NCBI GenBank assembly: GCA_025360015.1 | Contig: JANYCZ010000025.1 | Location: forward strand, 124,001-188,000 | Origin: Verrucomicrobiota bacterium | GTDB taxonomy: Bacteria; Verrucomicrobiota; Verrucomicrobiia; Verrucomicrobiales; Verrucomicrobiaceae | Direction: 5' to 3' | DNA: 64,000 nucleotides | In this document: piece after piece, positions 1-64,000 of the stretch | Numbering within the stretch: position 1 is the first letter of the stretch | How the letters are laid out: every line of letters starts with the position of its first letter | The notes under the pieces: model-generated | Database searches by the model: none | What the model was told of the DNA's origin: nothing | Seen by the model: only the letters and a program-made list of their open reading frames with translations | Made by a program: the position numbers and the translations under genes

Positions 1-1749
1 CTGCGCAATGATTACGGCGGCACCGGCTTCATCACCGGCGGACGCACGCAGATCAGCAACTGGCTGTATCATGCGCTCATCACAAACATGCCCTTCGACC
101 AGTTCGTGCGCGAACTCATTGCGCCACCGAATGACGAGAGCCGCGGATTCATCGACGGTATCAAATGGCGTGGCGATGTCAGCGCGGGGCAGACGGTGGA
201 GATTCAGTTTGCGCAGAGCGTTTCGCAGAGCTTCCTCGGCATCAACATGAAGTGCGCTTCGTGCCATGACAGTTTCATCGATCGTTGGAAACTCAGCGAG
301 GCCTATGGACTCGCGGCGATCTATTCCACGCGCCCGCTGGAGATCAACCGCTGTGACAAACCCATCGGCCAGCAGGCCGTGGCGGCGTGGTTGTTTCCTG
401 AGATCGGTCAGGTGGATGCGAAGGCCGCACAACCCGAGCGCTTGAAGCAATTGGCGGCACTCATGATCCATCCGCAGAATGGCCGCACTCCACGCACCAT
501 CGTGAATCGTCTGTGGCAGCGCCTGATGGGACGCGGCATCGTGCATCCGGTGGATGCCATGCAGACGGAGCCGTGGAGTGCGGATTTGCTCGACTACCTG
601 GCCACGAATCTCGCGGCGCATCGGTATGACTTGAAGCAGACGCTCGCCCTCATCGCCACCTCGCAGGCGTATCAGTCGCACGCGCAGGTGGTGACAAAGG
701 GCACTGACGATCACGGTTACACCTATGCGGGACCACGGACGAAACGGCTTACGGCAGAGCAGTTTGTCGATGCGGTCTGGCAGCTCACCGGTGCCGCGCC
801 GACGAAAATGGACGCAGGCGTGCTGCGCGGTAAAGTCGATCCAGAACTCGCCAAACAGATCAAAATCCAAGGGCAATGGATCTGGGGCCACAGCGCCAAG
901 CCCGGCAGCACCCCGCCCTCCGGCGAAACGATCACGCTGCGCAAAACGCTCAAGCTTGATGCCGATCCCCTCAGCGCCAGCGCAGTGGTGACCTGCGACA
1001 ATGCGTACACGCTCTTCGTAAACAACCGCAAGGTCAGCGCCGGAGATGACTGGACCAAACTCGCCGCCGTGCCGTTGCAAACCGCACTGCGCAAAGGCGC
1101 AAACTCCATCCTCGTCATCGCTACCAACGCGGGCAAAGGCCCAAACCCCGCCGGATTTTTCTTCGACGCGCGGGTGCGGGATGCGGCCGGCAAGGAGATC
1201 GCCATCAGCAGCGATGCCACCTGGGAATGGTCCGCCAAAGCGCCGCCCGCCAAAGAAGGCCGCATCGCCGCCTTCAAAGCCAAGGATTGGCAGGCCGTCA
1301 CGGTGGTAAAAGCTCTTGATGCATGGCAGCAGGTCATCCATGCGCAGGCTCCCGCGCTACTGGCGCAAGGAGCCGGTGGCTCGGACCACATGGTCCGCGC
1401 CTCGCTGATGAAATCCAATTTTCTCATGCGCACCCTGGGGCGTCCAAATCGCGACCAAATCGTGACCTCCCGCCCAAACGACCTCACCACGCTGGAAGCC
1501 ATCGATCTCGCCAATGGCAGCGTGCTGGCCGAAGCCATGGCCAAAGGAGCGCAACGGTTGTTAGCGACGAAACACCCTTCCCCGGCCGCTTTGATCACCA
1601 GCTTGTATCACCAGGCTCTGTGCCGGGCCCCTTCCGTCAGCGAGCTTGCCACGGCGCACACTTTGATAGGCGAAAAGCCCACCCAGCAGTCGCTGGAAGA
1701 CGTGCTATGGGCCGTCTGCATGCTGCCGGAGTTTCAGGTGGTCCGGTAA
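1..1749 (+). CDS. DUF1549/DUF1553 (PSCyt2/PSD1) protein, 5' truncated by window edge
   Basis: The reading frame is open from base 1, so the N-terminus lies outside the window. The visible part has the end of a DUF1549-like region, with a single heme-binding-type motif CASCH near nt 251-265, followed by a DUF1553-like region (motif TIVNRLWQRLMGRGIV). At about nt 877-1310 a block starting WIWGHSAKPG and rich in beta-strand residues interrupts the DUF1553 region; it resembles a galactose-binding-like jelly roll. DUF1553 signature resumes with the segment MRTLGRPNRDQIV. In Planctomycetota and Verrucomicrobiota these proteins are secreted, often paired with DUF1501 proteins, and are suspected to act in polysaccharide or sulfated-glycan breakdown. 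The exact function is not established. A ThuA-like gene follows on the same strand 61 bp later. Confidence 0.85.
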   Translation: MRNDYGGTGFITGGRTQISNWLYHALITNMPFDQFVRELIAPPNDESRGFIDGIKWRGDVSAGQTVEIQFAQSVSQSFLGINMKCASCHDSFIDRWKLSEAYGLAAIYSTRPLEINRCDKPIGQQAVAAWLFPEIGQVDAKAAQPERLKQLAALMIHPQNGRTPRTIVNRLWQRLMGRGIVHPVDAMQTEPWSADLLDYLATNLAAHRYDLKQTLALIATSQAYQSHAQVVTKGTDDHGYTYAGPRTKRLTAEQFVDAVWQLTGAAPTKMDAGVLRGKVDPELAKQIKIQGQWIWGHSAKPGSTPPSGETITLRKTLKLDADPLSASAVVTCDNAYTLFVNNRKVSAGDDWTKLAAVPLQTALRKGANSILVIATNAGKGPNPAGFFFDARVRDAAGKEIAISSDATWEWSAKAPPAKEGRIAAFKAKDWQAVTVVKALDAWQQVIHAQAPALLAQGAGGSDHMVRASLMKSNFLMRTLGRPNRDQIVTSRPNDLTTLEAIDLANGSVLAEAMAKGAQRLLATKHPSPAALITSLYHQALCRAPSVSELATAHTLIGEKPTQQSLEDVLWAVCMLPEFQVVR

Positions 1750-1810
1750 TTTTCGGCCCTTGATTTGAGTCGGAGGCTGGGAATGCTGCGCGTCACTCCA
1801 CCCCCACCCT

Positions 1811-2761
1811 ATGAAGCCAGTATCCCTGCTCGTTCTCCTTGCCGCCACCGCTGTTTCGCTTCAGGCCGTCACGCCTGATGGGAAACAGAAGCTCGTTTTT
1901 ATCGCCGGCAAGCCCTCGCATCCGCCGGGCATGCATGAGTTCCGCGCGGGCACCATGCTGCTGGAGCAATGCCTCAAGAGCGTGCCGAATCTGGTGGTGG
2001 ACCGCCATGAGATGGGCTGGGTGAGTGATGAGAAGACCTTTGAAGACGCTGACGCGGTAGTCATTTACGCCGATGGCGGCGGCAAACATCCAGCCGTGGT
2101 TGACGGGCATCTGGAAACGCTGCGCAAGCTGACCGCGAAAGGCGTGGGCTTTGGCTGTATGCACTACGGCGTGGAAGTGGTGGCGGGTCAGGCTGGCAAG
2201 GAATTTCAGGACTGGCTCGGCGGGTATTATGAAAATGCGTATTCTTGCAATCCGATCTGGGATGCGAACTACACCGTGCTGCCCCAACATGCGATCACCA
2301 GCGGCGTGCAGCCCTTCACCACCAAGGACGAATGGTACATCCATATGCGTTTCCGCCCGGCTTTCGGTCATGGCGTCGCCCCAGTGACAGAGGGTGCGAC
2401 GAAATATGCCCCAATCCTGGTGGCGGTGCCGAACGATGCCACCCGCGACGGCCCCTACGTGGCACCGAAAGGCCCCTATCCGCACATCCAGGCAGAGAAA
2501 GGCAGCCCTGAAACCATGATGTGGACAGTCGAACGCAAAGATGGCGGCCGCGGCTTTGGCTTCACCGGTGGCCATTTCCACGCCAACTGGGGCAATGACA
2601 ACGTGCGTAAAGTGGTGCTCAACGCCCTGCTGTGGGTGACGAAGGTCGCGGTGCCTGCCAACGGTGTCGAATCCAGCGTCAGCCCAGAAGAGCTGGTGCA
2701 GAACATGGATCCCAAATCTGCACCCAAGCCCAAGAGCGCCAGCAGCGTGACGCCACGCTGA
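1811..2761 (+). CDS. ThuA-like domain protein, secreted
   Basis: A 316-residue protein. The N-terminus (MKPVSLLVLLAATAVSLQA) is a signal peptide, so it should be exported. The body is a ThuA-like, class-I-glutamine-amidotransferase-like fold: KLVFIAGKPSHPPGMHEF near the start, DADAVVIYADGGG, the nucleophile-elbow-like segment GFGCMHYGVEV, and the late segment GFGFTGGHFHANW. ThuA proteins are named from trehalose utilisation but their reaction is not known; in this phylum they commonly accompany DUF1549/DUF1553 genes and sugar-degradation loci. The start follows a CCCTATG context and gives a clean signal peptide. The TGA stop (2759-2761) touches the first base of the stop codon of the convergent secretin gene, leaving no intergenic DNA for a separate terminator. 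Confidence 0.85.
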   Translation: MKPVSLLVLLAATAVSLQAVTPDGKQKLVFIAGKPSHPPGMHEFRAGTMLLEQCLKSVPNLVVDRHEMGWVSDEKTFEDADAVVIYADGGGKHPAVVDGHLETLRKLTAKGVGFGCMHYGVEVVAGQAGKEFQDWLGGYYENAYSCNPIWDANYTVLPQHAITSGVQPFTTKDEWYIHMRFRPAFGHGVAPVTEGATKYAPILVAVPNDATRDGPYVAPKGPYPHIQAEKGSPETMMWTVERKDGGRGFGFTGGHFHANWGNDNVRKVVLNALLWVTKVAVPANGVESSVSPEELVQNMDPKSAPKPKSASSVTPR

Positions 2762-4792
2762 TCAGAGGTATTTCTTGTTGAACAAAATGCGCTGGAAGGA
2801 TTCGAGGCGTTTGAGGATGGCCCTGAGCATCTGCTGATGCTGGTCAATCATGGCAAACTTCGCGGGCTCAGAGAGCTTCATGTTTTCACACTGCGACTCG
2901 ACGCGTTCGACGGCAATCTTGAGTTCCTTGAGCTTCTGCGTGAGTTCAGGGGTGATCCGGCTTTCTTTGACTGTGTTGCCGAGGATTTCCGCCTCGCGCG
3001 AGAGATACTCCACCGTCCTCGGCAGAGCGGCGCTGCCACCGATCAACGCACCGCTGCTGGTGTCGATCTTGGGTTTGCCGGGGAGGTGGGGCCTCTGCGG
3101 CACAACGGACTGCGGTTCCACCGGCAGGCCTCCGAGGCGTGCATCGATGATGGTCGGGGTGATGAAGAGCATGAGGCTTTTGTGATTCTTGCTCCGGCTC
3201 TTGTAATCGAAGAGCCACTTGAGACCTGGGATCTTGCTCAGGAATGGCACGCCCGTCTGCGCTTCCTTTTCTGTAGCCTCATCCAGCCCGCCTACGGCGA
3301 CCGTGTAGCCGGACTCGATTTCCACCGGTGCGCTGTAAACGCGTGAGGAGGCAATAGGGTATGGATTGCCGGAAATGACCTGGGTGCCGATGATGCTGGA
3401 AACAGTGACCGCCATGTTGAGCAGCACCTTGTCCGCCTGCATGCGCTTGGGCAGGATGTTGAGCACGGTACCGATCGGTAGATAGGCGACCTTGGTGGTG
3501 GTGGTGGCGCCGACCGAGCCTGAGCTCGCCGAGGAGCTCGCGTCCAGCACCGGCTGGTTCACCACCGCACGGATGGCCACCTCGCGGTTGCTCAGAGTGA
3601 CCATTCGGGGGTAGGAAGTGGTGTTGGTTTCCTGGTCCTGCATCAGGGCGCGCAGTTTGACGTTCACGTCCTGGGCACTGAGAACACTGGTTGCAGGAAA
3701 CCCGAGCGTGCTGCCCACATTGTTCATGTTAAAGCCGGTGAGCAAGTTCGCCAAGGATGTGGCATAGCCGCCCGTCGTCGCCACATTGTTGTAGTTCACC
3801 GTATTGGTCGTCAGGCCAGTGGTAGCGTCGGTTGCGGAAGTGACGTTCGTGACCTGGCGGGCGTTGCCGCCACTGCCAAGGGTTGAACTCCAGTCAATGC
3901 CGAATTCCCGCGAGGGGTCGCGCGAGGTTTCAATGAATTTCACCTCAATGGCGATCAAGGTCTGCGGCTTGTCTGCGGCGGCGATGTAGCCCTCCACCCA
4001 GAGATGCTGAAGCCGGGTTGCCACGATGTAGAGCGTGTTGGAATCTGATTTCCAGATCACCTTGGGTTTCCGCACCGCGCTCAGTTCATTCGAATTCATC
4101 GCCCGTGCGGCATTTTCATCCGTCCCAGACCCACCAAGTCCAGGGGCACCTCCGCCTGACTGACCGCCATCGCTTTCCTCAGGCGGCAGACCCAGCAAAG
4201 TACGAATGTCATTGATCACTTCACTGCGTTTGACGGCGAATGTCTGGCTGGTGCCTTGAAGGTCCATTCCCACCGCCGCTCCGCTGACGCCGCCGCCCCC
4301 GCCGGAGGATCGGGTGGAAGACGAACCTGTGCCAGAGCTGACACGTTCGACAAGTTCGACTGCGTTGTTCTTGATCTCGTAAGATTTACCAATGAGTTCA
4401 CGATCATCGGCAGGACGAATGTACCAGATGCCGTTGTCGGGAAGGATGGCCAGCCCATTGGCTTTGCACAAGGTCTCTAGGACTTGGAAAGGGCTGGATT
4501 TGATGGAAAACGTGATCAACCGGCTGCCGTCGGCGCTGTCGTCCGGGAGTGAAAAGAACGAGATCCCGGCGTCGGTGGCGAGAAAGCGCAGCACATCACT
4601 CAGCATGGCTTTCGAGAAGTCATACTGCTGAGGAGCGGCCGAACGAAGCCGACTGGCCTCGATTTCATATTCGGGCGACATCAGGTGCAAGGGGGTCTGA
4701 ATGAACTGAGCGCGCAGAGTTGCGCCTGACAGACTCGTCAGAACGAGACCTAGCAGGAGATTGAACTGGAACCGTGCTATGAAATGGCGCAT
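2762..4792 (-). CDS. Secretin (GspD/PilQ-like outer-membrane channel)
   Basis: A 676-residue protein with a signal peptide (first ~28 residues, ending LRAQ), an N0/STN-like domain around residues 55-125 (motif VLRFLATDAGISFF), a low-complexity Ser/Gly linker, an N-domain region ending in LQHLWVEGYI, and a C-terminal secretin domain at about 390-555 with the hallmark GLDEATEKEAQTGVPFLSKI and the ending KSLMLFITPTII. The last ~75 residues are charged and helical, probably a coiled coil. It would form the outer-membrane gate for the pilus-like machine encoded divergently from 4971. It is the only gene of the set on the minus strand. No pilotin lipoprotein was recognised nearby. Secretin identity is firm; whether the system is pilus or secretion system is open. 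Confidence 0.93.
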   Translation of the reverse strand: MRHFIARFQFNLLLGLVLTSLSGATLRAQFIQTPLHLMSPEYEIEASRLRSAAPQQYDFSKAMLSDVLRFLATDAGISFFSLPDDSADGSRLITFSIKSSPFQVLETLCKANGLAILPDNGIWYIRPADDRELIGKSYEIKNNAVELVERVSSGTGSSSTRSSGGGGGVSGAAVGMDLQGTSQTFAVKRSEVINDIRTLLGLPPEESDGGQSGGGAPGLGGSGTDENAARAMNSNELSAVRKPKVIWKSDSNTLYIVATRLQHLWVEGYIAAADKPQTLIAIEVKFIETSRDPSREFGIDWSSTLGSGGNARQVTNVTSATDATTGLTTNTVNYNNVATTGGYATSLANLLTGFNMNNVGSTLGFPATSVLSAQDVNVKLRALMQDQETNTTSYPRMVTLSNREVAIRAVVNQPVLDASSSASSGSVGATTTTKVAYLPIGTVLNILPKRMQADKVLLNMAVTVSSIIGTQVISGNPYPIASSRVYSAPVEIESGYTVAVGGLDEATEKEAQTGVPFLSKIPGLKWLFDYKSRSKNHKSLMLFITPTIIDARLGGLPVEPQSVVPQRPHLPGKPKIDTSSGALIGGSAALPRTVEYLSREAEILGNTVKESRITPELTQKLKELKIAVERVESQCENMKLSEPAKFAMIDQHQQMLRAILKRLESFQRILFNKKYL

Positions 4793-4970
4793 ATTATAGA
4801 AATTATAGATTCAGTAGAAAAACAAATCAAATGACATTTATCAGTCAACTGTATTGATTTTATGATTTACGCCAAATATTTAGATCGCTGAACATTTTAA
4901 GTCATGATTTATATAATTTCCATATCTTTCCCTTGAATTTAGGGGTCTTTAACTATTTAGTATCGCATCA
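4793..4970. promoter_or_regulatory. AT-rich divergent promoter region of the pilus-like genes
   Basis: This 178-bp gap between the divergent secretin and pseudopilin genes is strikingly AT-rich compared with the GC-rich surroundings. On the minus strand two TATAAT hexamers lie at 4807-4802 and 4798-4793; the first has TTGATT 17 bp upstream (4830-4825), which would give a transcript starting nearly at the secretin ATG. These are pattern matches to sigma-70-type hexamers, not mapped promoters. Confidence 0.5.
4889..4917 (+). promoter_or_regulatory. Candidate sigma-70-type promoter of the pseudopilin operon
   Basis: TGAACA (4889-4894), 17-bp spacer, perfect TATAAT (4912-4917). A start near 4924 would leave a leader of about 47 nt before the pseudopilin ATG at 4971. 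The -35 match is only 4 of 6, so this is a candidate. Confidence 0.4.
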
Positions 4971-6548
4971 ATGATAACCGCTAGAGCCATCGCTTCGGGC
5001 CCAGGTCCACGCAGTTCACACTGCGGCGGATTTTCATTGCTCGAACTGATCATCATGATTTCCATCATTGGCGTGATTGTCGGGGTAGCCACATCACTCA
5101 TTAGTGGTGAGACGAATTCTTCCAAGGCGGCCAAGCTTCAGTCAGACGTCGCCACGCTGAATCAACTGGTGTCCTTTTATGTTGCCGATGGCGGCAGTCT
5201 GGCAGGTCTGAGCAATCCCCAGACAGTGCTGGATAAAATGAAGCGTACGCGCCCGCAGTCGGAATGGCAGCAGCATGTGGGGATTGTTTCCGGCAGGCTG
5301 GTGGATGTGCGGCTGCGTGCCACCATGACCACCCAGCCGGACAGTGCCAACAATCCGCGTGCCGTTTGGGACCGCACGAAACAACGCTTCGTGCTCAGCA
5401 ATGCATCTGGCAGCGCGGTGTCTGATTTTTATCTCGACTCCACCCTTGCGGGTGCTGATTTCGGCACAGAAACACGCACCAAATCAGTTGTTAGCTTTAA
5501 TTCAAGCACCAGCGGCTGGGTCTGGGGAGCATCCGTGGCGAACCCCGCCGCCAATTATCTGGATCCGCAGCCCTTCACGACATCCACTCCGGGCAATGGT
5601 TTTAATCCGAATGACGCGGCACCCGCGTCGTCCACCCCTCCTGCGGATCCCGGCACTGGCAGTGGTGGTAGCGGCGGCGGCGGCGGTAATCCGGCGCTGC
5701 CAACTCTGGCGCTGTTACCGATTCCCACCATCACTCCTGCCGGAGGCACATTTGCCTTCTCCAGTTTTCCAACCACGGCCACCATCACCAGTGGAGCCCC
5801 GGCCGGCGTTGCCACTCTTATGTACAGTGTCAATGGCGGGGGCTGGCAGCCATACACCGGCAGCAGCATTCCGGTCATTCCAGCCATGATTTTACAAGCA
5901 CGCAATGAAACGACGCGCCCCGCCGAGTACAGCACCAGCCCGACCAACACACAGACGTACTACCGGCTCACCAGTGGCTTCAGCGGCGCAGAGGAAGGCA
6001 GCTGGGGCAATGCCATTGGCGGTTCCAATCTGGTCACCAGCATCCAGAACAGCGGTACAACCTCCACCTTTAACTCCGGCAACACCAAGCTGGACCTCGG
6101 CAACGGCCAGTACCTTGACGCCGGCGTGCAAAACTCATTGAGCTTCACTCCGGCGACCTTCAACAGCATTACGCCGAACACCTGGTTTGACTTTGGTGCG
6201 ATGCAGATTTTGAACGGCACCACATTCTACAACAGCGAAGCCACGGGGGTCACCCTCACCGTCAATCTGAACCTGACTCAGCCCACGATCAGTGCCACTA
6301 CGCATGTGGACCTGGGACTCGTCAGCACCCCCAATACCAGCGATCGCCTGGCAAGTGCCGACATCGTACAGCTCATCAATCCGACCACGGACTTCACCGT
6401 CAACATCGACGGCGTTCAGTATCGCCTGGAGCTTCAGTGGGTCTCTCTTGATCCCAGCAGCAGCGTCGTGCAGGGCAACAACCTGCTTGTCTATGAAGGC
6501 GCCACTGCGGCGGTGGAACTGCGGGCCCGCTTCACCAGCAATTACTAA
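4971..6548 (+). CDS. Pseudopilin with adhesin-like C-terminal domains
   Basis: A 525-residue protein. Residues 1-20 form a type III (prepilin) leader ending in Gly, followed by FSLLELIIMISIIGVI: the cleavage site is G/F with Glu at mature position 5, then the N-terminal hydrophobic helix. A pilin-like globular part runs to about residue 205, then a Pro/Ser/Gly linker. After the linker comes a region like the chitobiase/beta-hexosaminidase C-terminal domain (PTITPAGGTFAFSSF ... LMYSVNGGGW), and the last ~190 residues resemble the choice-of-anchor K family (WFDFGAMQI, VTLTVNLNL). It is far longer than an ordinary pseudopilin (150-200 residues). First gene of the plus-strand operon; probably a minor pilin displaying a binding domain. 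The C-terminal family assignments come from memory of motifs and are moderate. Confidence 0.8.
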   Translation: MITARAIASGPGPRSSHCGGFSLLELIIMISIIGVIVGVATSLISGETNSSKAAKLQSDVATLNQLVSFYVADGGSLAGLSNPQTVLDKMKRTRPQSEWQQHVGIVSGRLVDVRLRATMTTQPDSANNPRAVWDRTKQRFVLSNASGSAVSDFYLDSTLAGADFGTETRTKSVVSFNSSTSGWVWGASVANPAANYLDPQPFTTSTPGNGFNPNDAAPASSTPPADPGTGSGGSGGGGGNPALPTLALLPIPTITPAGGTFAFSSFPTTATITSGAPAGVATLMYSVNGGGWQPYTGSSIPVIPAMILQARNETTRPAEYSTSPTNTQTYYRLTSGFSGAEEGSWGNAIGGSNLVTSIQNSGTTSTFNSGNTKLDLGNGQYLDAGVQNSLSFTPATFNSITPNTWFDFGAMQILNGTTFYNSEATGVTLTVNLNLTQPTISATTHVDLGLVSTPNTSDRLASADIVQLINPTTDFTVNIDGVQYRLELQWVSLDPSSSVVQGNNLLVYEGATAAVELRARFTSNY

Positions 6549-6557
6549 CACACCACC

Positions 6558-7622
6558 ATGGAAGACATTCACGAACGCAGTCAGCTTGGTTACCGGATGC
6601 TTCACCTGTCGAAGGATTCAGGTGTCAGCGACTTCTATGTCACTCCGTGGGAGGCCCTGACCTACAAGCGCAACGGCAAGCTCTTTTATGATTCGTTCAT
6701 CTACCAGCCGGAGCGCCCGCTGGAGTTCACCGCGGGCTGCATCGACTACGCGCTGCAGCTCGGGCCGCGGCGTTATCGTGTCAACCGCATGGTCACGCGC
6801 GGGCGTCCCCGCTGGGTGCTGCGTTTGCTGCCGGAGAGCATTCCAGACATCGCCAAGCTGATGGTGCCGCCACCTGCCATCAAGGCGTTCCTCGAGGCCA
6901 AGAACGGTCTGTTTCTCGTCTGCGGAGCCACGGGCTCCGGCAAATCAACCACCATTGCCTCCATGATTCTGGAGCGTGCCAAACGCCGCCAGGAGCATGT
7001 GCTCACCTTCGAAGACCCCATCGAATTCGTCTATCCCTCCGGCATTCCTTCACTGGTCTCCCAGCGTGAGATCGGCACGGACGAGCTGGATTTCAACAAA
7101 TCCCTGCGCGCCGCCCTTCGTCAGGCACCTGATGTGATTCTCGTGGGAGAAATTCGTGATGGTGAAACAGCGGAGATCGCCCTGCAGGCGGCGGAAACGG
7201 GCCACGTCGTCGTGGCCACGCTGCACACCTCATCCGCCGCACAGACGGTGCAGCGCTATCTCAAGCTCATCCCGAGCGACCGCATGGAAAACGCCATGCT
7301 CTCCTTCGCCGACTCCATTCGTGGTATTCTCTGCCAGCGGCTGATGTTTGATGAATCTCGCGGCAAACGTTTTCCCATTCACGAACTGCTGCTGCCGTAT
7401 GATTCGGTGTGCGGCATGATCCGCCGTGGAGAGTTCAAGAACCTGGACCAGGAGCTGGAGGCAGGTTTCACCCGCGGCATGGTGAGTTTTGAACGCTGTT
7501 TGAACATGCGCATCGCGGACGGCTGGAAGCCCTCCACCGCACGCAAGACCGGCTACACCGAACATGAGGTGTACGACTTCCTTTCCAAAGAACAACTGAC
7601 CTCTATTTATGCTGTTGGATGA
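6558..7622 (+). CDS. PilT-type secretion/pilus ATPase
   Basis: A 354-residue RecA-like hexameric ATPase. Visible motifs: Walker A GATGSGKSTT near residue 121, Asp box with TFEDPIEFVY near 152, Walker B ILVGEIRDGETAE near 195, and His box ATLHTSSAAQ near 220. The length and the absence of a long N-terminal MshEN/N1 domain match PilT (retraction ATPase) rather than PilB or GspE. The C-terminal part (KRFPIHELLLPYDSV) also fits PilT. It lies 9 bp after the pseudopilin gene and overlaps the next gene by 14 bp, so it is translationally coupled to the PilM-like protein. It is the only ATPase of this family in the window, so it either drives assembly itself or works with a PilB encoded elsewhere. Confidence 0.93.
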   Translation: MEDIHERSQLGYRMLHLSKDSGVSDFYVTPWEALTYKRNGKLFYDSFIYQPERPLEFTAGCIDYALQLGPRRYRVNRMVTRGRPRWVLRLLPESIPDIAKLMVPPPAIKAFLEAKNGLFLVCGATGSGKSTTIASMILERAKRRQEHVLTFEDPIEFVYPSGIPSLVSQREIGTDELDFNKSLRAALRQAPDVILVGEIRDGETAEIALQAAETGHVVVATLHTSSAAQTVQRYLKLIPSDRMENAMLSFADSIRGILCQRLMFDESRGKRFPIHELLLPYDSVCGMIRRGEFKNLDQELEAGFTRGMVSFERCLNMRIADGWKPSTARKTGYTEHEVYDFLSKEQLTSIYAVG

Positions 7623-8478
7623 AATCAAATCTGTCCTGAGCTTCGCCGCTTTCAAAGCCGACCCCGACGACTCCGCAGTCCCGTGGGGAAAACGCTTTGA
7701 AACGCGCAAATCTCTTCTCATCAATGTCAGCCGCAGCGCGGTGAGCTGGCGTTCCGTCAACAAGCGCGGCCGCTTTGAAGAAAGCGGAGCGCAGGAGGGC
7801 GAGTTCGCCGACACCGTCCCGCTCAAAGGCGAAGAATGGCGTGGCATGGCGGAGGGCGGCTGGTGCTCCGTTTCCGTGAACCACCGCTTCATCATCAGCC
7901 TCGAAAACAACCTCATGCGCGGTGACAACTGCGTAAACCTTCTGCGCACCAATCCCCGCGCCGTGCTGGGGCCCAAGTATGACCGCGGCAAACGCTATGC
8001 CATCTGCCACCATCCCGAGACCACGGCCAGCCTTCTGCTCGCCGTGGAGGAGTCTCTGGTCAAAGTGACCGAGGACATGCTCAAGACGGTCCATCTGAAG
8101 CCGGGGCGGGTCAGTTGCGGCCTGTTTGCGATGCTGGAGCATGCCATCCTCAGCATCTTCCGCGCCAGCGCCGGTGGCACCCCCTCCGACTTCGTCCTCA
8201 TTGCCGCGTGTGAAGGTTCACTGGCGGTGCTGGTGCAGCAGGAAGGCCAGTGGCGTGACATCCGCTGCCGCAGCGGTCTTGGACCGGAGGCGGTGGAGAC
8301 GGCGCTGCAAATCATCAGCCCCCTGCTGGCCAAAGTGCCCCAGGGCAGTCCGGTGTATTTTGTCGGCGACGGCCATGACAACAAATTCCGCACGGAACTG
8401 ATGCTGCATCTTGAAAAGGTCGGTGCCGCGGATCTCACGCAGGATGATCTGCTCTGGACCATCATCGGGGAACATTAA
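7609..8478 (+). CDS. PilM/GspL-like cytoplasmic assembly protein (putative)
   Basis: A 289-residue soluble protein without signal peptide or membrane segment. No firm signature is visible. Its position directly after the ATPase and before two single-pass coiled-coil proteins is the PilM slot in the PilMNOP order. The C-terminal half (GSLAVLVQQEGQWRDIRCRSG ... VYFVGDGHD) reads like the second lobe of an actin-like fold. It probably links the ATPase to the PilN-like protein at the inner membrane. Overlap of 14 bp with the ATPase gene supports co-translation. The identification is by context more than by sequence; an alternative is a lineage-specific GspL-like protein. Confidence 0.55.
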   Translation: MLLDEIKSVLSFAAFKADPDDSAVPWGKRFETRKSLLINVSRSAVSWRSVNKRGRFEESGAQEGEFADTVPLKGEEWRGMAEGGWCSVSVNHRFIISLENNLMRGDNCVNLLRTNPRAVLGPKYDRGKRYAICHHPETTASLLLAVEESLVKVTEDMLKTVHLKPGRVSCGLFAMLEHAILSIFRASAGGTPSDFVLIAACEGSLAVLVQQEGQWRDIRCRSGLGPEAVETALQIISPLLAKVPQGSPVYFVGDGHDNKFRTELMLHLEKVGAADLTQDDLLWTIIGEH

Positions 8479-8492
8479 GCCGCCTACTTCTT

Positions 8493-9047
8493 ATGAATGA
8501 GTATCTCTGTCATGATTTCAAATCGCCGCGCCTGGACACATCGCGCCGCCTGCCCTCGTCGTTCCGTGCCATTCCCGTCATCTTTTATGTGGCTCTGGTC
8601 GGCAGCGCCTATGTGATGACGATGGATTACTTCAACTACAAAAAGGCCCTCAAGCTGAAAGTGGACGCCGAAGAGCGCCAGAAGCTCAGCGAAAGCCAGC
8701 GTGACTCGTTCAAGGGTGAAAAGTTCGATCTCGAAGCCGAGGCCACCAAGGCGGAAAAAGTCGCTCAGTGGATGGAAGGTGCGCGCAACATCCAGCCCAT
8801 CGCCGTCAAGATCGCCCGTGCGGTGCAGTCCGACACACGCATCACCCAGGTGGCGCTTGAGCGCAGCGAGCAGGTGCCTGCCAACATCGCCCTCACCATT
8901 CATCTGAACGGTGCCAAAGTTTCCACCGAGCTTGCCTCCATCGAAGCCGCGCTCGGTCAGTTGCTCTACCGCTCCTACTCACCCCAGCAGACCAAAAACG
9001 GCGACGTCGTCGAATACCATTCCACGCTGGTACGCCAGGCGGACTAA
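8493..9047 (+). CDS. PilN-like inner-membrane protein (putative)
   Basis: A 184-residue protein with a short cytoplasmic N-terminus, one membrane helix at about residues 26-45 (IPVIFYVALVGSAYVM), a charged coiled coil from about 52 to 95, and a small alpha/beta domain after it. This is the architecture of PilN/GspL-C. It follows the PilM-like gene by 14 bp and precedes a PilO-like gene by 17 bp. In the known complex PilN binds PilM through its N-terminal tail and pairs with PilO through its coiled coil. No conserved PilN tail motif was recognised, so the assignment is by architecture and order. Confidence 0.6.
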   Translation: MNEYLCHDFKSPRLDTSRRLPSSFRAIPVIFYVALVGSAYVMTMDYFNYKKALKLKVDAEERQKLSESQRDSFKGEKFDLEAEATKAEKVAQWMEGARNIQPIAVKIARAVQSDTRITQVALERSEQVPANIALTIHLNGAKVSTELASIEAALGQLLYRSYSPQQTKNGDVVEYHSTLVRQAD

Positions 9048-9064
9048 CCTTTCCCCACCCCAGC

Positions 9065-9667
9065 ATGAACCCCAAGCAACTCGCCTGCGTCCTCCTGCTC
9101 ATGATCATCGGAGCGATGACCTACACGGCACAGATCATCCACAATACGGTGGCCACCACGCGTGCCGCGGCCGAGGAGGCAGAAACCGCCGCTGTCACTG
9201 CAGAGAGCGAACGCTCCACGGCTGAGATCGAAACCGCCGTGTTCAAAGCGGACACCGAAGACGTGCGGCGCTTCCTTCGTTCCTGGCTGCCGGCGATTGA
9301 GCACGTGCAGACCCAGCAGGAAGCGGAGCAGATCATTGAACTGAGCCTGCGTGAGCGCGGCATCAATCTGGTGCGTTCACGTAAAACTGAACCGAAACAA
9401 ACTGCGGGCAACAAGCTCATCCCCCGCTCGGTTATCACCACGCTCACCATCGAAGAAGAATTTGCCAAGGTCCTGAACTGGCTGGGAGACATTGAACGCC
9501 GTCTGCCCACCGCGCGCATGAAAGTGGTGCAGATCACGGGCGGCAGCACGGGCGCGCAGTTGAAAATGGACGTCTCCTTTGAAACACCCATTTTTGATCT
9601 CGCCGCCGCAGATGCGGACAAGAAAAAGGTCCCGGCCAAGTCCAAGGAAAAAGCCAAAAAATCCTAG
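9065..9667 (+). CDS. PilO-like inner-membrane protein (putative)
   Basis: A 200-residue protein with an N-terminal membrane helix (LACVLLLMIIGAMTYTAQII, about residues 5-24), an Ala/Glu-rich coiled coil to about residue 65, then a ferredoxin-like domain candidate (VITTLTIEEEFAKVLNWLGDIE) and a Lys-rich tail. The order helix, coiled coil, small domain matches PilO/GspM. The segment on a shared strand of the inner-membrane alignment complex would partner the preceding PilN-like protein. Start chosen at ATG 9065, 17 bp after the previous stop. Assignment is by architecture and gene order. Confidence 0.6.
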   Translation: MNPKQLACVLLLMIIGAMTYTAQIIHNTVATTRAAAEEAETAAVTAESERSTAEIETAVFKADTEDVRRFLRSWLPAIEHVQTQQEAEQIIELSLRERGINLVRSRKTEPKQTAGNKLIPRSVITTLTIEEEFAKVLNWLGDIERRLPTARMKVVQITGGSTGAQLKMDVSFETPIFDLAAADADKKKVPAKSKEKAKKS

Positions 9668-9670
9668 CCC

Positions 9671-10528
9671 ATGAACTTTGCTTACAGATTGCTGCTGCCG
9701 GGAATGGTCTTCACCTTCATGACCGTCCCCGGCCATGCCCAGGAAGCCACCGGTGAGGAGGGGGAAAAGCGCGTGCAATATCAACTCGTGCTGCCGGAGG
9801 AGAAGACGCCGGAAAATGTGAAGCCTGAGGAGCACAATCCCTTTGAATCCGTCAACGAGGTGCTCAGCCGGCAGTCCCCCGGTGACTCCGAGGAGAACCG
9901 CGTACGCGACAAACTTCTCAAACTGCTCGTGGTGGGCACGAAGCGCATGACGGACGGGCGCATGCGCGTGCTGCTGGGAGACATCATTTTGGAGACCGGG
10001 TGTCTCGTACCCCCTGTCCTTCCTGAACAGCTGGTGGAGCTGAAAGTGAAAAACATCACCGCTCAGTACATTGAGCTGGCCTGGCAGGAGAAACGCCTCA
10101 CCGGCCTGCCACCCAAGCTCATGATCATTCCGATCAACATCGCCCCGCAGGTCCGCTACCAGATGCTCGGCCAGACCGAAGCCGAAGCGAAAGGTGGCAA
10201 AGGGACCAATGCCACGATGGATTTGCCGCTGCGCGATCTCACCCCCAGTCCGCAAAGCACCCCGCCACCCGCACTCTCGGCGGAGCCGGCACCGCCACGT
10301 GCGCAGGTCATCGCGGATGATCCGCAGCCCTTCACTCCGCCACGCATGGTGAATCCTCCCACCACCCCGCCGTCACCGTCCCCTCTGCCACCTGCGCCCG
10401 CACTGACCACCATCCCCGAAAAGCCGCAGAACTCCGCACCGCCAGCCACATCCACACCCCCGCCTTCACCCGCCGTGGAGTCCGTGGTGCGCATGCTGTT
10501 TGGCAATTCAGCGCCCGCACCCAAATGA
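9671..10528 (+). CDS. PilP/GspC-like periplasmic protein (putative)
   Basis: A 285-residue exported protein with a signal peptide ending GHAQ. Residues ~75-165 hold a compact beta-rich region (MRVLLGDIILETGCLVPPVLPEQLVE) that could be an HR-like domain contacting the secretin. The last ~100 residues are very rich in Pro and Ala, a likely periplasmic spacer. It starts 3 bp after the PilO-like gene and its stop overlaps the ATG of the next pseudopilin (ATGA at 10525-10528). Position after PilN/O and before pilins is the PilP/GspC slot. The Pro-rich part is at the C-terminus, whereas PilP has its linker at the N-terminus, so the equivalence is uncertain. Confidence 0.5.
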   Translation: MNFAYRLLLPGMVFTFMTVPGHAQEATGEEGEKRVQYQLVLPEEKTPENVKPEEHNPFESVNEVLSRQSPGDSEENRVRDKLLKLLVVGTKRMTDGRMRVLLGDIILETGCLVPPVLPEQLVELKVKNITAQYIELAWQEKRLTGLPPKLMIIPINIAPQVRYQMLGQTEAEAKGGKGTNATMDLPLRDLTPSPQSTPPPALSAEPAPPRAQVIADDPQPFTPPRMVNPPTTPPSPSPLPPAPALTTIPEKPQNSAPPATSTPPPSPAVESVVRMLFGNSAPAPK

Positions 10529-11508
10529 ACCGCCGCGCCCATCAGCCAGGGGGATTCACCTCCGTGGAACTCCTGCTGGTGCTCGCGCTTTCTGCGGTGA
10601 TCCTTGGGGGAGCTGTGGTGTGCTACGGCACCATCGTGCGCAGCATGCCCAGCGTCTCCTCCATGGTCGCCGTGCCGCTGGGCACCGCCCGCACCCAGGC
10701 TTTTTACGGCACCCTCAGCAACACGGTCGATGTGGGCATGGCACCTCAGTACGGCGCACTTTCGCTGGCAGAAGAACTGCGTGAGCAGTTTCTGGCAGAC
10801 ACGCTCAGCGCCACCGCCGTTTTCTGCCTGCCCCGTGACGGCATCAACACCTGGAAGCCTTCGCTGATCGCGTACAATCCAATCACGGACGACGAACTGG
10901 ACACACCGCAGAAGTTTCGCACCCACATCATCGCTCACGCCAGTGTGTCCAGCTCCCTGTTTCGCGACTACCGCAATCCCCTCAATGACGGTACGGCAGT
11001 GCCTCAGAACACGAGCATCTTCGTGCTCGGCTACAGCAAGTATTCCGGCTATCTCAAGGTCAACGCCATCTACGACATCGACATCATCCGTTTCACCGGG
11101 GTCACGGAGCCGAACGGCACGTATGCCTCCGTGAAACGCTACGCGGATGCCGCCGCTGCAATCTCCGCTTCCACACTGACCTACATGGGCGGGTATGAGG
11201 TGTTTTTCCCTCCCTCCATCCCCAACCCCACCAGTGCCAGCCAGTGGTCCACGGACGGTTTCGCGCCGCTGTTCGTCACCTTTGAGCGCGCCTCACGCCT
11301 GGCCTTGCGTGAGACGCCCACCACAATCGACCGCTTCAAACGCGCGTATGAACGCCCCTTCTACTTCATCTGGTGGCCGGATCCCGCCGCGCGTCATCTC
11401 GGCGCGGTGGCGAATACCCTGGCCTCCACTGATCCGCGCCAGGCCTACAATCAGATGGCCGGGCGCTCCGCCTTCATGTTCACCGTGCCTATGTTTCCGG
11501 CGCTTTAA
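10525..11508 (+). CDS. Pseudopilin (GspJ/PilW-like slot)
   Basis: A 327-residue protein with prepilin leader MNRRAHQPGG, cleavage after Gly, then FTSVELLLVLALSAVILGG: Glu at mature position 5 and a hydrophobic helix. The large globular domain (about 280 residues) exceeds that of a major pilin and suits a minor pseudopilin. It overlaps the PilP-like gene by 4 bp and lies 8 bp before the GspK/PilX-like gene, so these are co-translated. In T2SS and T4P systems the minor pseudopilins form the tip that primes assembly. No subfamily-specific motif was recognised. Confidence 0.78.
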   Translation: MNRRAHQPGGFTSVELLLVLALSAVILGGAVVCYGTIVRSMPSVSSMVAVPLGTARTQAFYGTLSNTVDVGMAPQYGALSLAEELREQFLADTLSATAVFCLPRDGINTWKPSLIAYNPITDDELDTPQKFRTHIIAHASVSSSLFRDYRNPLNDGTAVPQNTSIFVLGYSKYSGYLKVNAIYDIDIIRFTGVTEPNGTYASVKRYADAAAAISASTLTYMGGYEVFFPPSIPNPTSASQWSTDGFAPLFVTFERASRLALRETPTTIDRFKRAYERPFYFIWWPDPAARHLGAVANTLASTDPRQAYNQMAGRSAFMFTVPMFPAL

Positions 11509-11516
11509 ATCAACTC

Positions 11517-13139
11517 ATGCGCATCATTCGACATCATCATCGCAGCAGACGCGGCGCCCTTATGGCGGCGGCGCTCATGCTCATGATTGTCAGTGGCATC
11601 TTCGTGACCTCCTGGGTCACGCTGATGAGCACCCGCGCCTCGCAGGTCAGTTATCTGGAGGATGTATGCAAGCGCCACGTCGGCGTCGAAAGCTCACGTC
11701 TGCTGGCCTGGCAGTGCATCACCAGCAAGGCTTTTGATCCCAACAACGCCATGGCCGCCAGCCAAAACACCCTGCTCGGCATGGACATCGGCGGCTTCAG
11801 CACCGGGAGCGGCTGGAGCAGTCTGAATGTGTACACTTCCAGCAACACGGCGGGCGGCATGACCACTGTGTTTCCGTTCAATCATACCGGACTGCGCCCC
11901 GGTGCCACCTACATCAGCGTGGAGCAGTTGGCACGCCCCTCTGCTGCCGTCGCGGGCAACATTGATGATTACAATGCCTGGCAGTTTCTCAAGACCATGC
12001 CGCCCGTCCTCAATGGCGACGTCTTCTGCGTCTATCGCAAACCCGACGGCGTCTCCACAGAGCTCGACGTATATGCCAATGCCGGCAGCGGCAGCGCAGG
12101 TCACAATGCCAACTGGACCGTCCAGGGGCGCACCGTACTTCATGACCCGCCTTCGTTGTTCGTCCGCACCACCCCCAGCCCGCTGCAACTGCCATTCCTC
12201 ACCAAATCTCTCTACATCCAGTCCCACTCGACGGTGGAGCCGCCCTCCATCCCCTACCCCATTTATGGCACTGATCTGAATGGCAAAGCGCTGGTGCCCT
12301 CCAACATGGCCGTGGTCCCAAGCACCACCGGACCCATCGACAGCAGCGGTGCCAGCAGCTATCTCGGCTACCTCAATGTCGTCAGGAATAATAACAATCC
12401 TGACAACTCGCTCTGGCATTTTCAAGATCGCGAAGCCGCCGCCGGCCGCACGCCCACCATCACCATCGATGTGGAAAGCGTCTTCAACTCGGCAACGGAA
12501 GCCTACTGGATCGCCGAGCAGGCAACGCCGACCTACACCCCGCCCGGCTGGCCTTCAGGCTATGACACCAAGTTGAAGGTGCTCTTCATCAAAATGGACA
12601 GCCAGTATCTGAAAAACATGCGCATTTATGGGGTCGTGGACCAGATCATCTTCGTCGGGCAGAGCAATGCCGCCGCCTTTGACACTGCCGCCACTCTGAA
12701 GCCCGTCATCATTACCATCATGCCCAATGGTGCCAAAGGACGCTGGGTGCGTGACATCCGCTTTGAGCGCGAAAACAACCGGCGGCACGTCCTCGCCTTT
12801 CAGGATGACAACGGCCGCGACGTTGAATTGTCCTGGGTGAACAGCCCCATCAGCGGCAACGAATTCCGCTGGCGCAGCGTCCTGGTAAATGAATACCAGA
12901 CCCTCATGTTCAACATGCCCGCCACGCTGACGCAAACCGTGCGCTGGATCGGTGGCGTTATGACCAACTGGACCGTCAAACGCCGCGCTGCCGGTGGCAC
13001 CAATCCCAGCCGCCTGCTCTTCACCAGTGACAGCGATCCCGCCGTACCCGCCGCCACCAACAGCGGCCCAGCCTTCGCCACCTTCCTGCCGCGTGACGCT
13101 TGGCTGGAGTCCTACTTTCTCCCTGTCGCACCGCCATGA
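11517..13139 (+). CDS. GspK/PilX-like large minor pseudopilin
   Basis: A 540-residue protein with a basic N-terminus (HHHRSRRG) followed directly by a hydrophobic helix ALMAAALMLMIVSGIFVTSW. The Gly before the helix could be a prepilin cleavage site, but Glu at mature position 5 is absent, as in GspK and many PilX proteins. The following ~490 residues are a large soluble domain without recognised signature. The lack of Glu5 fits a tip subunit that does not have to neutralise the N-terminus of a preceding subunit. It overlaps the next pseudopilin gene by 4 bp (ATGA, 13136-13139). Confidence 0.6.
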   Translation: MRIIRHHHRSRRGALMAAALMLMIVSGIFVTSWVTLMSTRASQVSYLEDVCKRHVGVESSRLLAWQCITSKAFDPNNAMAASQNTLLGMDIGGFSTGSGWSSLNVYTSSNTAGGMTTVFPFNHTGLRPGATYISVEQLARPSAAVAGNIDDYNAWQFLKTMPPVLNGDVFCVYRKPDGVSTELDVYANAGSGSAGHNANWTVQGRTVLHDPPSLFVRTTPSPLQLPFLTKSLYIQSHSTVEPPSIPYPIYGTDLNGKALVPSNMAVVPSTTGPIDSSGASSYLGYLNVVRNNNNPDNSLWHFQDREAAAGRTPTITIDVESVFNSATEAYWIAEQATPTYTPPGWPSGYDTKLKVLFIKMDSQYLKNMRIYGVVDQIIFVGQSNAAAFDTAATLKPVIITIMPNGAKGRWVRDIRFERENNRRHVLAFQDDNGRDVELSWVNSPISGNEFRWRSVLVNEYQTLMFNMPATLTQTVRWIGGVMTNWTVKRRAAGGTNPSRLLFTSDSDPAVPAATNSGPAFATFLPRDAWLESYFLPVAPP

Positions 13140-13693
13140 AGAATACCAGGCTGCAGAGGTTACCATTGTTGGCCGTTGTTGACCGTTGTTTACGGTGGTT
13201 TGGCACACCACCGTCAACAACCGTCAACGGCGCGCAGCGCCCTCAACACCCGTCAACCGCCCGCAGGGCGTCCGCTTACACGCTCATCGAGGTGCTTGCG
13301 GCGGCTTCCATCATTTCCATCGGCACTACCGCCATGGTCAGCCTCTCCTCCACGCTCATGCTGCAGGAGGAACTGGCCAGCCGTGTGTCCATTGCGCGCA
13401 ATTATCAGGAAAACACGGTGCGGCTGTGGCAGCTCGGGCTGTCCACGGTGCAGATCACGGCGCTCATGCCATCACTGACGCAAAACGCCATTCTTCAGCA
13501 GGCCATTTTTACGAATCCGGTGCTGGTTGAAAACGGCCTCACCACGGTCAACGGCGTCGTCATGGAGACGGCGCTCTGCACCGCCATCGTGAATAATTCG
13601 CAGAATCCCGCCATAAAATCGGCCGGAGCCTCCTTCACGCTCACGGCGTACCGCCCGCATCTCGTCACCGATCTACGGACCGCTCCGCCATGA
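13136..13693 (+). CDS. Pseudopilin with Ala at the -1 cleavage position
   Basis: Start chosen at ATG 13136 because it overlaps the previous stop as ATGA; a GTG-type start at 13100 in the same frame would overlap more. The product is 185 residues. The leader is unusually long (about 46 residues) and most of it is encoded by a palindromic repeat at 13171-13230. The cleavage region is RRASA/YTLIEVLAAASIISIG: Glu at mature position 5 is kept, but -1 is Ala in place of the usual Gly. After the helix come about 110 residues of globular domain. It resembles GspI/PilV in size and place. The leader composition suggests that a repeat inserted near the 5' end, or that translation starts at an unrecognised internal codon. 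Confidence 0.7.
   Translation: MKNTRLQRLPLLAVVDRCLRWFGTPPSTTVNGAQRPQHPSTARRASAYTLIEVLAAASIISIGTTAMVSLSSTLMLQEELASRVSIARNYQENTVRLWQLGLSTVQITALMPSLTQNAILQQAIFTNPVLVENGLTTVNGVVMETALCTAIVNNSQNPAIKSAGASFTLTAYRPHLVTDLRTAPP
13171..13230. repeat. Imperfect palindrome inside the pseudopilin leader
   Basis: Two arms of about 25 nt (left 13173-13199, right 13207-13230) built from GTTGACCGTTGT-like words form a long hairpin with loop TTGGCAC. The innermost 8 bp (13192-13199 with 13207-13214) pair perfectly. It is read in frame as part of the leader peptide. Confidence 0.7.
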
Positions 13694-13732
13694 GCCCCAC
13701 CGCCCGGTTGGACATCCTCAGCCTTCAACGCC

Positions 13733-14959
13733 ATGCTTAAAAAAGTCAAAATCACCAACGTTCACTCCGGCAAATCTTCCGAAGCTCTCGTGGACACGGA
13801 CACCGATGAGAAAGCCCTCATTGGCGCTGGCGTCGCGCAGAACGAGACCACCGTCATTCAAACCATCACCGGCATTGATGAAAAGCTCCACCGCCTGACC
13901 AGCCCGAAGGGCGACACGGATGACAGCGCCGCTTTTTTTTCCGGCCTCGGCCGCTGTCTTGAGCGCAACATCTCGCTCACCAAATCCTTGCTGCTCCAGA
14001 CCAATCGCGTCAAGTCCTCCATGTACAAAGGCATGATCGCCGAGGTAGTCCATGCCATCTCTGTGGGGGACAAATTCAGCGACGCCATCTCCAAGTTTCC
14101 GAAGCTTTTCCCTGCAGACATGTTTTCGCTCATCGTCGCCGGTGAAGAAGCGGGTCAGCTCTCCAAAGTTTGCAAACGCATCGCTGTCTCGCAGAAAAAA
14201 TCCTCCAAGGTCATCAAGAAGCTCAAGGGAGGGCTCATCTATCCAGCCGTGGTTATCGTCCTCGGCGTCGTCGTCGTCATCGTCATGAGCTTCACGCTGG
14301 TGCCGGCCATGGCCAAGCTGTTCTCCTCATTTAAGACCGAGCTGCCAATGGGAACCAAGATTCTCATCGCCCTTTCCGATCTCTTTATCCACAAGCCGTA
14401 CATGGCCATCCTGCCCTTCGTCGGCCTGTACATCTTTTTCTCCAACTGGGGCAAAATCAGCGTACTGCGCCCCATGCAGGATCTGTTTCTCAAGATCCCC
14501 GTCGTCGGCGTGCTGGTGCGTAAATCCGCCGCCGCCACCGGGTTCCGCACCCTGGCCATGCTCACCGAGTCGAACGTGCGCCTCAGCAGTGCGCTGGACA
14601 TCACCGCGCAGGCAAGCTGGCACTATCATTACAAGGAACTCTTCGTCCGCCTGCGCGAGCACATCGCCGTCGGCCGCACCCTGCACGAGGCCTTCCTCAT
14701 GGAGTCTCACTGGCTGGGCCCGGATGCTCGTAACCTTTGCGGCCTTATTGAACTCGCCTCTGAAACGGGCTCCGGCACCGAAATGCTTGCCGAAATCGCC
14801 GACGATTACGAGGAGGATCTCGACAATCTGGCCGCCACGCTGGACAAAATGATCGAACCGCTCACAATGCTGATTCTTGGTGTCATGGTCGGCTTCCTCA
14901 TCTACGCCATCTATGGCCCGATGTTCAGCCTTGGCGATGTCATCTTGAAGAAGAAGTAG
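13733..14959 (+). CDS. PilC/GspF-type platform protein
   Basis: A 408-residue polytopic inner-membrane protein. Two GspF-like helical repeats are visible: the first at about residues 65-185 (AFFSGLGRCLERNISLTKSL ... VAGEEAGQLSKV) and the second at about 262-390 (GFRTLAMLTESNVRLSSAL ... LIELASETGSG). Membrane helices lie near 165-193 (YPAVVIVLGVVVVIVM), 221-238 and 374-399 (LTMLILGVMVGFLIYAIYGP). This is the platform on which pilin subunits are extracted and on which the ATPase acts. It is the last gene of the operon, 39 bp after the pseudopilin, and is followed by a strong hairpin. The extra ~60-residue N-terminal part is usual for the family. Confidence 0.92.
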   Translation: MLKKVKITNVHSGKSSEALVDTDTDEKALIGAGVAQNETTVIQTITGIDEKLHRLTSPKGDTDDSAAFFSGLGRCLERNISLTKSLLLQTNRVKSSMYKGMIAEVVHAISVGDKFSDAISKFPKLFPADMFSLIVAGEEAGQLSKVCKRIAVSQKKSSKVIKKLKGGLIYPAVVIVLGVVVVIVMSFTLVPAMAKLFSSFKTELPMGTKILIALSDLFIHKPYMAILPFVGLYIFFSNWGKISVLRPMQDLFLKIPVVGVLVRKSAAATGFRTLAMLTESNVRLSSALDITAQASWHYHYKELFVRLREHIAVGRTLHEAFLMESHWLGPDARNLCGLIELASETGSGTEMLAEIADDYEEDLDNLAATLDKMIEPLTMLILGVMVGFLIYAIYGPMFSLGDVILKKK

Positions 14960-14970
14960 CCCCGCGCGGC

Positions 14971-14996
14971 GGTGCTCCGTTCGCAAACGGAGCACC
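14971..14996. terminator. Perfect 10-bp hairpin between convergent operons
   Basis: GGTGCTCCGT (14971-14980), loop TCGCAA, ACGGAGCACC (14987-14996). It lies 11 bp after the PilC-like stop and ends at the base before the stop codon of the convergent glycosyltransferase gene. There is no T-tract on either side, so it may act as a bidirectional terminator or only as an mRNA 3'-end structure. Confidence 0.6.
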
Positions 14997-16100
14997 TCAC
15001 TCGCCTATCACCTCGTTCCACTCCTGCACATGTCGTTCCCAGGTCAGGGAAAGCACGGTCTCGCGCGCAGCGATGGAAAGAGCCTGCCACGCCGGAGCAT
15101 CGAAGGCCAGCGCCTCCTGAATGCGGGCGGCGAGCTCCCGGGGCTGCTGCGGGTGATAGAGCATGAGGCCGTTTTCGCCGTTGCGGATGTGATCGACCGC
15201 ACCGTCCATGACGGAGATGATGCCGGGCAGACCACAGGCCATGCTTTGCAGCACGGTGTTGGAGAAGGCATCATACTGCGTGGGGTGCACATACCAGTCG
15301 GCGGACTGGTAGAGTTCCACGAGATTACTCGTCACCGGCACGACTCGAATGCGTGAACCGATGCCCAGGCGCTTGATTTTGTCATGCATTGCAAGGTTGA
15401 GATTTTTGCCAACAATCCAGAGCGTGGCGTCGATCTGCGTCATCGCTTCCAGCAAAGGTTCCAGGCCGCGGCGGCGATGGCTGAGCGAGACAAACAGCAG
15501 CACGCGTTTCGTTGCATCGGTTTGCAGCTTGCGGCAAAAGATTTCGCGAGTGTTGGCGCGGTTCTCGGCGGGCTGGAAGAGCTGTGTCTCGACGGGTGGC
15601 GAGAGGATGCGGAAGCGCTCGCCATCCGTGCCGTAGATACCCTGCAACTGCGCGGCCACGCGCGCGGAACTGGTGACGTACTTCGGCGTCTCGCTGGCGG
15701 TATAAAGGCGGCGCTCCAGATGCAGCTCGTAGAGGTGCTTCAGGCTGAAACGCTGCCAGAAGGGCAGCAGATTCCCATACAGACGATGACATCCAGTGCC
15801 ATTGCGGTGAATGTCCTGCACGCTGGTGCGCCCAAAGCCGATGCTCAGGTCCACGCCCGCTGCCTGCGCGGCACGCGGTGCCATGCGATTGAAATGCCAC
15901 ATGCGCATGGTGGCCGAGCCGCGCAGGCGTGGCAGCAGCTCCCAGCGGCCAGGGAGCGCGGCACCGATCTCCGGGGTGGTCAGCGAGGTGATGTACCTCA
16001 GATCATGCCCGGCAGCAGAGAGGCGTTTCGCGAATTCGATGAGGAAGTTTTCCACGCCGGAGCCGCGAATGATTTGCGGATGGATCAGAGCGAGCTTCAT
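14997..16100 (-). CDS. GT4 glycosyltransferase, WaaG-like
   Basis: Start placed at the ATG giving MKLALIHPQIIRGSG (16098-16100), because the usual GT-B N-terminal strand begins there and the upstream gene stops 4 bp away; a longer frame reaches 16157. The product is 367 residues with a GT-B two-domain layout. The acceptor half ends near residue 165, and the donor half contains LLFVSLSHRRRGLEPLL, an NLVELYQSADWYVHPT segment and the family-4 E-x7-E-like region YDAFSNTVLQSMACGLP. Segments such as DLSIGFGRTSVQDI recall WaaG, the LPS core glucosyltransferase. With the adjoining WaaE-like gene it likely builds LPS core or another surface glycan. The exact sugar is not inferable. Confidence 0.8.
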   Translation of the reverse strand: MKLALIHPQIIRGSGVENFLIEFAKRLSAAGHDLRYITSLTTPEIGAALPGRWELLPRLRGSATMRMWHFNRMAPRAAQAAGVDLSIGFGRTSVQDIHRNGTGCHRLYGNLLPFWQRFSLKHLYELHLERRLYTASETPKYVTSSARVAAQLQGIYGTDGERFRILSPPVETQLFQPAENRANTREIFCRKLQTDATKRVLLFVSLSHRRRGLEPLLEAMTQIDATLWIVGKNLNLAMHDKIKRLGIGSRIRVVPVTSNLVELYQSADWYVHPTQYDAFSNTVLQSMACGLPGIISVMDGAVDHIRNGENGLMLYHPQQPRELAARIQEALAFDAPAWQALSIAARETVLSLTWERHVQEWNEVIGE

Positions 16101-16104
16101 CCTG

Positions 16105-16887
16105 CTACTTCGTGCCGCCCTCCACTTCGCTCTCATACATCCGGCTATAACGATCAAATGTGAAGAACGCTGTCGCCACGGCGATCCACAGACCGGGAAA
16201 ACCGTCCAGAAATCCCAGCTTCAAGAAGTAAGCACGGGTGAAGCGCCAGCAGGGGCGAAATGCACTATGGAGCATCGACCAGCGCTTCTTTTTACTCTGT
16301 TGCGTCTGCAGGAAGACATTGGAGTACTGGACGTGCTTGACCAGGTAGTGCTGGATGTTCTTGAAGGAGTAGTGCAGCAGGTCACCACGCAACGTGGTGC
16401 AGGGTCCTGCTACATCCAGCCGCTCGTGCACCTGGCCGCCGCCATCTGCAGCCCACTGGCTTTTGGCGCGCCGGAACAGGCGTATCTTGCGGTCTGGATA
16501 CCAGTCGCCGTGATGAATCCAGCGGCCCATGAACCAGACGAGGCGGGACATCCAGGCGCCGTCGAAGCGCTGGTCGTCGCCATTGGCGAAGAAAGCTTGT
16601 ATCGAATTCCGCAATTCAGGGGTGAGTTCCTCGTCGCAGTCCAGCGCCAGAACCCATGGCTGGGAGCATCGGGTGAGGCAGTGGTTTTTTTGGGCGGTGT
16701 AGCCGAGCCAGTCTTGGTGAATGAATTGGGCACCGAACTCAGCGGCGATTTCGGCGGTGCGGTCGGTGGAGCCGGAATCCACGATCACGATCTCCTGCGC
16801 CAGATCTCCGATGCTGGCGAGACAGCGGCGGAGGTTGGCCTCCTCGTTGAGGGAGATGATGGAAATCGAAAGCGGCAGGCGGGTCAT
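16105..16887 (-). CDS. GT2 glycosyltransferase, WaaE/KdtX-like
   Basis: A 260-residue protein with GT-A signature: LSISIISLNEEANLRRCL at the start, EIVIVDSGSTDRTAEIA, QDWLGYTAQKNHC and the DXD-like LALDCDEELTPEL. This combination is characteristic of the WaaE/KdtX family that adds glucose to heptose I of LPS core. The C-terminal part has an amphipathic or membrane-associated helix (AFRPCWRFTRAYFLKLGFL), common in these enzymes. It ends 4 bp before the WaaG-like ATG, so the two are one operon. The beta-ketoacyl synthase gene upstream ends 45 bp before. Confidence 0.85.
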   Translation of the reverse strand: MTRLPLSISIISLNEEANLRRCLASIGDLAQEIVIVDSGSTDRTAEIAAEFGAQFIHQDWLGYTAQKNHCLTRCSQPWVLALDCDEELTPELRNSIQAFFANGDDQRFDGAWMSRLVWFMGRWIHHGDWYPDRKIRLFRRAKSQWAADGGGQVHERLDVAGPCTTLRGDLLHYSFKNIQHYLVKHVQYSNVFLQTQQSKKKRWSMLHSAFRPCWRFTRAYFLKLGFLDGFPGLWIAVATAFFTFDRYSRMYESEVEGGTK

Positions 16888-16932
16888 GCGGTGCGCGACA
16901 TTGGCGATTCCATGGCCGGTGCCAAGTGCGAA

Positions 16933-18087
16933 TCAAACGACTGCCATCGAGACGGCGGCATTGTGGCCGCCCATGCCGGAGGCCAGTTTGATCATGCGAT
17001 CTCCGGTAGAGAGCTTGAGGGCTGCTGTATTTAAGGGGAGGCCGCAGACAGGTGGGGTGAGACCGGGGAGAGTGGCAGGCAGCCAGCCTTCGGCCATGCA
17101 GGCAGCGAGGAGGGCTACGTCCAGCAGGCCGCTGGCGCCGAGGGTGTGGCCGGTTTGCGGTTTGAGAGGTAGGAGGGGGACGCTTTGGCCATCCAGGGCA
17201 CGCAGGAGGGCTGGAGGCTCGACGCGGGAGTGGTTCAGGGTGCCGGTGGCGTGGGGGCAGAGGGCCACCACTTTACCCCGCTCACCCGCTTGCAGGGCGG
17301 AGCGCACGCAGGCTTCGATGCCGCCGCCGTCCTCGGGAATCATGAGGGTGTCGTAGGCGTCGCTGTTGGCGCTGTAATGTTCCAGGCGGCAGAGTTTGGG
17401 GCGTCCTGAGCTATCGCGCTCCAGAGTCACGGCAACGGCTGCTTCGCCGGGGAAGAAGCCGCTGGTCTGGGGGGAGAAGGGATCGTTGACGCCATTGGTG
17501 GAGAGCAGGCCGGTGTCTTGAAAATCCTGCAGGAGGGCGGCGATCAGGGGCAGGTCCACGGCCACGACGACGGCCCGGGGGGCTACACCGCTACCTACGG
17601 CCATCCAGGCCAGGCCCAGGGCATCCAGACCGGAGGAGCAGCCGTTGGAAATCATCTGCCAGGGGCCGCGAATTCCCAGCTCAATGCTGACGGCGGCGGG
17701 TATTTCACAGTGCATGGTGTTGCTGGCACTGAACTTGCGGAGGGGTCTGCGCCATGCATTCACTCCCAACATTTCTCCTGCGTTGCCACGACTGCTCGCG
17801 CCAAAGAGCCAGGACTCGCGGATTTCATCCGCAGACCAGCCCGCGCGGCGAACTGCTGCGGCGGCTACTTGAACGGCTGCATTGCTGGCTGCGCCATAGC
17901 GCCGACCTTTCACCAGTGCGCGTGAAGGCAGAGCCCCCACGGGCAGAGACACAAAGCCTGGCCCAGACACATTTGCGGACAGGGCGAGGCCGCCGAGCCG
18001 CTCACGCAGCGCGGTCAGGCACTCCTCCGTCCGCAAACCCAGAGCACAGGCCGTCTCCACGGCTGTGATAAACACAGATTCCATCAT
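16933..18087 (-). CDS. Beta-ketoacyl synthase (KAS I/II-like)
   Basis: Start taken at one of two adjacent ATG codons (18087 or 18084) giving MESVFITAVETACALG, the normal KAS beginning; an in-frame extension to 18186 adds only non-family residues. The ~384-residue product has the thiolase-fold triad: active Cys in SNGCSSGLDALG, first His in CPHATGTLNHS, second His in QTGHTLGASGLLDV. The canonical HGTGT motif is HATGT here and the usual Asp after it is Asn-His. So it should be condensing-competent, but it is divergent from housekeeping FabF. There is no acyl carrier protein or ketoreductase beside it. Same strand as the two glycosyltransferases, so it may make an acyl chain for a surface lipid or glycan. 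Confidence 0.8.
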   Translation of the reverse strand: MMESVFITAVETACALGLRTEECLTALRERLGGLALSANVSGPGFVSLPVGALPSRALVKGRRYGAASNAAVQVAAAAVRRAGWSADEIRESWLFGASSRGNAGEMLGVNAWRRPLRKFSASNTMHCEIPAAVSIELGIRGPWQMISNGCSSGLDALGLAWMAVGSGVAPRAVVVAVDLPLIAALLQDFQDTGLLSTNGVNDPFSPQTSGFFPGEAAVAVTLERDSSGRPKLCRLEHYSANSDAYDTLMIPEDGGGIEACVRSALQAGERGKVVALCPHATGTLNHSRVEPPALLRALDGQSVPLLPLKPQTGHTLGASGLLDVALLAACMAEGWLPATLPGLTPPVCGLPLNTAALKLSTGDRMIKLASGMGGHNAAVSMAVV

Positions 18088-18214
18088 GACACGATACAGC
18101 CCCAAAACCACCCCTACGCAACCCATCTCAGCAATCCCTTTACACCAAACTGACAAAAAATAAGCAAGCCAAAGATTGACACTCAAGTTAATAGCCAGCT
18201 ATATTTTAAACCTC

Positions 18215-18733
18215 ATGTTAAGGCAAATCATAGGACAACCCGAAGGGCAAAAGGAAGACAGGCGTTCCGAGGCATCCGCACCGGCTCCCGCAGCCGAGCG
18301 CGCACCCATTCTCTCCACCGCACCCGCTCCCGCTGCACAACCCCAACGCTCACATCAAGCTCCCGCTATGACCACCAGTAAAAACGTTCTCGCGAACGAC
18401 GTCGAAATCAAAGGCTCCATCAAGTTTTCCCACGACCTCATTATCGACGGCAAGATCGAAGGCGAAGTGATCTCTGACGGCAGCCTCACTGTGGGTGAAA
18501 ATGCCCTGATCAAAGGCGAGGTGAAAACCCGCTCCGTCATTATTTTCGGCAAGGTCGAAGGCAACATCACCGTCGCTGAGCGCTGCGAGCTGAAGAGCAA
18601 CGCCATCCTCGTCGGAGACATTGCTGCCGGCACCCTCGCCATCGAAGAAGGTGCAACCTTCATGGGCCAGTCCCAAGTCGGCAAAAAGGCTGAGACCAAG
18701 CCTGCTTTCGGCGGCGCACCTAAACAATCTTAA
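18215..18733 (+). CDS. Bactofilin
   Basis: Start chosen at ATG 18215; a TTG at 18176 and an ATG at 18368 are in the same frame. With this start the protein is 172 residues: a disordered Ala/Pro-rich N-terminus to about residue 55, then the bactofilin beta-helix core (VEIKGSIKFSHDLIIDGKIEG, GSLTVGENALIKGEV, RSVIIFGKVEGNITV, LVGDIAAGTLAIEEGA) and a short tail. Bactofilins polymerise without nucleotide and act as membrane-linked scaffolds for localised cell-wall synthesis, stalks and cell shape. It is followed 11 bp later by a second bactofilin-domain gene and then an L,D-transpeptidase, all on the same strand. Confidence 0.93.
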   Translation: MLRQIIGQPEGQKEDRRSEASAPAPAAERAPILSTAPAPAAQPQRSHQAPAMTTSKNVLANDVEIKGSIKFSHDLIIDGKIEGEVISDGSLTVGENALIKGEVKTRSVIIFGKVEGNITVAERCELKSNAILVGDIAAGTLAIEEGATFMGQSQVGKKAETKPAFGGAPKQS

Positions 18734-18744
18734 CTCCTACCTGA

Positions 18745-19836
18745 GTGTTCGGACGGTTCTTCGGCACGAAGACCAGCATCCTGCCCACGCCACCTAAGAA
18801 TCAAATCGAAGTGGTGTGCCCTTCTTGTGGCGCGGCTCAATATGAGCCGCGCCTCGTTGTTTCTACATTCTGCAAAAAATGCGGAGTGCACCTCACCGTG
18901 GAGAAACGCCGCGTCATCGCCTCTGAGGTGACGCGCTCGGGTGCCGGCATGACAGATGCCTGGACCGATGAACCGGCTGCCGGCAGTGCTCCGGCCAAAA
19001 AGCCGGAGCCAGCGGCCAAGCCTGCTGAAAAAGCTTCGGCTGAGCCTGCACCTACGGCAGCGGATGGTTTTGGTGCCTTCCTGCAAAGCCAGAATTTGCC
19101 TGCCGCCGATGATCCGCCGCCCCCTGCGGCTGAAGCCGCAGGTCCGGTGAATGCGGCCAGTGAACCTGCGGCAGCGGGCATGCGCCGTGCGCAGTCCAAT
19201 TCACCGCCCCCCACGCCTGCCCCTGCGCCGCATACGGCGACCTCGCTGCAAAAGATGAAGGAGCAGGGCATGTACCGGAACCAGTATTTCAAAGACGCCG
19301 AGTGCTTTGACTGCGGGCACAAGTTTAAAACAGGACGCTCGGCCAAGTCTGCCAACTGCCCGGCCTGCGGCGCCTACATTTCGCTGGAGGATGTGGAGAT
19401 CAACATGACCTCCACGCAGTCCATCAAGACGCGCGGCGATGTCCTCATCCGCAAACGCGGCCGCCTTTCCGCCAGCAGTGTGCATTGCCGTGATCTGGAA
19501 TGCCATGGCATCATCGAAGCGAATGTCACCTGCTCTGGCGATGCCACCTTCCGCACCACGGGCAGCATCATCGGTGAGATTCACTGCCACCGGTTCGTCG
19601 TTGAAAAGGGCGCGGATGTCGCCTTCCTCAATCCGGTGCATGCCACCGAGGTGGACATCCAGGCGCGAGTGACAGGCACGATTTACAGCACTGGCCCGGT
19701 GCTGATCAGCAGCAATGGGGCCATCAATGGCGACGTCACGGCGCGGTCCGTTTCCATCGAGCCCGGCGGTGAGCTGAATGGTGCAATGAACATTGTGCGT
19801 GGCAAGCAGCAGCAGCCGCCTCCTGCGGCCTCCTGA
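18745..19836 (+). CDS. Zinc-ribbon bactofilin-domain protein
   Basis: A 363-residue protein read from a GTG codon. The N-terminus has one zinc ribbon (CPSCG at about 29-33 with CKKCG at about 48-52), then ~120 residues of Ala/Pro-rich linker, a second ribbon (CFDCG with CPACG at about 190-215), and a C-terminal bactofilin-like beta-helix from about 220 (GDVLIRKRGRLSASSVHC, LECHGIIEANVTCSGDA, GSIIGEIHCHRFVVEKGA, VTGTIYSTGPVLISSNG). It is twice the length of a classical bactofilin. The ribbons suggest a protein- or nucleic-acid-binding adaptor attached to the bactofilin polymer. It lies between the simple bactofilin and the transpeptidase gene. Role in shaping the cell wall is inference. Confidence 0.85.
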   Translation: MFGRFFGTKTSILPTPPKNQIEVVCPSCGAAQYEPRLVVSTFCKKCGVHLTVEKRRVIASEVTRSGAGMTDAWTDEPAAGSAPAKKPEPAAKPAEKASAEPAPTAADGFGAFLQSQNLPAADDPPPPAAEAAGPVNAASEPAAAGMRRAQSNSPPPTPAPAPHTATSLQKMKEQGMYRNQYFKDAECFDCGHKFKTGRSAKSANCPACGAYISLEDVEINMTSTQSIKTRGDVLIRKRGRLSASSVHCRDLECHGIIEANVTCSGDATFRTTGSIIGEIHCHRFVVEKGADVAFLNPVHATEVDIQARVTGTIYSTGPVLISSNGAINGDVTARSVSIEPGGELNGAMNIVRGKQQQPPPAAS

Positions 19837-19856
19837 GCGGAGGCTGTGCCTTGAAA

Positions 19857-20672
19857 ATGCACACGTTGATTCTTGCGACGGCGCTTCTGGGCAGCATTCT
19901 CCTGGCAGCACGCACCGATACTTTCACGACCCTTCGCTCCTGGCTCAGCCTGGCCATGCAGATCATCACGCACGATCATCTCTCTCTGCCCTACCCGCCG
20001 CCGCCTGCGCCCAAGGACTGGGCGGGCCTGCCGGCGGCGGAACGGCTCAGCGATGTGCGCAAGCGCCTGCTGCCGAAGCTGAACGAGGAACTGGCGGCGA
20101 AGCAGTGTCGCCTGGGGCAGCGGGTGTTTGTGCGAATTTTCAAAGAGAGCCGGGAGTTCGAGCTCTGGCTGCAGGCAGACCAGGGCGCGTGGCGGCTGTT
20201 CCGCACGTACCCCATCGCCTGTTTCTCCGGTACGCTGGGGCCGAAGACGCGCGAGGGAGACATGCAGGCGCCGGAGGGTTTTTACAGCGTCACGCAGAAG
20301 CAGCTCAATCCTGCCAGCAAATACCATCTGGCTTTTAACATCGGTTATCCGAATGCGTATGACTTGGCCCATCAGCGCACGGGCAACCTGATCATGGTGC
20401 ATGGGGACCTGTGCAGCATTGGCTGCTTTGCGATGACGGATGCGGTGATTGAGGAGATCTATCTGGTGGTGGAAGCGGCGGTGAAGAATGGCGGGAGTGT
20501 GCCGGTGCATGTGTTTCCGTTTCGGATGACGGCGGAGCGGATGGGGAGAGCGGAGGCGGTGAACCGGGAGTTTTGGGAGGAGCTGGTGCCGGGGTATGAG
20601 GTGTTTGAGAAGGAGCGGCGGGTGCCGGTGATCGGGGTGGAGGGCGGGAGGTATCGGGTCGGAAATTTATGA
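19857..20672 (+). CDS. L,D-transpeptidase (YkuD fold, YafK-like)
   Basis: Start at ATG 19857 (MHTLILATALLGSILLA), which gives an export signal or anchor; a TTG six bases earlier is possible. The 271-residue protein has the YkuD catalytic signature near residue 180-188: IMVHGDLCSIGCFAMTD, with His in HG and the nucleophilic Cys in GC. The sequence around it (EGFYSVTQKQLNPASKYHLAFNIGYPN shortened here to key words EGFYSV and NIGYPN) matches the YafK branch. It should form or cleave L,D cross-links or attach proteins to peptidoglycan. It follows the two bactofilin genes by 20 bp, so the three likely act together in local wall growth. Confidence 0.88.
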   Translation: MHTLILATALLGSILLAARTDTFTTLRSWLSLAMQIITHDHLSLPYPPPPAPKDWAGLPAAERLSDVRKRLLPKLNEELAAKQCRLGQRVFVRIFKESREFELWLQADQGAWRLFRTYPIACFSGTLGPKTREGDMQAPEGFYSVTQKQLNPASKYHLAFNIGYPNAYDLAHQRTGNLIMVHGDLCSIGCFAMTDAVIEEIYLVVEAAVKNGGSVPVHVFPFRMTAERMGRAEAVNREFWEELVPGYEVFEKERRVPVIGVEGGRYRVGNL

Positions 20673-20696
20673 TTTATGATTTACGATTTATGATTT
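20672..20696. repeat. 25-nt AT-rich heptamer element, copy 1
   Basis: A 25-nt unit made of alternating ATTTATG and ATTTACG words, preceded by one more ATTTATG. The identical 25-mer occurs at 32713-32737 and, inverted, at 32841-32865. Here it overlaps the stop codon of the transpeptidase gene by one base. Confidence 0.85.
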
Positions 20697-21016
20697 GAGA
20701 CATGAGGCGAATGACCTCAAGTGAACTCTGGGAAGGGATGATCGACTTGGGTGGGGAGCGGGATGTGTTGGGGTTATGCGGGGTGAGTGGGTGTGGCGGA
20801 GCGCCGCACAGAGGACTGTGCGGACCACTTTGCTATCGCCTTCGCGACAGCCCTTTTGGGTATTTCTCAACGCGGGGTTGGCTATGTGATGATTTAGACT
20901 TCTAGCGAAGACGTCAAATGACAGAACGGAAGCGACCTGCGGGGGGTATTTTTTGGAGGGGTTTTATTCCGTGTTCGACCTGACAGGCGGGACGCCCTAT
21001 CCTCCGTATAGATTTC
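20697..21016. other. Intergenic stretch without a gene; one REP-like hairpin
   Basis: No coding sequence is supported here. The only clear structure is a perfect 8-bp hairpin CCGCACAG-AGGA-CTGTGCGG at 20804-20823, one of several AGGA-loop hairpins in the window. The last part leads into the alcohol dehydrogenase gene. Confidence 0.6.
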
Positions 21017-22009
21017 ATGCGCTCGCTTACTCTTACTGCTGCCAGAACTTTGGTTTGGACGACGTTGCCGGAGGCTGCGGCGCTGGGGGCGGGTGAGGCG
21101 CTGGTGGGGATTCGGGCGATTGGGATCTGTGGGACGGATTTTAGCGGGTATCTGGGGAAGATGCCGTTCATTGAGTTTCCGCGGATTCTTGGGCATGAAC
21201 TGGGGGTGGAGGTGCTGGCGGTGGGTGATGGGGTGACACATTTGCAGGTGGGGGATCGGTGCTCCGTGGAGCCGTATCTGAACTGCGGGATGTGCCATGC
21301 GTGCAAGAGGGGCAGCACGAACTGCTGTGAGACGTTGCAGGTGCTGGGGGTGCACTGCGATGGGGGGATGCGCGAGCGGATGGTGCTGCCGGCGCGTAAG
21401 CTGCATGCGTGCAATGCGCTGGGCTTTGAGCAACTGGCGCTGGTGGAGACGCTGGCAATTGGGTGCCATGCGGTGAACCGGGCGCAGGTGGTGGCGGGGG
21501 ATGAGGTGCTGATTGTTGGCGTGGGGCCGATTGGGCTGACGGTGCTGGAATTTGCGCGGGCGGCTGAAGCGGCGATCACCCTCCTTGAGCTCAATCCTGC
21601 GCGGCGTCTCTTCGTGGAGCAGAATTATCCTGGCATCCAGGTGGTGGCGATGCTGCCGGATGAGGCGGCCTTTCAGGTGGTGTTTGATGCGACGGGGCAT
21701 GCGGGATCGATGGCGGGGACGCTGAGGTATGCGCGGTTCACGGGACGGATTGTGTATGTGGGGATCACGAAGGAGCCGGTGATGCTTGATGATCCGTTGT
21801 TTCACCGGCGGGAGCTGACGCTGCTGGCGAGCCGGAATGCGGTGGCGGCGGATTTCCCGAGGATTTTGGGGATGATGGAGTCGGGGGTGATTGATACGCG
21901 GCCGTGGATCAGTCACCGGTGTGAGTTTGGGGAGCTGCCGGGGGAAATGGAGGAGTGGCTGAGGCCGGAGGCGCGGGTGATCAAAGCGGTGGTGAGCGTC
22001 GGGCAATGA
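21017..22009 (+). CDS. Zinc-dependent alcohol/polyol dehydrogenase (MDR superfamily)
   Basis: A 330-residue medium-chain dehydrogenase. Catalytic zinc ligands appear in GICGTD (about residue 38) and GHELG (about 59-63); the structural zinc loop is CGMCHACKRGSTNCC at about 94-108. The Rossmann part has VLIVGVGPIGLTVLEFARAA near residue 162. The overall pattern is closest to sorbitol, L-idonate or L-galactonate dehydrogenases, which oxidise a secondary hydroxyl of a sugar alcohol or sugar acid with NAD(P). It stands alone, with repeats on both sides, so context does not define the substrate. G-rich codon use is similar to the downstream methyltransferase gene. Confidence 0.88.
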   Translation: MRSLTLTAARTLVWTTLPEAAALGAGEALVGIRAIGICGTDFSGYLGKMPFIEFPRILGHELGVEVLAVGDGVTHLQVGDRCSVEPYLNCGMCHACKRGSTNCCETLQVLGVHCDGGMRERMVLPARKLHACNALGFEQLALVETLAIGCHAVNRAQVVAGDEVLIVGVGPIGLTVLEFARAAEAAITLLELNPARRLFVEQNYPGIQVVAMLPDEAAFQVVFDATGHAGSMAGTLRYARFTGRIVYVGITKEPVMLDDPLFHRRELTLLASRNAVAADFPRILGMMESGVIDTRPWISHRCEFGELPGEMEEWLRPEARVIKAVVSVGQ

Positions 22010-22018
22010 CGAATCGTG

Positions 22019-22132
22019 GTGTTTGCAAGTCGTGGGCATGTTCGAATTCGCCGCAGAGGGGCAAAGAGGCAGAGGGAGCGGAGGTTGAATTTTCTCTCTG
22101 CCTCCTCTGCTACTTTGCCTCTCTGCGGCAAA
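22019..22132. repeat. Palindromic intergenic element, full copy A
   Basis: Begins with a GTTTGCAAGTCGTGGGCATG-type head, then GCCGCAGAGGGGCAAAGAGG (22046 onward) and ends with the inverted counterpart CTTTGCCTCTCTGCGGC. The two arms can form a long imperfect hairpin. Two relatives lie at 22195-22267 (left half only) and 22788-22900 (full). Confidence 0.8.
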
Positions 22133-22194
22133 TCGCACATCCCATGCTCTCTTTTTGATCATCGGGCTGGGTTGGCGGCGGCTTGGGAAATCGT

Positions 22195-22267
22195 GTTGTT
22201 TGCAAGTCGTGGGCATGTTCGAATTCGCCGCAGAGGGGCAAAGAGGCAGAGGGGGCGGAGGTTGAAA
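22195..22267. repeat. Palindromic intergenic element, half copy B
   Basis: Nearly identical to the first ~70 bases of copy A but without the closing arm. It abuts the 5' end of the GxxExxY gene and its frame is open into that gene. Confidence 0.8.
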
Positions 22268-22288
22268 GAATCAAAAACTCCGCCACTT

Positions 22289-22729
22289 ATGCGGCTAAAC
22301 GAACCACCCGACGACCCAATGCTTACTGAACCGACTCGATACGAGAATGAGCTCGCCACCCAAATCATCGGTTGTGCGATGATCGTGCATCGTCACTTCG
22401 GGCCGGGGGTGATCGAGAGTGTTTACGAAACCTGTTTCTGTCATGAACTGTCCAAAGTGGGTCTGGACGTGGTGCGTCAGAAGCGCCAGCCAATCATCTA
22501 TGACGGCATCACCTTTGATGACCCGTTCAAGATGGATATATTTGTCAACGAAGCCATCATCATCGAAAACAAAGTCGTTGAAGTGGTTTTGCCGCTGCAC
22601 AAGGCCCAGCTTCGCAGCTACTTGAAACTGGCCAACCGCCGCCTTGGCCTGCTGATCAACTTCAATGTCGAACGCCTCAAGGACGGCATTCATCGTGTCA
22701 TCAACGGCAGTGCGACGTATGATTTGTGA
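22289..22729 (+). CDS. GxxExxY family protein
   Basis: Start taken at ATG 22289, with another in-frame ATG at 22319 that begins closer to the conserved part; the open frame further upstream runs through the repeat and is discounted. The product is about 146 residues. The name-giving motif is present in FGPGVIESVYE (G-x-x-E-x-x-Y), with the usual preceding block ENELATQIIGCAMIVHRHF and the later KMDIFVNEAIIIENKVVE and LRSYLKLANRRLGLLINFN. The family has a PD-(D/E)xK-like look (D in KMDIFV, E-x-K in IIIENK), but its biochemical role is unknown. It sits between palindromic elements (22195-22267 and 22788-22900). Confidence 0.9.
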   Translation: MRLNEPPDDPMLTEPTRYENELATQIIGCAMIVHRHFGPGVIESVYETCFCHELSKVGLDVVRQKRQPIIYDGITFDDPFKMDIFVNEAIIIENKVVEVVLPLHKAQLRSYLKLANRRLGLLINFNVERLKDGIHRVINGSATYDL

Positions 22730-22787
22730 ATTGCGGCTGTAGGTTTTGGGTCGCTCGATTTAGGCAGAGGGCGACTTGGGAAGCCAT

Positions 22788-22900
22788 GTTGTTTGGGGGT
22801 CCTGGGCATGTTCGAATTCGCCGCAGAGGGGCAAAGAGGCAGAGCGAGCAGAGATTTGATTCAAGCTCTGCCACCTCTGCTCCTTTGCCTCTCTGCGGCT
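22788..22900. repeat. Palindromic intergenic element, full copy C
   Basis: Shares GGGCATGTTCGAATTCGCCG and the CAGAGGGGCAAAGAGGCAGAG block with copies A and B, and closes with the inverted arm TTTGCCTCTCTGCGGC. The middle differs from copy A while pairing is kept. Confidence 0.8.
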
Positions 22901-23030
22901 ATCCGGACGTCTCAATGCCGCTCCTTGTCATTCCTTGGACATTGGGGTTTACTCATTCGTCATTTGGCGCGAGCGCTGTATCCATTCGTTCAGACCTGTT
23001 TATCAACCCTTCCTTCCCCTGCCCCCATCC

Positions 23031-24200
23031 ATGCCTACTCTTACTGTCCAGCCACGCGCGCGTCTTTTTCACGGTCACCTTTGGGTTTATGCGACGGAGA
23101 TTCAGAAGCGCTTTGGGGATCCGAAGCCGGGGGATGTGGTGCATCTGCAGGATGTGAGGGGGAAGCCGCTGGGGAGTGCAATTTACAATCCGGTGTCGCA
23201 GATTTCGGCGCGGTTGTTTTCGTATCGGCGGCAGGACCTGGATCTGGACTTCTTCACGCGGCGCATTCAGCGGGCGATGAAGGTGCGTGAGGCTGCGGGG
23301 GTGGATCTGAATCTGTGCCGCATTGTGTGGAGCGAGTCGGACGGGCTGCCGGGGTTGATTGTGGACCGCTATGGTGACTTCCTGGTGGTGCAAACGCTGA
23401 CGCTGGCGATGGATCTGCGCAAGGACCTGATCATTCAGTCACTGAATGATGTGCTGAAGCCGCGTGGCATTGTGGAGCGGAATGAAGGCGCGGTGCGCAA
23501 GGCGGAGGGGATGGAGCAGATCAAGGGTGTGATCAGTGGTGAGATGCCGGAGCCGTTTGTGGTGCGGTATCAGGGCAGCGCGTTTCATGCGGATCTGCTG
23601 GAGGGGCAGAAGACGGGGCTGTATCTGGATCAGCTGGACAACTACCAGCTTGTGTCCTCATTGGCGAAGGGGCGGCGGGTGCTGGACTGTTTTTCGAATC
23701 AGGGTGGGTTTGCGCAGGCTTGTGCGCTGGCGGGTGCCAGCGAGGTGACGGCGGTGGACATCAGCGAGTCGGCCACGGAGGTGGCGAAGCAGAATGCGGC
23801 GATTGCGGGGGTGCAGATCCAGTGCATCGCGGAGAACTGTTTTGATTTTCTGAAGCGGAATGAGGCGGCGGATGCGCGGTATGATTTGATCATCCTGGAT
23901 CCGCCGTCGTTCACGAAGACGAAGAGCTCGGTGCGGGATGCGCTGCGGGGGTACAAGGAGATCCACCTGCGGGCGATGAAGATGCTGGAGCCGGGGGGGA
24001 TCTTTGCGACTTTTACGTGCTCGCATCATGTGAGTGCGGAGGAGTTCCACAGCAGCATCACGGATGCGGCGGTGGATGCGAAGAAGACGCTGCGGCGGGT
24101 GACGACGTACACGCAGCGGCCGGATCATCCGATTCTGGCGACGATTCCGGAGACGGAGTATTTGCGCGGGTATGCGTATGAGGTGGTGGCTAGTTGGTGA
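23031..24200 (+). CDS. Class I rRNA cytosine methyltransferase, RlmI-like
   Basis: Start at ATG 23031 (MPTLTVQPRARLFHGHLWVY), where the PUA-type N-terminus of the family begins; an in-frame ATG at 22935 adds 32 unrelated residues. The 389-residue product has a PUA-like domain (GDVVHLQDVRGKPLGSAIYN), a central EEHEE-like domain (RIVWSESDGLPGLIVDRYGD) and a Rossmann methyltransferase domain with VLDCFSNQGGFAQACALAGA, AVDISESA and the catalytic-loop motif LDPPSFTKTK. E. coli RlmI methylates C1962 of 23S rRNA; this is the likely activity. It stands alone after a palindromic repeat. Confidence 0.9.
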   Translation: MPTLTVQPRARLFHGHLWVYATEIQKRFGDPKPGDVVHLQDVRGKPLGSAIYNPVSQISARLFSYRRQDLDLDFFTRRIQRAMKVREAAGVDLNLCRIVWSESDGLPGLIVDRYGDFLVVQTLTLAMDLRKDLIIQSLNDVLKPRGIVERNEGAVRKAEGMEQIKGVISGEMPEPFVVRYQGSAFHADLLEGQKTGLYLDQLDNYQLVSSLAKGRRVLDCFSNQGGFAQACALAGASEVTAVDISESATEVAKQNAAIAGVQIQCIAENCFDFLKRNEAADARYDLIILDPPSFTKTKSSVRDALRGYKEIHLRAMKMLEPGGIFATFTCSHHVSAEEFHSSITDAAVDAKKTLRRVTTYTQRPDHPILATIPETEYLRGYAYEVVASW

Positions 24201-24338
24201 TTGGTGTGTGAAATAGGGTGCCGGGTTATTGTTTCGCCAACCGCGAAATCACGGCATCATTTTGAAAGCCGATTTATTGTTTCGGAACGGAAATATTGAC
24301 CTGGAAAGTGCGCTTGCGCCGCCCTCTACACTACTTGT
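24201..24338. other. Short intergenic region, nothing recognised
   Basis: Between the methyltransferase stop and the convergent DUF4928-like gene. No gene, no clear hairpin. Composition drops in GC here and stays lower across the next two genes. Confidence 0.5.
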
Positions 24339-24902
24339 TTATTTCACTATGACCCGAATGCCCGGCGTGCCCACCTTGGCGATCCAGCGGTTATTATACA
24401 GGTCGAAAAGCTCCTTGAGCTGGCTCACCTTGCCCGCCGCAGAAAAGCCCGCCAGTTCCATGATATTTTGTCCCACGAAGGACTCGATCGATCTCACCAC
24501 CACACGCCCGCGCTGTATTTCAGTATTGCCTCCCACTGCATCTCTCCAACCGATAGTGAGATCATTGCAAGTGAGCAACCAGACCTCCTTTTTGCTGCTG
24601 GCTACCCTTTGTTTAAGCTCTTCGTAGTGCCTGTGGTTCAGCGGATCTACCACGACCTTGATAACGGCGTCGTTGACATGAAATTCTTCCGGTAACGTGG
24701 AAGAAGCGAAAATCTCACGTTTGAATATCTGCGCCAGCACTGCGCATACTAGACCTCGTGCCAGTTCAGCACAACAGCCCAGGCCTCCCGCCGCTAACAA
24801 AAGATCATGAAGCGTCGCCTCGACAGAACGTCGACGAAGCTCAGACTCCAGGCATTGTACAACCGTGGCATTTTGCAGCTTAGAAGAAGGAGGGAAGGTC
24901 AT
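24339..24902 (-). CDS. DUF4928-like protein, restriction-system associated
   Basis: A 187-residue protein. The C-terminal segment VVVRSIESFVGQNIMELAGF followed by LKELFDLYNNRW matches my memory of the DUF4928 signature, found in proteins next to DNA cytosine methyltransferases and restriction genes. The middle part (VNDAVIKVVVDPLNHRHYEELKQRV, then KEVWLLTCNDLTIGW shortened to key words) fits the same family, though it is shorter than usual because the family N-terminus is reduced. Its ATG overlaps the stop of the upstream gene (24899-24902, ATGA), so the pair is co-translated. Base composition and codon use look less GC-rich than neighbours, suggesting acquisition. No methyltransferase is visible. 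Confidence 0.65.
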   Translation of the reverse strand: MTFPPSSKLQNATVVQCLESELRRRSVEATLHDLLLAAGGLGCCAELARGLVCAVLAQIFKREIFASSTLPEEFHVNDAVIKVVVDPLNHRHYEELKQRVASSKKEVWLLTCNDLTIGWRDAVGGNTEIQRGRVVVRSIESFVGQNIMELAGFSAAGKVSQLKELFDLYNNRWIAKVGTPGIRVIVK

Positions 24903-25684
24903 TGGGAACTGTTTTTTAAAATGTTAGTCTGCCATGAAATTTGGATAATTGGACGCTCCTTGCGTGCAAAACTCAAACCGCAGTGCAACGGATTGCGGTA
25001 AATGATATGGTTTGGCTCTTCCGCAAAGTTTCGTACCACAAAAAGAAAGTAATTCTCTGCCAGACAAGAGGCCACATCATACTCCTTTTCCGTGAGGGAC
25101 ACGCCACCAAAACGCTGGGCAAGCCCCTTGACCTCCACCGCAAAAAAGTCCTGCTCGGTATCCTGCCTGGAGAGTCGAAAATCAAACCCACATCCCAGCC
25201 GTGTGGTGTTCTCGGATGAGAATCCTTCGAACTCTGGCACCGTGTGTTTGACCGCCTCGAAATAGTTCTCTGCCGCCGCTCCCGTCATTAGACGCTTGGC
25301 ATATGCTGATTCGCCCTCTTCTTTCTCAAGCTGGAATGCAGCAGCCTGATCATACCCGACGAAGGATTTGATCAGACTTGCGAAGATCTCCAAGTCCAAC
25401 CCGCGATACTCCTCAAAGATTCGCATGCAGTATTCCCTCCTCTTCCGTTTGTGCCAGCCCTGACGTGGGTTGGTGGGAAACATGGGGTCGAACTCATCTC
25501 GATAGTTTTTGATAGAGGCAGGCCTGCCACCGAGCGCATAGCCTACGACATTCATTCCCTCAGTAAAAGTCTCAAACCCTAGTTTGGCCAGCCCCTCCTT
25601 GTCGAACTTGGCCAGATAAAGACCAGTCAATACCTGCTTGTCTCTGCTGGTCAGTTTGGAAGGATCAAGAAGCATCGGTTGCAC
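24899..25684 (-). CDS. DUF3883-like nuclease-fold protein
   Basis: A 261-residue protein with no signal peptide. The C-terminal half holds CGFDFRLSR (Asp), then FFAVEVKGL (E-x-K) and LTEKEYDVASCLAENYFLFVV. This D...E-x-K spacing followed by a Tyr-rich helix is typical of DUF3883/PD-(D/E)xK endonuclease domains in restriction-type defence proteins. The N-terminal half (RDKQVLTGLYLAKFDKEGL, GGRPASIKNYRDEFDP, a HKRKRREYC patch) is helical and basic and may recognise DNA. It is the first gene of a two-gene minus-strand unit with the DUF4928-like gene. Together they look like the nuclease half of a restriction system that lacks its modification gene here. Function is inference. Confidence 0.65.
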   Translation of the reverse strand: MQPMLLDPSKLTSRDKQVLTGLYLAKFDKEGLAKLGFETFTEGMNVVGYALGGRPASIKNYRDEFDPMFPTNPRQGWHKRKRREYCMRIFEEYRGLDLEIFASLIKSFVGYDQAAAFQLEKEEGESAYAKRLMTGAAAENYFEAVKHTVPEFEGFSSENTTRLGCGFDFRLSRQDTEQDFFAVEVKGLAQRFGGVSLTEKEYDVASCLAENYFLFVVRNFAEEPNHIIYRNPLHCGLSFARKERPIIQISWQTNILKNSSQ

Positions 25685-25863
25685 AGATATGAATGAAGCA
25701 TTCTATGCATATCACGCTGATACCAGTCTCATCAATCCAATGCCGGCAAAAAATTCTGCTGCGCGTTTCTGCATAGGCGGAATTAGGCACTGAATGATGC
25801 GGGAAGGCAACTGGCATTTACTCAATCGAACACTATTAAATCACTTACTTTCGTGACCGCATC
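25685..25863. other. Intergenic region, no gene seen
   Basis: Upstream of the DUF3883-like gene. No coding frame or strong palindrome is recognised; any promoter for the restriction-like pair should lie here on the minus strand. Confidence 0.5.
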
Positions 25864-26049
25864 GACAGGAGGGAGAGGGATTTTATCTGCCAGCCGGTGC
25901 ATTCGCGGGAGGAGGTGGGGCAGTCCATGCTGAGGGGGGTGATTGGGACGTTTTTCGGGGGATCGCTGACTCGGGCGCTGGCGACGTATTTGAGGGATCC
26001 AGGGACGAAGGTGAGTAAGGGGGAGGCGGCGGAGTTGAGGCGGTGGTGA
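25864..26049 (+). pseudogene. BlaI/MecI repressor C-terminal remnant, copy 1
   Basis: Translation in frame with 25894 gives PVHSREEVGQSMLRGVIG, then FFGGSLTRALATYL, ending with a stop at 26047-26049. This is the C-terminal dimerisation part of a BlaI-type repressor (usual form: plvsReevgrsml...fgGSl). The helix-turn-helix N-terminus is missing. A second, similar remnant lies 465 bp downstream. The intact blaI-like gene at 35487 has a different C-terminus, so these remnants come from another paralogue. Confidence 0.7.
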
Positions 26050-26795
26050 AGACGGCGAGGTGAACATCAGGCGATAGGCGCGTGATCGGTGGCGGTAGGA
26101 ATTGCAAACTGGGAACTGAAAATTGGCCAGAGGTGCGCGGCGGGGCGTTTGTCAGACGCTGCTGGTAGGCGCTGTGTGAGAAGGAGTCTTGGGTTTGCTT
26201 CCCGTTCATTTTGACCGGGACCCAGGGCGGCGCTCGCTGAGGCTCGCTTGCCCTGGGCTCTATTATGTCGCCCCTTTGGGGCTGTTGAGGTAAGAGCGCT
26301 CAAAGGTTGGAAATTCAATCTTTGGTATTCATTCGAAGGCCATCATGGGTTGAAAATTCCGGTGCATTCGCGGGAGGTGGTGGGGAAGTCCATGCTGAGG
26401 CGGGTGAGCGGGACGTTCTTCGGGGGATCGCTGACGCGGGCGGTGACGGCGTATTTGAGTGATCCGGGGACGAAGCTGAGTGAGGGGGTGGCGGCGGAGT
26501 TGAGGTGGATTTTGGATGAGGTGAAGACGGCGGGATATGAGCCGAGAGGGATCGATGCGAGGTGAAAGTCAGGAGATAGGCGCGTGATCGGTGTGTGTAG
26601 GAATTGCAAACTGGGAACTGAAAATTGGCAGAGGTGAGCGGCGGGGCGTTTGTCAGACGCTGCTGGTGGGCGTGGAGTGTGAAGGAGTCTTGGGTTTGCT
26701 TCCCAGTGTGGCTGACTGAAACCCAGGGAAGCACTCGCTAAAGCTCGGCATCCCTTGGGCTGTATTACGCAGCCCCTTTGGGGCTGAAGAAGGCA
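25894..26795. repeat. Tandem duplication: BlaI remnant plus palindromic intergenic sequence
   Basis: Two units, about 25894-26285 and 26359-26795, each contain the BlaI C-terminal remnant, then a common stretch (ATAGGCGCGTGATCGGTG, AATTGCAAACTGGGAACTG, GGGGCGTTTGTCAGACGCTG, AGGAGTCTTGGGTTTGCTTC), and a closing palindromic block with CCCAGGG ... CCCTGGG and CCCCTTTGGGGCTG. The copies differ by many substitutions and small indels, so the duplication is old. Confidence 0.8.
26359..26565 (+). pseudogene. BlaI/MecI repressor C-terminal remnant, copy 2
   Basis: In-frame segment PVHSREVVGKSMLRRVSG, FFGGSLTRAVTAYL, then AAELRWILDEVKTAGY and a stop at 26563-26565. It keeps about 20 residues more of the C-terminus than copy 1. 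The open frame extends upstream to 26248 only through repeat sequence, so there is no repressor DNA-binding domain. A short expressed peptide cannot be excluded. Confidence 0.7.
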
Positions 26796-26820
26796 ACTCA
26801 CGGCGTTTAGTTATGTTTGA

Positions 26821-27216
26821 AAACCCGCGATATTTCGGGCGCATTTAGGTTTGGAAGTGGCGGAGGTTTGTGTCACCGCTACGCGGTTCCACGAGATTGG
26901 GAGAGGTGGGTGGTGCGGTTCCGTGGGTTGGCACCCACGGCTATTGTTGTGACAGCCCTCCGGGCTTGCGGAGGGAGAGAGAGTGCGATTTAAATCTACC
27001 ATAAGATGGTATGGGCTTGCCTCGGTCATTTCAGCATGGGTCTTTCAAACGCCGCCTAGTTCTACGTTGTTAAGCGATTGGGGTGAAGCGGAGCGGTCCT
27101 TGTTCCACAGGAACAAGGCTACTTTGCTTTGCCAGAGCGGTATCGACATGTCGAAGAGGCGCTCAGTTTTGGAGGGTTTGATGGACTGCTTTGACCGCAA
27201 GTCTAACCGTGTAGAA
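26821..27216. other. Non-coding stretch with several small hairpins
   Basis: No gene supported. Perfect hairpins: CCGTGGGT-TGGC-ACCCACGG (26921-26940), CCCTCCG with CGGAGGG (26956-26975), and CCTTGTTCC-ACA-GGAACAAGG (27098-27118). These look like unrelated REP-type units collected in one gap. A long plus-strand frame across this region is antisense to the next gene and is not credited. Confidence 0.7.
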
Positions 27217-28092
27217 CTAGTGCGTGAGGGCGTAGAAGACGATGTTGATGCCGAGGGGGTAGGCGTGCTTTTCGGAGACGTGGGTGAAGTACCAGGGATC
27301 GCTTTGCTCCTGCTCCCAGCCGTCGCCGAGGTCGTTGTTGAGGCAGATGAGCATGACCATGCGGCCGCGATCGTCGAAGACGGCGCGGAAGCGGGGGGTG
27401 GCGGAGTCGGGGCGGTATTCGTTGCGCATGGTGGTGCTGCCGCGCTGATTCATCTCCTGCCAGTAAACGTTGCTGTGGATCTGGGGTGGAGAGGGGAGAT
27501 CGTAAACGCAGTGGAAGATGGGGTGATCGGGCTTGAGCTCTTCGTAGTTGCGGTCGGGCCAGATTTTTTTGAAGGCGGACTGGAAGCCCTGCCATTCTTC
27601 GCCGCCCCAGAAGTCGTCGATCATGATGAAGCCGCCATTGAGCATGTAGTCGCGGAGGATGAGGGCCTGGGCATTGGTGAGGTCCATGTGGCCGGGCTCG
27701 GAGACGTAGAGGAAGGGATGGTGGCGGAGCTGGGCGGGGTCGATATCGAGGATGACGGGATAGGGATTGACCTGGACGGAGGTGAGCTGGTGGAGGCGGA
27801 AGGAGAAATTGAGATCGGCCTCGGGGTAGTCGGCGGTCCAGCGTCCGCCACGGCGATGGGGGTAACTCAGGCGGGCGAAGGTGAAGACGTCCTGGGGGAG
27901 CTCTGCGGAGACTTCCCACACGGGGGCGTTTTTGCCGAAGTGACGCCAGCCTTTGAACTGGCGTGCGTCATTGGGGAACTCGATCTCGCGGCCGCGATAG
28001 GTGCCGCGGCGCGGCGCGGGCACGGCCTGGGAGAGGGTACTGCGAAGCGCGAGCAGGCCGAGGCATGGCAGGAGCCATTTCCAATATCTCAT
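27217..28092 (-). CDS. DUF4159 domain protein, exported
   Basis: A 291-residue protein with an N-terminal export signal (WKWLLPCLGLLALRSTLSQA). The rest is one DUF4159 domain: FTFARLSYPHRRGGRW, DYPEADLNFSFRLHQLTS, the central YMLNGGFIMIDDFWGGEEW, and PLGINIVFYALTH at the end. The fold is thought to resemble class-I-amidotransferase-like proteins and the family is common in Planctomycetota and Verrucomicrobiota, often next to MoxR/DUF58/BatA-type genes. None of those is adjacent here. Function is unknown. It stands alone between repeat-rich gaps. Confidence 0.88.
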   Translation of the reverse strand: MRYWKWLLPCLGLLALRSTLSQAVPAPRRGTYRGREIEFPNDARQFKGWRHFGKNAPVWEVSAELPQDVFTFARLSYPHRRGGRWTADYPEADLNFSFRLHQLTSVQVNPYPVILDIDPAQLRHHPFLYVSEPGHMDLTNAQALILRDYMLNGGFIMIDDFWGGEEWQGFQSAFKKIWPDRNYEELKPDHPIFHCVYDLPSPPQIHSNVYWQEMNQRGSTTMRNEYRPDSATPRFRAVFDDRGRMVMLICLNNDLGDGWEQEQSDPWYFTHVSEKHAYPLGINIVFYALTH

Positions 28093-28438
28093 GGGGGTGT
28101 TTTACGCGAAGGGAGGGAGTGATGGCGAGATGTTTTTCAGGGGGGCTTGCAGCGGATGCGAAGGCGGATTTCTGAAATGGGGGCGTGGAGTCGCTCGACG
28201 GCGGTTGGAGGACCAACCGCCCTACCGCCAGCCGCTTGCGCGGCGGTGCCACCAGACCGCACTCGGAGAGTGCGGACCACGCCGCGCTGGGCTGCGGGGA
28301 TGCGGGGCTGGTTTATTGAGCGCTTTCCAAAAACCCGTGCGGCTTGGGAAAGCATCGAGCCATGGGGCGTTTTTTCGCGCTCGCAGACGGGCGGGCTGTC
28401 GCCACGCCCATCCTACGCACTGAGCTTGCTGCGGACCG
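28093..28438. other. Non-coding gap with REP-like hairpins
   Basis: No gene supported. Two perfect hairpins occur close together: GCGGTTGG-AGGA-CCAACCGC (28201-28220) and CCGCACTC-GGA-GAGTGCGG (28257-28275). Each is followed by a CC-rich tail (CCTACC or ACCAC). They belong to the same AGGA/GGA-loop class as 20804-20823 and 29943-29964. Confidence 0.65.
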
Positions 28439-29986
28439 TTAGTCGGCGATGAGCTTGTTGACCGTGTAGTAGGCCATGCGATGCCAGAGGGGAGTGCCGT
28501 CTTTGGCTTTGAGCTGGGGGAGCTGGAACTCGTGGACGTAGCCGGGGCGGAGGGCGGTGCAGGTGACTTCGAGGACTAGGCCGTCGGTGGAGAGCTGGGC
28601 GCTGGAGATGGTGAGGGGCTGGGGATCGAGCTCGTCGCCGCCGTATTTGCTGTGGAAGGGGTAGGTGTAGCTCTGGCCGGTGAGGGTGGCGAGGCTGGCG
28701 GGATCTACGGGGAGGGTGAAGGTGAAGCGGAAGCCGGATTTGGTGAGCTCCATTTTTTGGACTTCGAGCGGGGTCTTCTTTGACCAGATGACGCGCTGGA
28801 GGCCGAAGGGGCGATTGCCTTTGCTGTTCCAGCCGCGGTTTGACTGGCCGATGACGAGGGAGCCGTCGTGGAGGAAATTGAGCGCGAGTGCGGCGCATTG
28901 GAGGCCATCGATGAAGGGGAAGCAGGCACCTTGGTATTCGCCGCCGACTTTTTCGAGGAAGACGCGGTTTACGCCGCTGAGGACGAATTCGCCGAGGAAG
29001 AGCTGTTTTTCGAAGGGGCCGAATTTGCCTGCGCTGAGATCGCAGGCGATGCCGGTGCCGCTTTGGCCCATCTTGACGTAGGGCAGCCAGACGGCGGGCG
29101 GGGTGTAGCATTGGACGGTCTTCATGGCCTCGGCGACGGTGATGCCGTCGGGCTGCTTGGCGGAGATTTTGACCGGGGACTCGGGACGCATGGCATCGGG
29201 GATGGATTCGGCGTGGGAGAAATAAGCGCCTTTGCGTGCGTGGAAGAGGGGGGTGGTGGGCATCCAGTTGCCCTGCTGATCGGTGATGAAGATGTCGCCT
29301 TCGGCATTCTGGCCGATGCCGCAGGGGCTGCGGAAGCCGGCGCACCAGGGCTCGAGCTTGCCCTCAGGCGTGGTGCGGACGACCCAGCCGCGCCAGAGGG
29401 GGTACTTTTCTTCATCGCCTGCGCCGTTCCAGGCTTTGCCCATGCTGGAGTTCAGGGAGGTGTAGAGATTGCCTTCTTTATCGAAGACGGGGCCGTAGGC
29501 GTACTCGTGGTAGGCGCCCGAGACGCCCCAGCCGGTGGCGGCGCAGAGGTATTCGTCGGCTTTGCCGTCGCCGTCGGTGTCGCGCATCTTGGTGACTTCG
29601 GAGCGCTGGGTGGCATAAAGTGCTCCATTATGCCATGCGAGGCCGAGGATTTCGTGGAGGCCGCTGGCGAAGAGTTTGAAGTCGGGCTTGGCGGCGTTGC
29701 TGGGGTTTTGTGCGATCCAGACTTCGCCTTTGCGGAGGGCGACGGCGAGTTTGCCATCGGGGAGAATGGCGATGCCGCTGGCTTCGAAGTTGACGCCTTT
29801 GGGGAGTTCGTAGGTTTCGGTGTGGTAGTAGGTGGATTGGTCCTGGGCTTGGGCGGAGGTGGTGAGGAGGACAAGCGCGAGAGCTAGGCGGGATAGGCTT
29901 CGTTGAAGAGTCGCTGACTTCGCAGGCGATGGGGCCTCACGCGGCGGGCTGAGGACAGCCCGCCCTACCTGGATCAATGTTACCAT
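28439..29986 (-). CDS. Secreted beta-propeller dehydrogenase-like protein (sorbosone/PQQ-type, DUF7133-like)
   Basis: A 515-residue protein. The signal peptide core is LALALVLLTTSAQAQ, but it starts about residue 34; the preceding residues are encoded partly by a REP-like hairpin. The body is a propeller of NHL/sorbosone-dehydrogenase type: GIAILPDGKLAVALRKGEVW, GLAWHNGALYATQRSEVTKM, DTDGDGKADEYL (Ca-binding-like), YGPVFDKEGNLYTSLN, CGIGQNAEGDIFITDQQGN, ALNFLHDGSLVIGQSNRGW. In this phylum such proteins are joined to or paired with cytochrome c domains and are thought to oxidise sugars in the periplasm. The cytochrome gene upstream overlaps it by 7 bp, so the two form an electron-transfer pair. 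Confidence 0.8.
   Translation of the reverse strand: MVTLIQVGRAVLSPPREAPSPAKSATLQRSLSRLALALVLLTTSAQAQDQSTYYHTETYELPKGVNFEASGIAILPDGKLAVALRKGEVWIAQNPSNAAKPDFKLFASGLHEILGLAWHNGALYATQRSEVTKMRDTDGDGKADEYLCAATGWGVSGAYHEYAYGPVFDKEGNLYTSLNSSMGKAWNGAGDEEKYPLWRGWVVRTTPEGKLEPWCAGFRSPCGIGQNAEGDIFITDQQGNWMPTTPLFHARKGAYFSHAESIPDAMRPESPVKISAKQPDGITVAEAMKTVQCYTPPAVWLPYVKMGQSGTGIACDLSAGKFGPFEKQLFLGEFVLSGVNRVFLEKVGGEYQGACFPFIDGLQCAALALNFLHDGSLVIGQSNRGWNSKGNRPFGLQRVIWSKKTPLEVQKMELTKSGFRFTFTLPVDPASLATLTGQSYTYPFHSKYGGDELDPQPLTISSAQLSTDGLVLEVTCTALRPGYVHEFQLPQLKAKDGTPLWHRMAYYTVNKLIAD
29943..29964. repeat. AGGA-loop hairpin at the 5' coding end of the propeller gene
   Basis: GGCGGGCTG-AGGA-CAGCCCGCC, perfect 9-bp stem, followed by CTACC. 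It lies inside the predicted N-terminal codons of the propeller dehydrogenase and is translated in frame before the signal peptide core. Confidence 0.75.
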
Positions 29987-32118
29987 GACAGGATCTCCTT
30001 TGTTTGCTTGCCGTTGGTGATGATGAGGTGTTCAAAGCCGCCTTTGACGGGGAGCAGGGTGTCTTCGACTTGCTGGCCGTTTTCGCGGTAGCGGAAGGTG
30101 GGGATGCCGTCTTTGCCAAGGGTGTAGCCGCCGTAGATGCGTTCGGCGGTGGTGGCGGGCATGGGCTTCACATCGGTGCCGAGGGGTTTGATGGGGGGCA
30201 TGGAGCGGTCCTGCCAGTTGCTCATGGCATCGAGGAAGCGGCCTTTCCAAAGGAGGGTCCAGCGGCTGGTCTTGGCATCGAATGCGGCATTCAAGCCGCC
30301 GGGAAAGCCGACGCCGATGGCGTGGGTGCCAACGCCTTCGATGAAGCTGCGGAAGATGATGACGCGCTTTTCTGTGTCGGGCTTGAGCTCGAAATCTTCG
30401 GAGGACATGAGGCCTTCGGGGAGCGGCTGGCCTTCGACTTCGCGGAGGTAGGTCCAGATGCTTTCGATTTCCTGATCGGCTTTTTTGCGGCCGACGAACA
30501 TGGGGGGCATGACGGTGCCGGGTTGGGTGACTTGCGGATTGAGGAGGAGTTCTTTGAAGTACTCGGGCTGGAGGCGCTCCGCTGTATGGGTGAGGCGGAT
30601 GACGTGTGGGCCGAGGGATTTGCGCTCCTTCAAGCCATGGCAGGCGACGCAGGCGAGGCCCTTGGCACCGAGGAGTTGACGGCCCGCTTCGGCGCGGTGG
30701 TGTTTGGCGAGGCCGCTGACGTCGATCTCGAAGGGTTTTTCCAAAGCATCGGCTTCGTTTAGCCAAGTGATCAGCATTTCGGTCTGCTCGCGGCCGAAGC
30801 TGGGCATGTGGGTGTCCATGTAGGGGCGTACGCTGCCGTCCGGGCCCCAGAGGATCTTTTCAAACCAACCGTGCGTGAGCTTGCGGCCGACCTTGTCGAG
30901 CATGGGTGGGACATTGGCGAGCTGGCCGAGGGATTCGGCGCCGGGATCGTTCACGCCGAAGTACTGGGCGCGGGGATCTTCGGGGCCGCCCTTGCCATCG
31001 CGGTCATGGCAGGCGTAGCAGTTGAGGCGGGTGAGCTGCCAGTCGATTTTTTCCTGGGCGGTGAGTTTGGGGGCGTCTTCTTTTTGGATGAGGGTCAGTG
31101 CGAGTTTGAGGGCGCGTTTTTCGAGGTCGTTGAGGTCGAAGCGTGGGGTACCGGAGGGTTGTTTTTCGGCGAGGCAGCCTTTGTTTGGAGAGAGAGCTTT
31201 GAGGGGTTTGGTGGTTCTGGATTTTGCGGGACTTCCAGAACCGGCTAAAGCCGGTACTACATTACGTACTTTGTGGCAGGCGATGCAGTTCAGCTTTTCG
31301 AAGAGCTCGCGGCCTTTTTCGATGGTTTGTTTGGGGAGCTTGAGGGCGGCGCGGGCGGTGGCTTTCTCGGCGGTGCGTCCCACATGGAGATAGGCGGCGA
31401 TGTCGGATGCGTCCTGAGGAGAGAGGCGCATGTCGGGCATGCGGCCTGAGGGGCGGACGGACAGAGGATCGTGCAGGAAGTGTGAGAGGGCGGTGAAGTC
31501 ATAGGCGTCTGCGAGGGCGATGGGCACGGAGGCATTGCCGGGCTTTTCGACTTCGGCATCTGCGGCGACCTTCGGAGGGCGCACGTCTTTGGCGGGCTCA
31601 TGACAGGCGACGCAGCCGACTTTGTGATAGAGGTCTTTGCCGCGTTCGACATCGCCAGCGGGGACTTTTTGAAGGGGCTGTTTCAGGCTGCTGAGGTACT
31701 CTACGAGGGCCTCCACTTTTTCGTCATCGCCTTCTGCTCCTGCGAACAAGCCGGGCATCTGTGTGCCCTTCTTGCGGTTTTGCGGACTGCGGATCATGAG
31801 CCAGAGGGTGTCTGGGTCTAGGCGAGAGCCCACGGCGCTGAGGTCGGGGCCGGGCTTTGGCTTGAGGCGTTCCTCCCATGACTTCGGCACGGCATGGCAG
31901 GTGGTGCAGTTCAGTTCTGCGAGTAGCAGCAGGCCGCCATTTACTAGTGATTCGTCGGGATCTTCGGGGATGTGGAACTGATCGAAGGTGTAAACGAAGG
32001 CGTGATTGATTGGCTCGGCCTGCAAGGGATGAGCCTGAACGTGGCCGCAAAGAAACGCAGAGACCGCAAAAAGGGTCCAGATTTTTGGTGAATTCATTTT
32101 GCGACGCTTTGCGGCCAT
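29980..32118 (-). CDS. Multi-heme c-type cytochrome, periplasmic
   Basis: A 712-residue exported protein (signal IWTLFAVSAFLCGHVQA; a second in-frame ATG at 32097 is equally good). Five CxxCH heme motifs occur in order: CTTCH, CVACH, CIACH, CYACH, CVACH, with possible distal Met ligands such as GTQMPGLF, GRMPDMRL, DTHMPSFG and GTVMPPMF. So it has several cytochrome c domains in one chain. It is translationally coupled to the propeller dehydrogenase (7-bp overlap) and should take its electrons. Between the third and fourth heme motifs a segment NVVPALAGSGSPAKS is encoded by a dispersed palindromic repeat (31239-31269) and breaks the domain spacing. The last ~150 residues are a beta-rich domain without heme. 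Confidence 0.88.
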   Translation of the reverse strand: MAAKRRKMNSPKIWTLFAVSAFLCGHVQAHPLQAEPINHAFVYTFDQFHIPEDPDESLVNGGLLLLAELNCTTCHAVPKSWEERLKPKPGPDLSAVGSRLDPDTLWLMIRSPQNRKKGTQMPGLFAGAEGDDEKVEALVEYLSSLKQPLQKVPAGDVERGKDLYHKVGCVACHEPAKDVRPPKVAADAEVEKPGNASVPIALADAYDFTALSHFLHDPLSVRPSGRMPDMRLSPQDASDIAAYLHVGRTAEKATARAALKLPKQTIEKGRELFEKLNCIACHKVRNVVPALAGSGSPAKSRTTKPLKALSPNKGCLAEKQPSGTPRFDLNDLEKRALKLALTLIQKEDAPKLTAQEKIDWQLTRLNCYACHDRDGKGGPEDPRAQYFGVNDPGAESLGQLANVPPMLDKVGRKLTHGWFEKILWGPDGSVRPYMDTHMPSFGREQTEMLITWLNEADALEKPFEIDVSGLAKHHRAEAGRQLLGAKGLACVACHGLKERKSLGPHVIRLTHTAERLQPEYFKELLLNPQVTQPGTVMPPMFVGRKKADQEIESIWTYLREVEGQPLPEGLMSSEDFELKPDTEKRVIIFRSFIEGVGTHAIGVGFPGGLNAAFDAKTSRWTLLWKGRFLDAMSNWQDRSMPPIKPLGTDVKPMPATTAERIYGGYTLGKDGIPTFRYRENGQQVEDTLLPVKGGFEHLIITNGKQTKEILSW
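31239..31269. repeat. Dispersed palindromic repeat inside the cytochrome gene
   Basis: 31-nt element AACCGGCTAAAGCCGGTACT... with stem CCGGCT/AGCCGG. A relative at 33905-33935 differs at four positions; two of these are the two sides of one base pair, so pairing is kept. It is read in frame as part of the cytochrome. Confidence 0.75.
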
Positions 32119-32129
32119 TCAGATCTTAT

Positions 32130-32705
32130 TTAAACGCCCATCTTCGCGCGCTCGGTGTCCAGAGCTTTGATCCATGGCAGGATGAAGTGGCCGGAGTCGT
32201 GGTAGGTGCGGCCGGAGTACATGTGCTGGTCGATGACGCAGGGTTCGTTGACGTAGATGCCACCGCAGATTTCGAGGTCAAATTTGCACTTGGCGACGGT
32301 GGCCATGCGCAGGCCTTTGACGATGTCTGCACGGGCGGGGATTTCGACGCCGTGGCAGACGCTGGCGCAGGGCTTCTTCTGCTCCCAAAACCACTTGGTG
32401 ATGCGGAGGAGATCGACGTCTTCGCGGATGTACTCAGGGGCGCGACCGCCACTGTAGAAGATGCCGACGTATTCCTCAGGCTTGATGTCCTTGAAGGCGA
32501 TGTCGGCGTCGATGCTGTAGCCTTCCCACTCCTTGGTGATGGTCCAGCCGGGTTTGATTTCATGCAGCACCATCTGGTATTTCCGTTTTTCCGGCGCGGC
32601 GACGATGGGGGTGTAGCCGCTCTCGATGAGTCGGTAGAAGGGGTAGAGGGTGTCAACGGTTTCAGTGGCGTCGCCGACGATGATGAGGACTTTGGCTTGG
32701 GACAT
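32130..32705 (-). CDS. DJ-1/PfpI family protein
   Basis: A 191-residue cytoplasmic protein of the class-I-glutamine-amidotransferase-like superfamily: KVLIIVGDATETVDTLYPF at the start, YVGIFYSGGRAPEYIR in the middle, and the nucleophile elbow CASVCHGVEI with Cys then His, as in PfpI. Members act as proteases, glyoxalases/deglycases or chaperones; which applies is not visible. It ends 12 bp upstream of the cytochrome gene on the same strand, so it could be transcribed with it. The region upstream carries a 25-bp inverted repeat. Confidence 0.85.
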   Translation of the reverse strand: MSQAKVLIIVGDATETVDTLYPFYRLIESGYTPIVAAPEKRKYQMVLHEIKPGWTITKEWEGYSIDADIAFKDIKPEEYVGIFYSGGRAPEYIREDVDLLRITKWFWEQKKPCASVCHGVEIPARADIVKGLRMATVAKCKFDLEICGGIYVNEPCVIDQHMYSGRTYHDSGHFILPWIKALDTERAKMGV

Positions 32706-32712
32706 ATGGGTT

Positions 32713-32865
32713 ATTTATGATTTACGATTTATGATTTATGATTTCGGATGTGGGGACTTTGAGAGTGGCAGAGGAGAAGGAAGTGTAGGGAGGCTTGAAT
32801 GAGGGCTATTTTTGTCACGGTTTACGATAGAGGCGAAGCCAAATCATAAATCGTAAATCATAAAT
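32713..32865. repeat. Inverted pair of the 25-nt heptamer element
   Basis: Left arm 32713-32737 and right arm 32841-32865 are perfect inverted copies of the 25-nt ATTTATG/ATTTACG element found at 20672-20696, with 103 bp between. No gene lies between the arms. The structure separates the DJ-1 gene from the frameshifted isomerase gene. Confidence 0.9.
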
Positions 32866-32871
32866 GCGCTG

Positions 32872-33775
32872 TTAGCCAATGAGGCTGTCGAGATAGTTCT
32901 TTGCGCGTACGATTTCCGCCGTTGTTTCTGCGGCGGTGGGCAGGATGGGAAAGCCGCGCGGTGTGGGGTGCATGAAGATTTCGGTGGGGCCCGTGAAGTG
33001 GATGGCTTTCAGGGCTTGCAGCAGGGGTTTCCAGTCGAGCTTGCCGCGTCCGGGCATCTGCTGGAGTTCTTCCTCTTTTGGCATGGCCTTGGAGCAGCTC
33101 ATGCCGTACTCCCAGGCATAGAAGAGTGTCATCTTTTGGTCGATGTGCTTGATGAGATCGGCCTGCAGGGTGGAGTCCTGCGGGAGGTGATAGGGTGCGA
33201 GAGCGATGCCGATGCCGGGGGTGTTGCGGATGCCATCGGCTAGCCAGCGCAGGGAGTCTGGGGTATCGATGAGGTTGTTGATGTGATTTTCGATGGCGAT
33301 GGTCACGCCGTTTTTCGGCGGCGAGCGCGGCATGCGGCTTCATCTTTTCCACGAAGGATTTCACGTTCAGCTTGAGCTGTTCCGGTGAGACCTTCCAGTC
33401 CCCTGCCCCACCGGTGACGATGAAGGTGCCGCCGAGTTTTTTCACGATCGGGATTTCTTCCGTGAGCTTGAAGGGGCCGAGATCGTAGCGGGTGGTGCCG
33501 CCAAAGGTGAGGCCTTGCTCCTTGAGCATGGCTGCGAATTTGTCGTGGCTGATGGTGTCCATTTCCTCGCGCTGGGTGCCGTGCTTTTTGGGCCAGAGTT
33601 CGATGGCCGTGGCACCGGTCTTCTTCACTTCGGGCAGGATCTCGGCCAGCGGGAGATTTCCATACATGGCGGAGGCGAGCATGTAATTCAGCTTCCACGG
33701 CGGCGGCTCTGCTGCGAAGGCGGGGGCCGCGGCGAAGCTGGATAATGATTGCAGGAAGCGGCGACGGTTGGTCAT
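32872..33775 (-). pseudogene. TIM-barrel sugar isomerase/epimerase-like gene with a frameshift
   Basis: The N-terminal part (from 33775) has a twin-arginine-type leader (NRRRFLQSLSSFAAAPAFA) and the start of an AP-endonuclease-2/xylose-isomerase-like barrel (AIELWPKKHG, GGTFIVTGGAGDW). The C-terminal part (NGVTIAIENHINNLI ... FTGPTEIFMHPTPRGF) continues in another frame down to 32872. The join is at five T on the plus strand (33311-33315): deleting one base gives AALAAENGVTIAIENH, the expected family sequence. So the gene carries a one-base insertion in a homopolymer, a true mutation or a sequencing error. If repaired it would code for about 300 residues. Neighbours do not fix its substrate. 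Confidence 0.85.
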
Positions 33776-34082
33776 GGGGGAGTAAACGCTGGCGCTGCGC
33801 TTACTTCATTCAGACTTTGATTTGGGTTCTTCAGGTTTTGCGGCGGTGGGCGTGCGGAGGGAACAAGAGGTCATGATGCTGTAATCGCTGGGTGGCGCGT
33901 CCGGAACCTGCTGAAGCAGGTACTACAATACGTACGCTGCAGACTGCGGTGCTGGTGGTCCGTGCAATGCGCTGAGGAAGGCACGGCGAGTGTCCTGATT
34001 GTGCAGGACTCGATCCATGGCCAAGGAGCCAAGAGTGTATCCTTGGTTCCTGACTGTTTCTTGACCCCACTTTGACTTCCCC
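33776..34082. other. Gap with a dispersed repeat and a leader-peptide remnant
   Basis: No complete gene. Contains the palindromic repeat 33905-33935 (relative of 31239-31269) and next to it a short minus-strand frame (34018-33923) starting MDRVLHNQDTRRAFLSAL, which looks like the twin-arginine leader of a DUF1501-type protein cut off by the repeat. Confidence 0.5.
33905..33935. repeat. Dispersed palindromic repeat, intergenic copy
   Basis: 31-nt relative of 31239-31269 with stem CCTGCT/AGCAGG and the same tail TACTACA-TACGTAC. The paired changes relative to the other copy keep the stem. Confidence 0.75.
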
Positions 34083-35348
34083 TTACTTATCCTGCACGCG
34101 CTCAAGCTGCGCCCCGAGGGCGGCGAGTTTGTCGTCGAGATGTTCGTAACCACGGTCGATGTGATAGAGGCGGTTGATCTCGGTTTTGCCTTCGGCCACG
34201 AGACCGGCGAGGACGAGGGCGGCGGAGGCGCGCAGATCGGAGGCCATGACGGGGGCGCCTTTCATGACGCTGCCGCCACGGATGCGGGCGGTGGCGCCTT
34301 GCAGGTCGATGTTGGCGCCCATGCGTTTCATTTCGGCGCAGTGCATGAAGCGCTGCGGGAAGATGGTTTCGGTGATGGTGCTGGTGTCATTGATGACACA
34401 GGCGAGGGCGCACATCTGCGCCTGCATGTCGGTGGGAAAGCCGGGGTAGCAGAGCGTGGTGAGGTCGAAGCCTTTGGCGTTCGGGTTGGGCCGCACGGTG
34501 ATGCTGTCCTTGGTGATGTCGATGGGGAAGCCGCATTTGATGAGCGCATCCGTGACGGTCTTCATGTGCTCGGGCATGACGCGCTTCAGCGTGACGCCAT
34601 CGCCAAGCATGGCACCGGCGACGAGGAAGGTGCCGGCCTCGATGCGGTCTGGGATGACGGTGTGCTCTGCGCCGTGCAGCTCCTTCACGCCTTCGATGGT
34701 GATGCGGTTGGTGCCTGCGCCTTCGATCTTCGCGCCCATCTTGATGAGGAAGTTCGCGAGGTCTTCGACTTCAGGCTCAGCGGCAGCACCTTCGATGGTG
34801 GTGATGCCTTTGGCGAGCACGGCGGCCATCATGACATTGTCCGTGCCGAGCACGGTGGAGCCGTGCTTGCCCATGAGATTCATCGGGCCGCCTTTGAAGC
34901 CTTTTTTGGCGTTCACAAAGATGTCGCCGCCTTCCACGAGGATCTGTGCGCCGAGGGCTTCGAGGCCTTTGAGGTGAAGATCCACCGGGCGATCTCCGAT
35001 GACGCAGCCGCCTGGGAGAGAAACGGTGCACTCCTTCAAGCGGCCCGTGAGGGGGCCGAGCACGCAGATGGAGGCGCGCATTTTGCGGACGAGTTCATAG
35101 GGAGCGACGGATTTGATCTTCTCCGCCTTCACCACGACGACGCCGCTGGCGCGCTCGACCTCGGCACCGAGCTCGCCGAGGATGCGGACCATGTAGTTCG
35201 TATCGCTGAGATCCGGCACGCGGCGGATGGTGCAGGTGTCGCTGGTGAGCAGCGTGGCCGCGAGGATGGGCAGCGAGGAGTTCTTTGAGCCGCTGATGTT
35301 GATGCGGCCCTTAAGAGGTGCGCCGCCGTGAACGATGAGTTTTTCCAT
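34083..35348 (-). CDS. murA: UDP-N-acetylglucosamine 1-carboxyvinyltransferase
   Basis: A 421-residue enzyme of normal MurA length. It transfers enolpyruvate from PEP to UDP-GlcNAc, the first committed step of peptidoglycan precursor synthesis in the cytoplasm. Visible signatures: GAPLKGRINISGSKNSSLPI at the start with the PEP-binding Lys (KNSSLP), the active-site Cys loop LPGGCVIGDRPVDLH (the fosfomycin-target Cys is present), GTDNVMMAAVLA, and near the end ASDLRASAALVLAGL with Arg and DRGYEHLD. Start ATG 35348 is unambiguous. It is convergent with nothing and stands as a single gene, 138 bp from the divergent blaI-like gene. Confidence 0.97.
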   Translation of the reverse strand: MEKLIVHGGAPLKGRINISGSKNSSLPILAATLLTSDTCTIRRVPDLSDTNYMVRILGELGAEVERASGVVVVKAEKIKSVAPYELVRKMRASICVLGPLTGRLKECTVSLPGGCVIGDRPVDLHLKGLEALGAQILVEGGDIFVNAKKGFKGGPMNLMGKHGSTVLGTDNVMMAAVLAKGITTIEGAAAEPEVEDLANFLIKMGAKIEGAGTNRITIEGVKELHGAEHTVIPDRIEAGTFLVAGAMLGDGVTLKRVMPEHMKTVTDALIKCGFPIDITKDSITVRPNPNAKGFDLTTLCYPGFPTDMQAQMCALACVINDTSTITETIFPQRFMHCAEMKRMGANIDLQGATARIRGGSVMKGAPVMASDLRASAALVLAGLVAEGKTEINRLYHIDRGYEHLDDKLAALGAQLERVQDK

Positions 35349-35443
35349 GTGTGAATGCTTTGTGCTGCGGAAAGAGGCAGAGGCAAGCCATTCTTCGAAT
35401 TCCTCTCACTGGAAAGAAGGTTGAAAAAAGTTCTTGCCGCTTA

Positions 35444-35481
35444 GGATTACATGTGTAATCCATGGATCACGTTTGTAATCC
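35444..35481. promoter_or_regulatory. Tandem BlaI-type operators
   Basis: A perfect palindrome GGATTACA-TG-TGTAATCC (35444-35461) is followed 2 bp later by a weaker copy GGATCACG-TT-TGTAATCC (35464-35481). The core TACA-NN-TGTA is the known BlaI/MecI operator pattern. The sites end 5 bp before the repressor ATG and cover the likely -10 region of a promoter with TTGAAA or TTGCCG upstream, so they should give autoregulation of the blaI-M56 operon. Confidence 0.8.
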
Positions 35482-35486
35482 GACCC

Positions 35487-35891
35487 ATGGCGCGCCGCGC
35501 TCCAACACCTCCCGCTCCGAAGATTTCTGATGCCGAATGGACGGTCATGAATGTCTTCTGGCAGCGCGGCACCAGCACGCTGGCGGAGGTGGTGAAGGAT
35601 CTGGAAGGCCGGTTGCTCTGGAAGCCGCGCACGGTGCAAAGCCTCATCCGCCGCCTAACTGACAAAGGGGCGCTGGCGGTGGAGGCAGTGGGCCGGGAGT
35701 TTCGCTACTCACCTGCTGTGGCCCAGGACCAATGCCAGCATGAGGAGAGCCGGAGTTTCCTGGATCGCGTCTTCAATGGCCGCCTCACGCCGTTTGTGGC
35801 TGGACTCATGGATCGTGAAGATGTCTCGCAAGATGACCTCGCTGCGCTGCGTGAAGTGCTGAACCAGGCCGAGAAGAAACTTAAAAAGTAG
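35487..35891 (+). CDS. BlaI/MecI family transcriptional repressor
   Basis: Start at ATG 35487 (MARRAPTPPAPKISDAEW); an in-frame ATG at 35451 lies inside the operator and is discounted. The 134-residue product has the winged helix of the family (ISDAEWTVMNVFWQRGTST shortened to key words; LLWKPRTVQSLIRRLTDKGAL) and a C-terminal dimerisation helix pair (FLDRVFNGRLTPFVAGLM). In the known system a BlaR1-type membrane protease responds to cell-wall stress or beta-lactam and triggers cleavage of this repressor. The partner gene starts 7 bp downstream. Two operators lie immediately upstream. Confidence 0.93.
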   Translation: MARRAPTPPAPKISDAEWTVMNVFWQRGTSTLAEVVKDLEGRLLWKPRTVQSLIRRLTDKGALAVEAVGREFRYSPAVAQDQCQHEESRSFLDRVFNGRLTPFVAGLMDREDVSQDDLAALREVLNQAEKKLKK

Positions 35892-35898
35892 TCCACCT

Positions 35899-37482
35899 AT
35901 GAATGCCGATGCCCTTCTCCACTGGCTGCTGCGCACCTCGCTTGAGGCGAGTCTCTTGATTCTCGCGGTGCTCGGACTGCGGCTCGTGCTTGGTGCGCGT
36001 TTGAGTCCTGCGTGGCGTATCGTCCTGTGGCTGCTGGTGGGGACGAAGCTGATGCTGCCGGCTTTCATTCCGGCGGGGTTTGGTCTTGGTGCGTGGTTTC
36101 AGCAGGCTGAGGGGGCGCGTATGAGCGATGTATCGGCAGGGCAGGTTGTTGCGGCAGTGGATGCTGTGAGGATGGCTGATGCAGCGCGCGCGCAGATGGT
36201 TGTGAAATCCATCGGTGGTGAGTCTGAAACTGCGGGAATGATTTCTGGATACACTCTGGCGCTGGGAGTGTGGGTGCTGGGAGCACTGTGGGTCTTTGCG
36301 GATGCGTTGTATCGGCAGCGGCGTTTTAACCTTGAACTGCGTCAGCGCCCGCTTGCTACGGCTGCGCTACCGCGCGCGCTGGTGGCGAGTCTTTGCCAGA
36401 AGGCGGGCCTTCGTAAGCATGTACGCATCATTCTCATGCCTGCAGGCACCACTCCGGCGGTCGTCGGCATCGCTCGGCCGAGCATCCTGCTGCCGGAAGA
36501 TTGGGAGACGCGCTTCGATGAACGCAGCCTGCGCCATGTGCTGCTGCACGAGCTTTTGCATGTGAAGCAGCATGATTTGATGTGGAACTGGGCGGCCACG
36601 GTGGTGCAGGCGCTGCATTGGTTTAATCCGCTGGTGTGGTTCGTGGTGTCGCGCTTTCAGGCGGATCGTGAACTGCGCTGTGATGCGGGGGCGCTGGCGC
36701 TGCTCTCGCCCACGGAGCGGCTTGATTACGGACACACGCTGCTGCGCATTCAGGAGACCTTTTTCGCACCACCGGCCATGGCAGGGTTGGCTCCATGTGT
36801 GCGCAACCACCCTACCCTGCGCCAACGCATTCACATGATCGCCCATCCCACCACCCGCCAGCCCGTGCTGCAACTGCTGCTCGTCCTTACGCTCAGCGCG
36901 CTTGTTTGTTACTCCTTCACCACCGCGCGTGCGGCGGAAAAAGAGGTGCCTGTGAAAGAGCGCAGTCGTGAAGATGCTCGCACGCCCGAAGCTGAGAAGC
37001 CAAAAACCGGCGTTGGTGAAGAGGGCGGCAACGCAACGAAGAAACCCGGCATGCGTGACGGTGACGGCGGAGCGAAGAAACCCGGCATGCGTGATGGTGA
37101 CGGCATAGCGAAAAAGCCCGGCATGCGTGATAGTGACGGCATAGCGAAAAAGCCCGGCACAGGCGATGCAGAAAAGCCACGCACGGGAGAGCGCGATGGC
37201 GAAGGCGGCAAGAAGACCGGTGCACGCGACGGCAAGAAGGCGGCTACCTTTGGCGAAACGATTACTCTCAAGGTCATCAAAAACGGCGAGGCGGTGATGG
37301 TGGGCGACAAGGAAGTCGCCATGGGAGGTCTTCGTGGACATCTCAGCAGCTTCCTTCCCGATCATGCCGGTGCCAGAATCGTCGTCACAGGAGATGAGAA
37401 CGTGCCGCTTGGCGCTCTTCACAATACCGTCGATGCTGTGCGCGACAACGGTAACAAGAATGTGAGGATCAAGTCGGAGTAA
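35899..37482 (+). CDS. BlaR1-like M56 membrane protease fused to an ExbD-like domain
   Basis: A 527-residue protein. Residues ~1-345 are the M56 peptidase module: N-terminal membrane helices (LLILAVLGLRLVLG, IVLWLLVGTKLMLPAF), another near residue 115, zinc site HELLHVKQHD at about 217-226 and the third-ligand region FQADRELRCDAGAL, then a helix LQLLLVLTLSALVCYSF. After it, in place of a penicillin-binding sensor, there are three to four 12-residue repeats (KKPGMRDGDG-type, about 381-420) and a C-terminal ~75-residue domain (ITLKVIKNGEAVMVGDKEV ... VVTGDENVPLGALHNTVDAV) that resembles the periplasmic ExbD/TolR fold. It should be the partner that inactivates the BlaI repressor. The signal it senses is unknown. 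Confidence 0.85.
   Translation: MNADALLHWLLRTSLEASLLILAVLGLRLVLGARLSPAWRIVLWLLVGTKLMLPAFIPAGFGLGAWFQQAEGARMSDVSAGQVVAAVDAVRMADAARAQMVVKSIGGESETAGMISGYTLALGVWVLGALWVFADALYRQRRFNLELRQRPLATAALPRALVASLCQKAGLRKHVRIILMPAGTTPAVVGIARPSILLPEDWETRFDERSLRHVLLHELLHVKQHDLMWNWAATVVQALHWFNPLVWFVVSRFQADRELRCDAGALALLSPTERLDYGHTLLRIQETFFAPPAMAGLAPCVRNHPTLRQRIHMIAHPTTRQPVLQLLLVLTLSALVCYSFTTARAAEKEVPVKERSREDARTPEAEKPKTGVGEEGGNATKKPGMRDGDGGAKKPGMRDGDGIAKKPGMRDSDGIAKKPGTGDAEKPRTGERDGEGGKKTGARDGKKAATFGETITLKVIKNGEAVMVGDKEVAMGGLRGHLSSFLPDHAGARIVVTGDENVPLGALHNTVDAVRDNGNKNVRIKSE
37039..37161 (+). repeat. In-frame 36-bp tandem repeat
   Basis: Three full units (37039-37074, 37075-37110, 37111-37146) and a partial fourth, each coding for 12 residues of the KKPGMRDGDGxA type in the linker of the M56 protein. 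Units differ by a few bases. Confidence 0.9.
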
Positions 37483-37540
37483 GGGGATGGAGTACTCTGA
37501 GAGCAGCGTGCAGGTAACAATGACAGATGAATAAGTCCCA

Positions 37541-39115
37541 ATGATTAAATCACATTCCAACCACCGCTCGGTGCCGAGTTCGTCATTCGGCCTTCGTTAT
37601 TCACTCGTCATTTTGATTTCGTCGGTGGCCATTCCGACGCTCATACCAGCCGCCACTCCTCACGACGTCATCGCAGCGGTTGCCAAGGCCGTTTCCTTTT
37701 ATCATGCCAAGGCGGCGGCGCATGGGGGTTATGTGTATCGATACAGCGCTGACTTTGCGCTGCGTGAGGCGGAAGGTATTCCTGGTCCGGACACGATCTG
37801 GATTCAGCCGCCGGGAACTCCGGCGGTGGGGATGGCGATGCTGGAGGCGTATGAGGCGACGAAGGATGAGAAGTGTCTCGCGGCAGCCGTGGCGGCGGCG
37901 CATGCGGTGTCGCGCACGCAACTGGCTTCAGGAGGCTGGGACTACTCGGGACATTTTGATGCGAAGAACCGTGCGGCGCAGCTTTATCGGCGTGATGCGG
38001 ATGGAAAGCTCATTGAGCGCAAAAAGGTGCCGGAGGGTGAAGGCGGGTGGCAGGTGTGGAAGAGGCATCAAAACAAGAACAACTACTCCACGTTTGATGA
38101 CGATGTCTCGCAGGCGGCGACGCGGCTGCTGGTGCGGGTGGATCATGCGCTGGGAGGCAAGGATGCTGAGGTCAAAGAGGCTGCGGATTTTGCGCTGAAC
38201 GCGATCATGGCCACTCAGTATCCGGCGGGTGGGTGGAGCGCGAACTGGGACACGTGGCCGAGTGCGCCGCCACCGGTGAAGATGTATCCGATCAAGCCGG
38301 GGAGTTATCCAAGCGACTGGCCGCGCACGTGGCCGAAGGATTTCACGGGCTGCTATGTGCTCAATGACAACACGCATGCCACACTGATGGCCACGCTTCT
38401 TCTCGCATGGCAGCTGCGCGGGGATGCTAAATACCTTGATGCTGCGAAGCGTGGTGGGGACTTTCTGATCACCGCGCAGATGCCCGACCCGCAGCCAGCG
38501 TGGGCGCAGCAGTATGACGCTGAGATGCACCCGTCGTGGAGCCGCGCCTTTGAACCGAGCGCGATTTGTCGGCGCGAAAGTCAGTCGGCTATGTGGGCAC
38601 TGCTCAAGCTGGCTGCGGCCACGGGTGATCAAAGGTATCTCGCGCCCTTGCCGCGTGCGATTGCCTACCTGCGGAAGTCGTTTCTGCCGAATGGTCAAAT
38701 CGCACGTTACTATGAACTGCGAACGAACAAGCCGCTCTACTTTGAACGCGGCGAAGGAGGCAAGGGGTTTGTGCTGACTTATTCCGACAAAAAAGCCTCG
38801 TCCAGCTATGGCTGGAAATGGGATAGTGAACTCGATGTGATTGAGGGTTTCCGTCAGAAGATCGAGCGCGGCGAAACCGTTGTATTTCCACGCGTTGAGA
38901 AAGAGCGCTGGTCTTCGCCTCCGACTGAAGCAGACATTGCAACGATCTTGAAGGAGCAGGGGCCGGATGGGTCCTGGGCCGCGACCGATGAGGAGCGGGG
39001 ATGGATGAGGGATGCGAGCGGCAAGAAGACGAAACCTGCCGGGGGTGTGATTTACAGCCTCGACTTTGTGCAGAATGTGAAGGCGCTGAGTACATGGCTT
39101 AAGTCGAAGAAGTAG
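37541..39115 (+). CDS. Secreted pectate lyase, PL10-like
   Basis: A 524-residue protein with a signal peptide (YSLVILISSVAIPTLIPAA). The (alpha/alpha) toroid repeats and the segments QNKNNYSTFDDDVSQAATRL, TQYPAGGWSANW, LNDNTHATLMATLLLAWQL, DPQPAWAQQYDAEMHPSWSR and AFEPSAICRRESQSA match the PL10 pectate lyase family as remembered; the catalytic Asp region and Arg of PL10 probably lie in these blocks. The C-terminal ~110 residues (WDSELDVIEGFRQKI, DGSWAATDEERGWM) extend it. It would cleave polygalacturonan outside the cytoplasm by beta-elimination. It is separated by 58 bp from the M56 gene and is followed by DUF1549/DUF1553 and DUF1501 genes on the same strand. Confidence 0.78.
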   Translation: MIKSHSNHRSVPSSSFGLRYSLVILISSVAIPTLIPAATPHDVIAAVAKAVSFYHAKAAAHGGYVYRYSADFALREAEGIPGPDTIWIQPPGTPAVGMAMLEAYEATKDEKCLAAAVAAAHAVSRTQLASGGWDYSGHFDAKNRAAQLYRRDADGKLIERKKVPEGEGGWQVWKRHQNKNNYSTFDDDVSQAATRLLVRVDHALGGKDAEVKEAADFALNAIMATQYPAGGWSANWDTWPSAPPPVKMYPIKPGSYPSDWPRTWPKDFTGCYVLNDNTHATLMATLLLAWQLRGDAKYLDAAKRGGDFLITAQMPDPQPAWAQQYDAEMHPSWSRAFEPSAICRRESQSAMWALLKLAAATGDQRYLAPLPRAIAYLRKSFLPNGQIARYYELRTNKPLYFERGEGGKGFVLTYSDKKASSSYGWKWDSELDVIEGFRQKIERGETVVFPRVEKERWSSPPTEADIATILKEQGPDGSWAATDEERGWMRDASGKKTKPAGGVIYSLDFVQNVKALSTWLKSKK

Positions 39116-39220
39116 CACCCTTTTTTTGAACCACTTACTGACACTGACTTTCACTGATGTTCCAAGCCATGAAGAATTTCTTTATTAGTGCCAGCCAGTG
39201 GTTTTAAAACTCCGGCCATG

Positions 39221-41194
39221 AGGACAATGCAATCAATGCACCCAGCTCCGAAGACTTCGATGTCGGGCCGTCGCCCTCTGTTTAGCATTCTCATCGCTGC
39301 GGGGTGCCTGCTGATTCACTCGCTTCAGGGTGCAGAGAAATACGAGAACGCCACGCCGTGGTCTTATCAGCGCATTCTGCGTCCGGTGGTGCCGGTGGTG
39401 AAGGATGCGGCGTGGCCGAAGGATGATATTGATCGCTTTATTCTTGCCCGGCTGGAGAAGGAGAATCTGCATCCGATTGGCGATGCGTCGCGTCTGACGC
39501 TGATTCGGCGGGCGTCGTTTGATCTGCGTGGACTGCCGCCGTCGCAGGAGGAAATCGATCGCTTTGTGCGTGACGCTGCGCCGGATGATGTGGCGTTTGC
39601 GAAGGTGGTGGATGTGTTTTTGCAAAGCGAGCGTTTTGGCGAACGGTGGGCGCGACACTGGCTGGATGTGGTGCGCTATGCGGACAGCGTGGGCCGCGTG
39701 TGGAATGCGCCGTTCCTGTATGCAGCGCGGTATCGCGACTGGGTGATCGACTCGCTCAATGCCGACAAACCCTACCATCGCTTTGTGGCGGAGCAGATTG
39801 CGGGCGACCTGCTCCCTGCAGCCACGGTACTGCAAAAACGCGACCAGATTGTCGGCACAGGCATGCTCGCGCTCGGCAGCATGAACCTGCAGGAAGGCAG
39901 CTACGAGCAGTTCGTGCTGGATCAGGTGGATGACCAGATCGATGTCGTGTCGCGCGCCTTCATGGGGCTTACTTTCAGTTGCGCGCGCTGCCATGATCAC
40001 AAGACAGAGCCGGTGAGCCAGAAGGACTACTATGCGCTGGCGGGCATCTTTTACAGCAGCCGCACGCTGAGTGGTACGCCGAACCGCAATGATGAGGCCC
40101 GAGGTGGCTATGTGAGCGCGGAGGCGCTGGTGGATCTGCCCACCGCGCTGGATGAGCCCGTGGGCCCGCCCACGAAGCTGCCAGCGGGCGTTCATTCGAT
40201 GGATGACATCCGAACGATGGGCAATCCCAAGGAAACCGTCCGCTACGACCACGATCCACATTTCTGCATGGGGGTGATCGAGGGCGAGATCAAGGACTGC
40301 GAACTCGCGGTGGGAGGTGATCCCTATGATCGCAAAGCTGCACCGGATCGCGGCAAGCTCGGCATGCCTGCCCTGCCCCCATTGCCGAAGATTCCAGCGA
40401 AGTCTTCGGGGCGGCTGGAGCTGGCATACTGGATGACGCAGCCTACGAATCCGCTGACTTCGCGAGTGGCGGTGAACCGCCTGTGGCAGCATCTTTTCGG
40501 TGAAGGCATCGTGCGGACTGTGGATGACTTTGGCACCACGGGCAGCGATCCCACGCATCCGGAGTTGCTTGATCATCTGGCAATTCGCTTTGTCGAGGGC
40601 GGGTGGTCGGTGAAGAAGATGATTCGTGTGCTGATGCTGAGCCGCACCTACCGCCTGGCGAGCACGGGCAATCCTGAACATCCTGATGCTGGGAACAAGC
40701 TGCGGTGGCGCATGAATCCGAAGCGGCTGGAGCTGGAGCCGCTGCGGGACACGCTGCTGCAGCTTGCTGGGAAGCTTACGTTTGATCGCCCCCCCGGCAT
40801 TCAGGTGGTGGGAACGGGTGGCAAGGGGCGGCATGGAGTGACGCGCGGATTGCTCAACGTTGAAGACCCATACCGGACGATTTATCTGCCAGTGGTGCGC
40901 GACAACATCCCTGATTTCTTCAGCACCTTTGATTTTCCTGGGCCTACACAGATCAAGGGGCAGAGGGATGTCACGACGGTGGCTCCGCAGGCTTTGTTCT
41001 TTATGAACAATGAGTTCGTGACGGAGATGGCTGGGGAAATTGCGGTTAAAGCCGGGAAGAATGTCAAAGCTGTGTATCGTCTCGTGCTGGGGCGAGAGCC
41101 GTCGAGTGAGGAGGCGCGTGATGCGGGTGAGCTGGATCTTCAGACACTGGTGCAGGCTCTTTTGGGTACCGCTGAGTTTCGATATGTGTTTTGA
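39221..41194 (+). CDS. DUF1549/DUF1553 (PSCyt2/PSD1) protein
   Basis: Start set at ATG 39221, one of several in-frame starts (GTG 39188, ATG 39236). The ~657-residue exported protein (signal SILIAAGCLLIHSLQGAE) has DUF1549 at about 60-265: IDRFILARLEKENLHP, RRASFDLRGLPPS, FGERWARHWLDVVRYADS, and the heme-type motif CARCHDHK. DUF1553 follows at about 385-640: RLELAYWMTQPTNPLTSRVA, NRLWQHLFGEGIVRTVDDFG, LSRTYRLAS, and the end FFMNNEFVTEMA. Unlike the gene at the left end of the window it has no inserted jelly-roll domain. A small exported protein and a DUF1501 gene follow. This trio is the classical secreted unit of the phylum; its reaction is not known. Confidence 0.92.
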   Translation, partial: RTMQSMHPAPKTSMSGRRPLFSILIAAGCLLIHSLQGAEKYENATPWSYQRILRPVVPVVKDAAWPKDDIDRFILARLEKENLHPIGDASRLTLIRRASFDLRGLPPSQEEIDRFVRDAAPDDVAFAKVVDVFLQSERFGERWARHWLDVVRYADSVGRVWNAPFLYAARYRDWVIDSLNADKPYHRFVAEQIAGDLLPAATVLQKRDQIVGTGMLALGSMNLQEGSYEQFVLDQVDDQIDVVSRAFMGLTFSCARCHDHKTEPVSQKDYYALAGIFYSSRTLSGTPNRNDEARGGYVSAEALVDLPTALDEPVGPPTKLPAGVHSMDDIRTMGNPKETVRYDHDPHFCMGVIEGEIKDCELAVGGDPYDRKAAPDRGKLGMPALPPLPKIPAKSSGRLELAYWMTQPTNPLTSRVAVNRLWQHLFGEGIVRTVDDFGTTGSDPTHPELLDHLAIRFVEGGWSVKKMIRVLMLSRTYRLASTGNPEHPDAGNKLRWRMNPKRLELEPLRDTLLQLAGKLTFDRPPGIQVVGTGGKGRHGVTRGLLNVEDPYRTIYLPVVRDNIPDFFSTFDFPGPTQIKGQRDVTTVAPQALFFMNNEFVTEMAGEIAVKAGKNVKAVYRLVLGREPSSEEARDAGELDLQTLVQALLGTAEFRYVF

Positions 41195-41262
41195 TTTTTA
41201 ACCCACGATTGAAAACAAATCAGGCACGACAACTATTCTAAATGTTCCAGAATCCATCATCC

Positions 41263-41754
41263 ATGAAATCGCTGTTTATCAACATCCTCTTTGCAACCGT
41301 TGCCGCCGTGCAATCTCAGGCGCAAACATTGCTGCCGTTGGTTCTGGTGGAAAAACCACTTCATATTGGTGACCAGTCACAGAAGGATATGACACACTCA
41401 CAGCCTGACTCGGCGTTTTACGAGGCCAAGTTTCAGTGGGACGGACGTGGAAAAATTGGAGATATCTATCTTGTCATCCAAGTTTCTCACCTTGTCCCCA
41501 AAGACTACCCTGACTTCGACAAAGGGTATTGGAAATCCGAATTGCTGCTGAATGACAAGCCGGTTGTCATCCTGAACACCAAACTCCGGGGCAAGGAAGA
41601 GACAGCCAAGCTGGAGACTATTGTCCTGCCGATCAAGCTTGATGCACTGAAGCAAGGCAGCAACACGCTCAAGATCAAACCGGGTGCCAAAGACGGCGAC
41701 CTGGATGACTTCGAACTGCATCGCGTCTCCATCGAAAGCAGCAAGCCGCGCTAG
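41263..41754 (+). CDS. Small exported protein of unknown function
   Basis: Start at ATG 41263 (MKSLFINILFATVAAVQSQA) gives a clean signal peptide; an ATG at 41242 is also in frame. About 163 residues. The mature part is predicted beta-rich (AKFQWDGRGKIGDIYLVIQV, NDKPVVILNTKL, NTLKIKPGAKDGDLDDFELH) and reads like a jelly-roll module as in carbohydrate-binding or polysaccharide-lyase C-terminal domains. I do not recognise a family. It lies between a DUF1549/DUF1553 gene and a DUF1501 gene, on the same strand with short gaps, so it may be a component of that complex. Confidence 0.75.
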   Translation: MKSLFINILFATVAAVQSQAQTLLPLVLVEKPLHIGDQSQKDMTHSQPDSAFYEAKFQWDGRGKIGDIYLVIQVSHLVPKDYPDFDKGYWKSELLLNDKPVVILNTKLRGKEETAKLETIVLPIKLDALKQGSNTLKIKPGAKDGDLDDFELHRVSIESSKPR

Positions 41755-41778
41755 ATCACTGGACGTTATAACCAAGCC

Positions 41779-43128
41779 ATGACTACACGCCGCCACCTTC
41801 TCCAAACCAGCTCGACAGGCTTTGGCTGGCTGGCGTTTAATGCGCTGCATCAGCAGTGGGTGAGTGCGGCGGCACCGCCGAAGACGATCAATCCGCTGTC
41901 AGCGAAAGAGCCCCACTTTGCTGCGAAGGCGAAGAGGGTGATCTTTATGTTTATGCAAGGTGGGCCGAGCCATCTGGACACGTTTGATTACAAGCCCGAG
42001 CTTGCGAAGGCGGAAGCGGACAAGGTGCAGAAGTACATGGGGTCGGTGTTTGAGTTCAAGCCGCGTGGCAAAAGTGGGCTCATGATTTCGGAGGCGTTTC
42101 CTGAGCTGGCAAAGCATGCGGATGATCTCTGCCTGCTGAACGGGATGCAGACACGCACGAATGCGCACCAGATGGCGACGGTGGCGCTGCACATCGGCAG
42201 CGAGACGTTTGTGAGGCCTTCGATGGGTGCGTGGATTGTTTATGGACTCGGCACGGAGGCGGAGGATCTGCCGGGGTTTGTGACGATCAATCCGGCAGCG
42301 GACAGTGGCGGAGCGATGAACTATGGCTCGGCATTTTTGCCTGCGACGTTTCAAGGCACGCGCTTGAGCAGTGGCGGGGGTGGCGTGCCGGATTTGAGCA
42401 ATGGGCGGCTTAGTGACGCGCAGCAGCGCAAGCAGATCGAGTTCATTCAGAAGGCCAATCGCAGGCTGCTCAGCGGGGATCCGGGGAATCCAGAGATTGA
42501 GGGTATTATTCAGAGCTATGAGCTGGCCTACAAGATGCAGACGAGTGTGCCTGACCTGCTGGATCTGGACAAGGAGCCACGGCACATTCGTGAACTTTAT
42601 GGTCTGGATGATGGCAGCACGGAACGCTTTGGCACGCAGTGCCTCATGGCGCGGCGCATGGCGGAAAAGGGTGTGCGATTTATTCAGCTCACTTCACCGG
42701 GATGGGATCATCATAATAATCTACGAGAGAGTCTCGCGCGTCAGTGCACGTCGATTGACAAGCCTATAGCTGGATTGATCGCGGATCTGAAGCAGCGGGA
42801 CATGCTGAAGGACACGCTCATTATCTGGGGTGGTGAGTTTGGGCGTGGCAGCGGCTTCGATAATGAGCCTTACAACGGGCGTGGGCATAACGGCGGCGGC
42901 TATACCATGTGGATGGCGGGCGGCGGCGTGAAGGGTGGCTTTGCCTACGGCAGCACGAATGACATGGGGGACAAGGCGGAGTCTGGCATCATCGGCACGC
43001 ATGATCTGCATGCGACCGTGCTGCATCTGCTGGGCATGAATCACGAGCGGCTGACGTATCGCTATGCGGGAAGAAACTTTCGGCTGACGGATGTGAGCGG
43101 CGAGGTGGCGAAGGCGATTCTGGCGTGA
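41779..43128 (+). CDS. DUF1501 (alkaline-phosphatase/sulfatase-like) protein
   Basis: A 449-residue protein with a twin-arginine-type leader (TTRRHLLQTSSTGFGWLAF). The DUF1501 core follows: AKRVIFMFMQGGPSHLDTFD, AKHADDLCLLNGMQT, HQMATVALHIGS, RFIQLTSPGWDHHNN, DTLIIWGGEFGRGSG, NGRGHNGGGYTMWMAGGGVKG and the end HEWRLTYRYAGRNFRLTD-like block. These conserved Asp/His/Glu blocks correspond to the metal-binding residues of the alkaline-phosphatase fold. DUF1501 proteins are almost always paired with DUF1549/DUF1553 proteins, as here (39221-41194). Likely exported hydrolase of unknown substrate. Confidence 0.93.
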   Translation: MTTRRHLLQTSSTGFGWLAFNALHQQWVSAAAPPKTINPLSAKEPHFAAKAKRVIFMFMQGGPSHLDTFDYKPELAKAEADKVQKYMGSVFEFKPRGKSGLMISEAFPELAKHADDLCLLNGMQTRTNAHQMATVALHIGSETFVRPSMGAWIVYGLGTEAEDLPGFVTINPAADSGGAMNYGSAFLPATFQGTRLSSGGGGVPDLSNGRLSDAQQRKQIEFIQKANRRLLSGDPGNPEIEGIIQSYELAYKMQTSVPDLLDLDKEPRHIRELYGLDDGSTERFGTQCLMARRMAEKGVRFIQLTSPGWDHHNNLRESLARQCTSIDKPIAGLIADLKQRDMLKDTLIIWGGEFGRGSGFDNEPYNGRGHNGGGYTMWMAGGGVKGGFAYGSTNDMGDKAESGIIGTHDLHATVLHLLGMNHERLTYRYAGRNFRLTDVSGEVAKAILA

Positions 43129-43141
43129 CGGCGCAAGCCCA

Positions 43142-43894
43142 TCAGTAGGTCGCTCTGCCGCCGGACAAATCGAACACGGCACCGGTGGTGAAGGAGCAGT
43201 CTTCGGAACTAAGCCAGGCGACGAGTGCGGCCGCTTCTTCCTTTTTGCCAAAGCGATTCATCGGGATCTTCGCGAGCATGTAGTCGATGTGCTGCTGCGT
43301 CATCTGCTTGAGGATGTCCGTCTCGATGACCGCGGGCGTGATGGCATTGACGATGATGTTGCTGGTGGCAAGCTCCTTGCCGAGCGATTTCGTCAATGCA
43401 ACGACCCCGGCCTTCGATGCGCTGTAATGCGCGGCGTTGGGGTTGCCCTCCTTTCCGGCGATGGAGGCGATGTTGACGATGCGGCCGTAGCCGTTTTTGA
43501 GCATGTGCGGCACGACGGCATGGCAGCAGTGGAAGGGGCCGTTCAGATTGATCGCCAGCACGCGCTGCCATTCGGCGGGGTCGGTTTCCCAGACCTTGGC
43601 GTTTGTGCCTGCGATGCCTGCGTTGTTCACAAGGATGTCGATCTTACCAAAGGCACCGATGGTGGATGCGGCGGCGCTTTCCACGGAGGTGATGCTGGTG
43701 AGATCCACGGTGGCGGTATGCACTTTGCCCAGGGCGGAGAGTTCGCCCTTGGCGGATTCCAGCGCTGCGGCATCGATGTCCCAGAGACAGACGCCCGCGC
43801 CGGAGCGCAGCAGGCGCTCTGCGATGGCGTAGCCGATGCCGCGTGCGCCACCGGTGATGATGGCAACTCTGTCCTTGAGGTCGATTTGATTCAT
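43142..43894 (-). CDS. Short-chain dehydrogenase/reductase
   Basis: A 250-residue classical SDR. Cofactor motif TGGARGIGYAIAERL at about 15-29, acidic residue after beta-2 (CLWDIDAAAL, suggesting NAD), NNAGIAG at about 88-94, catalytic Ser in IVNIASIAG, Tyr and Lys in HYSASKAG, and the C-terminal SFTTGAVFDLSGG. FabG-like in length, but it could be a sugar or polyol dehydrogenase. It follows an FKBP gene by 17 bp on the same strand and ends 13 bp from the convergent DUF1501 gene. Confidence 0.9.
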   Translation of the reverse strand: MNQIDLKDRVAIITGGARGIGYAIAERLLRSGAGVCLWDIDAAALESAKGELSALGKVHTATVDLTSITSVESAAASTIGAFGKIDILVNNAGIAGTNAKVWETDPAEWQRVLAINLNGPFHCCHAVVPHMLKNGYGRIVNIASIAGKEGNPNAAHYSASKAGVVALTKSLGKELATSNIIVNAITPAVIETDILKQMTQQHIDYMLAKIPMNRFGKKEEAAALVAWLSSEDCSFTTGAVFDLSGGRATY

Positions 43895-43911
43895 GGGCAG
43901 AGCAATCGCGC

Positions 43912-44316
43912 CTAATCCTCCCAGACTTTCAGCAGTTCCACTTCAAAGATGAGCGTTTCGTTCGGGCCGATGTCGATCCCTGCGCCGCGTTTGCCGTAGG
44001 CCAGCTCAGGCGGGATGAAGAAACGAAACTTCGCCCCTTCCTGCATGAGTTGCAGGCCTTCCTTCCAGCCTTTGATCACCCGCTTGAGGGGAAACTCGGC
44101 TGGTTCGCGACCGGCGAGGTAGGAACTGTCGAACTCCACGCCGCTGAGCAGTGTGCCGCGGTAGTTTACCACCACGGTGTCTTTCGCCTTCGGGCTTTTG
44201 CCTGCGCCAGGGGCGAGCACCTGGTATTGCAGGCCGCTGGCGGTGGTGGTGACCCCTTCTTTCGTGGTGTTTTCGGCGAGGAAGGCTTTGCCGGTTTCGA
44301 GAACAGATGATGACAT
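43912..44316 (-). CDS. FKBP-type peptidyl-prolyl isomerase
   Basis: A 134-residue protein without signal peptide. After ~25 residues comes one FKBP domain: TTASGLQYQVLAPGAGKSP, VVVNYRGTLLSGVEFDSSY, PLKRVIKGWKEGLQLM, FFIPPELAYGKRGAG, LIFEVELLKV. The residues that line the active site (Tyr, Phe, Asp, Trp, Tyr, Phe) are present in these blocks. It catalyses prolyl cis-trans isomerisation in the cytoplasm. It is divergent from the large DUF1592 gene and co-directional with the SDR gene. Confidence 0.95.
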   Translation of the reverse strand: MSSSVLETGKAFLAENTTKEGVTTTASGLQYQVLAPGAGKSPKAKDTVVVNYRGTLLSGVEFDSSYLAGREPAEFPLKRVIKGWKEGLQLMQEGAKFRFFIPPELAYGKRGAGIDIGPNETLIFEVELLKVWED

Positions 44317-44458
44317 GGAGAAAGAGATCAGGGGGCGCGCTTCATCAGCGCAGGCTTCGGCGCACGCAACTGCAAATCATGCGCAATGCGCCGTTGGTTT
44401 TGACGAAATCCCTGCCACTTTGGATGCGTATCTTTGATACTCCCCATTTCATCTTTTC
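44317..44458. promoter_or_regulatory. Divergent intergenic region between FKBP and DUF1592 genes
   Basis: 142 bp that must hold promoters for both directions. No convincing hexamer pair or palindrome was singled out. Confidence 0.35.
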
Positions 44459-47161
44459 ATGCTTTGCCGCCTCCTCTTCGCATCCTTCGTTGTCCCCTCT
44501 CTGCTGGCCGCTGCCGAACGTGGCCAGGATGCCTACAATCAACGCATCCTGCCTCTGCTGCAAAAATTCTGCTACGACTGCCATGGCGATGGCTCGGACA
44601 AAGGCGACTTCGCGCTGGATGAATATCCTGAATTTTCCAAGCTCATCGGCGACAAGGTGCTGTGGGATCATGCGAGGCAGCAGCTCATCACGCATGTGAT
44701 GCCGCCGGAGAAGAAGGACAAGCCGTCCCTGCCGGAGCGTGATGAGATCGTGGCGTGGATCGACAGCACTGTGTTTTGGTTTGATCCGCAGAAGATTGAT
44801 CCCGGCCACACCACCTACCGGCGCCTGAACCGCACCGAGTACAACAACACCATCCGCGATCTGCTGCTGGTGGACATGAAGCCCGCGAACGAATTCCCGC
44901 CGGACGACACGGGCTACGGCTTTGACAACATCGGCGACGTGCTCAGCATCTCGCCGCTGCTGATGGAAAAGTATATCCGCGCCGCCAATGCCGTGGCGGA
45001 CAAGGCGCTGGACACTTCCGATGTGGAGCGGCTGGACCTGGAACTGGGAGCCAAGAAGTTCTGGAACCAGAAAGGTGAAACGAAAGAGTGGGACAATGTG
45101 CGCTGGTTTCACAGCAATGCGGATGCGGCGACCAAATTCACCGCCCCCGCGAGCGGCAACTATGTGCTGAAATTTCGCCTCTCGGCGACGCAGGCCGGGC
45201 CGGATGCCGCGAAGGTGGCGCTGCGGGTGGATGACAAGGAGCTAGGCACCTTCGACGTGACGGCACCCTACCGTGGCGACAAAGGCCCGTGGCAGACCAT
45301 CCAGCAAACGGTCCCGCTGAAAGGTGGCGAGCACAAAATCGTGGTGCGCTTTTTGAATGATTTTGCCGATCCGCAGAACCCTGATCCTGACAAGCGTGAC
45401 CGCAATCTCGCGCTGGACAAGATTGACGTGGAAGGCCCGGATGGTTTGCTGCCGCCGCGTGGCACACGGCTGGTGCAGTGGCTGCTGGATGGCAAGCCTG
45501 CGGGCCTGCCTGCCATCAAGCTCAGCGGCGAGGATTTTGAAAATGGCCAAGGGGATGCGTCACGCGACACGGGCACCATCGAGCTCCCCTCGAACGGCTA
45601 TGTGAAGCATGACATTGATCTCGCCGCGCCTGGCAAGTACCGCCTCATCATCAAAGCGGGTGCGCAGCAGGCGGGTGGTGAACCGGCGAAGTTCGATGTG
45701 CGCGTCGGTGGAAAAAATGCCGGCTCTTTTTCCATCACTGCCAAAAGCCAGACTCCTCAGTGGTTCAACACCGAAGTGGAGCTGCCAGCGGGCAAACATG
45801 AAATCCAGGTATGGTTTCTGAATGATTTCTACGACGAGAAAACCAAAGATGACCGGAACTTCTGGCTGCACCAGCTCACGGTGGAAGGTCCGGTCAACCA
45901 GCCCGGCGGCGGCGCCTTCGCTGATGTGCACGCTTTGGTGGACAAGCTGGGCCAGCGCCTGTTTCGCCGTCCGCTGCGTGATGCAGAGAAGGCCAAGTGG
46001 TACGGCATCGCTGATCTCGGTCTCAAAGAAAGTCTGCCGCCGCTGGAGGCCATGGGCTACGTGCTGCGCGGCATGCTCATGTCTCCGGGGTTTCTCTATC
46101 GCGGCTCGCCCACGCCCGTCGGTGTGACGCAGAACGGCGTGGCTTTGATTGATGAGTACAGCCTCGCTTCACGCCTCTCTTATTTCCTCTGGTCGGCGCC
46201 GCCGGATGACAAGCTGCTGCAACTCGCCGCTAAAGGTGAGCTGCGCAAAAATCTCGCGACGGAAGTGAAGCGCATGATTGGCGACTACCGCGCCTGGAGC
46301 CTCACTGAGGACTTCGCAGGCCAGTGGCTGCAACTGCGCGACATGGACATCGTGGACGTGGATCAGAAACGTTTTCCAGAATGGAAGGGCGGGCTGGGGT
46401 ACATGATGAAGAAGGAATCGCAGACCTTTTTTGACAACATCCTGCGCAACAATCTCAGCGTCATCGAATTCCTCAACGCCGACTACTCCTTCCTGAATGA
46501 GAAGCTCGCCCGCTACTATGGCATCCAGGGTGTCAAAGGTGACAAATACCAGAAGGTCTCGCTGCAAGGCACGCCGCGTGGCGGCATCCTGACACAGGGC
46601 AGCATTCTCACACTGACCTCCACGCCGACGCGAACCTCTCCGGTGAAGCGTGGCAAGTATCTGCTGGAAAACATTCTCGGCACCCCGCCGCCGCCAGCGC
46701 CTGGTGGTGTGCCGCCACTGGATGAAAAGAAGCAAATGTTCGGCAAGCTGACGCTGCGGCAGCAGTTCTCTGAACATCGCAGCAATGCCGCCTGTGCCGG
46801 CTGCCATGCGTTTCTGGATCCCATGGGATTCGCCTTTGAAAACTACGACGCCATCGGCCGCTGGCGTGACGAGGAGAAGAAGCAGCCCATCGACGCCTCC
46901 GGGACGCTCATACGCGGCCAGACCTTTGCCAACCTGGCCGAACTGCGCACCATCCTCGTGCGAGACATGAGCGATCAGTTTGTCAAAAACCTTGCCGACA
47001 ACCTCCTCATCTACGCCTTGGGACGCGGCCTCGAATATTCCGACAAGCCGGCCGTGGAGGAGATTCTGCGCAAAGCCAAGGCCTCCGGCAACCGCATGCA
47101 GGACATCATCCTTGCCGTGTGTGAGAGCGTGCCGTTTCAGAAGATGCGGGTGACTCCCTAA
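44459..47161 (+). CDS. DUF1587/1595/1592/1588/1585 cytochrome-like protein
   Basis: A 900-residue exported protein. After the signal (LLFASFVVPSLLAA) a cytochrome-type region has heme motif CYDCH near residue 40 and METHOD-like axial candidate HVMPPEKK. Then DUF1587 (YRRLNRTEYNNTIRDLL, about 120), two carbohydrate-binding-like jelly rolls (about 215-310 and 375-475; APASGNYVLKFRLSATQAG, APGKYRLIIKAGAQQ), DUF1595 (LGQRLFRRPLRDAEKAKW), DUF1592 (ASRLSYFLWSAPPDDKLL), DUF1588 (GGILTQGSILTLTSTPTR), a second heme motif CAGCH in the segment CAGCHAFLDPMGFAFENYD, and DUF1585 (LGRGLEYSDKPAVEEIL). This is the standard large partner of secreted PSD systems in the phylum. It usually occurs with a DUF1552 gene, which is absent here. 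Confidence 0.93.
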   Translation: MLCRLLFASFVVPSLLAAAERGQDAYNQRILPLLQKFCYDCHGDGSDKGDFALDEYPEFSKLIGDKVLWDHARQQLITHVMPPEKKDKPSLPERDEIVAWIDSTVFWFDPQKIDPGHTTYRRLNRTEYNNTIRDLLLVDMKPANEFPPDDTGYGFDNIGDVLSISPLLMEKYIRAANAVADKALDTSDVERLDLELGAKKFWNQKGETKEWDNVRWFHSNADAATKFTAPASGNYVLKFRLSATQAGPDAAKVALRVDDKELGTFDVTAPYRGDKGPWQTIQQTVPLKGGEHKIVVRFLNDFADPQNPDPDKRDRNLALDKIDVEGPDGLLPPRGTRLVQWLLDGKPAGLPAIKLSGEDFENGQGDASRDTGTIELPSNGYVKHDIDLAAPGKYRLIIKAGAQQAGGEPAKFDVRVGGKNAGSFSITAKSQTPQWFNTEVELPAGKHEIQVWFLNDFYDEKTKDDRNFWLHQLTVEGPVNQPGGGAFADVHALVDKLGQRLFRRPLRDAEKAKWYGIADLGLKESLPPLEAMGYVLRGMLMSPGFLYRGSPTPVGVTQNGVALIDEYSLASRLSYFLWSAPPDDKLLQLAAKGELRKNLATEVKRMIGDYRAWSLTEDFAGQWLQLRDMDIVDVDQKRFPEWKGGLGYMMKKESQTFFDNILRNNLSVIEFLNADYSFLNEKLARYYGIQGVKGDKYQKVSLQGTPRGGILTQGSILTLTSTPTRTSPVKRGKYLLENILGTPPPPAPGGVPPLDEKKQMFGKLTLRQQFSEHRSNAACAGCHAFLDPMGFAFENYDAIGRWRDEEKKQPIDASGTLIRGQTFANLAELRTILVRDMSDQFVKNLADNLLIYALGRGLEYSDKPAVEEILRKAKASGNRMQDIILAVCESVPFQKMRVTP

Positions 47162-47217
47162 AGCTGCTTTCATTCCGGCCAAGCCAAGGCAGCCCTGCCA
47201 CCACAAACTGTTACTTC

Positions 47218-47859
47218 ATGGACACTTCGAATGCTTCTGAAAAACCTTCCAGTGAAAGCTGGCGCGATGAGCCCACCCAACCCAAGCAGAAGGCCGTGCT
47301 TGAATTTCTCAAGATGCCAGTGCCGCCGACACGCGGTGGTGCGAGCAACATGATCCAGGCTGTCTTTGAAAGCCCCGCAGGCTATGCTCATCGGAGCGTG
47401 TGGGATGCCACCAAGCATGAACTGCATCCAGATCTTTACCCGCCGGAGCCCGAGAAGAAGATTCCAGTCGCGAAACCGCCCACCTTGTTTGGCTATGCGG
47501 TGAAGGGAATTCTGGTGCTGGCGGCGATCTTTTATGCCATCGACAAGTATCAGGAGAAAGGGGGCGGCCCTGCCCCCAGCCCTGAGTCGGAGCCTGCCGT
47601 TGCAACGCCAGCTGCCGCAGTGAAAAACACCCCCGCGCCCCAAACACCCGAACGCAAGCCGGTCAGCGAAATCATTGCGCTGGAGAGCACGGACGGCAAA
47701 ACGATCCAGGCCAAGGTGCTCGCACTGACCAAGACCACCGTCCTGATTCGGCGGGCGGATGGCCAGACTTTTGATCTGCCCATTGATCGTCTGACCGCGG
47801 ACTCGAAACAACGGATCGAGGAGTATCGGGCGGCGAAACGCGCGGGCCTGGTGAAATGA
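47218..47859 (+). CDS. Single-pass membrane protein with SHD1-like domain
   Basis: A 213-residue protein with a polar N-terminus (about 80 residues, including FLKMPVPPTRGGASNMIQA), one membrane helix at about 83-100 (LFGYAVKGILVLAAIFYAI), a Pro/Ala-rich linker, and a C-terminal ~60-residue domain (IIALESTDGKTIQAKVLAL, VLIRRADGQTFDLPIDRL) that resembles the SLA1-homology-1 (SHD1) domain common in this phylum. Function unknown. Its start is 56 bp after the DUF1592-family gene, and the oxidoreductase operon begins 78 bp after it. Confidence 0.75.
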   Translation: MDTSNASEKPSSESWRDEPTQPKQKAVLEFLKMPVPPTRGGASNMIQAVFESPAGYAHRSVWDATKHELHPDLYPPEPEKKIPVAKPPTLFGYAVKGILVLAAIFYAIDKYQEKGGGPAPSPESEPAVATPAAAVKNTPAPQTPERKPVSEIIALESTDGKTIQAKVLALTKTTVLIRRADGQTFDLPIDRLTADSKQRIEEYRAAKRAGLVK

Positions 47860-47937
47860 TCTGGCATGTGCTGGTTCCTTGACCGGACCAGCTCATTTTT
47901 CTTGGATCAGGCCCTGGACAGCGTTTACTCCGCCAAC

Positions 47938-48927
47938 ATGCATTCCATCCTCATCATCGGCTGCGGCAGCATTGGCGAGCGCCATCTGCGCTGCTTTCAG
48001 CAGAGCGGCCGCTGCGCCGTCAGCGTGTGTGATGCCAATGCGCGGCTGCTGAGCGAGGTCAGCCTGCGCTACCATGTCACGGCATTCGCCAGCCTTGCGG
48101 ATGCAATGAAGGCGCAGCGTTTTGACGCGTGGATCATCTGCACGCCTGCGCACACGCATCTGGCCATTGCGCGTGAAGGTGCGGCCCATGGCGCGGCTTT
48201 GTTGATCGAGAAACCTTTATCAGTCACGCTGGAGGGGCTGGAAGAAACGCGTGACGCCATCGCTGAGAGCGACCGGTTTGTGGCTGTGGCGTATGTCTAT
48301 CACTGCTTCCCGTGGATCGTGGCGGCACGCGAGTTTTTGCAGAGTGGTGCTTTTGGCAGGGCGCTGCATGCCAGCGTGGTGGCTGGGCAGCATTTCCCCA
48401 CGTTTCGGCCTGCCTATCGCGACATCTACTACGCACGCCACGAAACTGGCGGTGGCGCTATTCAGGATGCGATCACTCACATCGTGAATGCCATGGAATG
48501 GATGATCGGGCCGATGACGCGTGTGTTTTGCGATGCGGCGCATCAGCAGCTCGAAGGCGTGACGGTGGAGGACACGGTCAATATCACCGCGCGTCATGGC
48601 CATGTGCTGGCCAGCTATGCGATGACGCAGTTTCAGGCGGCAAACGAAACCATCTTTGAAATTCACTGCGAGCGTGGCAGCGTGAAGATCGAATCCCACG
48701 CGCAACGCTGGAGCAGCATCGCACTCGGCGAGACAGCCTGGACCTGGCGCACCACCGCACCGCTGGAGCGTGATGAACTCTTCATCGCCCAGGCGAACGC
48801 TTTTCTAGATGGCATGGAAGGCAAGCCGTGCGCGCTGTGTACTTTTGATGAAGCGGTGCAGACGCTGCGCTTCAACCGTGCCGCGCTCGAATCGGCCGCC
48901 ACCGGCCTGCCCATCACGATTTCATGA
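47938..48927 (+). CDS. Gfo/Idh/MocA-family oxidoreductase (first of two)
   Basis: Start at ATG 47938 (MHSILIIGCGSIGERHLRC), where the Rossmann fold begins; an in-frame extension to 47866 is not family-like. The 329-residue product has the dinucleotide motif GCGSIG, the EKP motif in LLIEKPLSVTLEG, and the second-domain beta-sheet signature FRPAYRDIYYARHETGGGA with IQDAITHIVNAMEWM, where the His is the usual catalytic-region residue. These enzymes oxidise or epimerise sugars, inositols or sugar acids using NAD(P). It is the first gene of a four-gene plus-strand operon; its stop overlaps the next ATG (48924-48927). Confidence 0.92.
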   Translation: MHSILIIGCGSIGERHLRCFQQSGRCAVSVCDANARLLSEVSLRYHVTAFASLADAMKAQRFDAWIICTPAHTHLAIAREGAAHGAALLIEKPLSVTLEGLEETRDAIAESDRFVAVAYVYHCFPWIVAAREFLQSGAFGRALHASVVAGQHFPTFRPAYRDIYYARHETGGGAIQDAITHIVNAMEWMIGPMTRVFCDAAHQQLEGVTVEDTVNITARHGHVLASYAMTQFQAANETIFEIHCERGSVKIESHAQRWSSIALGETAWTWRTTAPLERDELFIAQANAFLDGMEGKPCALCTFDEAVQTLRFNRAALESAATGLPITIS

Positions 48928-49886
48928 GCAGCAGCGGCAAACAACTTCGCCTGGCCATGCTGGGCATGATCGAAGGCAACGGCCACCCCTATTCGTGGAG
49001 CGCCATCATCAATGGCTACGATCCTGCGGCTATGGCGCAGTGTCCGTACGCAGGCATCATTGCGTATCTAGGCTTGCAGGACTTGGCGGCGATGGGAATC
49101 CGCGGTGCGCGAGTGACTCACCTGTGGACCGATGATCCTGAGGATGCGCCTAAGGTCGCGGCTGCGAGTTTGATCCCGAACATCGTCGCTCGGCCAGAGG
49201 ATGTCATTGGCCAAGTGGATGCGGTGATTATCTCGACCGATGATGGGGATGATCACATCCGCCGCGTGCGTCCTTTTATTGAAGCCGGGCTGCCGGTCTT
49301 TGTGGACAAGCCGATGGCTACGAACATCGCTGATCTGCGGCAGTTTGTGCAGTGGCACGAGGCGGGAGCCGTCATTCTCTCGACCAGCGGCATGCGCTAT
49401 GCGCCGGAGATGAGATTGAGCGATGAGCAACGCACGCAGCTTGGCGAACTGCGCTGGATCACCAGCTTTACCTGCAAGAGTTGGGAGCGTTATGGCATTC
49501 ACGCGCTTGAGGCTATCGAGCCGCTGCTCGCCCCTGGTTTTTTAACTGTGCAAGCGATGAGCGATGCGGGTGGCGATGTGATGCATCTCACGCATCGAAG
49601 CGGTGTGCGCGTCACGATTGGTGCGATTCACGATGCGTACGGCAGCTTTGGCGCGGTGCATCTCTACGGCACGCAGGGGCAGCTACCTCTGCGCCTGAAC
49701 GACACTTACCATGCCTTCCGCGGGCAGTTGGTCGCGTTCATCGACATGTTGCAAACCGGCACGCGTCCCCTGCCCTTTGCAGAAACCGTTGAGCTTATGG
49801 CCGTGATCATTGCCGGACGGAGCAGCCGCGAGCAGAATGGCGCGATCATACACATTGCAGACATTCTTGCTGAAACACTTTCATGA
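48924..49886 (+). CDS. Gfo/Idh/MocA-like oxidoreductase (second, divergent)
   Basis: A 320-residue protein. The N-terminal segment LRLAMLGMIEGNGHPYSW lacks the usual GxGxxG and carries a longer loop, while DAVIISTDDGDDHIRRV, PVFVDKPMATNIADL (DKP in place of EKP) and TSGMRYAPEM keep the family pattern. Because the glycine motif is changed, cofactor binding may be altered, or it may act as a non-canonical partner of the first oxidoreductase. It overlaps both neighbours by 4 bp (ATGA), so the three genes are translated together. Confidence 0.78.
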   Translation: MSSSGKQLRLAMLGMIEGNGHPYSWSAIINGYDPAAMAQCPYAGIIAYLGLQDLAAMGIRGARVTHLWTDDPEDAPKVAAASLIPNIVARPEDVIGQVDAVIISTDDGDDHIRRVRPFIEAGLPVFVDKPMATNIADLRQFVQWHEAGAVILSTSGMRYAPEMRLSDEQRTQLGELRWITSFTCKSWERYGIHALEAIEPLLAPGFLTVQAMSDAGGDVMHLTHRSGVRVTIGAIHDAYGSFGAVHLYGTQGQLPLRLNDTYHAFRGQLVAFIDMLQTGTRPLPFAETVELMAVIIAGRSSREQNGAIIHIADILAETLS

Positions 49887-50692
49887 AACTACGTCCCTCC
49901 CGCATCCTCCGCGAACTCCGTGCCGGCCAAAACAGCACGGTCATCAAACTGAACCTGGGTGATCCCCGCATCGTCGAGCTGGCCGGACTCTCAGGAGCGA
50001 GCGCCGTGTGGCTGTGCAATGAGCATGTGCCCAATAGCTGGCTCAATCTGGAGCATCAGGTCCGCGCTGCGAAGCTGCATGACATGGACACCATTGTCCG
50101 CGTGAACAAAGGCGGGTACAGTGAGTACGTGAAGCCGTTTGAGTGCGATGCCACGGGCATCATGGTGCCGCATGTCACCAGTGCTGATGAAGCCCGCAAC
50201 GTGGTGGACATGGTGCGCTGCCGTCCGCTGGGCAGCAAGGCGCTGGACGCAGGCAACATGGACGGCCTGTTTTGCCAGGTGCCGCTGGCAGATTACGTGC
50301 ACCACTGCAACACGGAGAAGTTCGTCATCCTGCAGATTGAAAGCCCGGAAGCGCTGGAGGTTGTGGAAGAGATCGCCGCCGTGCCCGGCTTTGATATGCT
50401 GCTCTTTGGCGCGGGAGATTTCAGTCACCGGATCGGCAAGCTCGGGCAGGCGACGCATCCCGAAGTGGTTGCTGCGCGCAAGCGGGTGGCTGCTGCTGCG
50501 CTGAAATACGGGAAATATCCTGCCGTCGCCTCGCTTTATGGGCAGAAGGAGGAGGTCAGCGCGGAAGGCACGCGGGTCTTCACGCTCGGAGCGGATGTGA
50601 TCGAACTCGGTAATGCGTTCAAGAAGCTGGTGGGTGATTTTGGTGGTGCGGAAGCAGCGACTGCCAGCGATTCGATTTACAAATCCAGGTAA
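49883..50692 (+). CDS. HpcH/HpaI-type aldolase
   Basis: A 269-residue TIM-barrel protein. Signature blocks of the HpcH/HpaI (class II, metal-dependent) aldolase/citrate-lyase-beta family: KLNLGDPRIVELAGLSGAS, DMDTIVRVNKGGYSEYVK, CDATGIMVPHVTSADEAR, VILQIESPEALEVVEEIAA (metal-ligand Glu) and GFDMLLFGAGDFSHRIG (metal-ligand Asp). It should cleave a 2-keto-3-deoxy acid to pyruvate and an aldehyde. It starts in overlap with the second oxidoreductase (ATGA) and an SDR follows 5 bp later. In the pathway it is a natural last step. Confidence 0.87.
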   Translation: MKLRPSRILRELRAGQNSTVIKLNLGDPRIVELAGLSGASAVWLCNEHVPNSWLNLEHQVRAAKLHDMDTIVRVNKGGYSEYVKPFECDATGIMVPHVTSADEARNVVDMVRCRPLGSKALDAGNMDGLFCQVPLADYVHHCNTEKFVILQIESPEALEVVEEIAAVPGFDMLLFGAGDFSHRIGKLGQATHPEVVAARKRVAAAALKYGKYPAVASLYGQKEEVSAEGTRVFTLGADVIELGNAFKKLVGDFGGAEAATASDSIYKSR

Positions 50693-50697
50693 CGGCC

Positions 50698-51474
50698 ATG
50701 CCCAACGATCTTTTTTCTCTGCGCGGTAAAACCATTCTCCTCACCGGGGGTGCTGGCCTGTATGGGCGTGGTCTAGCCGCGCTGCTGGCACAAACGGGAG
50801 CCACGCTGATCCTGGCCTCACGTGACTCCTTCAAGCTGCAAATCGTCGCGGAGGAAGAAACGGCCAAGGACCACCGTGTGTTCGCTGAAACTCTCGACCA
50901 AGGCGATGAAGCTTCCGTGATGGCTTTGCATGAGCGCATCATCGCGCAGCATGGACCGCTGCATGGGCTGGTGAACAACGCCGTGCTGCGCCCGATGAAG
51001 GGGGCGAATGGCGCGGTGGAGCAGTTTGCGGAATCCATGCGCGTGAATGCCACGGGCGTGATGCTCATGCACCGCCACTTTGGGCAGACGATGGCCGCAG
51101 CCGGACGCGGCAGCATTGTGAACATTGGCAGCATCCAGGGGATGATCGGCCCGAGTTATGAGCTCTACGCTGGCACCAACATGGGTGACATGCCGCCGGA
51201 TTATTTCTTCCACAAAGGCGGCATGGAAAACCTGACGCGATTCTACGCCGCGCTCTACGGTCCCAAGGGGGTCCGGGTTAACAACCTCGCTGCTGGAGGC
51301 TTCTTCAATCACCAGCCGGAACCGTTTTTGCAGCGCTACTGTGATCACACCATGCTCGGGCGCATGGCGGATGACAACGATCTCGGCGGAGCGGTGATTT
51401 TTCTGCTGAGTGATGCGTCACGGTACATCACGGGGGTGAATCTACCGGTGGATGGTGGGTATACGGCGAAGTAG
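50698..51474 (+). CDS. Short-chain dehydrogenase/reductase
   Basis: A 258-residue SDR. Cofactor motif TGGAGLYGRGLAALL, NNAVLRP (variant of NNAG), catalytic Ser in NIGSIQGMIG, and Tyr-Lys in YFFHKGGMENL (Tyr-x-x-x-Lys). C-terminal ITGVNLPVDGG is typical. The region between Ser and Tyr (YELYAGTNMGDMPPD) is longer than usual. Likely oxidises a sugar-acid-like hydroxyl using NAD(P). Last gene of the plus-strand operon; its TAG stop directly touches the stop codon of the convergent Kelch-type gene (51474/51475). Confidence 0.9.
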   Translation: MPNDLFSLRGKTILLTGGAGLYGRGLAALLAQTGATLILASRDSFKLQIVAEEETAKDHRVFAETLDQGDEASVMALHERIIAQHGPLHGLVNNAVLRPMKGANGAVEQFAESMRVNATGVMLMHRHFGQTMAAAGRGSIVNIGSIQGMIGPSYELYAGTNMGDMPPDYFFHKGGMENLTRFYAALYGPKGVRVNNLAAGGFFNHQPEPFLQRYCDHTMLGRMADDNDLGGAVIFLLSDASRYITGVNLPVDGGYTAK

Positions 51475-52371
51475 TTACTTCAACAGATCTGCCACGGGGA
51501 TGCGGAAGCATTTATCAGTGCGTGACTGCTTCTTGTCCTCTCCGCCGAGGCAATAGACAAAACCGTCAAGCTTCACCAGGCTTACCATTGCCGCATACGG
51601 CAGTGATTTTGCCTTTCGATAACTGTCCGCTTTCACAGCGTAGATCACGGCATCCGCTGTAAAATCATTTTCATAGCCGCCGGCAAGGTAGATGTGCCCG
51701 TCATCCAGTGTGACGGCAGCCAGGCCGCGATTCATACGCGGGAGCAGCCTCAACTGCCGCCAGGTGTTTTTCGCAGATGCAAAAGCAAAGGCCGCGTCGG
51801 TGTTCACGGGCAGCTTAGTGTGGGCGTCGTATGTCATGCCGCCAAACACGAACAGTTCGTCCCCGACGACTGCGTATGCTGCCACGGAAAAGGGCTTGCC
51901 AGGATAATCCGCCAATCGTCGCTGACCTTTGCCAATCATCCAGGTCTCCTTGCTGACACCGGCAACGTTGGCCGGATTATCGGTGCCTCCGACCATGACC
52001 GGCCCCACCGCCATCTGACCGCCTGACGCCAGAACCCCATGCTGCCGCACAAACCGGGCCCGATTTCCATCAAAGCCACCCATGGACGTAAAATGGTCTT
52101 TGTATTGGAACAAAACAGCATACGCCACCTTCGCATGGACTTTCGGGTCGGTGTGCCACTTCATTTTCACAGGATCAAAGCTGTGTCTTTTTTCCAGCCA
52201 GTTCTTTTTTTCATTTTGCCAGTTAGAGCCGCCCATCACGATGATTTGACCCTTCTCGTGTCCGCACACAAAGCCCCCGTTTGGCTCTGGCAGCGGTGGC
52301 AGGGGCTCCCAGTCGGCGCCGTGCGTGGCGCAGACGAGTGATGCCACCACGCTAAAGACTCGTTTTGTCAT
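51475..52371 (-). CDS. Kelch-type beta-propeller, NanM-like
   Basis: Start at ATG 52369-52371 (MTKRVFSVVASLVCATHGAD), which gives a signal peptide; a longer frame to 52545 overlaps the upstream gene and is rejected. The 298-residue mature part shows repeated Kelch motifs: GHEKGQIIVMGGSNW, YKDHFTSMGGFDGNRA, GDELFVFGGMTYD, LDDGHIYLAGGYE, LDGFVYCLGGEDK, i.e. Gly-Gly pairs at blade ends. The size and export resemble NanM-type sugar mutarotases (sialic acid), but many Kelch proteins exist. It ends directly at the convergent SDR stop and overlaps the upstream gene by 20 bp. Confidence 0.75.
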   Translation of the reverse strand: MTKRVFSVVASLVCATHGADWEPLPPLPEPNGGFVCGHEKGQIIVMGGSNWQNEKKNWLEKRHSFDPVKMKWHTDPKVHAKVAYAVLFQYKDHFTSMGGFDGNRARFVRQHGVLASGGQMAVGPVMVGGTDNPANVAGVSKETWMIGKGQRRLADYPGKPFSVAAYAVVGDELFVFGGMTYDAHTKLPVNTDAAFAFASAKNTWRQLRLLPRMNRGLAAVTLDDGHIYLAGGYENDFTADAVIYAVKADSYRKAKSLPYAAMVSLVKLDGFVYCLGGEDKKQSRTDKCFRIPVADLLK

Positions 52372-52903
52372 CGGGATCAGTCGCGCGTGCATAGTGGTCG
52401 GTGTGGGGTGACTTCCAGTCGGGTCGCAGGCGCACATCCCCTGCACCGCCAAGTGCTCCGGGAGAGCTGGGCGAGGATAGATCGTCTTTGCGGCGCATTT
52501 CCCACCAGCACTGGCCGCAGTGATTGTGCTCGTGGTCGATGACAAAACCCGCCTGCTGCATCATCGGGCCAATCCAACCCATGCAGTGGTCGCAGTAGTC
52601 GTTGTATTGGTTCAGGCCATTGCGAATGAGAAAGCCCTTGGAAGGGCATTGGTGCATGTCGATGCGGAAGGTGTCGTCTGTCACCGTGCGCTCGTACACC
52701 GCGCCTTCGTTCGCCAGCGTGGGCCCCCAGTATTCCTTCATGCCATCGATGCCCTTTTCGCCGATGAGCTGGGAGGCATGAATCTGCGCGTCCTGATGGA
52801 TCGCTTCATCCCAATACGCACGCACCAGTGCGTGGCCGCCCAACTGGCGCAGCCACTCAAACGTCCACTCGTAGTGTCCGCAAAAATCGTAGCAGCCGAT
52901 CAT
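52352..52903 (-). CDS. ATC-hydrolase-like protein, paralogue B
   Basis: Start at ATG 52901-52903 in ATGA overlap with the upstream paralogue's stop. The 183-residue product has the same blocks as that paralogue: VRAYWDE, GIDGMKEYW, a CP motif (MHQCPSKGFL), YCDHCMGW and a C-terminal HNHCGQCWWEM. I read these as a family related to L-2-amino-thiazoline-4-carboxylate hydrolases (PF14196). Extra His residues (GHYEWTF, IDHEHNHCGQC) point to metal binding. About 45 poorly conserved residues follow the domain. The two paralogues may form a heteromer. The reaction is unknown; amidine or lactam ring opening is a hypothesis. Confidence 0.6.
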   Translation of the reverse strand: MIGCYDFCGHYEWTFEWLRQLGGHALVRAYWDEAIHQDAQIHASQLIGEKGIDGMKEYWGPTLANEGAVYERTVTDDTFRIDMHQCPSKGFLIRNGLNQYNDYCDHCMGWIGPMMQQAGFVIDHEHNHCGQCWWEMRRKDDLSSPSSPGALGGAGDVRLRPDWKSPHTDHYARATDPDDKTSL

Positions 52904-53415
52904 GCCGCCGTGGCGATGTCCTCCAGGTTTTGCGTTGGCGTGTCCGCAGTGCGTGGCAGAAAGCGCTGCGTGCAGCTCCCGTTGCCGCCGCATACGCGCG
53001 CTGTCATGCCGGCCTGCGCGGCGATGGCTTCGTTTACAAAATAGCAGTGCTGGCAGAAATTTGGCACGATCTCGCGGCCATGCGCACGCAGGTGATGGAT
53101 CGCGGGACAGCGCAGCACTTCCAGCCGCACCTCGGCGCTTGATTCGACCACTTCGATCTCAGCCCCCGGCTCGGCAGCAAAGAAAGCGCGCCAATAGTCC
53201 GCCACACCGGCCAGGCCATGCTGCTGCCACTGCTCCGCCACTGGGCGGTAGTAGCTGCCGCCGAGGTCGTGCCAGTATTTCCTCAGAGCAGCCTCACCAT
53301 GATGCCGTCGGATGAAGCGAAACGTCGCATTGATCGCGAAATAGAAATCCGCATGCCCTGCCGGCTTGGTGTCGGTGTAGTGCAGTGGTGAATGCGATGT
53401 ATCGGCGTCTGACAT
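52900..53415 (-). CDS. ATC-hydrolase-like protein, paralogue A
   Basis: Start at ATG 53413-53415 (MSDADTSHSPLHY). A 171-residue soluble protein. Blocks shared with paralogue B: LRKYWHD, GLAGVADYW, a CP motif (LRCPAIHHLRAHG), FCQHCYFVNEAIAAQAG and GGNGSCTQRF. This set of Cys residues and the GxC ending fits the family of L-2-amino-thiazoline-4-carboxylate hydrolase-like proteins as I remember it. It is the first gene of a minus-strand operon (A, B, Kelch) divergent from the symporter gene at 53546. Substrate unknown. Confidence 0.6.
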   Translation of the reverse strand: MSDADTSHSPLHYTDTKPAGHADFYFAINATFRFIRRHHGEAALRKYWHDLGGSYYRPVAEQWQQHGLAGVADYWRAFFAAEPGAEIEVVESSAEVRLEVLRCPAIHHLRAHGREIVPNFCQHCYFVNEAIAAQAGMTARVCGGNGSCTQRFLPRTADTPTQNLEDIATAA

Positions 53416-53545
53416 GATGGAATACAAGCAGCCGTCATTCCTAGCAGTGGATCATTCCACTTTCTTGTGCAATCGACTGGTTCTAAAAACAAACCAGAAA
53501 ACAACGAATGCCGCGGGCGTTCAATCGCCCGATCACTCTGCCCCT
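53416..53545. promoter_or_regulatory. Divergent region between symporter and hydrolase-like operon
   Basis: 130 bp with promoters expected in both directions. AT-richer than the flanks, but no operator-like palindrome stood out. Confidence 0.4.
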
Positions 53546-55012
53546 ATGACACAATTTTCCTGGCTCGACTACACCATCTTCGGCGGCTACTTCGTCGTGA
53601 CGGCAGCCGTGGGTTTGCTGGCCGGGGGAAAGCAGAAGACGCTCTCGTCCTACTTTCTCGCAGACCGTGGTGTGAACCGCTATGTGGTGGCGATGACGGT
53701 GCTGGCGGCCTTGTTCTCCGGCATCAGCTATCTGGCGGGCCCGGCGGAGGTGTACAAAAATGGCATTGGCTTCTCACTCGTGCTGATGTCGTTCTTCATT
53801 GCCACACCGCTCACCGCTGTGTTTCTGCTGCCGCATTTTTACCAGAGCCGTTACTTCACGGCCTATCACTTTTTTCAGGAGCGTTTTGGTCTTTCGGTGC
53901 GCCTGCTCGCCTCGGGCCTGTTCATCCTGCGCGTCTCGCTGTGGCTGGGTGCGGCCACCTTTGCACCGGCGCTGGCGCTCAAGGCGGTGACGGGGCTGCC
54001 TTTGACGTTCACCATTCTCTGCACGGGGCTGGTCTCAACGCTCTACACGATGAAAGGCGGAATGAAGGCCGTCATCTGGACGGATGTGCTGCAGCTCATC
54101 GTGCTGTTTGGCGGGCAGCTCGTCATTGTCATGGTCGCTGTGGGAAAAATTCATGGAGGCTTCCAGGGTGTTTGGGACGCAGCGGTGGCCGGGCACAAGC
54201 TCGACATCAGTTTTTCGATTGATCCGCGTGTGCGGGTCACGTTCTGGGCGGCGATGATCGGCGGCACCTTTCTCAACCTCGTACAAATGGCCACCGATCA
54301 GGTCTCGGTGCAGCGTTACCTCACGGCCGGCAGTCTGAAGGAGGCCCAGCGCGCGCTCTGGATCAAGCTCTGGATGTTCCTGCCTGTATTCGTGGTTTTC
54401 TACGGCACCGGCCTCGTGCTCTACGCCTTCTACTGTCAGCATGGCGACCCTTTTGCGGCGGGTTTGATCACCCGGGATGATCAGATCCTGCCTTATTTTG
54501 TCATCACGCAGCTGCCCGCTGGTTTGCCGGGCATGCTCATCGCCGCCATTTTTGCCGCGAGTATGTCCACCGTCTCTGCCGGGGTGAACTCGCTCACCTC
54601 CGCCACGATGTGCGACTTCTACCAGACGCTGAGCCATGGCGAAGCCCTATCCGAAGAGAAACTCGTGCGGCGCGCACGCTGGTGGACGCTCACTTATGGC
54701 GTCCTGGTGACGGCATTTGCCTTTGTGATTGCGGCGTTTGAAAAAAACCTCGTCGAATCGGTCAACACCATCATCGGTTTGGTGGGCGGCCCGATGGTGG
54801 GATTGTTTCTCCTCGGCATGTTCACCCAACGGGCGGACCAACGCGGAGCCATTCTGGGCTGCATCGCCGGTCTTGCCGGCAGCCTCTACCTTGCCACGTC
54901 CAGCACCAGCATCTCGTTTCTGTGGTTCACACTGATCGGGGCCTGTGTCACCATGGCCGTTGGACGGCTCACTTCCGGCCGATCTGCCACGTCGTCAGCC
55001 CGCCATCAATGA
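53546..55012 (+). CDS. Sodium/solute symporter (SSS/SLC5 family)
   Basis: Start at ATG 53546 (MTQFSWLDYTIFGGYF); an in-frame extension to 53414 has no family sequence. The 488-residue product has about 13 membrane helices. Family marks: the first helix, the segment SSYFLADRGVNRYVVAMTVL (SSS consensus near helix 2), LAALFSGISYLAGPAEVY, YHFFQERFG, and the central GLPGMLIAAIFAASMSTVSAGVNSL, the sodium-site region with Ser-Thr-Ser. It likely imports a sugar, sugar acid or amino-sugar-like compound with Na+. It sits in the middle of the catabolic genes; its 3' end overlaps the convergent SDR gene by 44 bp. Confidence 0.9.
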   Translation: MTQFSWLDYTIFGGYFVVTAAVGLLAGGKQKTLSSYFLADRGVNRYVVAMTVLAALFSGISYLAGPAEVYKNGIGFSLVLMSFFIATPLTAVFLLPHFYQSRYFTAYHFFQERFGLSVRLLASGLFILRVSLWLGAATFAPALALKAVTGLPLTFTILCTGLVSTLYTMKGGMKAVIWTDVLQLIVLFGGQLVIVMVAVGKIHGGFQGVWDAAVAGHKLDISFSIDPRVRVTFWAAMIGGTFLNLVQMATDQVSVQRYLTAGSLKEAQRALWIKLWMFLPVFVVFYGTGLVLYAFYCQHGDPFAAGLITRDDQILPYFVITQLPAGLPGMLIAAIFAASMSTVSAGVNSLTSATMCDFYQTLSHGEALSEEKLVRRARWWTLTYGVLVTAFAFVIAAFEKNLVESVNTIIGLVGGPMVGLFLLGMFTQRADQRGAILGCIAGLAGSLYLATSSTSISFLWFTLIGACVTMAVGRLTSGRSATSSARHQ

Positions 55013-55730
55013 TGATGGTCTCACCGGTGATGTAGCTGGCTGCGCTGGAACAAAGGAAGACGGCAGCGCCTGCGACATCTTCCGGCGTGCCGAGGCGCTG
55101 GAGCAGGATTTTTTTCTCGTAATGCTCCACCATGCCGCCGTCGCTGGCGTGGTGAAGTCCGGCGGTGAGGGGAGTCTTGATCAGGCCGGGGGCGACGCCG
55201 TTGACGCGGATGCCATGGTCGGCGAGCGAGACGGCGAGAGATTTTGTGAGCATGACGAGCGCGCCTTTGCTGGCGTCATACGCGCAGGAGTCGGACTCGG
55301 CTTGAAAGCCATTGGTCGAAGAGGTGATGACGATGCAGCCGCCGCGTTTTTCGGCCACGAGGCGTTTGGCAAAAGCCTGCGCCGCGAAAAAGACCGACGC
55401 CATGTTGAGATTCACGGTCTTGTCCCAGCGCTCGCGCGTCATCTCTAGAAACGGCACATCGAAGAAACTGCCGGCATTGCAGATCAGCGTGTCGAGAGCG
55501 GGCTCCTGGGCAAACGCGGCCTCCACCAGTTCAGCGGGCGCAGATGGGGTGGACAGGTCATAGGGGAGGTATGAAGCCCATGCAGGGAAATCCGGCGCTT
55601 TTTCAGCAAGTCCGTGGCACACCACACGTGCTCCGGCCTCGTGGAGGCCCTGTGCCATCGCGAATCCAATGCCTTGGGATGATCCTGTTACCAGCGCTGC
55701 CCGACCTTCAAGAGAGAATGCTTTCATCAT
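54969..55730 (-). CDS. Short-chain dehydrogenase/reductase
   Basis: A 253-residue SDR: TGSSQGIGFAMAQGL (cofactor), CNAGSFFDVPF (NNAG variant), Ser in VITSSTNGFQAES, Tyr-Lys in YDASKGALVML, and ITGETIIIDGG at the end. It starts with two ATG codons inside the first copy of a 22-bp direct repeat. Before the HEPN/MNT insertion its start would have overlapped the end of the amidohydrolase gene by 23 bp, which places it as the last gene of the minus-strand operon. The last 44 bp overlap the symporter gene antisense. Confidence 0.92.
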   Translation of the reverse strand: MMKAFSLEGRAALVTGSSQGIGFAMAQGLHEAGARVVCHGLAEKAPDFPAWASYLPYDLSTPSAPAELVEAAFAQEPALDTLICNAGSFFDVPFLEMTRERWDKTVNLNMASVFFAAQAFAKRLVAEKRGGCIVITSSTNGFQAESDSCAYDASKGALVMLTKSLAVSLADHGIRVNGVAPGLIKTPLTAGLHHASDGGMVEHYEKKILLQRLGTPEDVAGAAVFLCSSAASYITGETIIIDGGLTTWQIGRK

Positions 55731-55731
55731 G
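55710..55731. repeat. 22-bp direct repeat, left copy
   Basis: AAGAGAGAATGCTTTCATCATG in exact copy with 56492-56513; with one mismatch the match extends 4 bp further left. The copy covers the start codons of the SDR gene. Confidence 0.95.
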
Positions 55732-55759
55732 GAGTGTTACGAAATAAGATTGCACGCGT

Positions 55760-56140
55760 TCACAGCCCGAGAGCCTGCCGTGCGCTTTCACGGATGATCC
55801 TGGCATCCTGATGAGCCGTTTTCATTTCCAGGGCCGTAGCTTCATTGCCAGGATAGCGAACGCGCACTCCATAGTCGCTGATTCGCGCAGCAGCAGGAAT
55901 CAGCACCACCCACAACGGCTCAAGCGGCAAGGCGATCTGGATCAAGTCGTCCACTTGATGGGTTTTCGGGATGCGCACGTTGGCTTCTTCAAGCCGCGCT
56001 TTTACATATTTTTCGGCGGCTTGCTGGAAGTGAAAACAGGCATGATCATGCACAGGCATCTTGCGGCGACGAATCAAAGAAACAGCCAGCAGCCAGTCTG
56101 ACTCCGCTTTTTTGATCCACTCAAGCGTGGCTGCCTTCAT
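55760..56140 (-). CDS. HEPN-domain protein (putative toxin of HEPN/MNT pair)
   Basis: A 126-residue protein. HEPN pattern: an N-terminal helix with Ala/Asp/Trp (WIKKAESDWLLAVSLI), CFHFQQAAEKYVKARLEEA and IPKTHQVDDLIQIALPL. The canonical RNase motif R-x4-6-H was not seen, so toxin activity is uncertain and it may be of the class lacking it. It overlaps the nucleotidyltransferase gene by 20 bp and lies downstream of it on the minus strand. In known HepT/MntA pairs the nucleotidyltransferase AMPylates and silences the HEPN ribonuclease. The pair interrupts an operon between direct repeats. Confidence 0.85.
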   Translation of the reverse strand: MKAATLEWIKKAESDWLLAVSLIRRRKMPVHDHACFHFQQAAEKYVKARLEEANVRIPKTHQVDDLIQIALPLEPLWVVLIPAAARISDYGVRVRYPGNEATALEMKTAHQDARIIRESARQALGL

Positions 56141-56441
56141 ACATGATTTTCCCCCTTTCGGTCACATCCAGAATAAAAGACTCGCGATCTGCGATCCGTC
56201 TTTGAAGCTTGTCGTCCGGTTCCACCAGCACATCCACTGGGAACCCAGCAGGCACTTTAATGCGCATGCGGAAACCAAGATCACGCTTATAGCGGCGCTT
56301 GGGCATTACCACCATCACGTCCACATCGGAGTCTTCAGTCGGGCTGCCGTAGGCGTAGGAGCCAAACAGAATGATCTTCTGTGGCTTGAACGCATCTGCA
56401 ATGCCGTCGCAGTAGCGCTGAATGTCACTCATTGAAATCAT
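56121..56441 (-). CDS. MNT-type nucleotidyltransferase (putative antitoxin)
   Basis: A 106-residue minimal nucleotidyltransferase. The active-site signature GSYAYGSPTEDSDVDVMVV lies at residues 27-45 with Gly27-Ser28 and metal ligands Asp39 and Asp41. A third Asp is likely in FPVDVLV. It is paired with the HEPN gene by a 20-bp overlap. MntA-type enzymes transfer AMP to the HEPN partner; the same fold is found in many mobile toxin-antitoxin modules. Alternative starts exist (MISMSD); the second Met is equally possible. Confidence 0.9.
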   Translation of the reverse strand: MISMSDIQRYCDGIADAFKPQKIILFGSYAYGSPTEDSDVDVMVVMPKRRYKRDLGFRMRIKVPAGFPVDVLVEPDDKLQRRIADRESFILDVTERGKIMYEGSHA

Positions 56442-56489
56442 GTCTCAGACGATAGCGGATACTGAGGGCAGGTCAATATTCGGCGCTCT

Positions 56490-57464
56490 TTAAGAGAGAA
56501 TGCTTTCATCATGCAGCTTTAAATAAGCGCGGATGTTGGTGTTCGCAATGCGGTCCACCATTTCTGCACCGCCGGTCGTCAGGGCCTCAACCTCGGCCTT
56601 GTAGGTGCTGATGAGGCGCACGACCTCGCCATTGATCTCGGCGGCGTAGCTGTAAAAGGGGGAATCGCTGCCCCACATGAACTTCTGCGGATAGGCGGCC
56701 GCCAGGTCGGCGATGACGCGGGCGGGATTGGTGTAGTCGGAGTCAAAGCGTCGTGCCTTCGGCGCCACGTAGGGCAGCTCCTTCACCACGCCTTCGCAGT
56801 GGATGCAGTGGGCGGAGTTGTCGAACCAGGTGTTTGGCAGGGCCTGTACGCGGTCGAGACATTCTTTGTCGTAGCGGCAGGAGTGCGCGAGGCAGAAGCG
56901 CACGTGCGGATTTTCCTCCGCGATGTCGAGGATGTCATGCGCCTGGGCCCAGAGGTCGCTCTTGGCCACGCTGGAGTGGATCAGAAACGGCACGTCCCAC
57001 TCGGCGGCGAGTTCGACGAAGACCTTGCCGCGATCCCGCAGGTGCTTGATGTCGGCCTGGAGGATGGTGGTCTGCATCTTGATGCCGTGGAAGCGGTATT
57101 CGCCGCGCAGCTGGCGCAGCTCTTTTTCCTGCGCGGCGGTGTTGCGCATGGGATCGGCCATGACAAAGGGGAGCATGCGTTTTCCTTCTTCGGGAAAGAG
57201 TTCGTAGCATTCCTTCATGAGCCGACGGTTTTCAAAGGCGTACGGGATCTCCTGCAGGCGGCCTTTTTCGTCTTTGATCTGGTTTTGCATGAAGACGGTG
57301 ACGTCCAGTGCGAGATGGCTGACGAAGGGAAAGACGATCCAGCGGTCCACGCCGAGGGCGCGGCCTTCGTCGTGCATCGTCACGAGGTGCTGGGCGTAGG
57401 GGAAATCGCCGTGGAGGTAGAAGAGGAGATCGGAGCCGACGTGGTTATGGCAATCAATGATCAT
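56490..57464 (-). CDS. Amidohydrolase-2 family metal-dependent hydrolase
   Basis: A 324-residue TIM-barrel hydrolase. Metal site HNH in IIDCHNHVGSD (His5, His7), FLIHSSVAKSD in the middle, CLAHSCRYDKE and the metal-ligand Asp in WGSDSPFYSY. The family hydrolyses or decarboxylates cyclic or acidic substrates (uronate isomerase-like, ACMSD-like). The last residues (LHDESILS) are encoded by the right copy of the 22-bp direct repeat. It follows the fused amidohydrolase-aminotransferase gene by 11 bp and precedes the inserted HEPN/MNT pair. Confidence 0.88.
   Translation of the reverse strand: MIIDCHNHVGSDLLFYLHGDFPYAQHLVTMHDEGRALGVDRWIVFPFVSHLALDVTVFMQNQIKDEKGRLQEIPYAFENRRLMKECYELFPEEGKRMLPFVMADPMRNTAAQEKELRQLRGEYRFHGIKMQTTILQADIKHLRDRGKVFVELAAEWDVPFLIHSSVAKSDLWAQAHDILDIAEENPHVRFCLAHSCRYDKECLDRVQALPNTWFDNSAHCIHCEGVVKELPYVAPKARRFDSDYTNPARVIADLAAAYPQKFMWGSDSPFYSYAAEINGEVVRLISTYKAEVEALTTGGAEMVDRIANTNIRAYLKLHDESILS
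56492..56513. repeat. 22-bp direct repeat, right copy
   Basis: Exact copy of 55710-55731, 782 bp apart. It encodes the last residues of the amidohydrolase gene and probably arose when the HEPN/MNT pair entered. Confidence 0.95.
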
Positions 57465-57475
57465 GGCGGAGGGAT

Positions 57476-59755
57476 TTAAACGAGACGTGCAAAGCCTTGT
57501 TGCGGTCCTTGTGTCGCTTCCAGAGGGGTGCTGGCGACGATGGCGAGAGATTCATCCAACGCAGCGAGCATCGCGGCCACCATCGCCTCGGTGTGGGACC
57601 AAGTCACATAAAGCTGGCTGGACATCATATAACCGCGCTGGAGCATGTGGCGGATCATGTGCTGCTTCGCCGCCGGATTGGCAAAGGCGAGTGAAGGTGC
57701 GCAGGACATGCCGCCCACTTTGAGCTGCAAGGAGGGATGGCGTGCGGCGACTTCACGCAGGCCTGACTGCAAGCGCTCGCCGAGCTGCCACACCTGCTGC
57801 TGCACGCCTTCGCGCTGCATTTTATGGATGCAGGCCAGCGAGGCGGCGGTGCCCACACCATCCGTCCAGTAGCTGCTGGAGATGAAGCTGTTGTTGGCCG
57901 CATCCATGACGTCGCTTTTGCCGACGAGGGCTGCGGCGGGGTAACCGTTGCTCATGGCCTTCGCATACACGGCGATGTCAGGCTCAATGCCAAGCCTGGG
58001 TGCAGCACCGGGAAAGCCGAAGCGCCAGCCGCTGGTGACTTCATCGAGCACGAAGGCGGCTCCGGCGGCGTGACAGGCGTCGATGACCTGCTGCAGGAAG
58101 CCATCGCGGGGGAATTCGGAACGCATGGGCTCCATGACCACGGCGGCCAGTTTGCCATCGAGCTTTTGCAGGGCGGCCTGGAACGAAGCGATGTCGTTGT
58201 AGCGGAAGGGCACGGCGGTGCCTGCCAGTTCGCGCGGCACACCGAGAGGCTGGAGACCGGGGAGGAGATGGCCGTCCAGCGCGGCATCATCGCCGAGATT
58301 TGCCGCCAGGTACCAGTCGCTCCAGCCATGGTAGCCGCAGAAGGCAATGCCGCTTTTGCCGGTGGCGGCGCGGGCGATGCGAACTGCGAGCCCTAGGGCC
58401 TCGCCGCCGCCGCGTGCGTAGCGCACTTTGCCTGCCCAGGGATGCAGATCCAGCAGCAGTTCCGCGAGTTTCACCTCATCCGGCGACACCAGCGTGGAGT
58501 AGCTGCCGAGATTCACGCGGCGCTTCACCGCTGCGTTTACTTCATCGTCGGCATGGCCGAGCAAGATGGCACCGACGCCTCCGGTGAAGTCGGTGAACCG
58601 CTGGTCATCGAGGTCCCAAATGTACGCGCCCTTGGCACGCGAGAAATACGACGGCCATGATTGCGGATCGAACAGATGGGCGCGCTTGGAGAGGAGGCCG
58701 GTGCCGCAGGAGATTTTCGTTTTCGCTTCTTCCCAGAGCTGTTTTCCGCTGCCAGCCGCAGGAGGATTGAGCAGGCGCTGGGCGTTCTCGCGGAAGATGT
58801 CGTCCAGATCGCATGGCGTCATGCCGGTGTCTTCGCAGGCCTCTCGTAGGCATAGCAAGGATTCGATGCCCACGGTGGTGTACTGGCCAAAAATCGTCAG
58901 CTTGTCACCGGTGATCTCCGGATGAATCCAGGTGAAGCCATCGCCCTGGGTGATGCAGGAGCCGCGCAGTTCGCTGACCATGTAATCGCTGCCCCACAGC
59001 ACGCGGCGTGGGCCAAGAATCTCAAGCGCGGCGCGGAAGGCACCGGCCTGCGTCACTGCGGAGGTGTCCACGACGACGTTGTCGAGATCGACGAGATGAT
59101 GGAGGCCCTCGCGGGCGTGGCGGTAGTTGAACGAGCGCGCCACGTGGGCCAGGACGAGTTTGCAGCGCGAGTAGCGTGTGCAAAGGCGGCGCAGAGCCGA
59201 AACATTGCGAAGGTCGGTGATGCCGTCTGCCAGCATGATGTGGAGCATCATGACGCCAGCATGGTCGTGGCAGATCTCCCACATCCATTCAGGAGCGAAG
59301 GATTCGATTTCGGCTTCCTTCGTATCTGGCACATCGGCGTAGAGCCGGTAGGGCTTGATGCCGACAAACACGCCCGTGCTCATCAGGCGGCGCACCTCGG
59401 CCGGATCATCCGTTGGCGCGGCGAGAACGAGCGCCCGTGAATTCGTGCTCACGTCCACCTGCGACTGCACCCACGCATTTTCGGCTGCACGATCATTGCC
59501 CGCGCTGGGGTAGCCAAAGAACAAGCCTTCCACCTGACGCCCCGGCATCCACAGGCGCATGGCCGTCTGAAATTCCTGCATGCCATAGCCACGATCTTCA
59601 TCCAGAAACACTGGGCGGTTCCCCTGCGCAAAATGTCGCGAGTGAAACAGGTGCGTGTGTACATCAAAGACCTTGTCTGGCACGAAGCCGTCAATCGCGC
59701 GATGCAGCAGCTTGCGATCCGTGTCGGTGAGTTCGGTGACGAGCTTGAGTGACAT
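57476..59755 (-). CDS. Fusion of amidohydrolase-2 and class-III aminotransferase
   Basis: Start at ATG 59753-59755 (MSLKLVTELTDTDRK); a longer frame to 59860 is not credited. The 759-residue product has two enzymes in one chain. Residues ~1-365 are an amidohydrolase-2 barrel: VFDVHTHLFHS (His33, His35), CHDHAGVMMLHIM, CKLVLAHVARSF and VLWGSDYMVSEL. Residues ~385-759 are a PLP-dependent class-III aminotransferase like glutamate-1-semialdehyde aminomutase: DFTGGVGAILLGH, RYARGGGEALGLAVRIAR, GYHGWSDWYL, AFVLDEVTSGWRFG and the PLP-lysine block YAKAMSNGYP (Lys near 598). The fusion implies direct transfer of a hydrolysis product to transamination. It sits 5 bp after the propeller-hydrolase gene and 11 bp before the second amidohydrolase. 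Confidence 0.92.
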   Translation of the reverse strand: MSLKLVTELTDTDRKLLHRAIDGFVPDKVFDVHTHLFHSRHFAQGNRPVFLDEDRGYGMQEFQTAMRLWMPGRQVEGLFFGYPSAGNDRAAENAWVQSQVDVSTNSRALVLAAPTDDPAEVRRLMSTGVFVGIKPYRLYADVPDTKEAEIESFAPEWMWEICHDHAGVMMLHIMLADGITDLRNVSALRRLCTRYSRCKLVLAHVARSFNYRHAREGLHHLVDLDNVVVDTSAVTQAGAFRAALEILGPRRVLWGSDYMVSELRGSCITQGDGFTWIHPEITGDKLTIFGQYTTVGIESLLCLREACEDTGMTPCDLDDIFRENAQRLLNPPAAGSGKQLWEEAKTKISCGTGLLSKRAHLFDPQSWPSYFSRAKGAYIWDLDDQRFTDFTGGVGAILLGHADDEVNAAVKRRVNLGSYSTLVSPDEVKLAELLLDLHPWAGKVRYARGGGEALGLAVRIARAATGKSGIAFCGYHGWSDWYLAANLGDDAALDGHLLPGLQPLGVPRELAGTAVPFRYNDIASFQAALQKLDGKLAAVVMEPMRSEFPRDGFLQQVIDACHAAGAAFVLDEVTSGWRFGFPGAAPRLGIEPDIAVYAKAMSNGYPAAALVGKSDVMDAANNSFISSSYWTDGVGTAASLACIHKMQREGVQQQVWQLGERLQSGLREVAARHPSLQLKVGGMSCAPSLAFANPAAKQHMIRHMLQRGYMMSSQLYVTWSHTEAMVAAMLAALDESLAIVASTPLEATQGPQQGFARLV

Positions 59756-59760
59756 GGGAA

Positions 59761-61272
59761 TCAGTCGTTGAGGTAGATGGCATAGACCTTGGCTGCGCTG
59801 CCTGCTGGGAAGTTCACGCGCAGTGCGATCTTTTTGCCAGAGGGCAGCGGCTTGGGCCATGGGATGAGTACGCGGACGCCATTGGTGGTTACTTTGGCTT
59901 CATAGCCGTCAAGGGGGTGGTCAAGAGGGTCAAGGAGTTGTGCCGTGAGTGGTGATTCAGGCGTGGTGCCTTCCACATTGAGTGCGATCTCTTTTGCGGT
60001 GAAGGGGCTGGTGATGAAGTGGCCTTCTTCCTCCGTGACCTTGCGCGAGAGCGAGCCGAAGCCATCGCGCCGGAGGGTGGCGAGGCCGATGTCCATGTTT
60101 TCCAGCACACCGCCTGTATCCCAGTGTGAATACCAGATCATGGTCTTGTCTCCCTCATTCACAAAGGCATGACCTTGCAGGATGGCGACGTCGTCCCACT
60201 CGCCCTCCTTGCCACGTGGGATGATTTTGAAGCCGGGTACGGGCTCGCGGAAATGCACGCCGTCGTTGCTCATGAGCAGGCCGAGATCGACGTGTACGCC
60301 GTAGTTCCAGCTCTTGTCTTTGGGCGGTGGCTGCTCGGCGTCCTGCCACATGCCGTGCAGGCCGACCATGACATTGCCGCGATTCCACAAGCCTGCGCCC
60401 ATGTGCATCTGCTGGCCTTTGACTGGAGGATTGGAAAGCTGGCCGGGGCGCGCATAGGCGAAGGCTTTGGCCTTGGACCACGAGATGAAATCGGGGGAGC
60501 GATAGGCGAGCATGTCGCGCCCAATGTCGCTGCCATCCGCGCGCCATGACCAGGGGCTGAGCAGTTGACCGGTGGCGTAGTAGAAGTCGCCGAAGCGGTA
60601 GAGGCCGCTGACTTCAAAACGCTCGCCGCCTGCATTTGCCGGACGGTCGCCGACACAGTGCCACGTCAAGCCGTCCGCACTGGTGGCGGTGACAAAAGAG
60701 CTCCAACGTTTTTCGTTGGGGCCGATTTTGCTGCGGCCGCCTTTGACCTCTTCGAATGGCATGTGAGCGATGTAGGCGCACTTGTATCGCTTCGCGGCAT
60801 CGGGTTCGTCGGGCTCATACAGCACGGAGAGGAAATCGTTCACCCGTGTCATTGAGTAGGGCTCGCCTGTGATCAGGCAGATGTTGTTCTTGGTGCTGCC
60901 ATTGAACTCCACGAGGCCCAGGTCCGGCTTGGTCCAGGTGACTCCGTCCTTGCTCTCTGCGTAGCACATTGGCCGCCACCAGCCGGGGGCCTGGCCTTTG
61001 ACAACCGCCGCCTCGTGCATGCCGAGGTACCACATGCGGAAAGTATCGCCTTGTTTGATCACCGTGCCGTAGAGGACTGCATGACCGTGGTCGGGTGCTC
61101 CTGGCGGCCCGCTGCGCAGCACCGGATTTCCCGGATGCTTCTGCGCTGCCTCCAAGGTCAGTTTCAGATTGTGCTGCCAGGCAATGTTGTGATCGTCGAA
61201 GGCGAAGAAGACCTGCTCGGTGGCGTGAAGATGGAGCGCGAGGGCAGAGAGGATGCAAAGGATGAACTTCAT
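59761..61272 (-). CDS. Exported five-bladed-propeller glycosidase-like protein
   Basis: A 503-residue exported protein (signal LCILSALALHLHATEQ). The propeller-like segments FRMWYLGMHEA, CYAESKDGVTWTKPDLGLV, RWSSFVTATSADGLTWH, FYYATGQLLSPW, MLAYRSPDFISWS, GLLMSNDGVHFREPVPG and TMIWYSHWDTGG, with repeated S-x-D-G-x-x-W/F, are those of GH43/GH32/GH68-like or DUF1961-like proteins. Catalytic acids cannot be assigned. The last ~100 residues are a beta-sandwich. As first gene of a tight minus-strand group (5-bp gap to the fusion gene) it may release the substrate from a larger glycan. Confidence 0.7.
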   Translation of the reverse strand: MKFILCILSALALHLHATEQVFFAFDDHNIAWQHNLKLTLEAAQKHPGNPVLRSGPPGAPDHGHAVLYGTVIKQGDTFRMWYLGMHEAAVVKGQAPGWWRPMCYAESKDGVTWTKPDLGLVEFNGSTKNNICLITGEPYSMTRVNDFLSVLYEPDEPDAAKRYKCAYIAHMPFEEVKGGRSKIGPNEKRWSSFVTATSADGLTWHCVGDRPANAGGERFEVSGLYRFGDFYYATGQLLSPWSWRADGSDIGRDMLAYRSPDFISWSKAKAFAYARPGQLSNPPVKGQQMHMGAGLWNRGNVMVGLHGMWQDAEQPPPKDKSWNYGVHVDLGLLMSNDGVHFREPVPGFKIIPRGKEGEWDDVAILQGHAFVNEGDKTMIWYSHWDTGGVLENMDIGLATLRRDGFGSLSRKVTEEEGHFITSPFTAKEIALNVEGTTPESPLTAQLLDPLDHPLDGYEAKVTTNGVRVLIPWPKPLPSGKKIALRVNFPAGSAAKVYAIYLND

Positions 61273-61345
61273 GGGTGAATTGTGAAGACGTGTCCTGGAG
61301 TTGCCAGTGTGAAGCGCTGGTCCGATGTACAGACCAGGGTGAAGA

Positions 61346-61427
61346 AAAGTACTGATGAGCTTTAGCTCGTTCTGGAACGCTCCGCAGACTCCAGAATCCG
61401 GAACGAGCTAAAGCTCATGAGTACTTT
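61346..61427. repeat. 27-bp inverted repeat with a nearby partial copy
   Basis: Left arm 61346-61372 and right arm 61401-61427 are inverted copies with one mismatch (core GAGCTTTAGCTCG / CGAGCTAAAGCTC), 28 bp apart. A third related word GAACGAGCTGAAGCTC follows at 61432. It fills the gap between two minus-strand genes and could end or attenuate transcription. Confidence 0.8.
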
Positions 61428-61456
61428 GCCGGAACGAGCTGAAGCTCTGGAGCACT

Positions 61457-63121
61457 TCAGTCCACCGTGAGATCCCCGAACAGGACGCACCAGTTCCATA
61501 AGGGATAGGCCTGGCCGGCGCGGGTACCGTAGCTGGCATCGGCGAAGTTGTGGATGGAGCGCTCAGGGTCGGAGTCGCGGAGATTGCCGTAGCTGAATGA
61601 GCGCTGGGCCACGATTTCCTGTCCGGCCACGAAAGGCACGTTGTTGCGGAGTTCGCGCGGATCGTAGCGCAAGACGGTGACGCCATTGTCCTCACTCGTT
61701 GCACGAATGGCCACGCGAGATGTTTGGCCTGAAATGCTGCTGACAAAGAAAGCACCCTCTGCAATCAGTGGCTTAAGCTGTTCGGCAAAGCTGCTCGTGA
61801 GGTGCATCTCTTCCGTCTGCTCCGGCCCGCTGCGAAGGGCGGCAACGGTGCCGAGCGCCAGTGCAAATGAATGACCGTAGCTCACGCGGCAGGTCTGGGC
61901 TGCCGGCAGCGGGTGGGCAAATCGGATACGCACCTGCGTGGAAGTGGCGATTTCGACCGCAGTGAGCGTGAGTAATGCTCCGGTGGTATCGCGCACGCGA
62001 AAACCTGCCAGGGAGGTGAAACCACCCTTCGTCGCGATTTCCTGCCGGGCGAGGAATGCGGTATCGAGCACGAGGGGCGGACGTGGCACGGTGAAGTCGA
62101 GTAGAATGCTGGCGCGATCTGCGGCAAGTTTGGCAGAGCGAGGGCGCAGGGGCTGCCAGTCTTCATGCTCATCAAGCACGCGGTGCATGACTTTGCCGAC
62201 CTGTTCGCCCCACCAGCGCTCGCCGTCGGCGGAAAGGTGGATGGGATCGCCATGACGGTCGGGCTTCGTGCGGCTGTTGATGGCGCTGGGCACGGCGTAG
62301 TGCGGCCCCACGAGGTAGATGTTCGCATCGGGATCGGCAGCCATGAGCTGCGCCTCGCCTGCGGGCCCGAGGGTCTGGTAGGTGAAGAGTGGCAGATCAC
62401 TGCGCTGCCCCGTGATGGCGCACAAGTCTGCCGACCACTGCTTGCGATAGGCCTTCAATTGATCGCGATACCATGCCATTCCTTGAGCGCCTGGCATCTC
62501 GGCATCCCAGCGCGTCGGCATGATGCCGCCCGTAGGGCCGCCATTGGCCTCTCCCTGCATCCAGTAGAGCGCGGCGATGCGAAAAGTGGAACCCAGCGCC
62601 TTTGCCTGCGCCACGGCGCGCCGTGCATCATCAAGACTGGTGCGGTAGTAGCCGCCGCCGTTCCTGCGCGACTCCGGCGTGCGTGCATCCGTCGAAATAT
62701 CCGCGATGGACAGCTCCTGAATCTGCCGGCCACCCTGCCCCGCGCAGGCCACGAGAAAACGTGAGGCCGCATTTGCCGCCTGTGACTTGTCATTGGCCAC
62801 GCGCGCCGCCTGCCAGTGGTCGGCCAGCCCATTCGCCACGGTCTCACCGAGGCCGCCATTTACCTGCGCCCGCAGCGGCACCGGCATGAACGACTCTGGC
62901 GCGCGCTGCTCAGGGACAGCCGGGTGGTCAGTCGGCAGCCAAGTTCTCACACCACGGGCGAAAGCGAGGCTGCCCCAGCCGCTGTCTGCGCTTGTCACGA
63001 CAGGGAGGGATTCTGAGCCATCGCACAAGGACTGGCCCATCAGCCAGATGCCGGAGATGGACGGCCTCGGCTCCGCCGCGAGTACATGAAGAGACAGCAG
63101 CAGAAAGAGAACAGCTCTCAT
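61457..63121 (-). CDS. Exported SGNH/SASA-type esterase
   Basis: A 554-residue protein with signal AVLFLLLSLHVLAAEPR. The sialate O-acetylesterase-like SGNH domain runs to about residue 330: GIWLMGQSLCDGSESLP (Ser in GQS), ACAGQGGRQIQEL, ALYWMQGEANGG (block III-like with Gln/Glu), and the catalytic Asp-x-x-His-like DPIHLSADGERWWGEQ. The C-terminal ~220 residues are beta-rich (YGHSFALALGTVAAL, NFADASYGTR). It should remove acetyl groups from a sugar outside the cytoplasm. Its ATG overlaps the stop of the upstream beta-helix gene (63118-63121), so they are co-translated. Confidence 0.88.
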   Translation of the reverse strand: MRAVLFLLLSLHVLAAEPRPSISGIWLMGQSLCDGSESLPVVTSADSGWGSLAFARGVRTWLPTDHPAVPEQRAPESFMPVPLRAQVNGGLGETVANGLADHWQAARVANDKSQAANAASRFLVACAGQGGRQIQELSIADISTDARTPESRRNGGGYYRTSLDDARRAVAQAKALGSTFRIAALYWMQGEANGGPTGGIMPTRWDAEMPGAQGMAWYRDQLKAYRKQWSADLCAITGQRSDLPLFTYQTLGPAGEAQLMAADPDANIYLVGPHYAVPSAINSRTKPDRHGDPIHLSADGERWWGEQVGKVMHRVLDEHEDWQPLRPRSAKLAADRASILLDFTVPRPPLVLDTAFLARQEIATKGGFTSLAGFRVRDTTGALLTLTAVEIATSTQVRIRFAHPLPAAQTCRVSYGHSFALALGTVAALRSGPEQTEEMHLTSSFAEQLKPLIAEGAFFVSSISGQTSRVAIRATSEDNGVTVLRYDPRELRNNVPFVAGQEIVAQRSFSYGNLRDSDPERSIHNFADASYGTRAGQAYPLWNWCVLFGDLTVD

Positions 63122-64000
63122 GGTTTGAAATCTTTGGGCATGAGTTTCATCAGCTCCTTCAGGTCAGCGCCATCGGCGTGGCCGCCTTCGGGAAAGGCCT
63201 TTCCATTGATGAGACAGCCGTCCCAAATGGCGCTGCCAGCGACTTTCACATCCATGCCTTCAAAGGTGCAGTGCCTGGCCTCCAGCACCGCCCGCAAAGC
63301 GACGCTGCCCATGCGTGGCTCTGCCACACGACGAATGAACACGTTTCGCATTTGCATCACGCATTCGCCCTTCGCTGTCCCAGTAATCGACAGTGGATGC
63401 TGCGCCGTCGAAATTACCAGGGCATTGGTGAGGGTGTAGCGTCCTTCATCGAGGAAGTAGAGATCGAAGCCGATGTTCTTCGCGAGGAAGATATTCTTAT
63501 AACTCGTCTGCGCCGTGCCGGTGTCGGTAATGCCGGTGCTGTTCCCAATGCTGACGAAACCATCCACGCGATACTGCGCGGACTCATGGGCGCTGATGCC
63601 ATCATCGCCGCACTCGATTGCCGCGATGTTTTCAAAAACGACATCGCGGCAGTCGCCATGGATGTTGAACCCGTCATTGTAAGGATGCGTGGCGGTGAGG
63701 TTCTTGATGACGAGGTGCGCATTTTCGCCACCAAACTGTACTCCGGCGCTGCGCACAGGAGCGCGTATGGCAGCATCAGCCAGTTTCTGCCCTGCTGGCA
63801 GTTTGAGATAGAAGCTGCCGTAGATCTGCTTTGATGGCGGCTTCTCACGTGAGGTATCTTTGACAAAAGTCCATTCACCGGGCTCGAGCACCTCAGGCTT
63901 TTTGAAGGGCGCGCTGCGGCCTTTGGACGTCCGCCCCATGTGATTCATCTGCCCGTTGCATAGAAAGAACCAGCGACCAATGATGGCGTCGTCATTGCGC
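63118..64000 (-). CDS. Right-handed beta-helix protein (pectate-lyase-like), 5' end outside window
   Basis: The frame is open to the last base of the window, so the N-terminus is missing; about 294 residues are visible. Repeated short strands with Asn/Gly turns show a parallel beta-helix: NAHLVIKNLTATHPYNDGF, NIHGDCRDVVFENIAAIEC, GDDGISAHESAQYRVDGF, NIFLAKNIGFDLYFLD, CTFEGMDVKVAGSAIWDG. The order NDGFNI ... GDDGIS resembles polygalacturonase/rhamnogalacturonase-type active sites where Asp residues lie on one face. It may cleave or bind a pectin-like or other acidic glycan. Coupled by ATGA to the esterase gene. Confidence 0.8.
   Translation of the reverse strand, partial: RNDDAIIGRWFFLCNGQMNHMGRTSKGRSAPFKKPEVLEPGEWTFVKDTSREKPPSKQIYGSFYLKLPAGQKLADAAIRAPVRSAGVQFGGENAHLVIKNLTATHPYNDGFNIHGDCRDVVFENIAAIECGDDGISAHESAQYRVDGFVSIGNSTGITDTGTAQTSYKNIFLAKNIGFDLYFLDEGRYTLTNALVISTAQHPLSITGTAKGECVMQMRNVFIRRVAEPRMGSVALRAVLEARHCTFEGMDVKVAGSAIWDGCLINGKAFPEGGHADGADLKELMKLMPKDFKP

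Follow-up and report, generated by a model that had tools for sequence, protein, structure and literature searches.

Recurrent NOV_C-family nuclease genes in the place of C5 cytosine methyltransferases at apparently dismantled restriction-modification loci

Introduction

In Streptococcus, DpnI, DpnII and DpnIII are alternative cassettes at one locus, according to PMC12707154. The locus described here may resemble them in that a modification-dependent PD-(D/E)xK nuclease and a modification-blocked restriction-modification (RM) system would be alternatives to each other, the modification dependence of our nuclease, P0001, being a proposal. Unlike the Dpn cassettes, genes of the P0001 family sit inside the methyltransferase (MTase) gene and leave stubs of it, with many MTase classes and in many phyla. 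We claim no sequence kinship with DpnI, whose fold match to P0001 (Z 5.5) is middling. The domain of P0001, NOV_C or DUF3883 (PF13020), is named as a restriction endonuclease (REase) domain in the portions of PMC3710099 and PMC10609329 at hand; P0001 has the same domain in a restriction context, and replacement of a C5 MTase is not described in those portions. A literature search, judged by titles and abstract openings and covering few subscription journals, gave no description of NOV_C inside C5 MTase genes.

The McrBC Type IV system is alike in that an McrB-like protein of another genome (G194), which is paired with an McrC-like protein, begins with an N-terminal domain of the P0001 type; unlike McrBC, P0001 has no NTPase and brings its own nuclease domain. 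I-Ssp6803I (PDB 2ost) has the nuclease fold in common with P0001 (Z 6.5) and is likewise encoded by a gene lodged in another gene, whereas for NOV_C no intron and no constant site were found, the target gene is destroyed and there is an additional N-domain. The neighbour of P0001, P0002, corresponds to the C-terminal half of the DUF4928 Type II REases (PADLOC REase_II, PDLC03543), belongs to the same Pfam family, and its model resembles EcoT38I; unlike the full-length enzymes, P0002 lacks the N-domain, has changed residues and no intact MTase, and is not matched by the PADLOC model. For an RM operon, losing the MTase should be a dead end if not lethal.

Results

The window, the whole stretch of 64,000 nucleotides that was analysed, contains the following features at the locus:

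24899-25684, minus strand: P0001, NOV_C-family nuclease of 261 aa with a GTG start, composed of a helical N-domain and a PD-(D/E)xK domain
25349-25684, minus strand: helical N-terminal domain of P0001 (residues 1-112), its best conserved part, akin to the N-terminus of the McrB-like protein of G194
24950-25312, minus strand: PD-(D/E)xK nuclease domain of P0001 (residues 125-245) with E139, D168 and E184-x-K186
24339-24902, minus strand: P0002, C-terminal half of a DUF4928 Type II REase, 187 aa, N-terminal domain absent and conserved residues changed
25712-25774, minus strand: ORF of 21 codons, MQKRAAEFFAGIGLMRLVSA (20 residues and a stop), whose first 17 or so codons are a C5 cytosine MTase start with motif I
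25723-25810, minus strand: DNA that by blastn resembles the beginning of the intact L056 C5 MTase gene and some 36 bp preceding its start codon

The initial annotation had described two ORFs coupled by ATGA, named them DUF3883-like and DUF4928-like, ascribed a D...E-x-K site to the first and associated both families with restriction or other defence systems. The coordinates, names, coupling, active site and restriction connection hold; both ORFs are on the minus strand, and the ATGA overlap is at 24899-24902. In profile searches P0001 matched PF13020 NOV_C, which we take to be the former DUF3883 (E 1.3e-10, 41.7 bits, gathering cut-off 22.1), and P0002 matched PF16280 DUF4928 (E 3.4e-7, 30.3 bits, cut-off 25) at profile positions 198-296 of 306 only. 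All of the 76 aligned rows share the active-site residues E139, D168, E184 and K186 without exception, so the PD-(D/E)xK site of P0001 is complete. The predicted structure (pLDDT 93.9) consists of the helical N-domain and the nuclease domain, and a structure search with the latter gave TSEN, SPARDA, Hjc and RecU as top matches, together with I-Ssp6803I, Eco15I, EcoRV and DpnI, all at Z 5.5-8.2, a middling range that tells the fold and not the function. Conservation, taken as the share of the commonest residue, is higher in the N-domain (0.67) than in the nuclease domain (0.58), which would suit one ligand common to the family. PADLOC detected in P0001 only the C-terminal part of its TmtA models (best E 1.5e-8), and sequence searches of the PDB returned nothing useful. 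At other loci than the window, dN/dS of NOV_C pairs is 0.04-0.18 where dS is computable. Judged by sequence and model, the NOV_C half of the pair is complete, confidently predicted and conserved.

The P0002 ORF begins near position 120 of the DUF4928 profile, so its N-domain is incomplete. Conserved residues are changed (GDF to EEF, IHVT to IKVV, GAKLE to CAVLA) and its end branch in the DUF4928 tree measures 6.6 changes per column. The P0002 model (pLDDT 76) resembles EcoT38I at Z 9.3, with 166 residues aligned and an rmsd of 5.1. PADLOC gave no family for P0002 up to E 1; its REase_II model, which full-length members match, calls the DUF4928 proteins of L052 and L056 Type II REases (E 1.8e-39 and 6.5e-38). 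From its sequence we infer that P0002 is probably a decaying passenger at this locus. A remnant, one of the options that the initial annotation had left open, thus describes P0002 and not the complete P0001.

Among 387 genomes of the phylum, DUF4928 is present in 11 (the window's own included), at 12 places. Outside the window there are 11 such places, and in 8 of them a C5 MTase lies directly upstream. The exceptions are L043 with NOV_C instead, L055 with none and L057, where the contig ends. Because of these 8 places and the PADLOC calls, we take a C5 MTase followed by the REase to be the normal DUF4928 operon.

Ending 27 bp upstream of the P0001 start we noticed a C5 MTase start, MQKRAAEFFAGIGLMRL, broken off in motif I, whose first 17 residues are comparable to MQKLAAEFFAGIGLMRMGL of L056 and MPKRAAEFFAGIGLMRMGL of L083. 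This stub was found by a profile of DUF4928-linked MTases (HMM positions 29-58, E 6e-4) and by a motif I regular expression. By blastn its DNA is similar to L056 (71%, E 1.5e-6) and, over a shorter part, to L083 (77%, E 2.2e-6). PF00145 searched over the whole own genome did not reach the 17-codon stub and matched two full-length C5 MTases elsewhere. The "missing" METHYLTRANSFERASE of the window is on these matches not wholly missing, its 5' start remaining. The earlier view that there was no visible MTase is therefore right for an intact gene, since beside the REase stands the 17-codon start only, and had overlooked the stub; as in modification-dependent restriction, where the REase lacks a partner MTase, no intact C5 MTase lies beside the nuclease. 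By these comparisons a C5-MTase/DUF4928-REase operon has left both its ends in the window, namely the beginning of the MTase gene and the 3' part of the REase gene, and between these ends one complete NOV_C PD-(D/E)xK gene appears to replace nearly all of the MTase together with the REase N-terminal domain.

A partner MTase elsewhere, as had been suggested, was discarded: the two full-length C5 MTases of the genome lie apart, one of them in an MTase/HATPase/Z1/DUF4420 cluster, and no link to the pair was found. As an observation apart, such a cluster (C5 MTase, HATPase, Z1 and DUF4420 PD-(D/E)XK) is located at L059 on contig C68 of the own genome; its last gene resembles the AIPR gene on a Hymenobacter plasmid, and the plasmid version has NOV_C mid-cluster.

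Around the locus, the chromosomal site is marked by these features:

22995-24201, plus strand: conserved class I SAM methyltransferase gene on the left flank, presumably RlmI-like
25859-26043, plus strand: 3' piece of a regulator gene, presumably BlaI/MecI-like, that is open over its length at the site in L155 and L154
26359-26531, plus strand: second copy of the regulator 3' piece, a direct repeat (89%)

The composition is unlike that of the neighbours, as first noted: G+C is 0.52 at 24-26 kb against 0.60 at 23-24 kb and 0.58 at 26-27 kb, though 22-23 kb is also low (0.54), and GC3 of the two genes is 0.576 and 0.580 against 0.73-0.85 for four neighbours. Repeat-rich borders, also noted before, are present on both sides. 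On the left a 128-nt repeat occurs at 22017, 22194 and 22787. On the right a 150-nt direct repeat (25894-26043 and 26359-26508) consists of copies of the regulator 3' end, a truncated and duplicated remnant; the regulator gene survives in the window solely as these two 3' copies. We also observed a PDDEXK_3 (PF13366) ORF at 22124-22729 on the plus strand (E 5.4e-36) among the 128-nt copies, and two sub-threshold Acido-Lenti-1 RNA matches inside the duplicated region, 26251-26283 and 26722-26785 (28.7 and 23.2 bits, gathering cut-off 37).

In two sister species, L155 and L154, the left gene and genes further right are conserved at the site; in six other genomes of the genus the left gene alone aligned. 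At the same site L155 carries an AAA_21/AAA_15 ATPase with AriA/Old-like PADLOC matches and L154 a NACHT protein (PADLOC at E 0.0018 only). Both thus carry other defence-like genes, not RM, and RM flanks remain around NOV_C in the window.

Matches to P0001 occur in 19 of the 387 phylum genomes, counting the own one, and many of these matches are distant or partial. Scanning a single genome for each species yielded 136 relatives. The 80 best of these, the window and six close loci from the phylum make up 87 oriented loci, or 85 distinct ones, since L038/L108 and L040/L123 are same-contig pairs. Left out were G201, whose NOV_C is split over two contigs, and distant relatives. An upstream C5 MTase remnant that includes the N-terminal part was detected in at least 45 of the 87 loci (44 of the 85 distinct ones, window included), leaving 41 of 85 with no stub detected; these counts are lower bounds, and L114, by eye, retains only about a dozen MTase-start codons (MKTYPKTVAEFF). 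Motif I alone was found upstream in 40 of 87 loci, and in none of the 87 either downstream or, as a control, on the upstream reverse strand. The remnants belong to several MTase classes and have different breakpoints, with profile end points from 58 to 322 of 422. Their rows carry origin labels from about twelve phyla, mostly of metagenome-assembled genomes, so that single labels may be wrong.

PF00145 confirms stubs in the genomes of L101, L102, L106, L089 and L099, and directly in L083, L102 (1-143) and L106 (1-114); further stubs match it, of 324 positions, at 1-45 (G326), 2-73 (G307) and 3-49 (G379). By the same profile the sole C5 MTase match in the genome is the stub in G326 and G379 and a C-terminal piece in G201 (completeness 90, 82 and 93%). 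Two MTase profiles built for this analysis showed no intact C5 MTase within 2.5 kb of NOV_C in the 87 loci, nor in the flanks retrieved for the 80 loci of the scan, which reached up to 8 kb and in many cases stopped at a contig end. From these sequences a dismantled MTase is frequent across the NOV_C family. A plain Type II REase pair was rejected: no close relative was seen with an intact MTase beside it, and the conserved residues of P0002 are changed. The distant relatives L048 and L015 (25-30% identity) are located beside or near full-length C5 MTases. In L133 the upstream remnant is about 0.7 kb off, and a partial C5 MTase ORF on the opposite strand (HMM 44-242 of 422) lies just downstream.

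The two-gene unit recurs, as the initial annotation had asked: DUF4928 is downstream of NOV_C in 15 of 87 loci. It starts at HMM positions 112-127 of 308 in 11 of the 15, at 160 in L114 and at 198 in the window; in L137 it is cut by the contig end and in L043 it is full length. The counter-case then imagined, a pair always beside a C5 MTase that was lost only here, did not turn up. Because the MTase is a remnant (12) or not detected (3) in all 15, its loss is not peculiar to this genome.

Pieces of the RM system occur on the other side as well. An MTase C-terminal piece is found 3' of NOV_C in L089, L099 and L112, and in G201 on the contig with the NOV_C 3' end. In L089 and L099 NOV_C lies inside the MTase gene, the 5' part upstream and the C-terminal piece directly downstream. 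An MTase motif IX piece stands between the 5' stub and NOV_C in L125. HindVP REase is encoded upstream in L112, near complete beside the dismantled MTase, and as a fragment in G201. Vsr, a companion of C5 MTases, is encoded upstream in L062, L071, L084 and L108, and before the stub in L066. Small ORFs just 3' of NOV_C were observed in different clades (L102 8732-8962, L093 2108-2326, L064 8785-9081); one of these is Cys-rich (WECYLCG...NYHPLC). These ORFs have no Pfam match and are possible partners or inhibitors. Small ORFs in this position are mostly not MTase C-termini, given that 2 of 10 scanned match DUF4928 and the rest nothing over the cut-off. Stub ends reading IAA and a stop, seen by eye in a few loci, are not general and were discarded as a common element edge.

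Between L083 and the intact L056 two blocks align: the initial 370 bp of the MTase gene and the final ~580 bp of the REase gene. NOV_C replaces the ~1.16 kb between them. In the DUF4928 tree, NOV-linked members are interleaved with intact ones: 5 changes, 4 of them forced by starred branches, and a single clade has an AU p of 3.2e-8 in a tree that left out four rows, the window among them; with all 24 rows there are 6 changes, 3 forced. By these trees and alignments, the combination of a dismantled RM system with NOV_C has arisen repeatedly and independently. The NOV_C tree has 84 rows and omits L038, L040 and L078. On this tree the MTase classes, assigned from motif I, cluster, with 33 changes against a shuffled mean of 41.0 and none of 200 shuffles as low. 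Stub absence is scattered on it (29 changes, shuffled mean 28.2), and because it is unclustered we do not claim one ancestral insertion.

Synonymous divergence differs between NOV_C and its stubs in some pairs. NOV_C dS is 0.31 for L101/L106 and 0.21 for L102/L106; stub dS is saturated with a dN of 0.13-0.14, for which reason the stubs of L101 and L102 on the one hand and L106 on the other seem to stem from two long-separated functional MTases. For L089/L099, NOV_C dS is 0.24 and stub dS 2.5 over 68 codons. In 60-bp windows, identity between L102 and L106 is 68-82% in the stub, 87-98% in NOV_C (from about -35 bp to the stop) and 39-62% downstream; the L089/L099 mosaic is less sharp (NOV_C 82-97%, flanks mostly below 80%). 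The gene thus moved apart from its flanks in L101/L102 against L106 and in L089/L099, and not in other pairs; in L063/L066, L083/L088 and L138/L039 the stub is closer than NOV_C by dS, so the ORF mosaic is not general. Either transplantation or conversion of the NOV_C ORF between loci would account for such mosaics.

The stop of the stub falls within -25 to +10 of the NOV_C start in 32 of 43 stub loci, whereas the two remaining frames give 31 of 86 (Fisher p 7e-5; L100, without a usable start codon, left out); the window stub, with its stop at -27, is just outside this range. Overlaps of 1-4 bp between stub and NOV_C occur in 8 of 43, against 8 of 86 in the other frames. To judge by this placement, the reading frame of the stub is apparently adjusted to the nuclease. 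In 31 of 43 loci the end of the MTase profile match is no more than 56 bp from the NOV_C start, and stub lengths differ within clades (L090, L091, L097, L104).

The N-domain of P0001 has a relative in a different protein:

L167 4314-6851, minus strand: McrB-like protein with a NOV_C-type N-domain

In G194 this domain (32%, E 2.7e-9) heads an 845-aa protein in which no Pfam family reaches its cut-off. For the NTPase part of this protein, the PDB gave matches (E 1.4e-6) to chains with the name 5-methylcytosine-specific restriction enzyme B. An McrC-like protein (DUF2357 and PDDEXK_7) follows, and the McrB-like gene adjoins an intact C5 MTase and EcoRII-C operon. L167 is a dense defence island, in which the McrB-like gene and its McrC-like partner stand between the intact C5 MTase and EcoRII-C operon and an RdrB-like gene.

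A phage origin was rejected, as one viral_contigs scan with one degenerate pattern yielded 49 matches and no relative among them; a plasmid search gave 2 relatives for P0001 and none for P0002. An intron host was likewise discarded: in the window and 10 further loci Rfam gave no match to an intron family at the site, and a group II intron in L063 is ~6 kb away.

Discussion

We favour, at not quite an even chance, the reading of NOV_C as a PD-(D/E)xK restriction nuclease that acts alone, usurps C5 RM loci and most likely depends on methylation in the manner of DpnI. Such a nuclease would take over the expression signals of these loci. Its N-domain would most likely read a feature common to all contexts, 5-methylcytosine (5mC) being the first candidate, and the nuclease would cut DNA formerly protected by the lost RM system, an inversion like that of DpnI versus DpnII. 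Cutting of 5mC-containing DNA would account for our seeing no close relative next to an intact MTase. Blanket 5mC dependence is unlikely and context specificity would be needed, because full-length C5 MTases occur elsewhere in several NOV_C genomes, the own one included, and also beside or near distant relatives. By prediction the N-domain consists of helices only and, to our knowledge, is not a known modified-base pocket. In another formulation, which we put forward tentatively and think somewhat improbable, NOV_C genes would be single-ORF invaders that replace the MTase body, keep the MTase translation start to drive themselves and turn protection into attack on methylated or MTase-bearing DNA of kin.

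In favour of a takeover we count the window stub, the recurrent upstream remnants, the DUF4928 members that do not form a single clade, the L102/L106 mosaic, the stub-stop placement, the invariant active site, the conserved N-domain with its McrB-like kin, and the defence genes of the sister species at the site. Against it stand the positions of L048, L015 and the N-domain carrier of G194 near intact C5 MTases, the 41 of 85 stub-free loci, the partial MTase of L133, the near-complete HindVP REase of L112 and the failure of PF00145 to match the window stub.

The main rival to the DpnI-like reading is homing-like spread, which we consider unlikely: NOV_C would cut intact C5 MTase alleles, be copied into the break and spread as a single-ORF mobile unit, and, in the same doubtful account, RM wreckage would be a side effect and the stubs landing sites and homology arms. 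This would agree with NOV_C inside the MTase gene in L089 and L099, with the C-terminal MTase piece after NOV_C in L112 and G201, with the ORF-bounded mosaic of L102/L106 (downstream identity 60% and falling) and the less sharp one of L089/L099, with the adherence of NOV_C clades to MTase classes and with the fold common to I-Ssp6803I. Insertion points, however, are not constant (MTase HMM end 58 to 322), no intron family was found at the site in the loci searched, the one viral scan gave no relative, the top fold matches are TSEN, SPARDA, Hjc and RecU, and two sister species carry other defence-like genes where the window has NOV_C.

Less probable still is decay of RM operons, in which NOV_C would be a former third gene (Type II REase or accessory) of C5 RM operons, the MTase and the other REase having eroded independently, and NOV_C would have been kept, perhaps as a modification-independent nuclease. 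The distant relatives that adjoin or lie near full-length C5 MTases fit this, as do the varying stub lengths within clades, the frequent absence of stubs and the motif IX piece of L125. DUF3883 is also treated as a REase domain in PMC3710099 and PMC10609329. Erosion would usually leave MTase 3' pieces, yet the profile match ends at most 56 bp from NOV_C in 31 of 43 loci; NOV_C is inside the MTase gene, not behind it, in L089 and L099, and MTase alleles whose dS is saturated harbour NOV_C genes that are close to each other. An unprotected active Type II REase would be lethal, which also counts against decay. That both genes are non-functional debris of a defence locus is very improbable: P0002 with its changed residues and missing N-domain would fit, whereas P0001 is complete, with invariant catalytic residues and a pLDDT of 93.9, and NOV_C dN/dS is 0.04-0.18 at other loci.

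Replacement of the MTase recurs with the same anatomy in many phyla, with an intact-active-site nuclease in place, and hints at a way in which bacteria turn one kind of anti-virus defence into another. Should NOV_C home, it would be a selfish element with RM systems as its prey. Should its cutting depend on methylation, the family would amount to a general switch of the DpnI/DpnII kind, acting on cytosine methylation, and would readily supply new 5mC-dependent enzymes, and if NOV_C genes are invaders that turn protection into attack, they would represent a recurrent inversion of immunity across many phyla.
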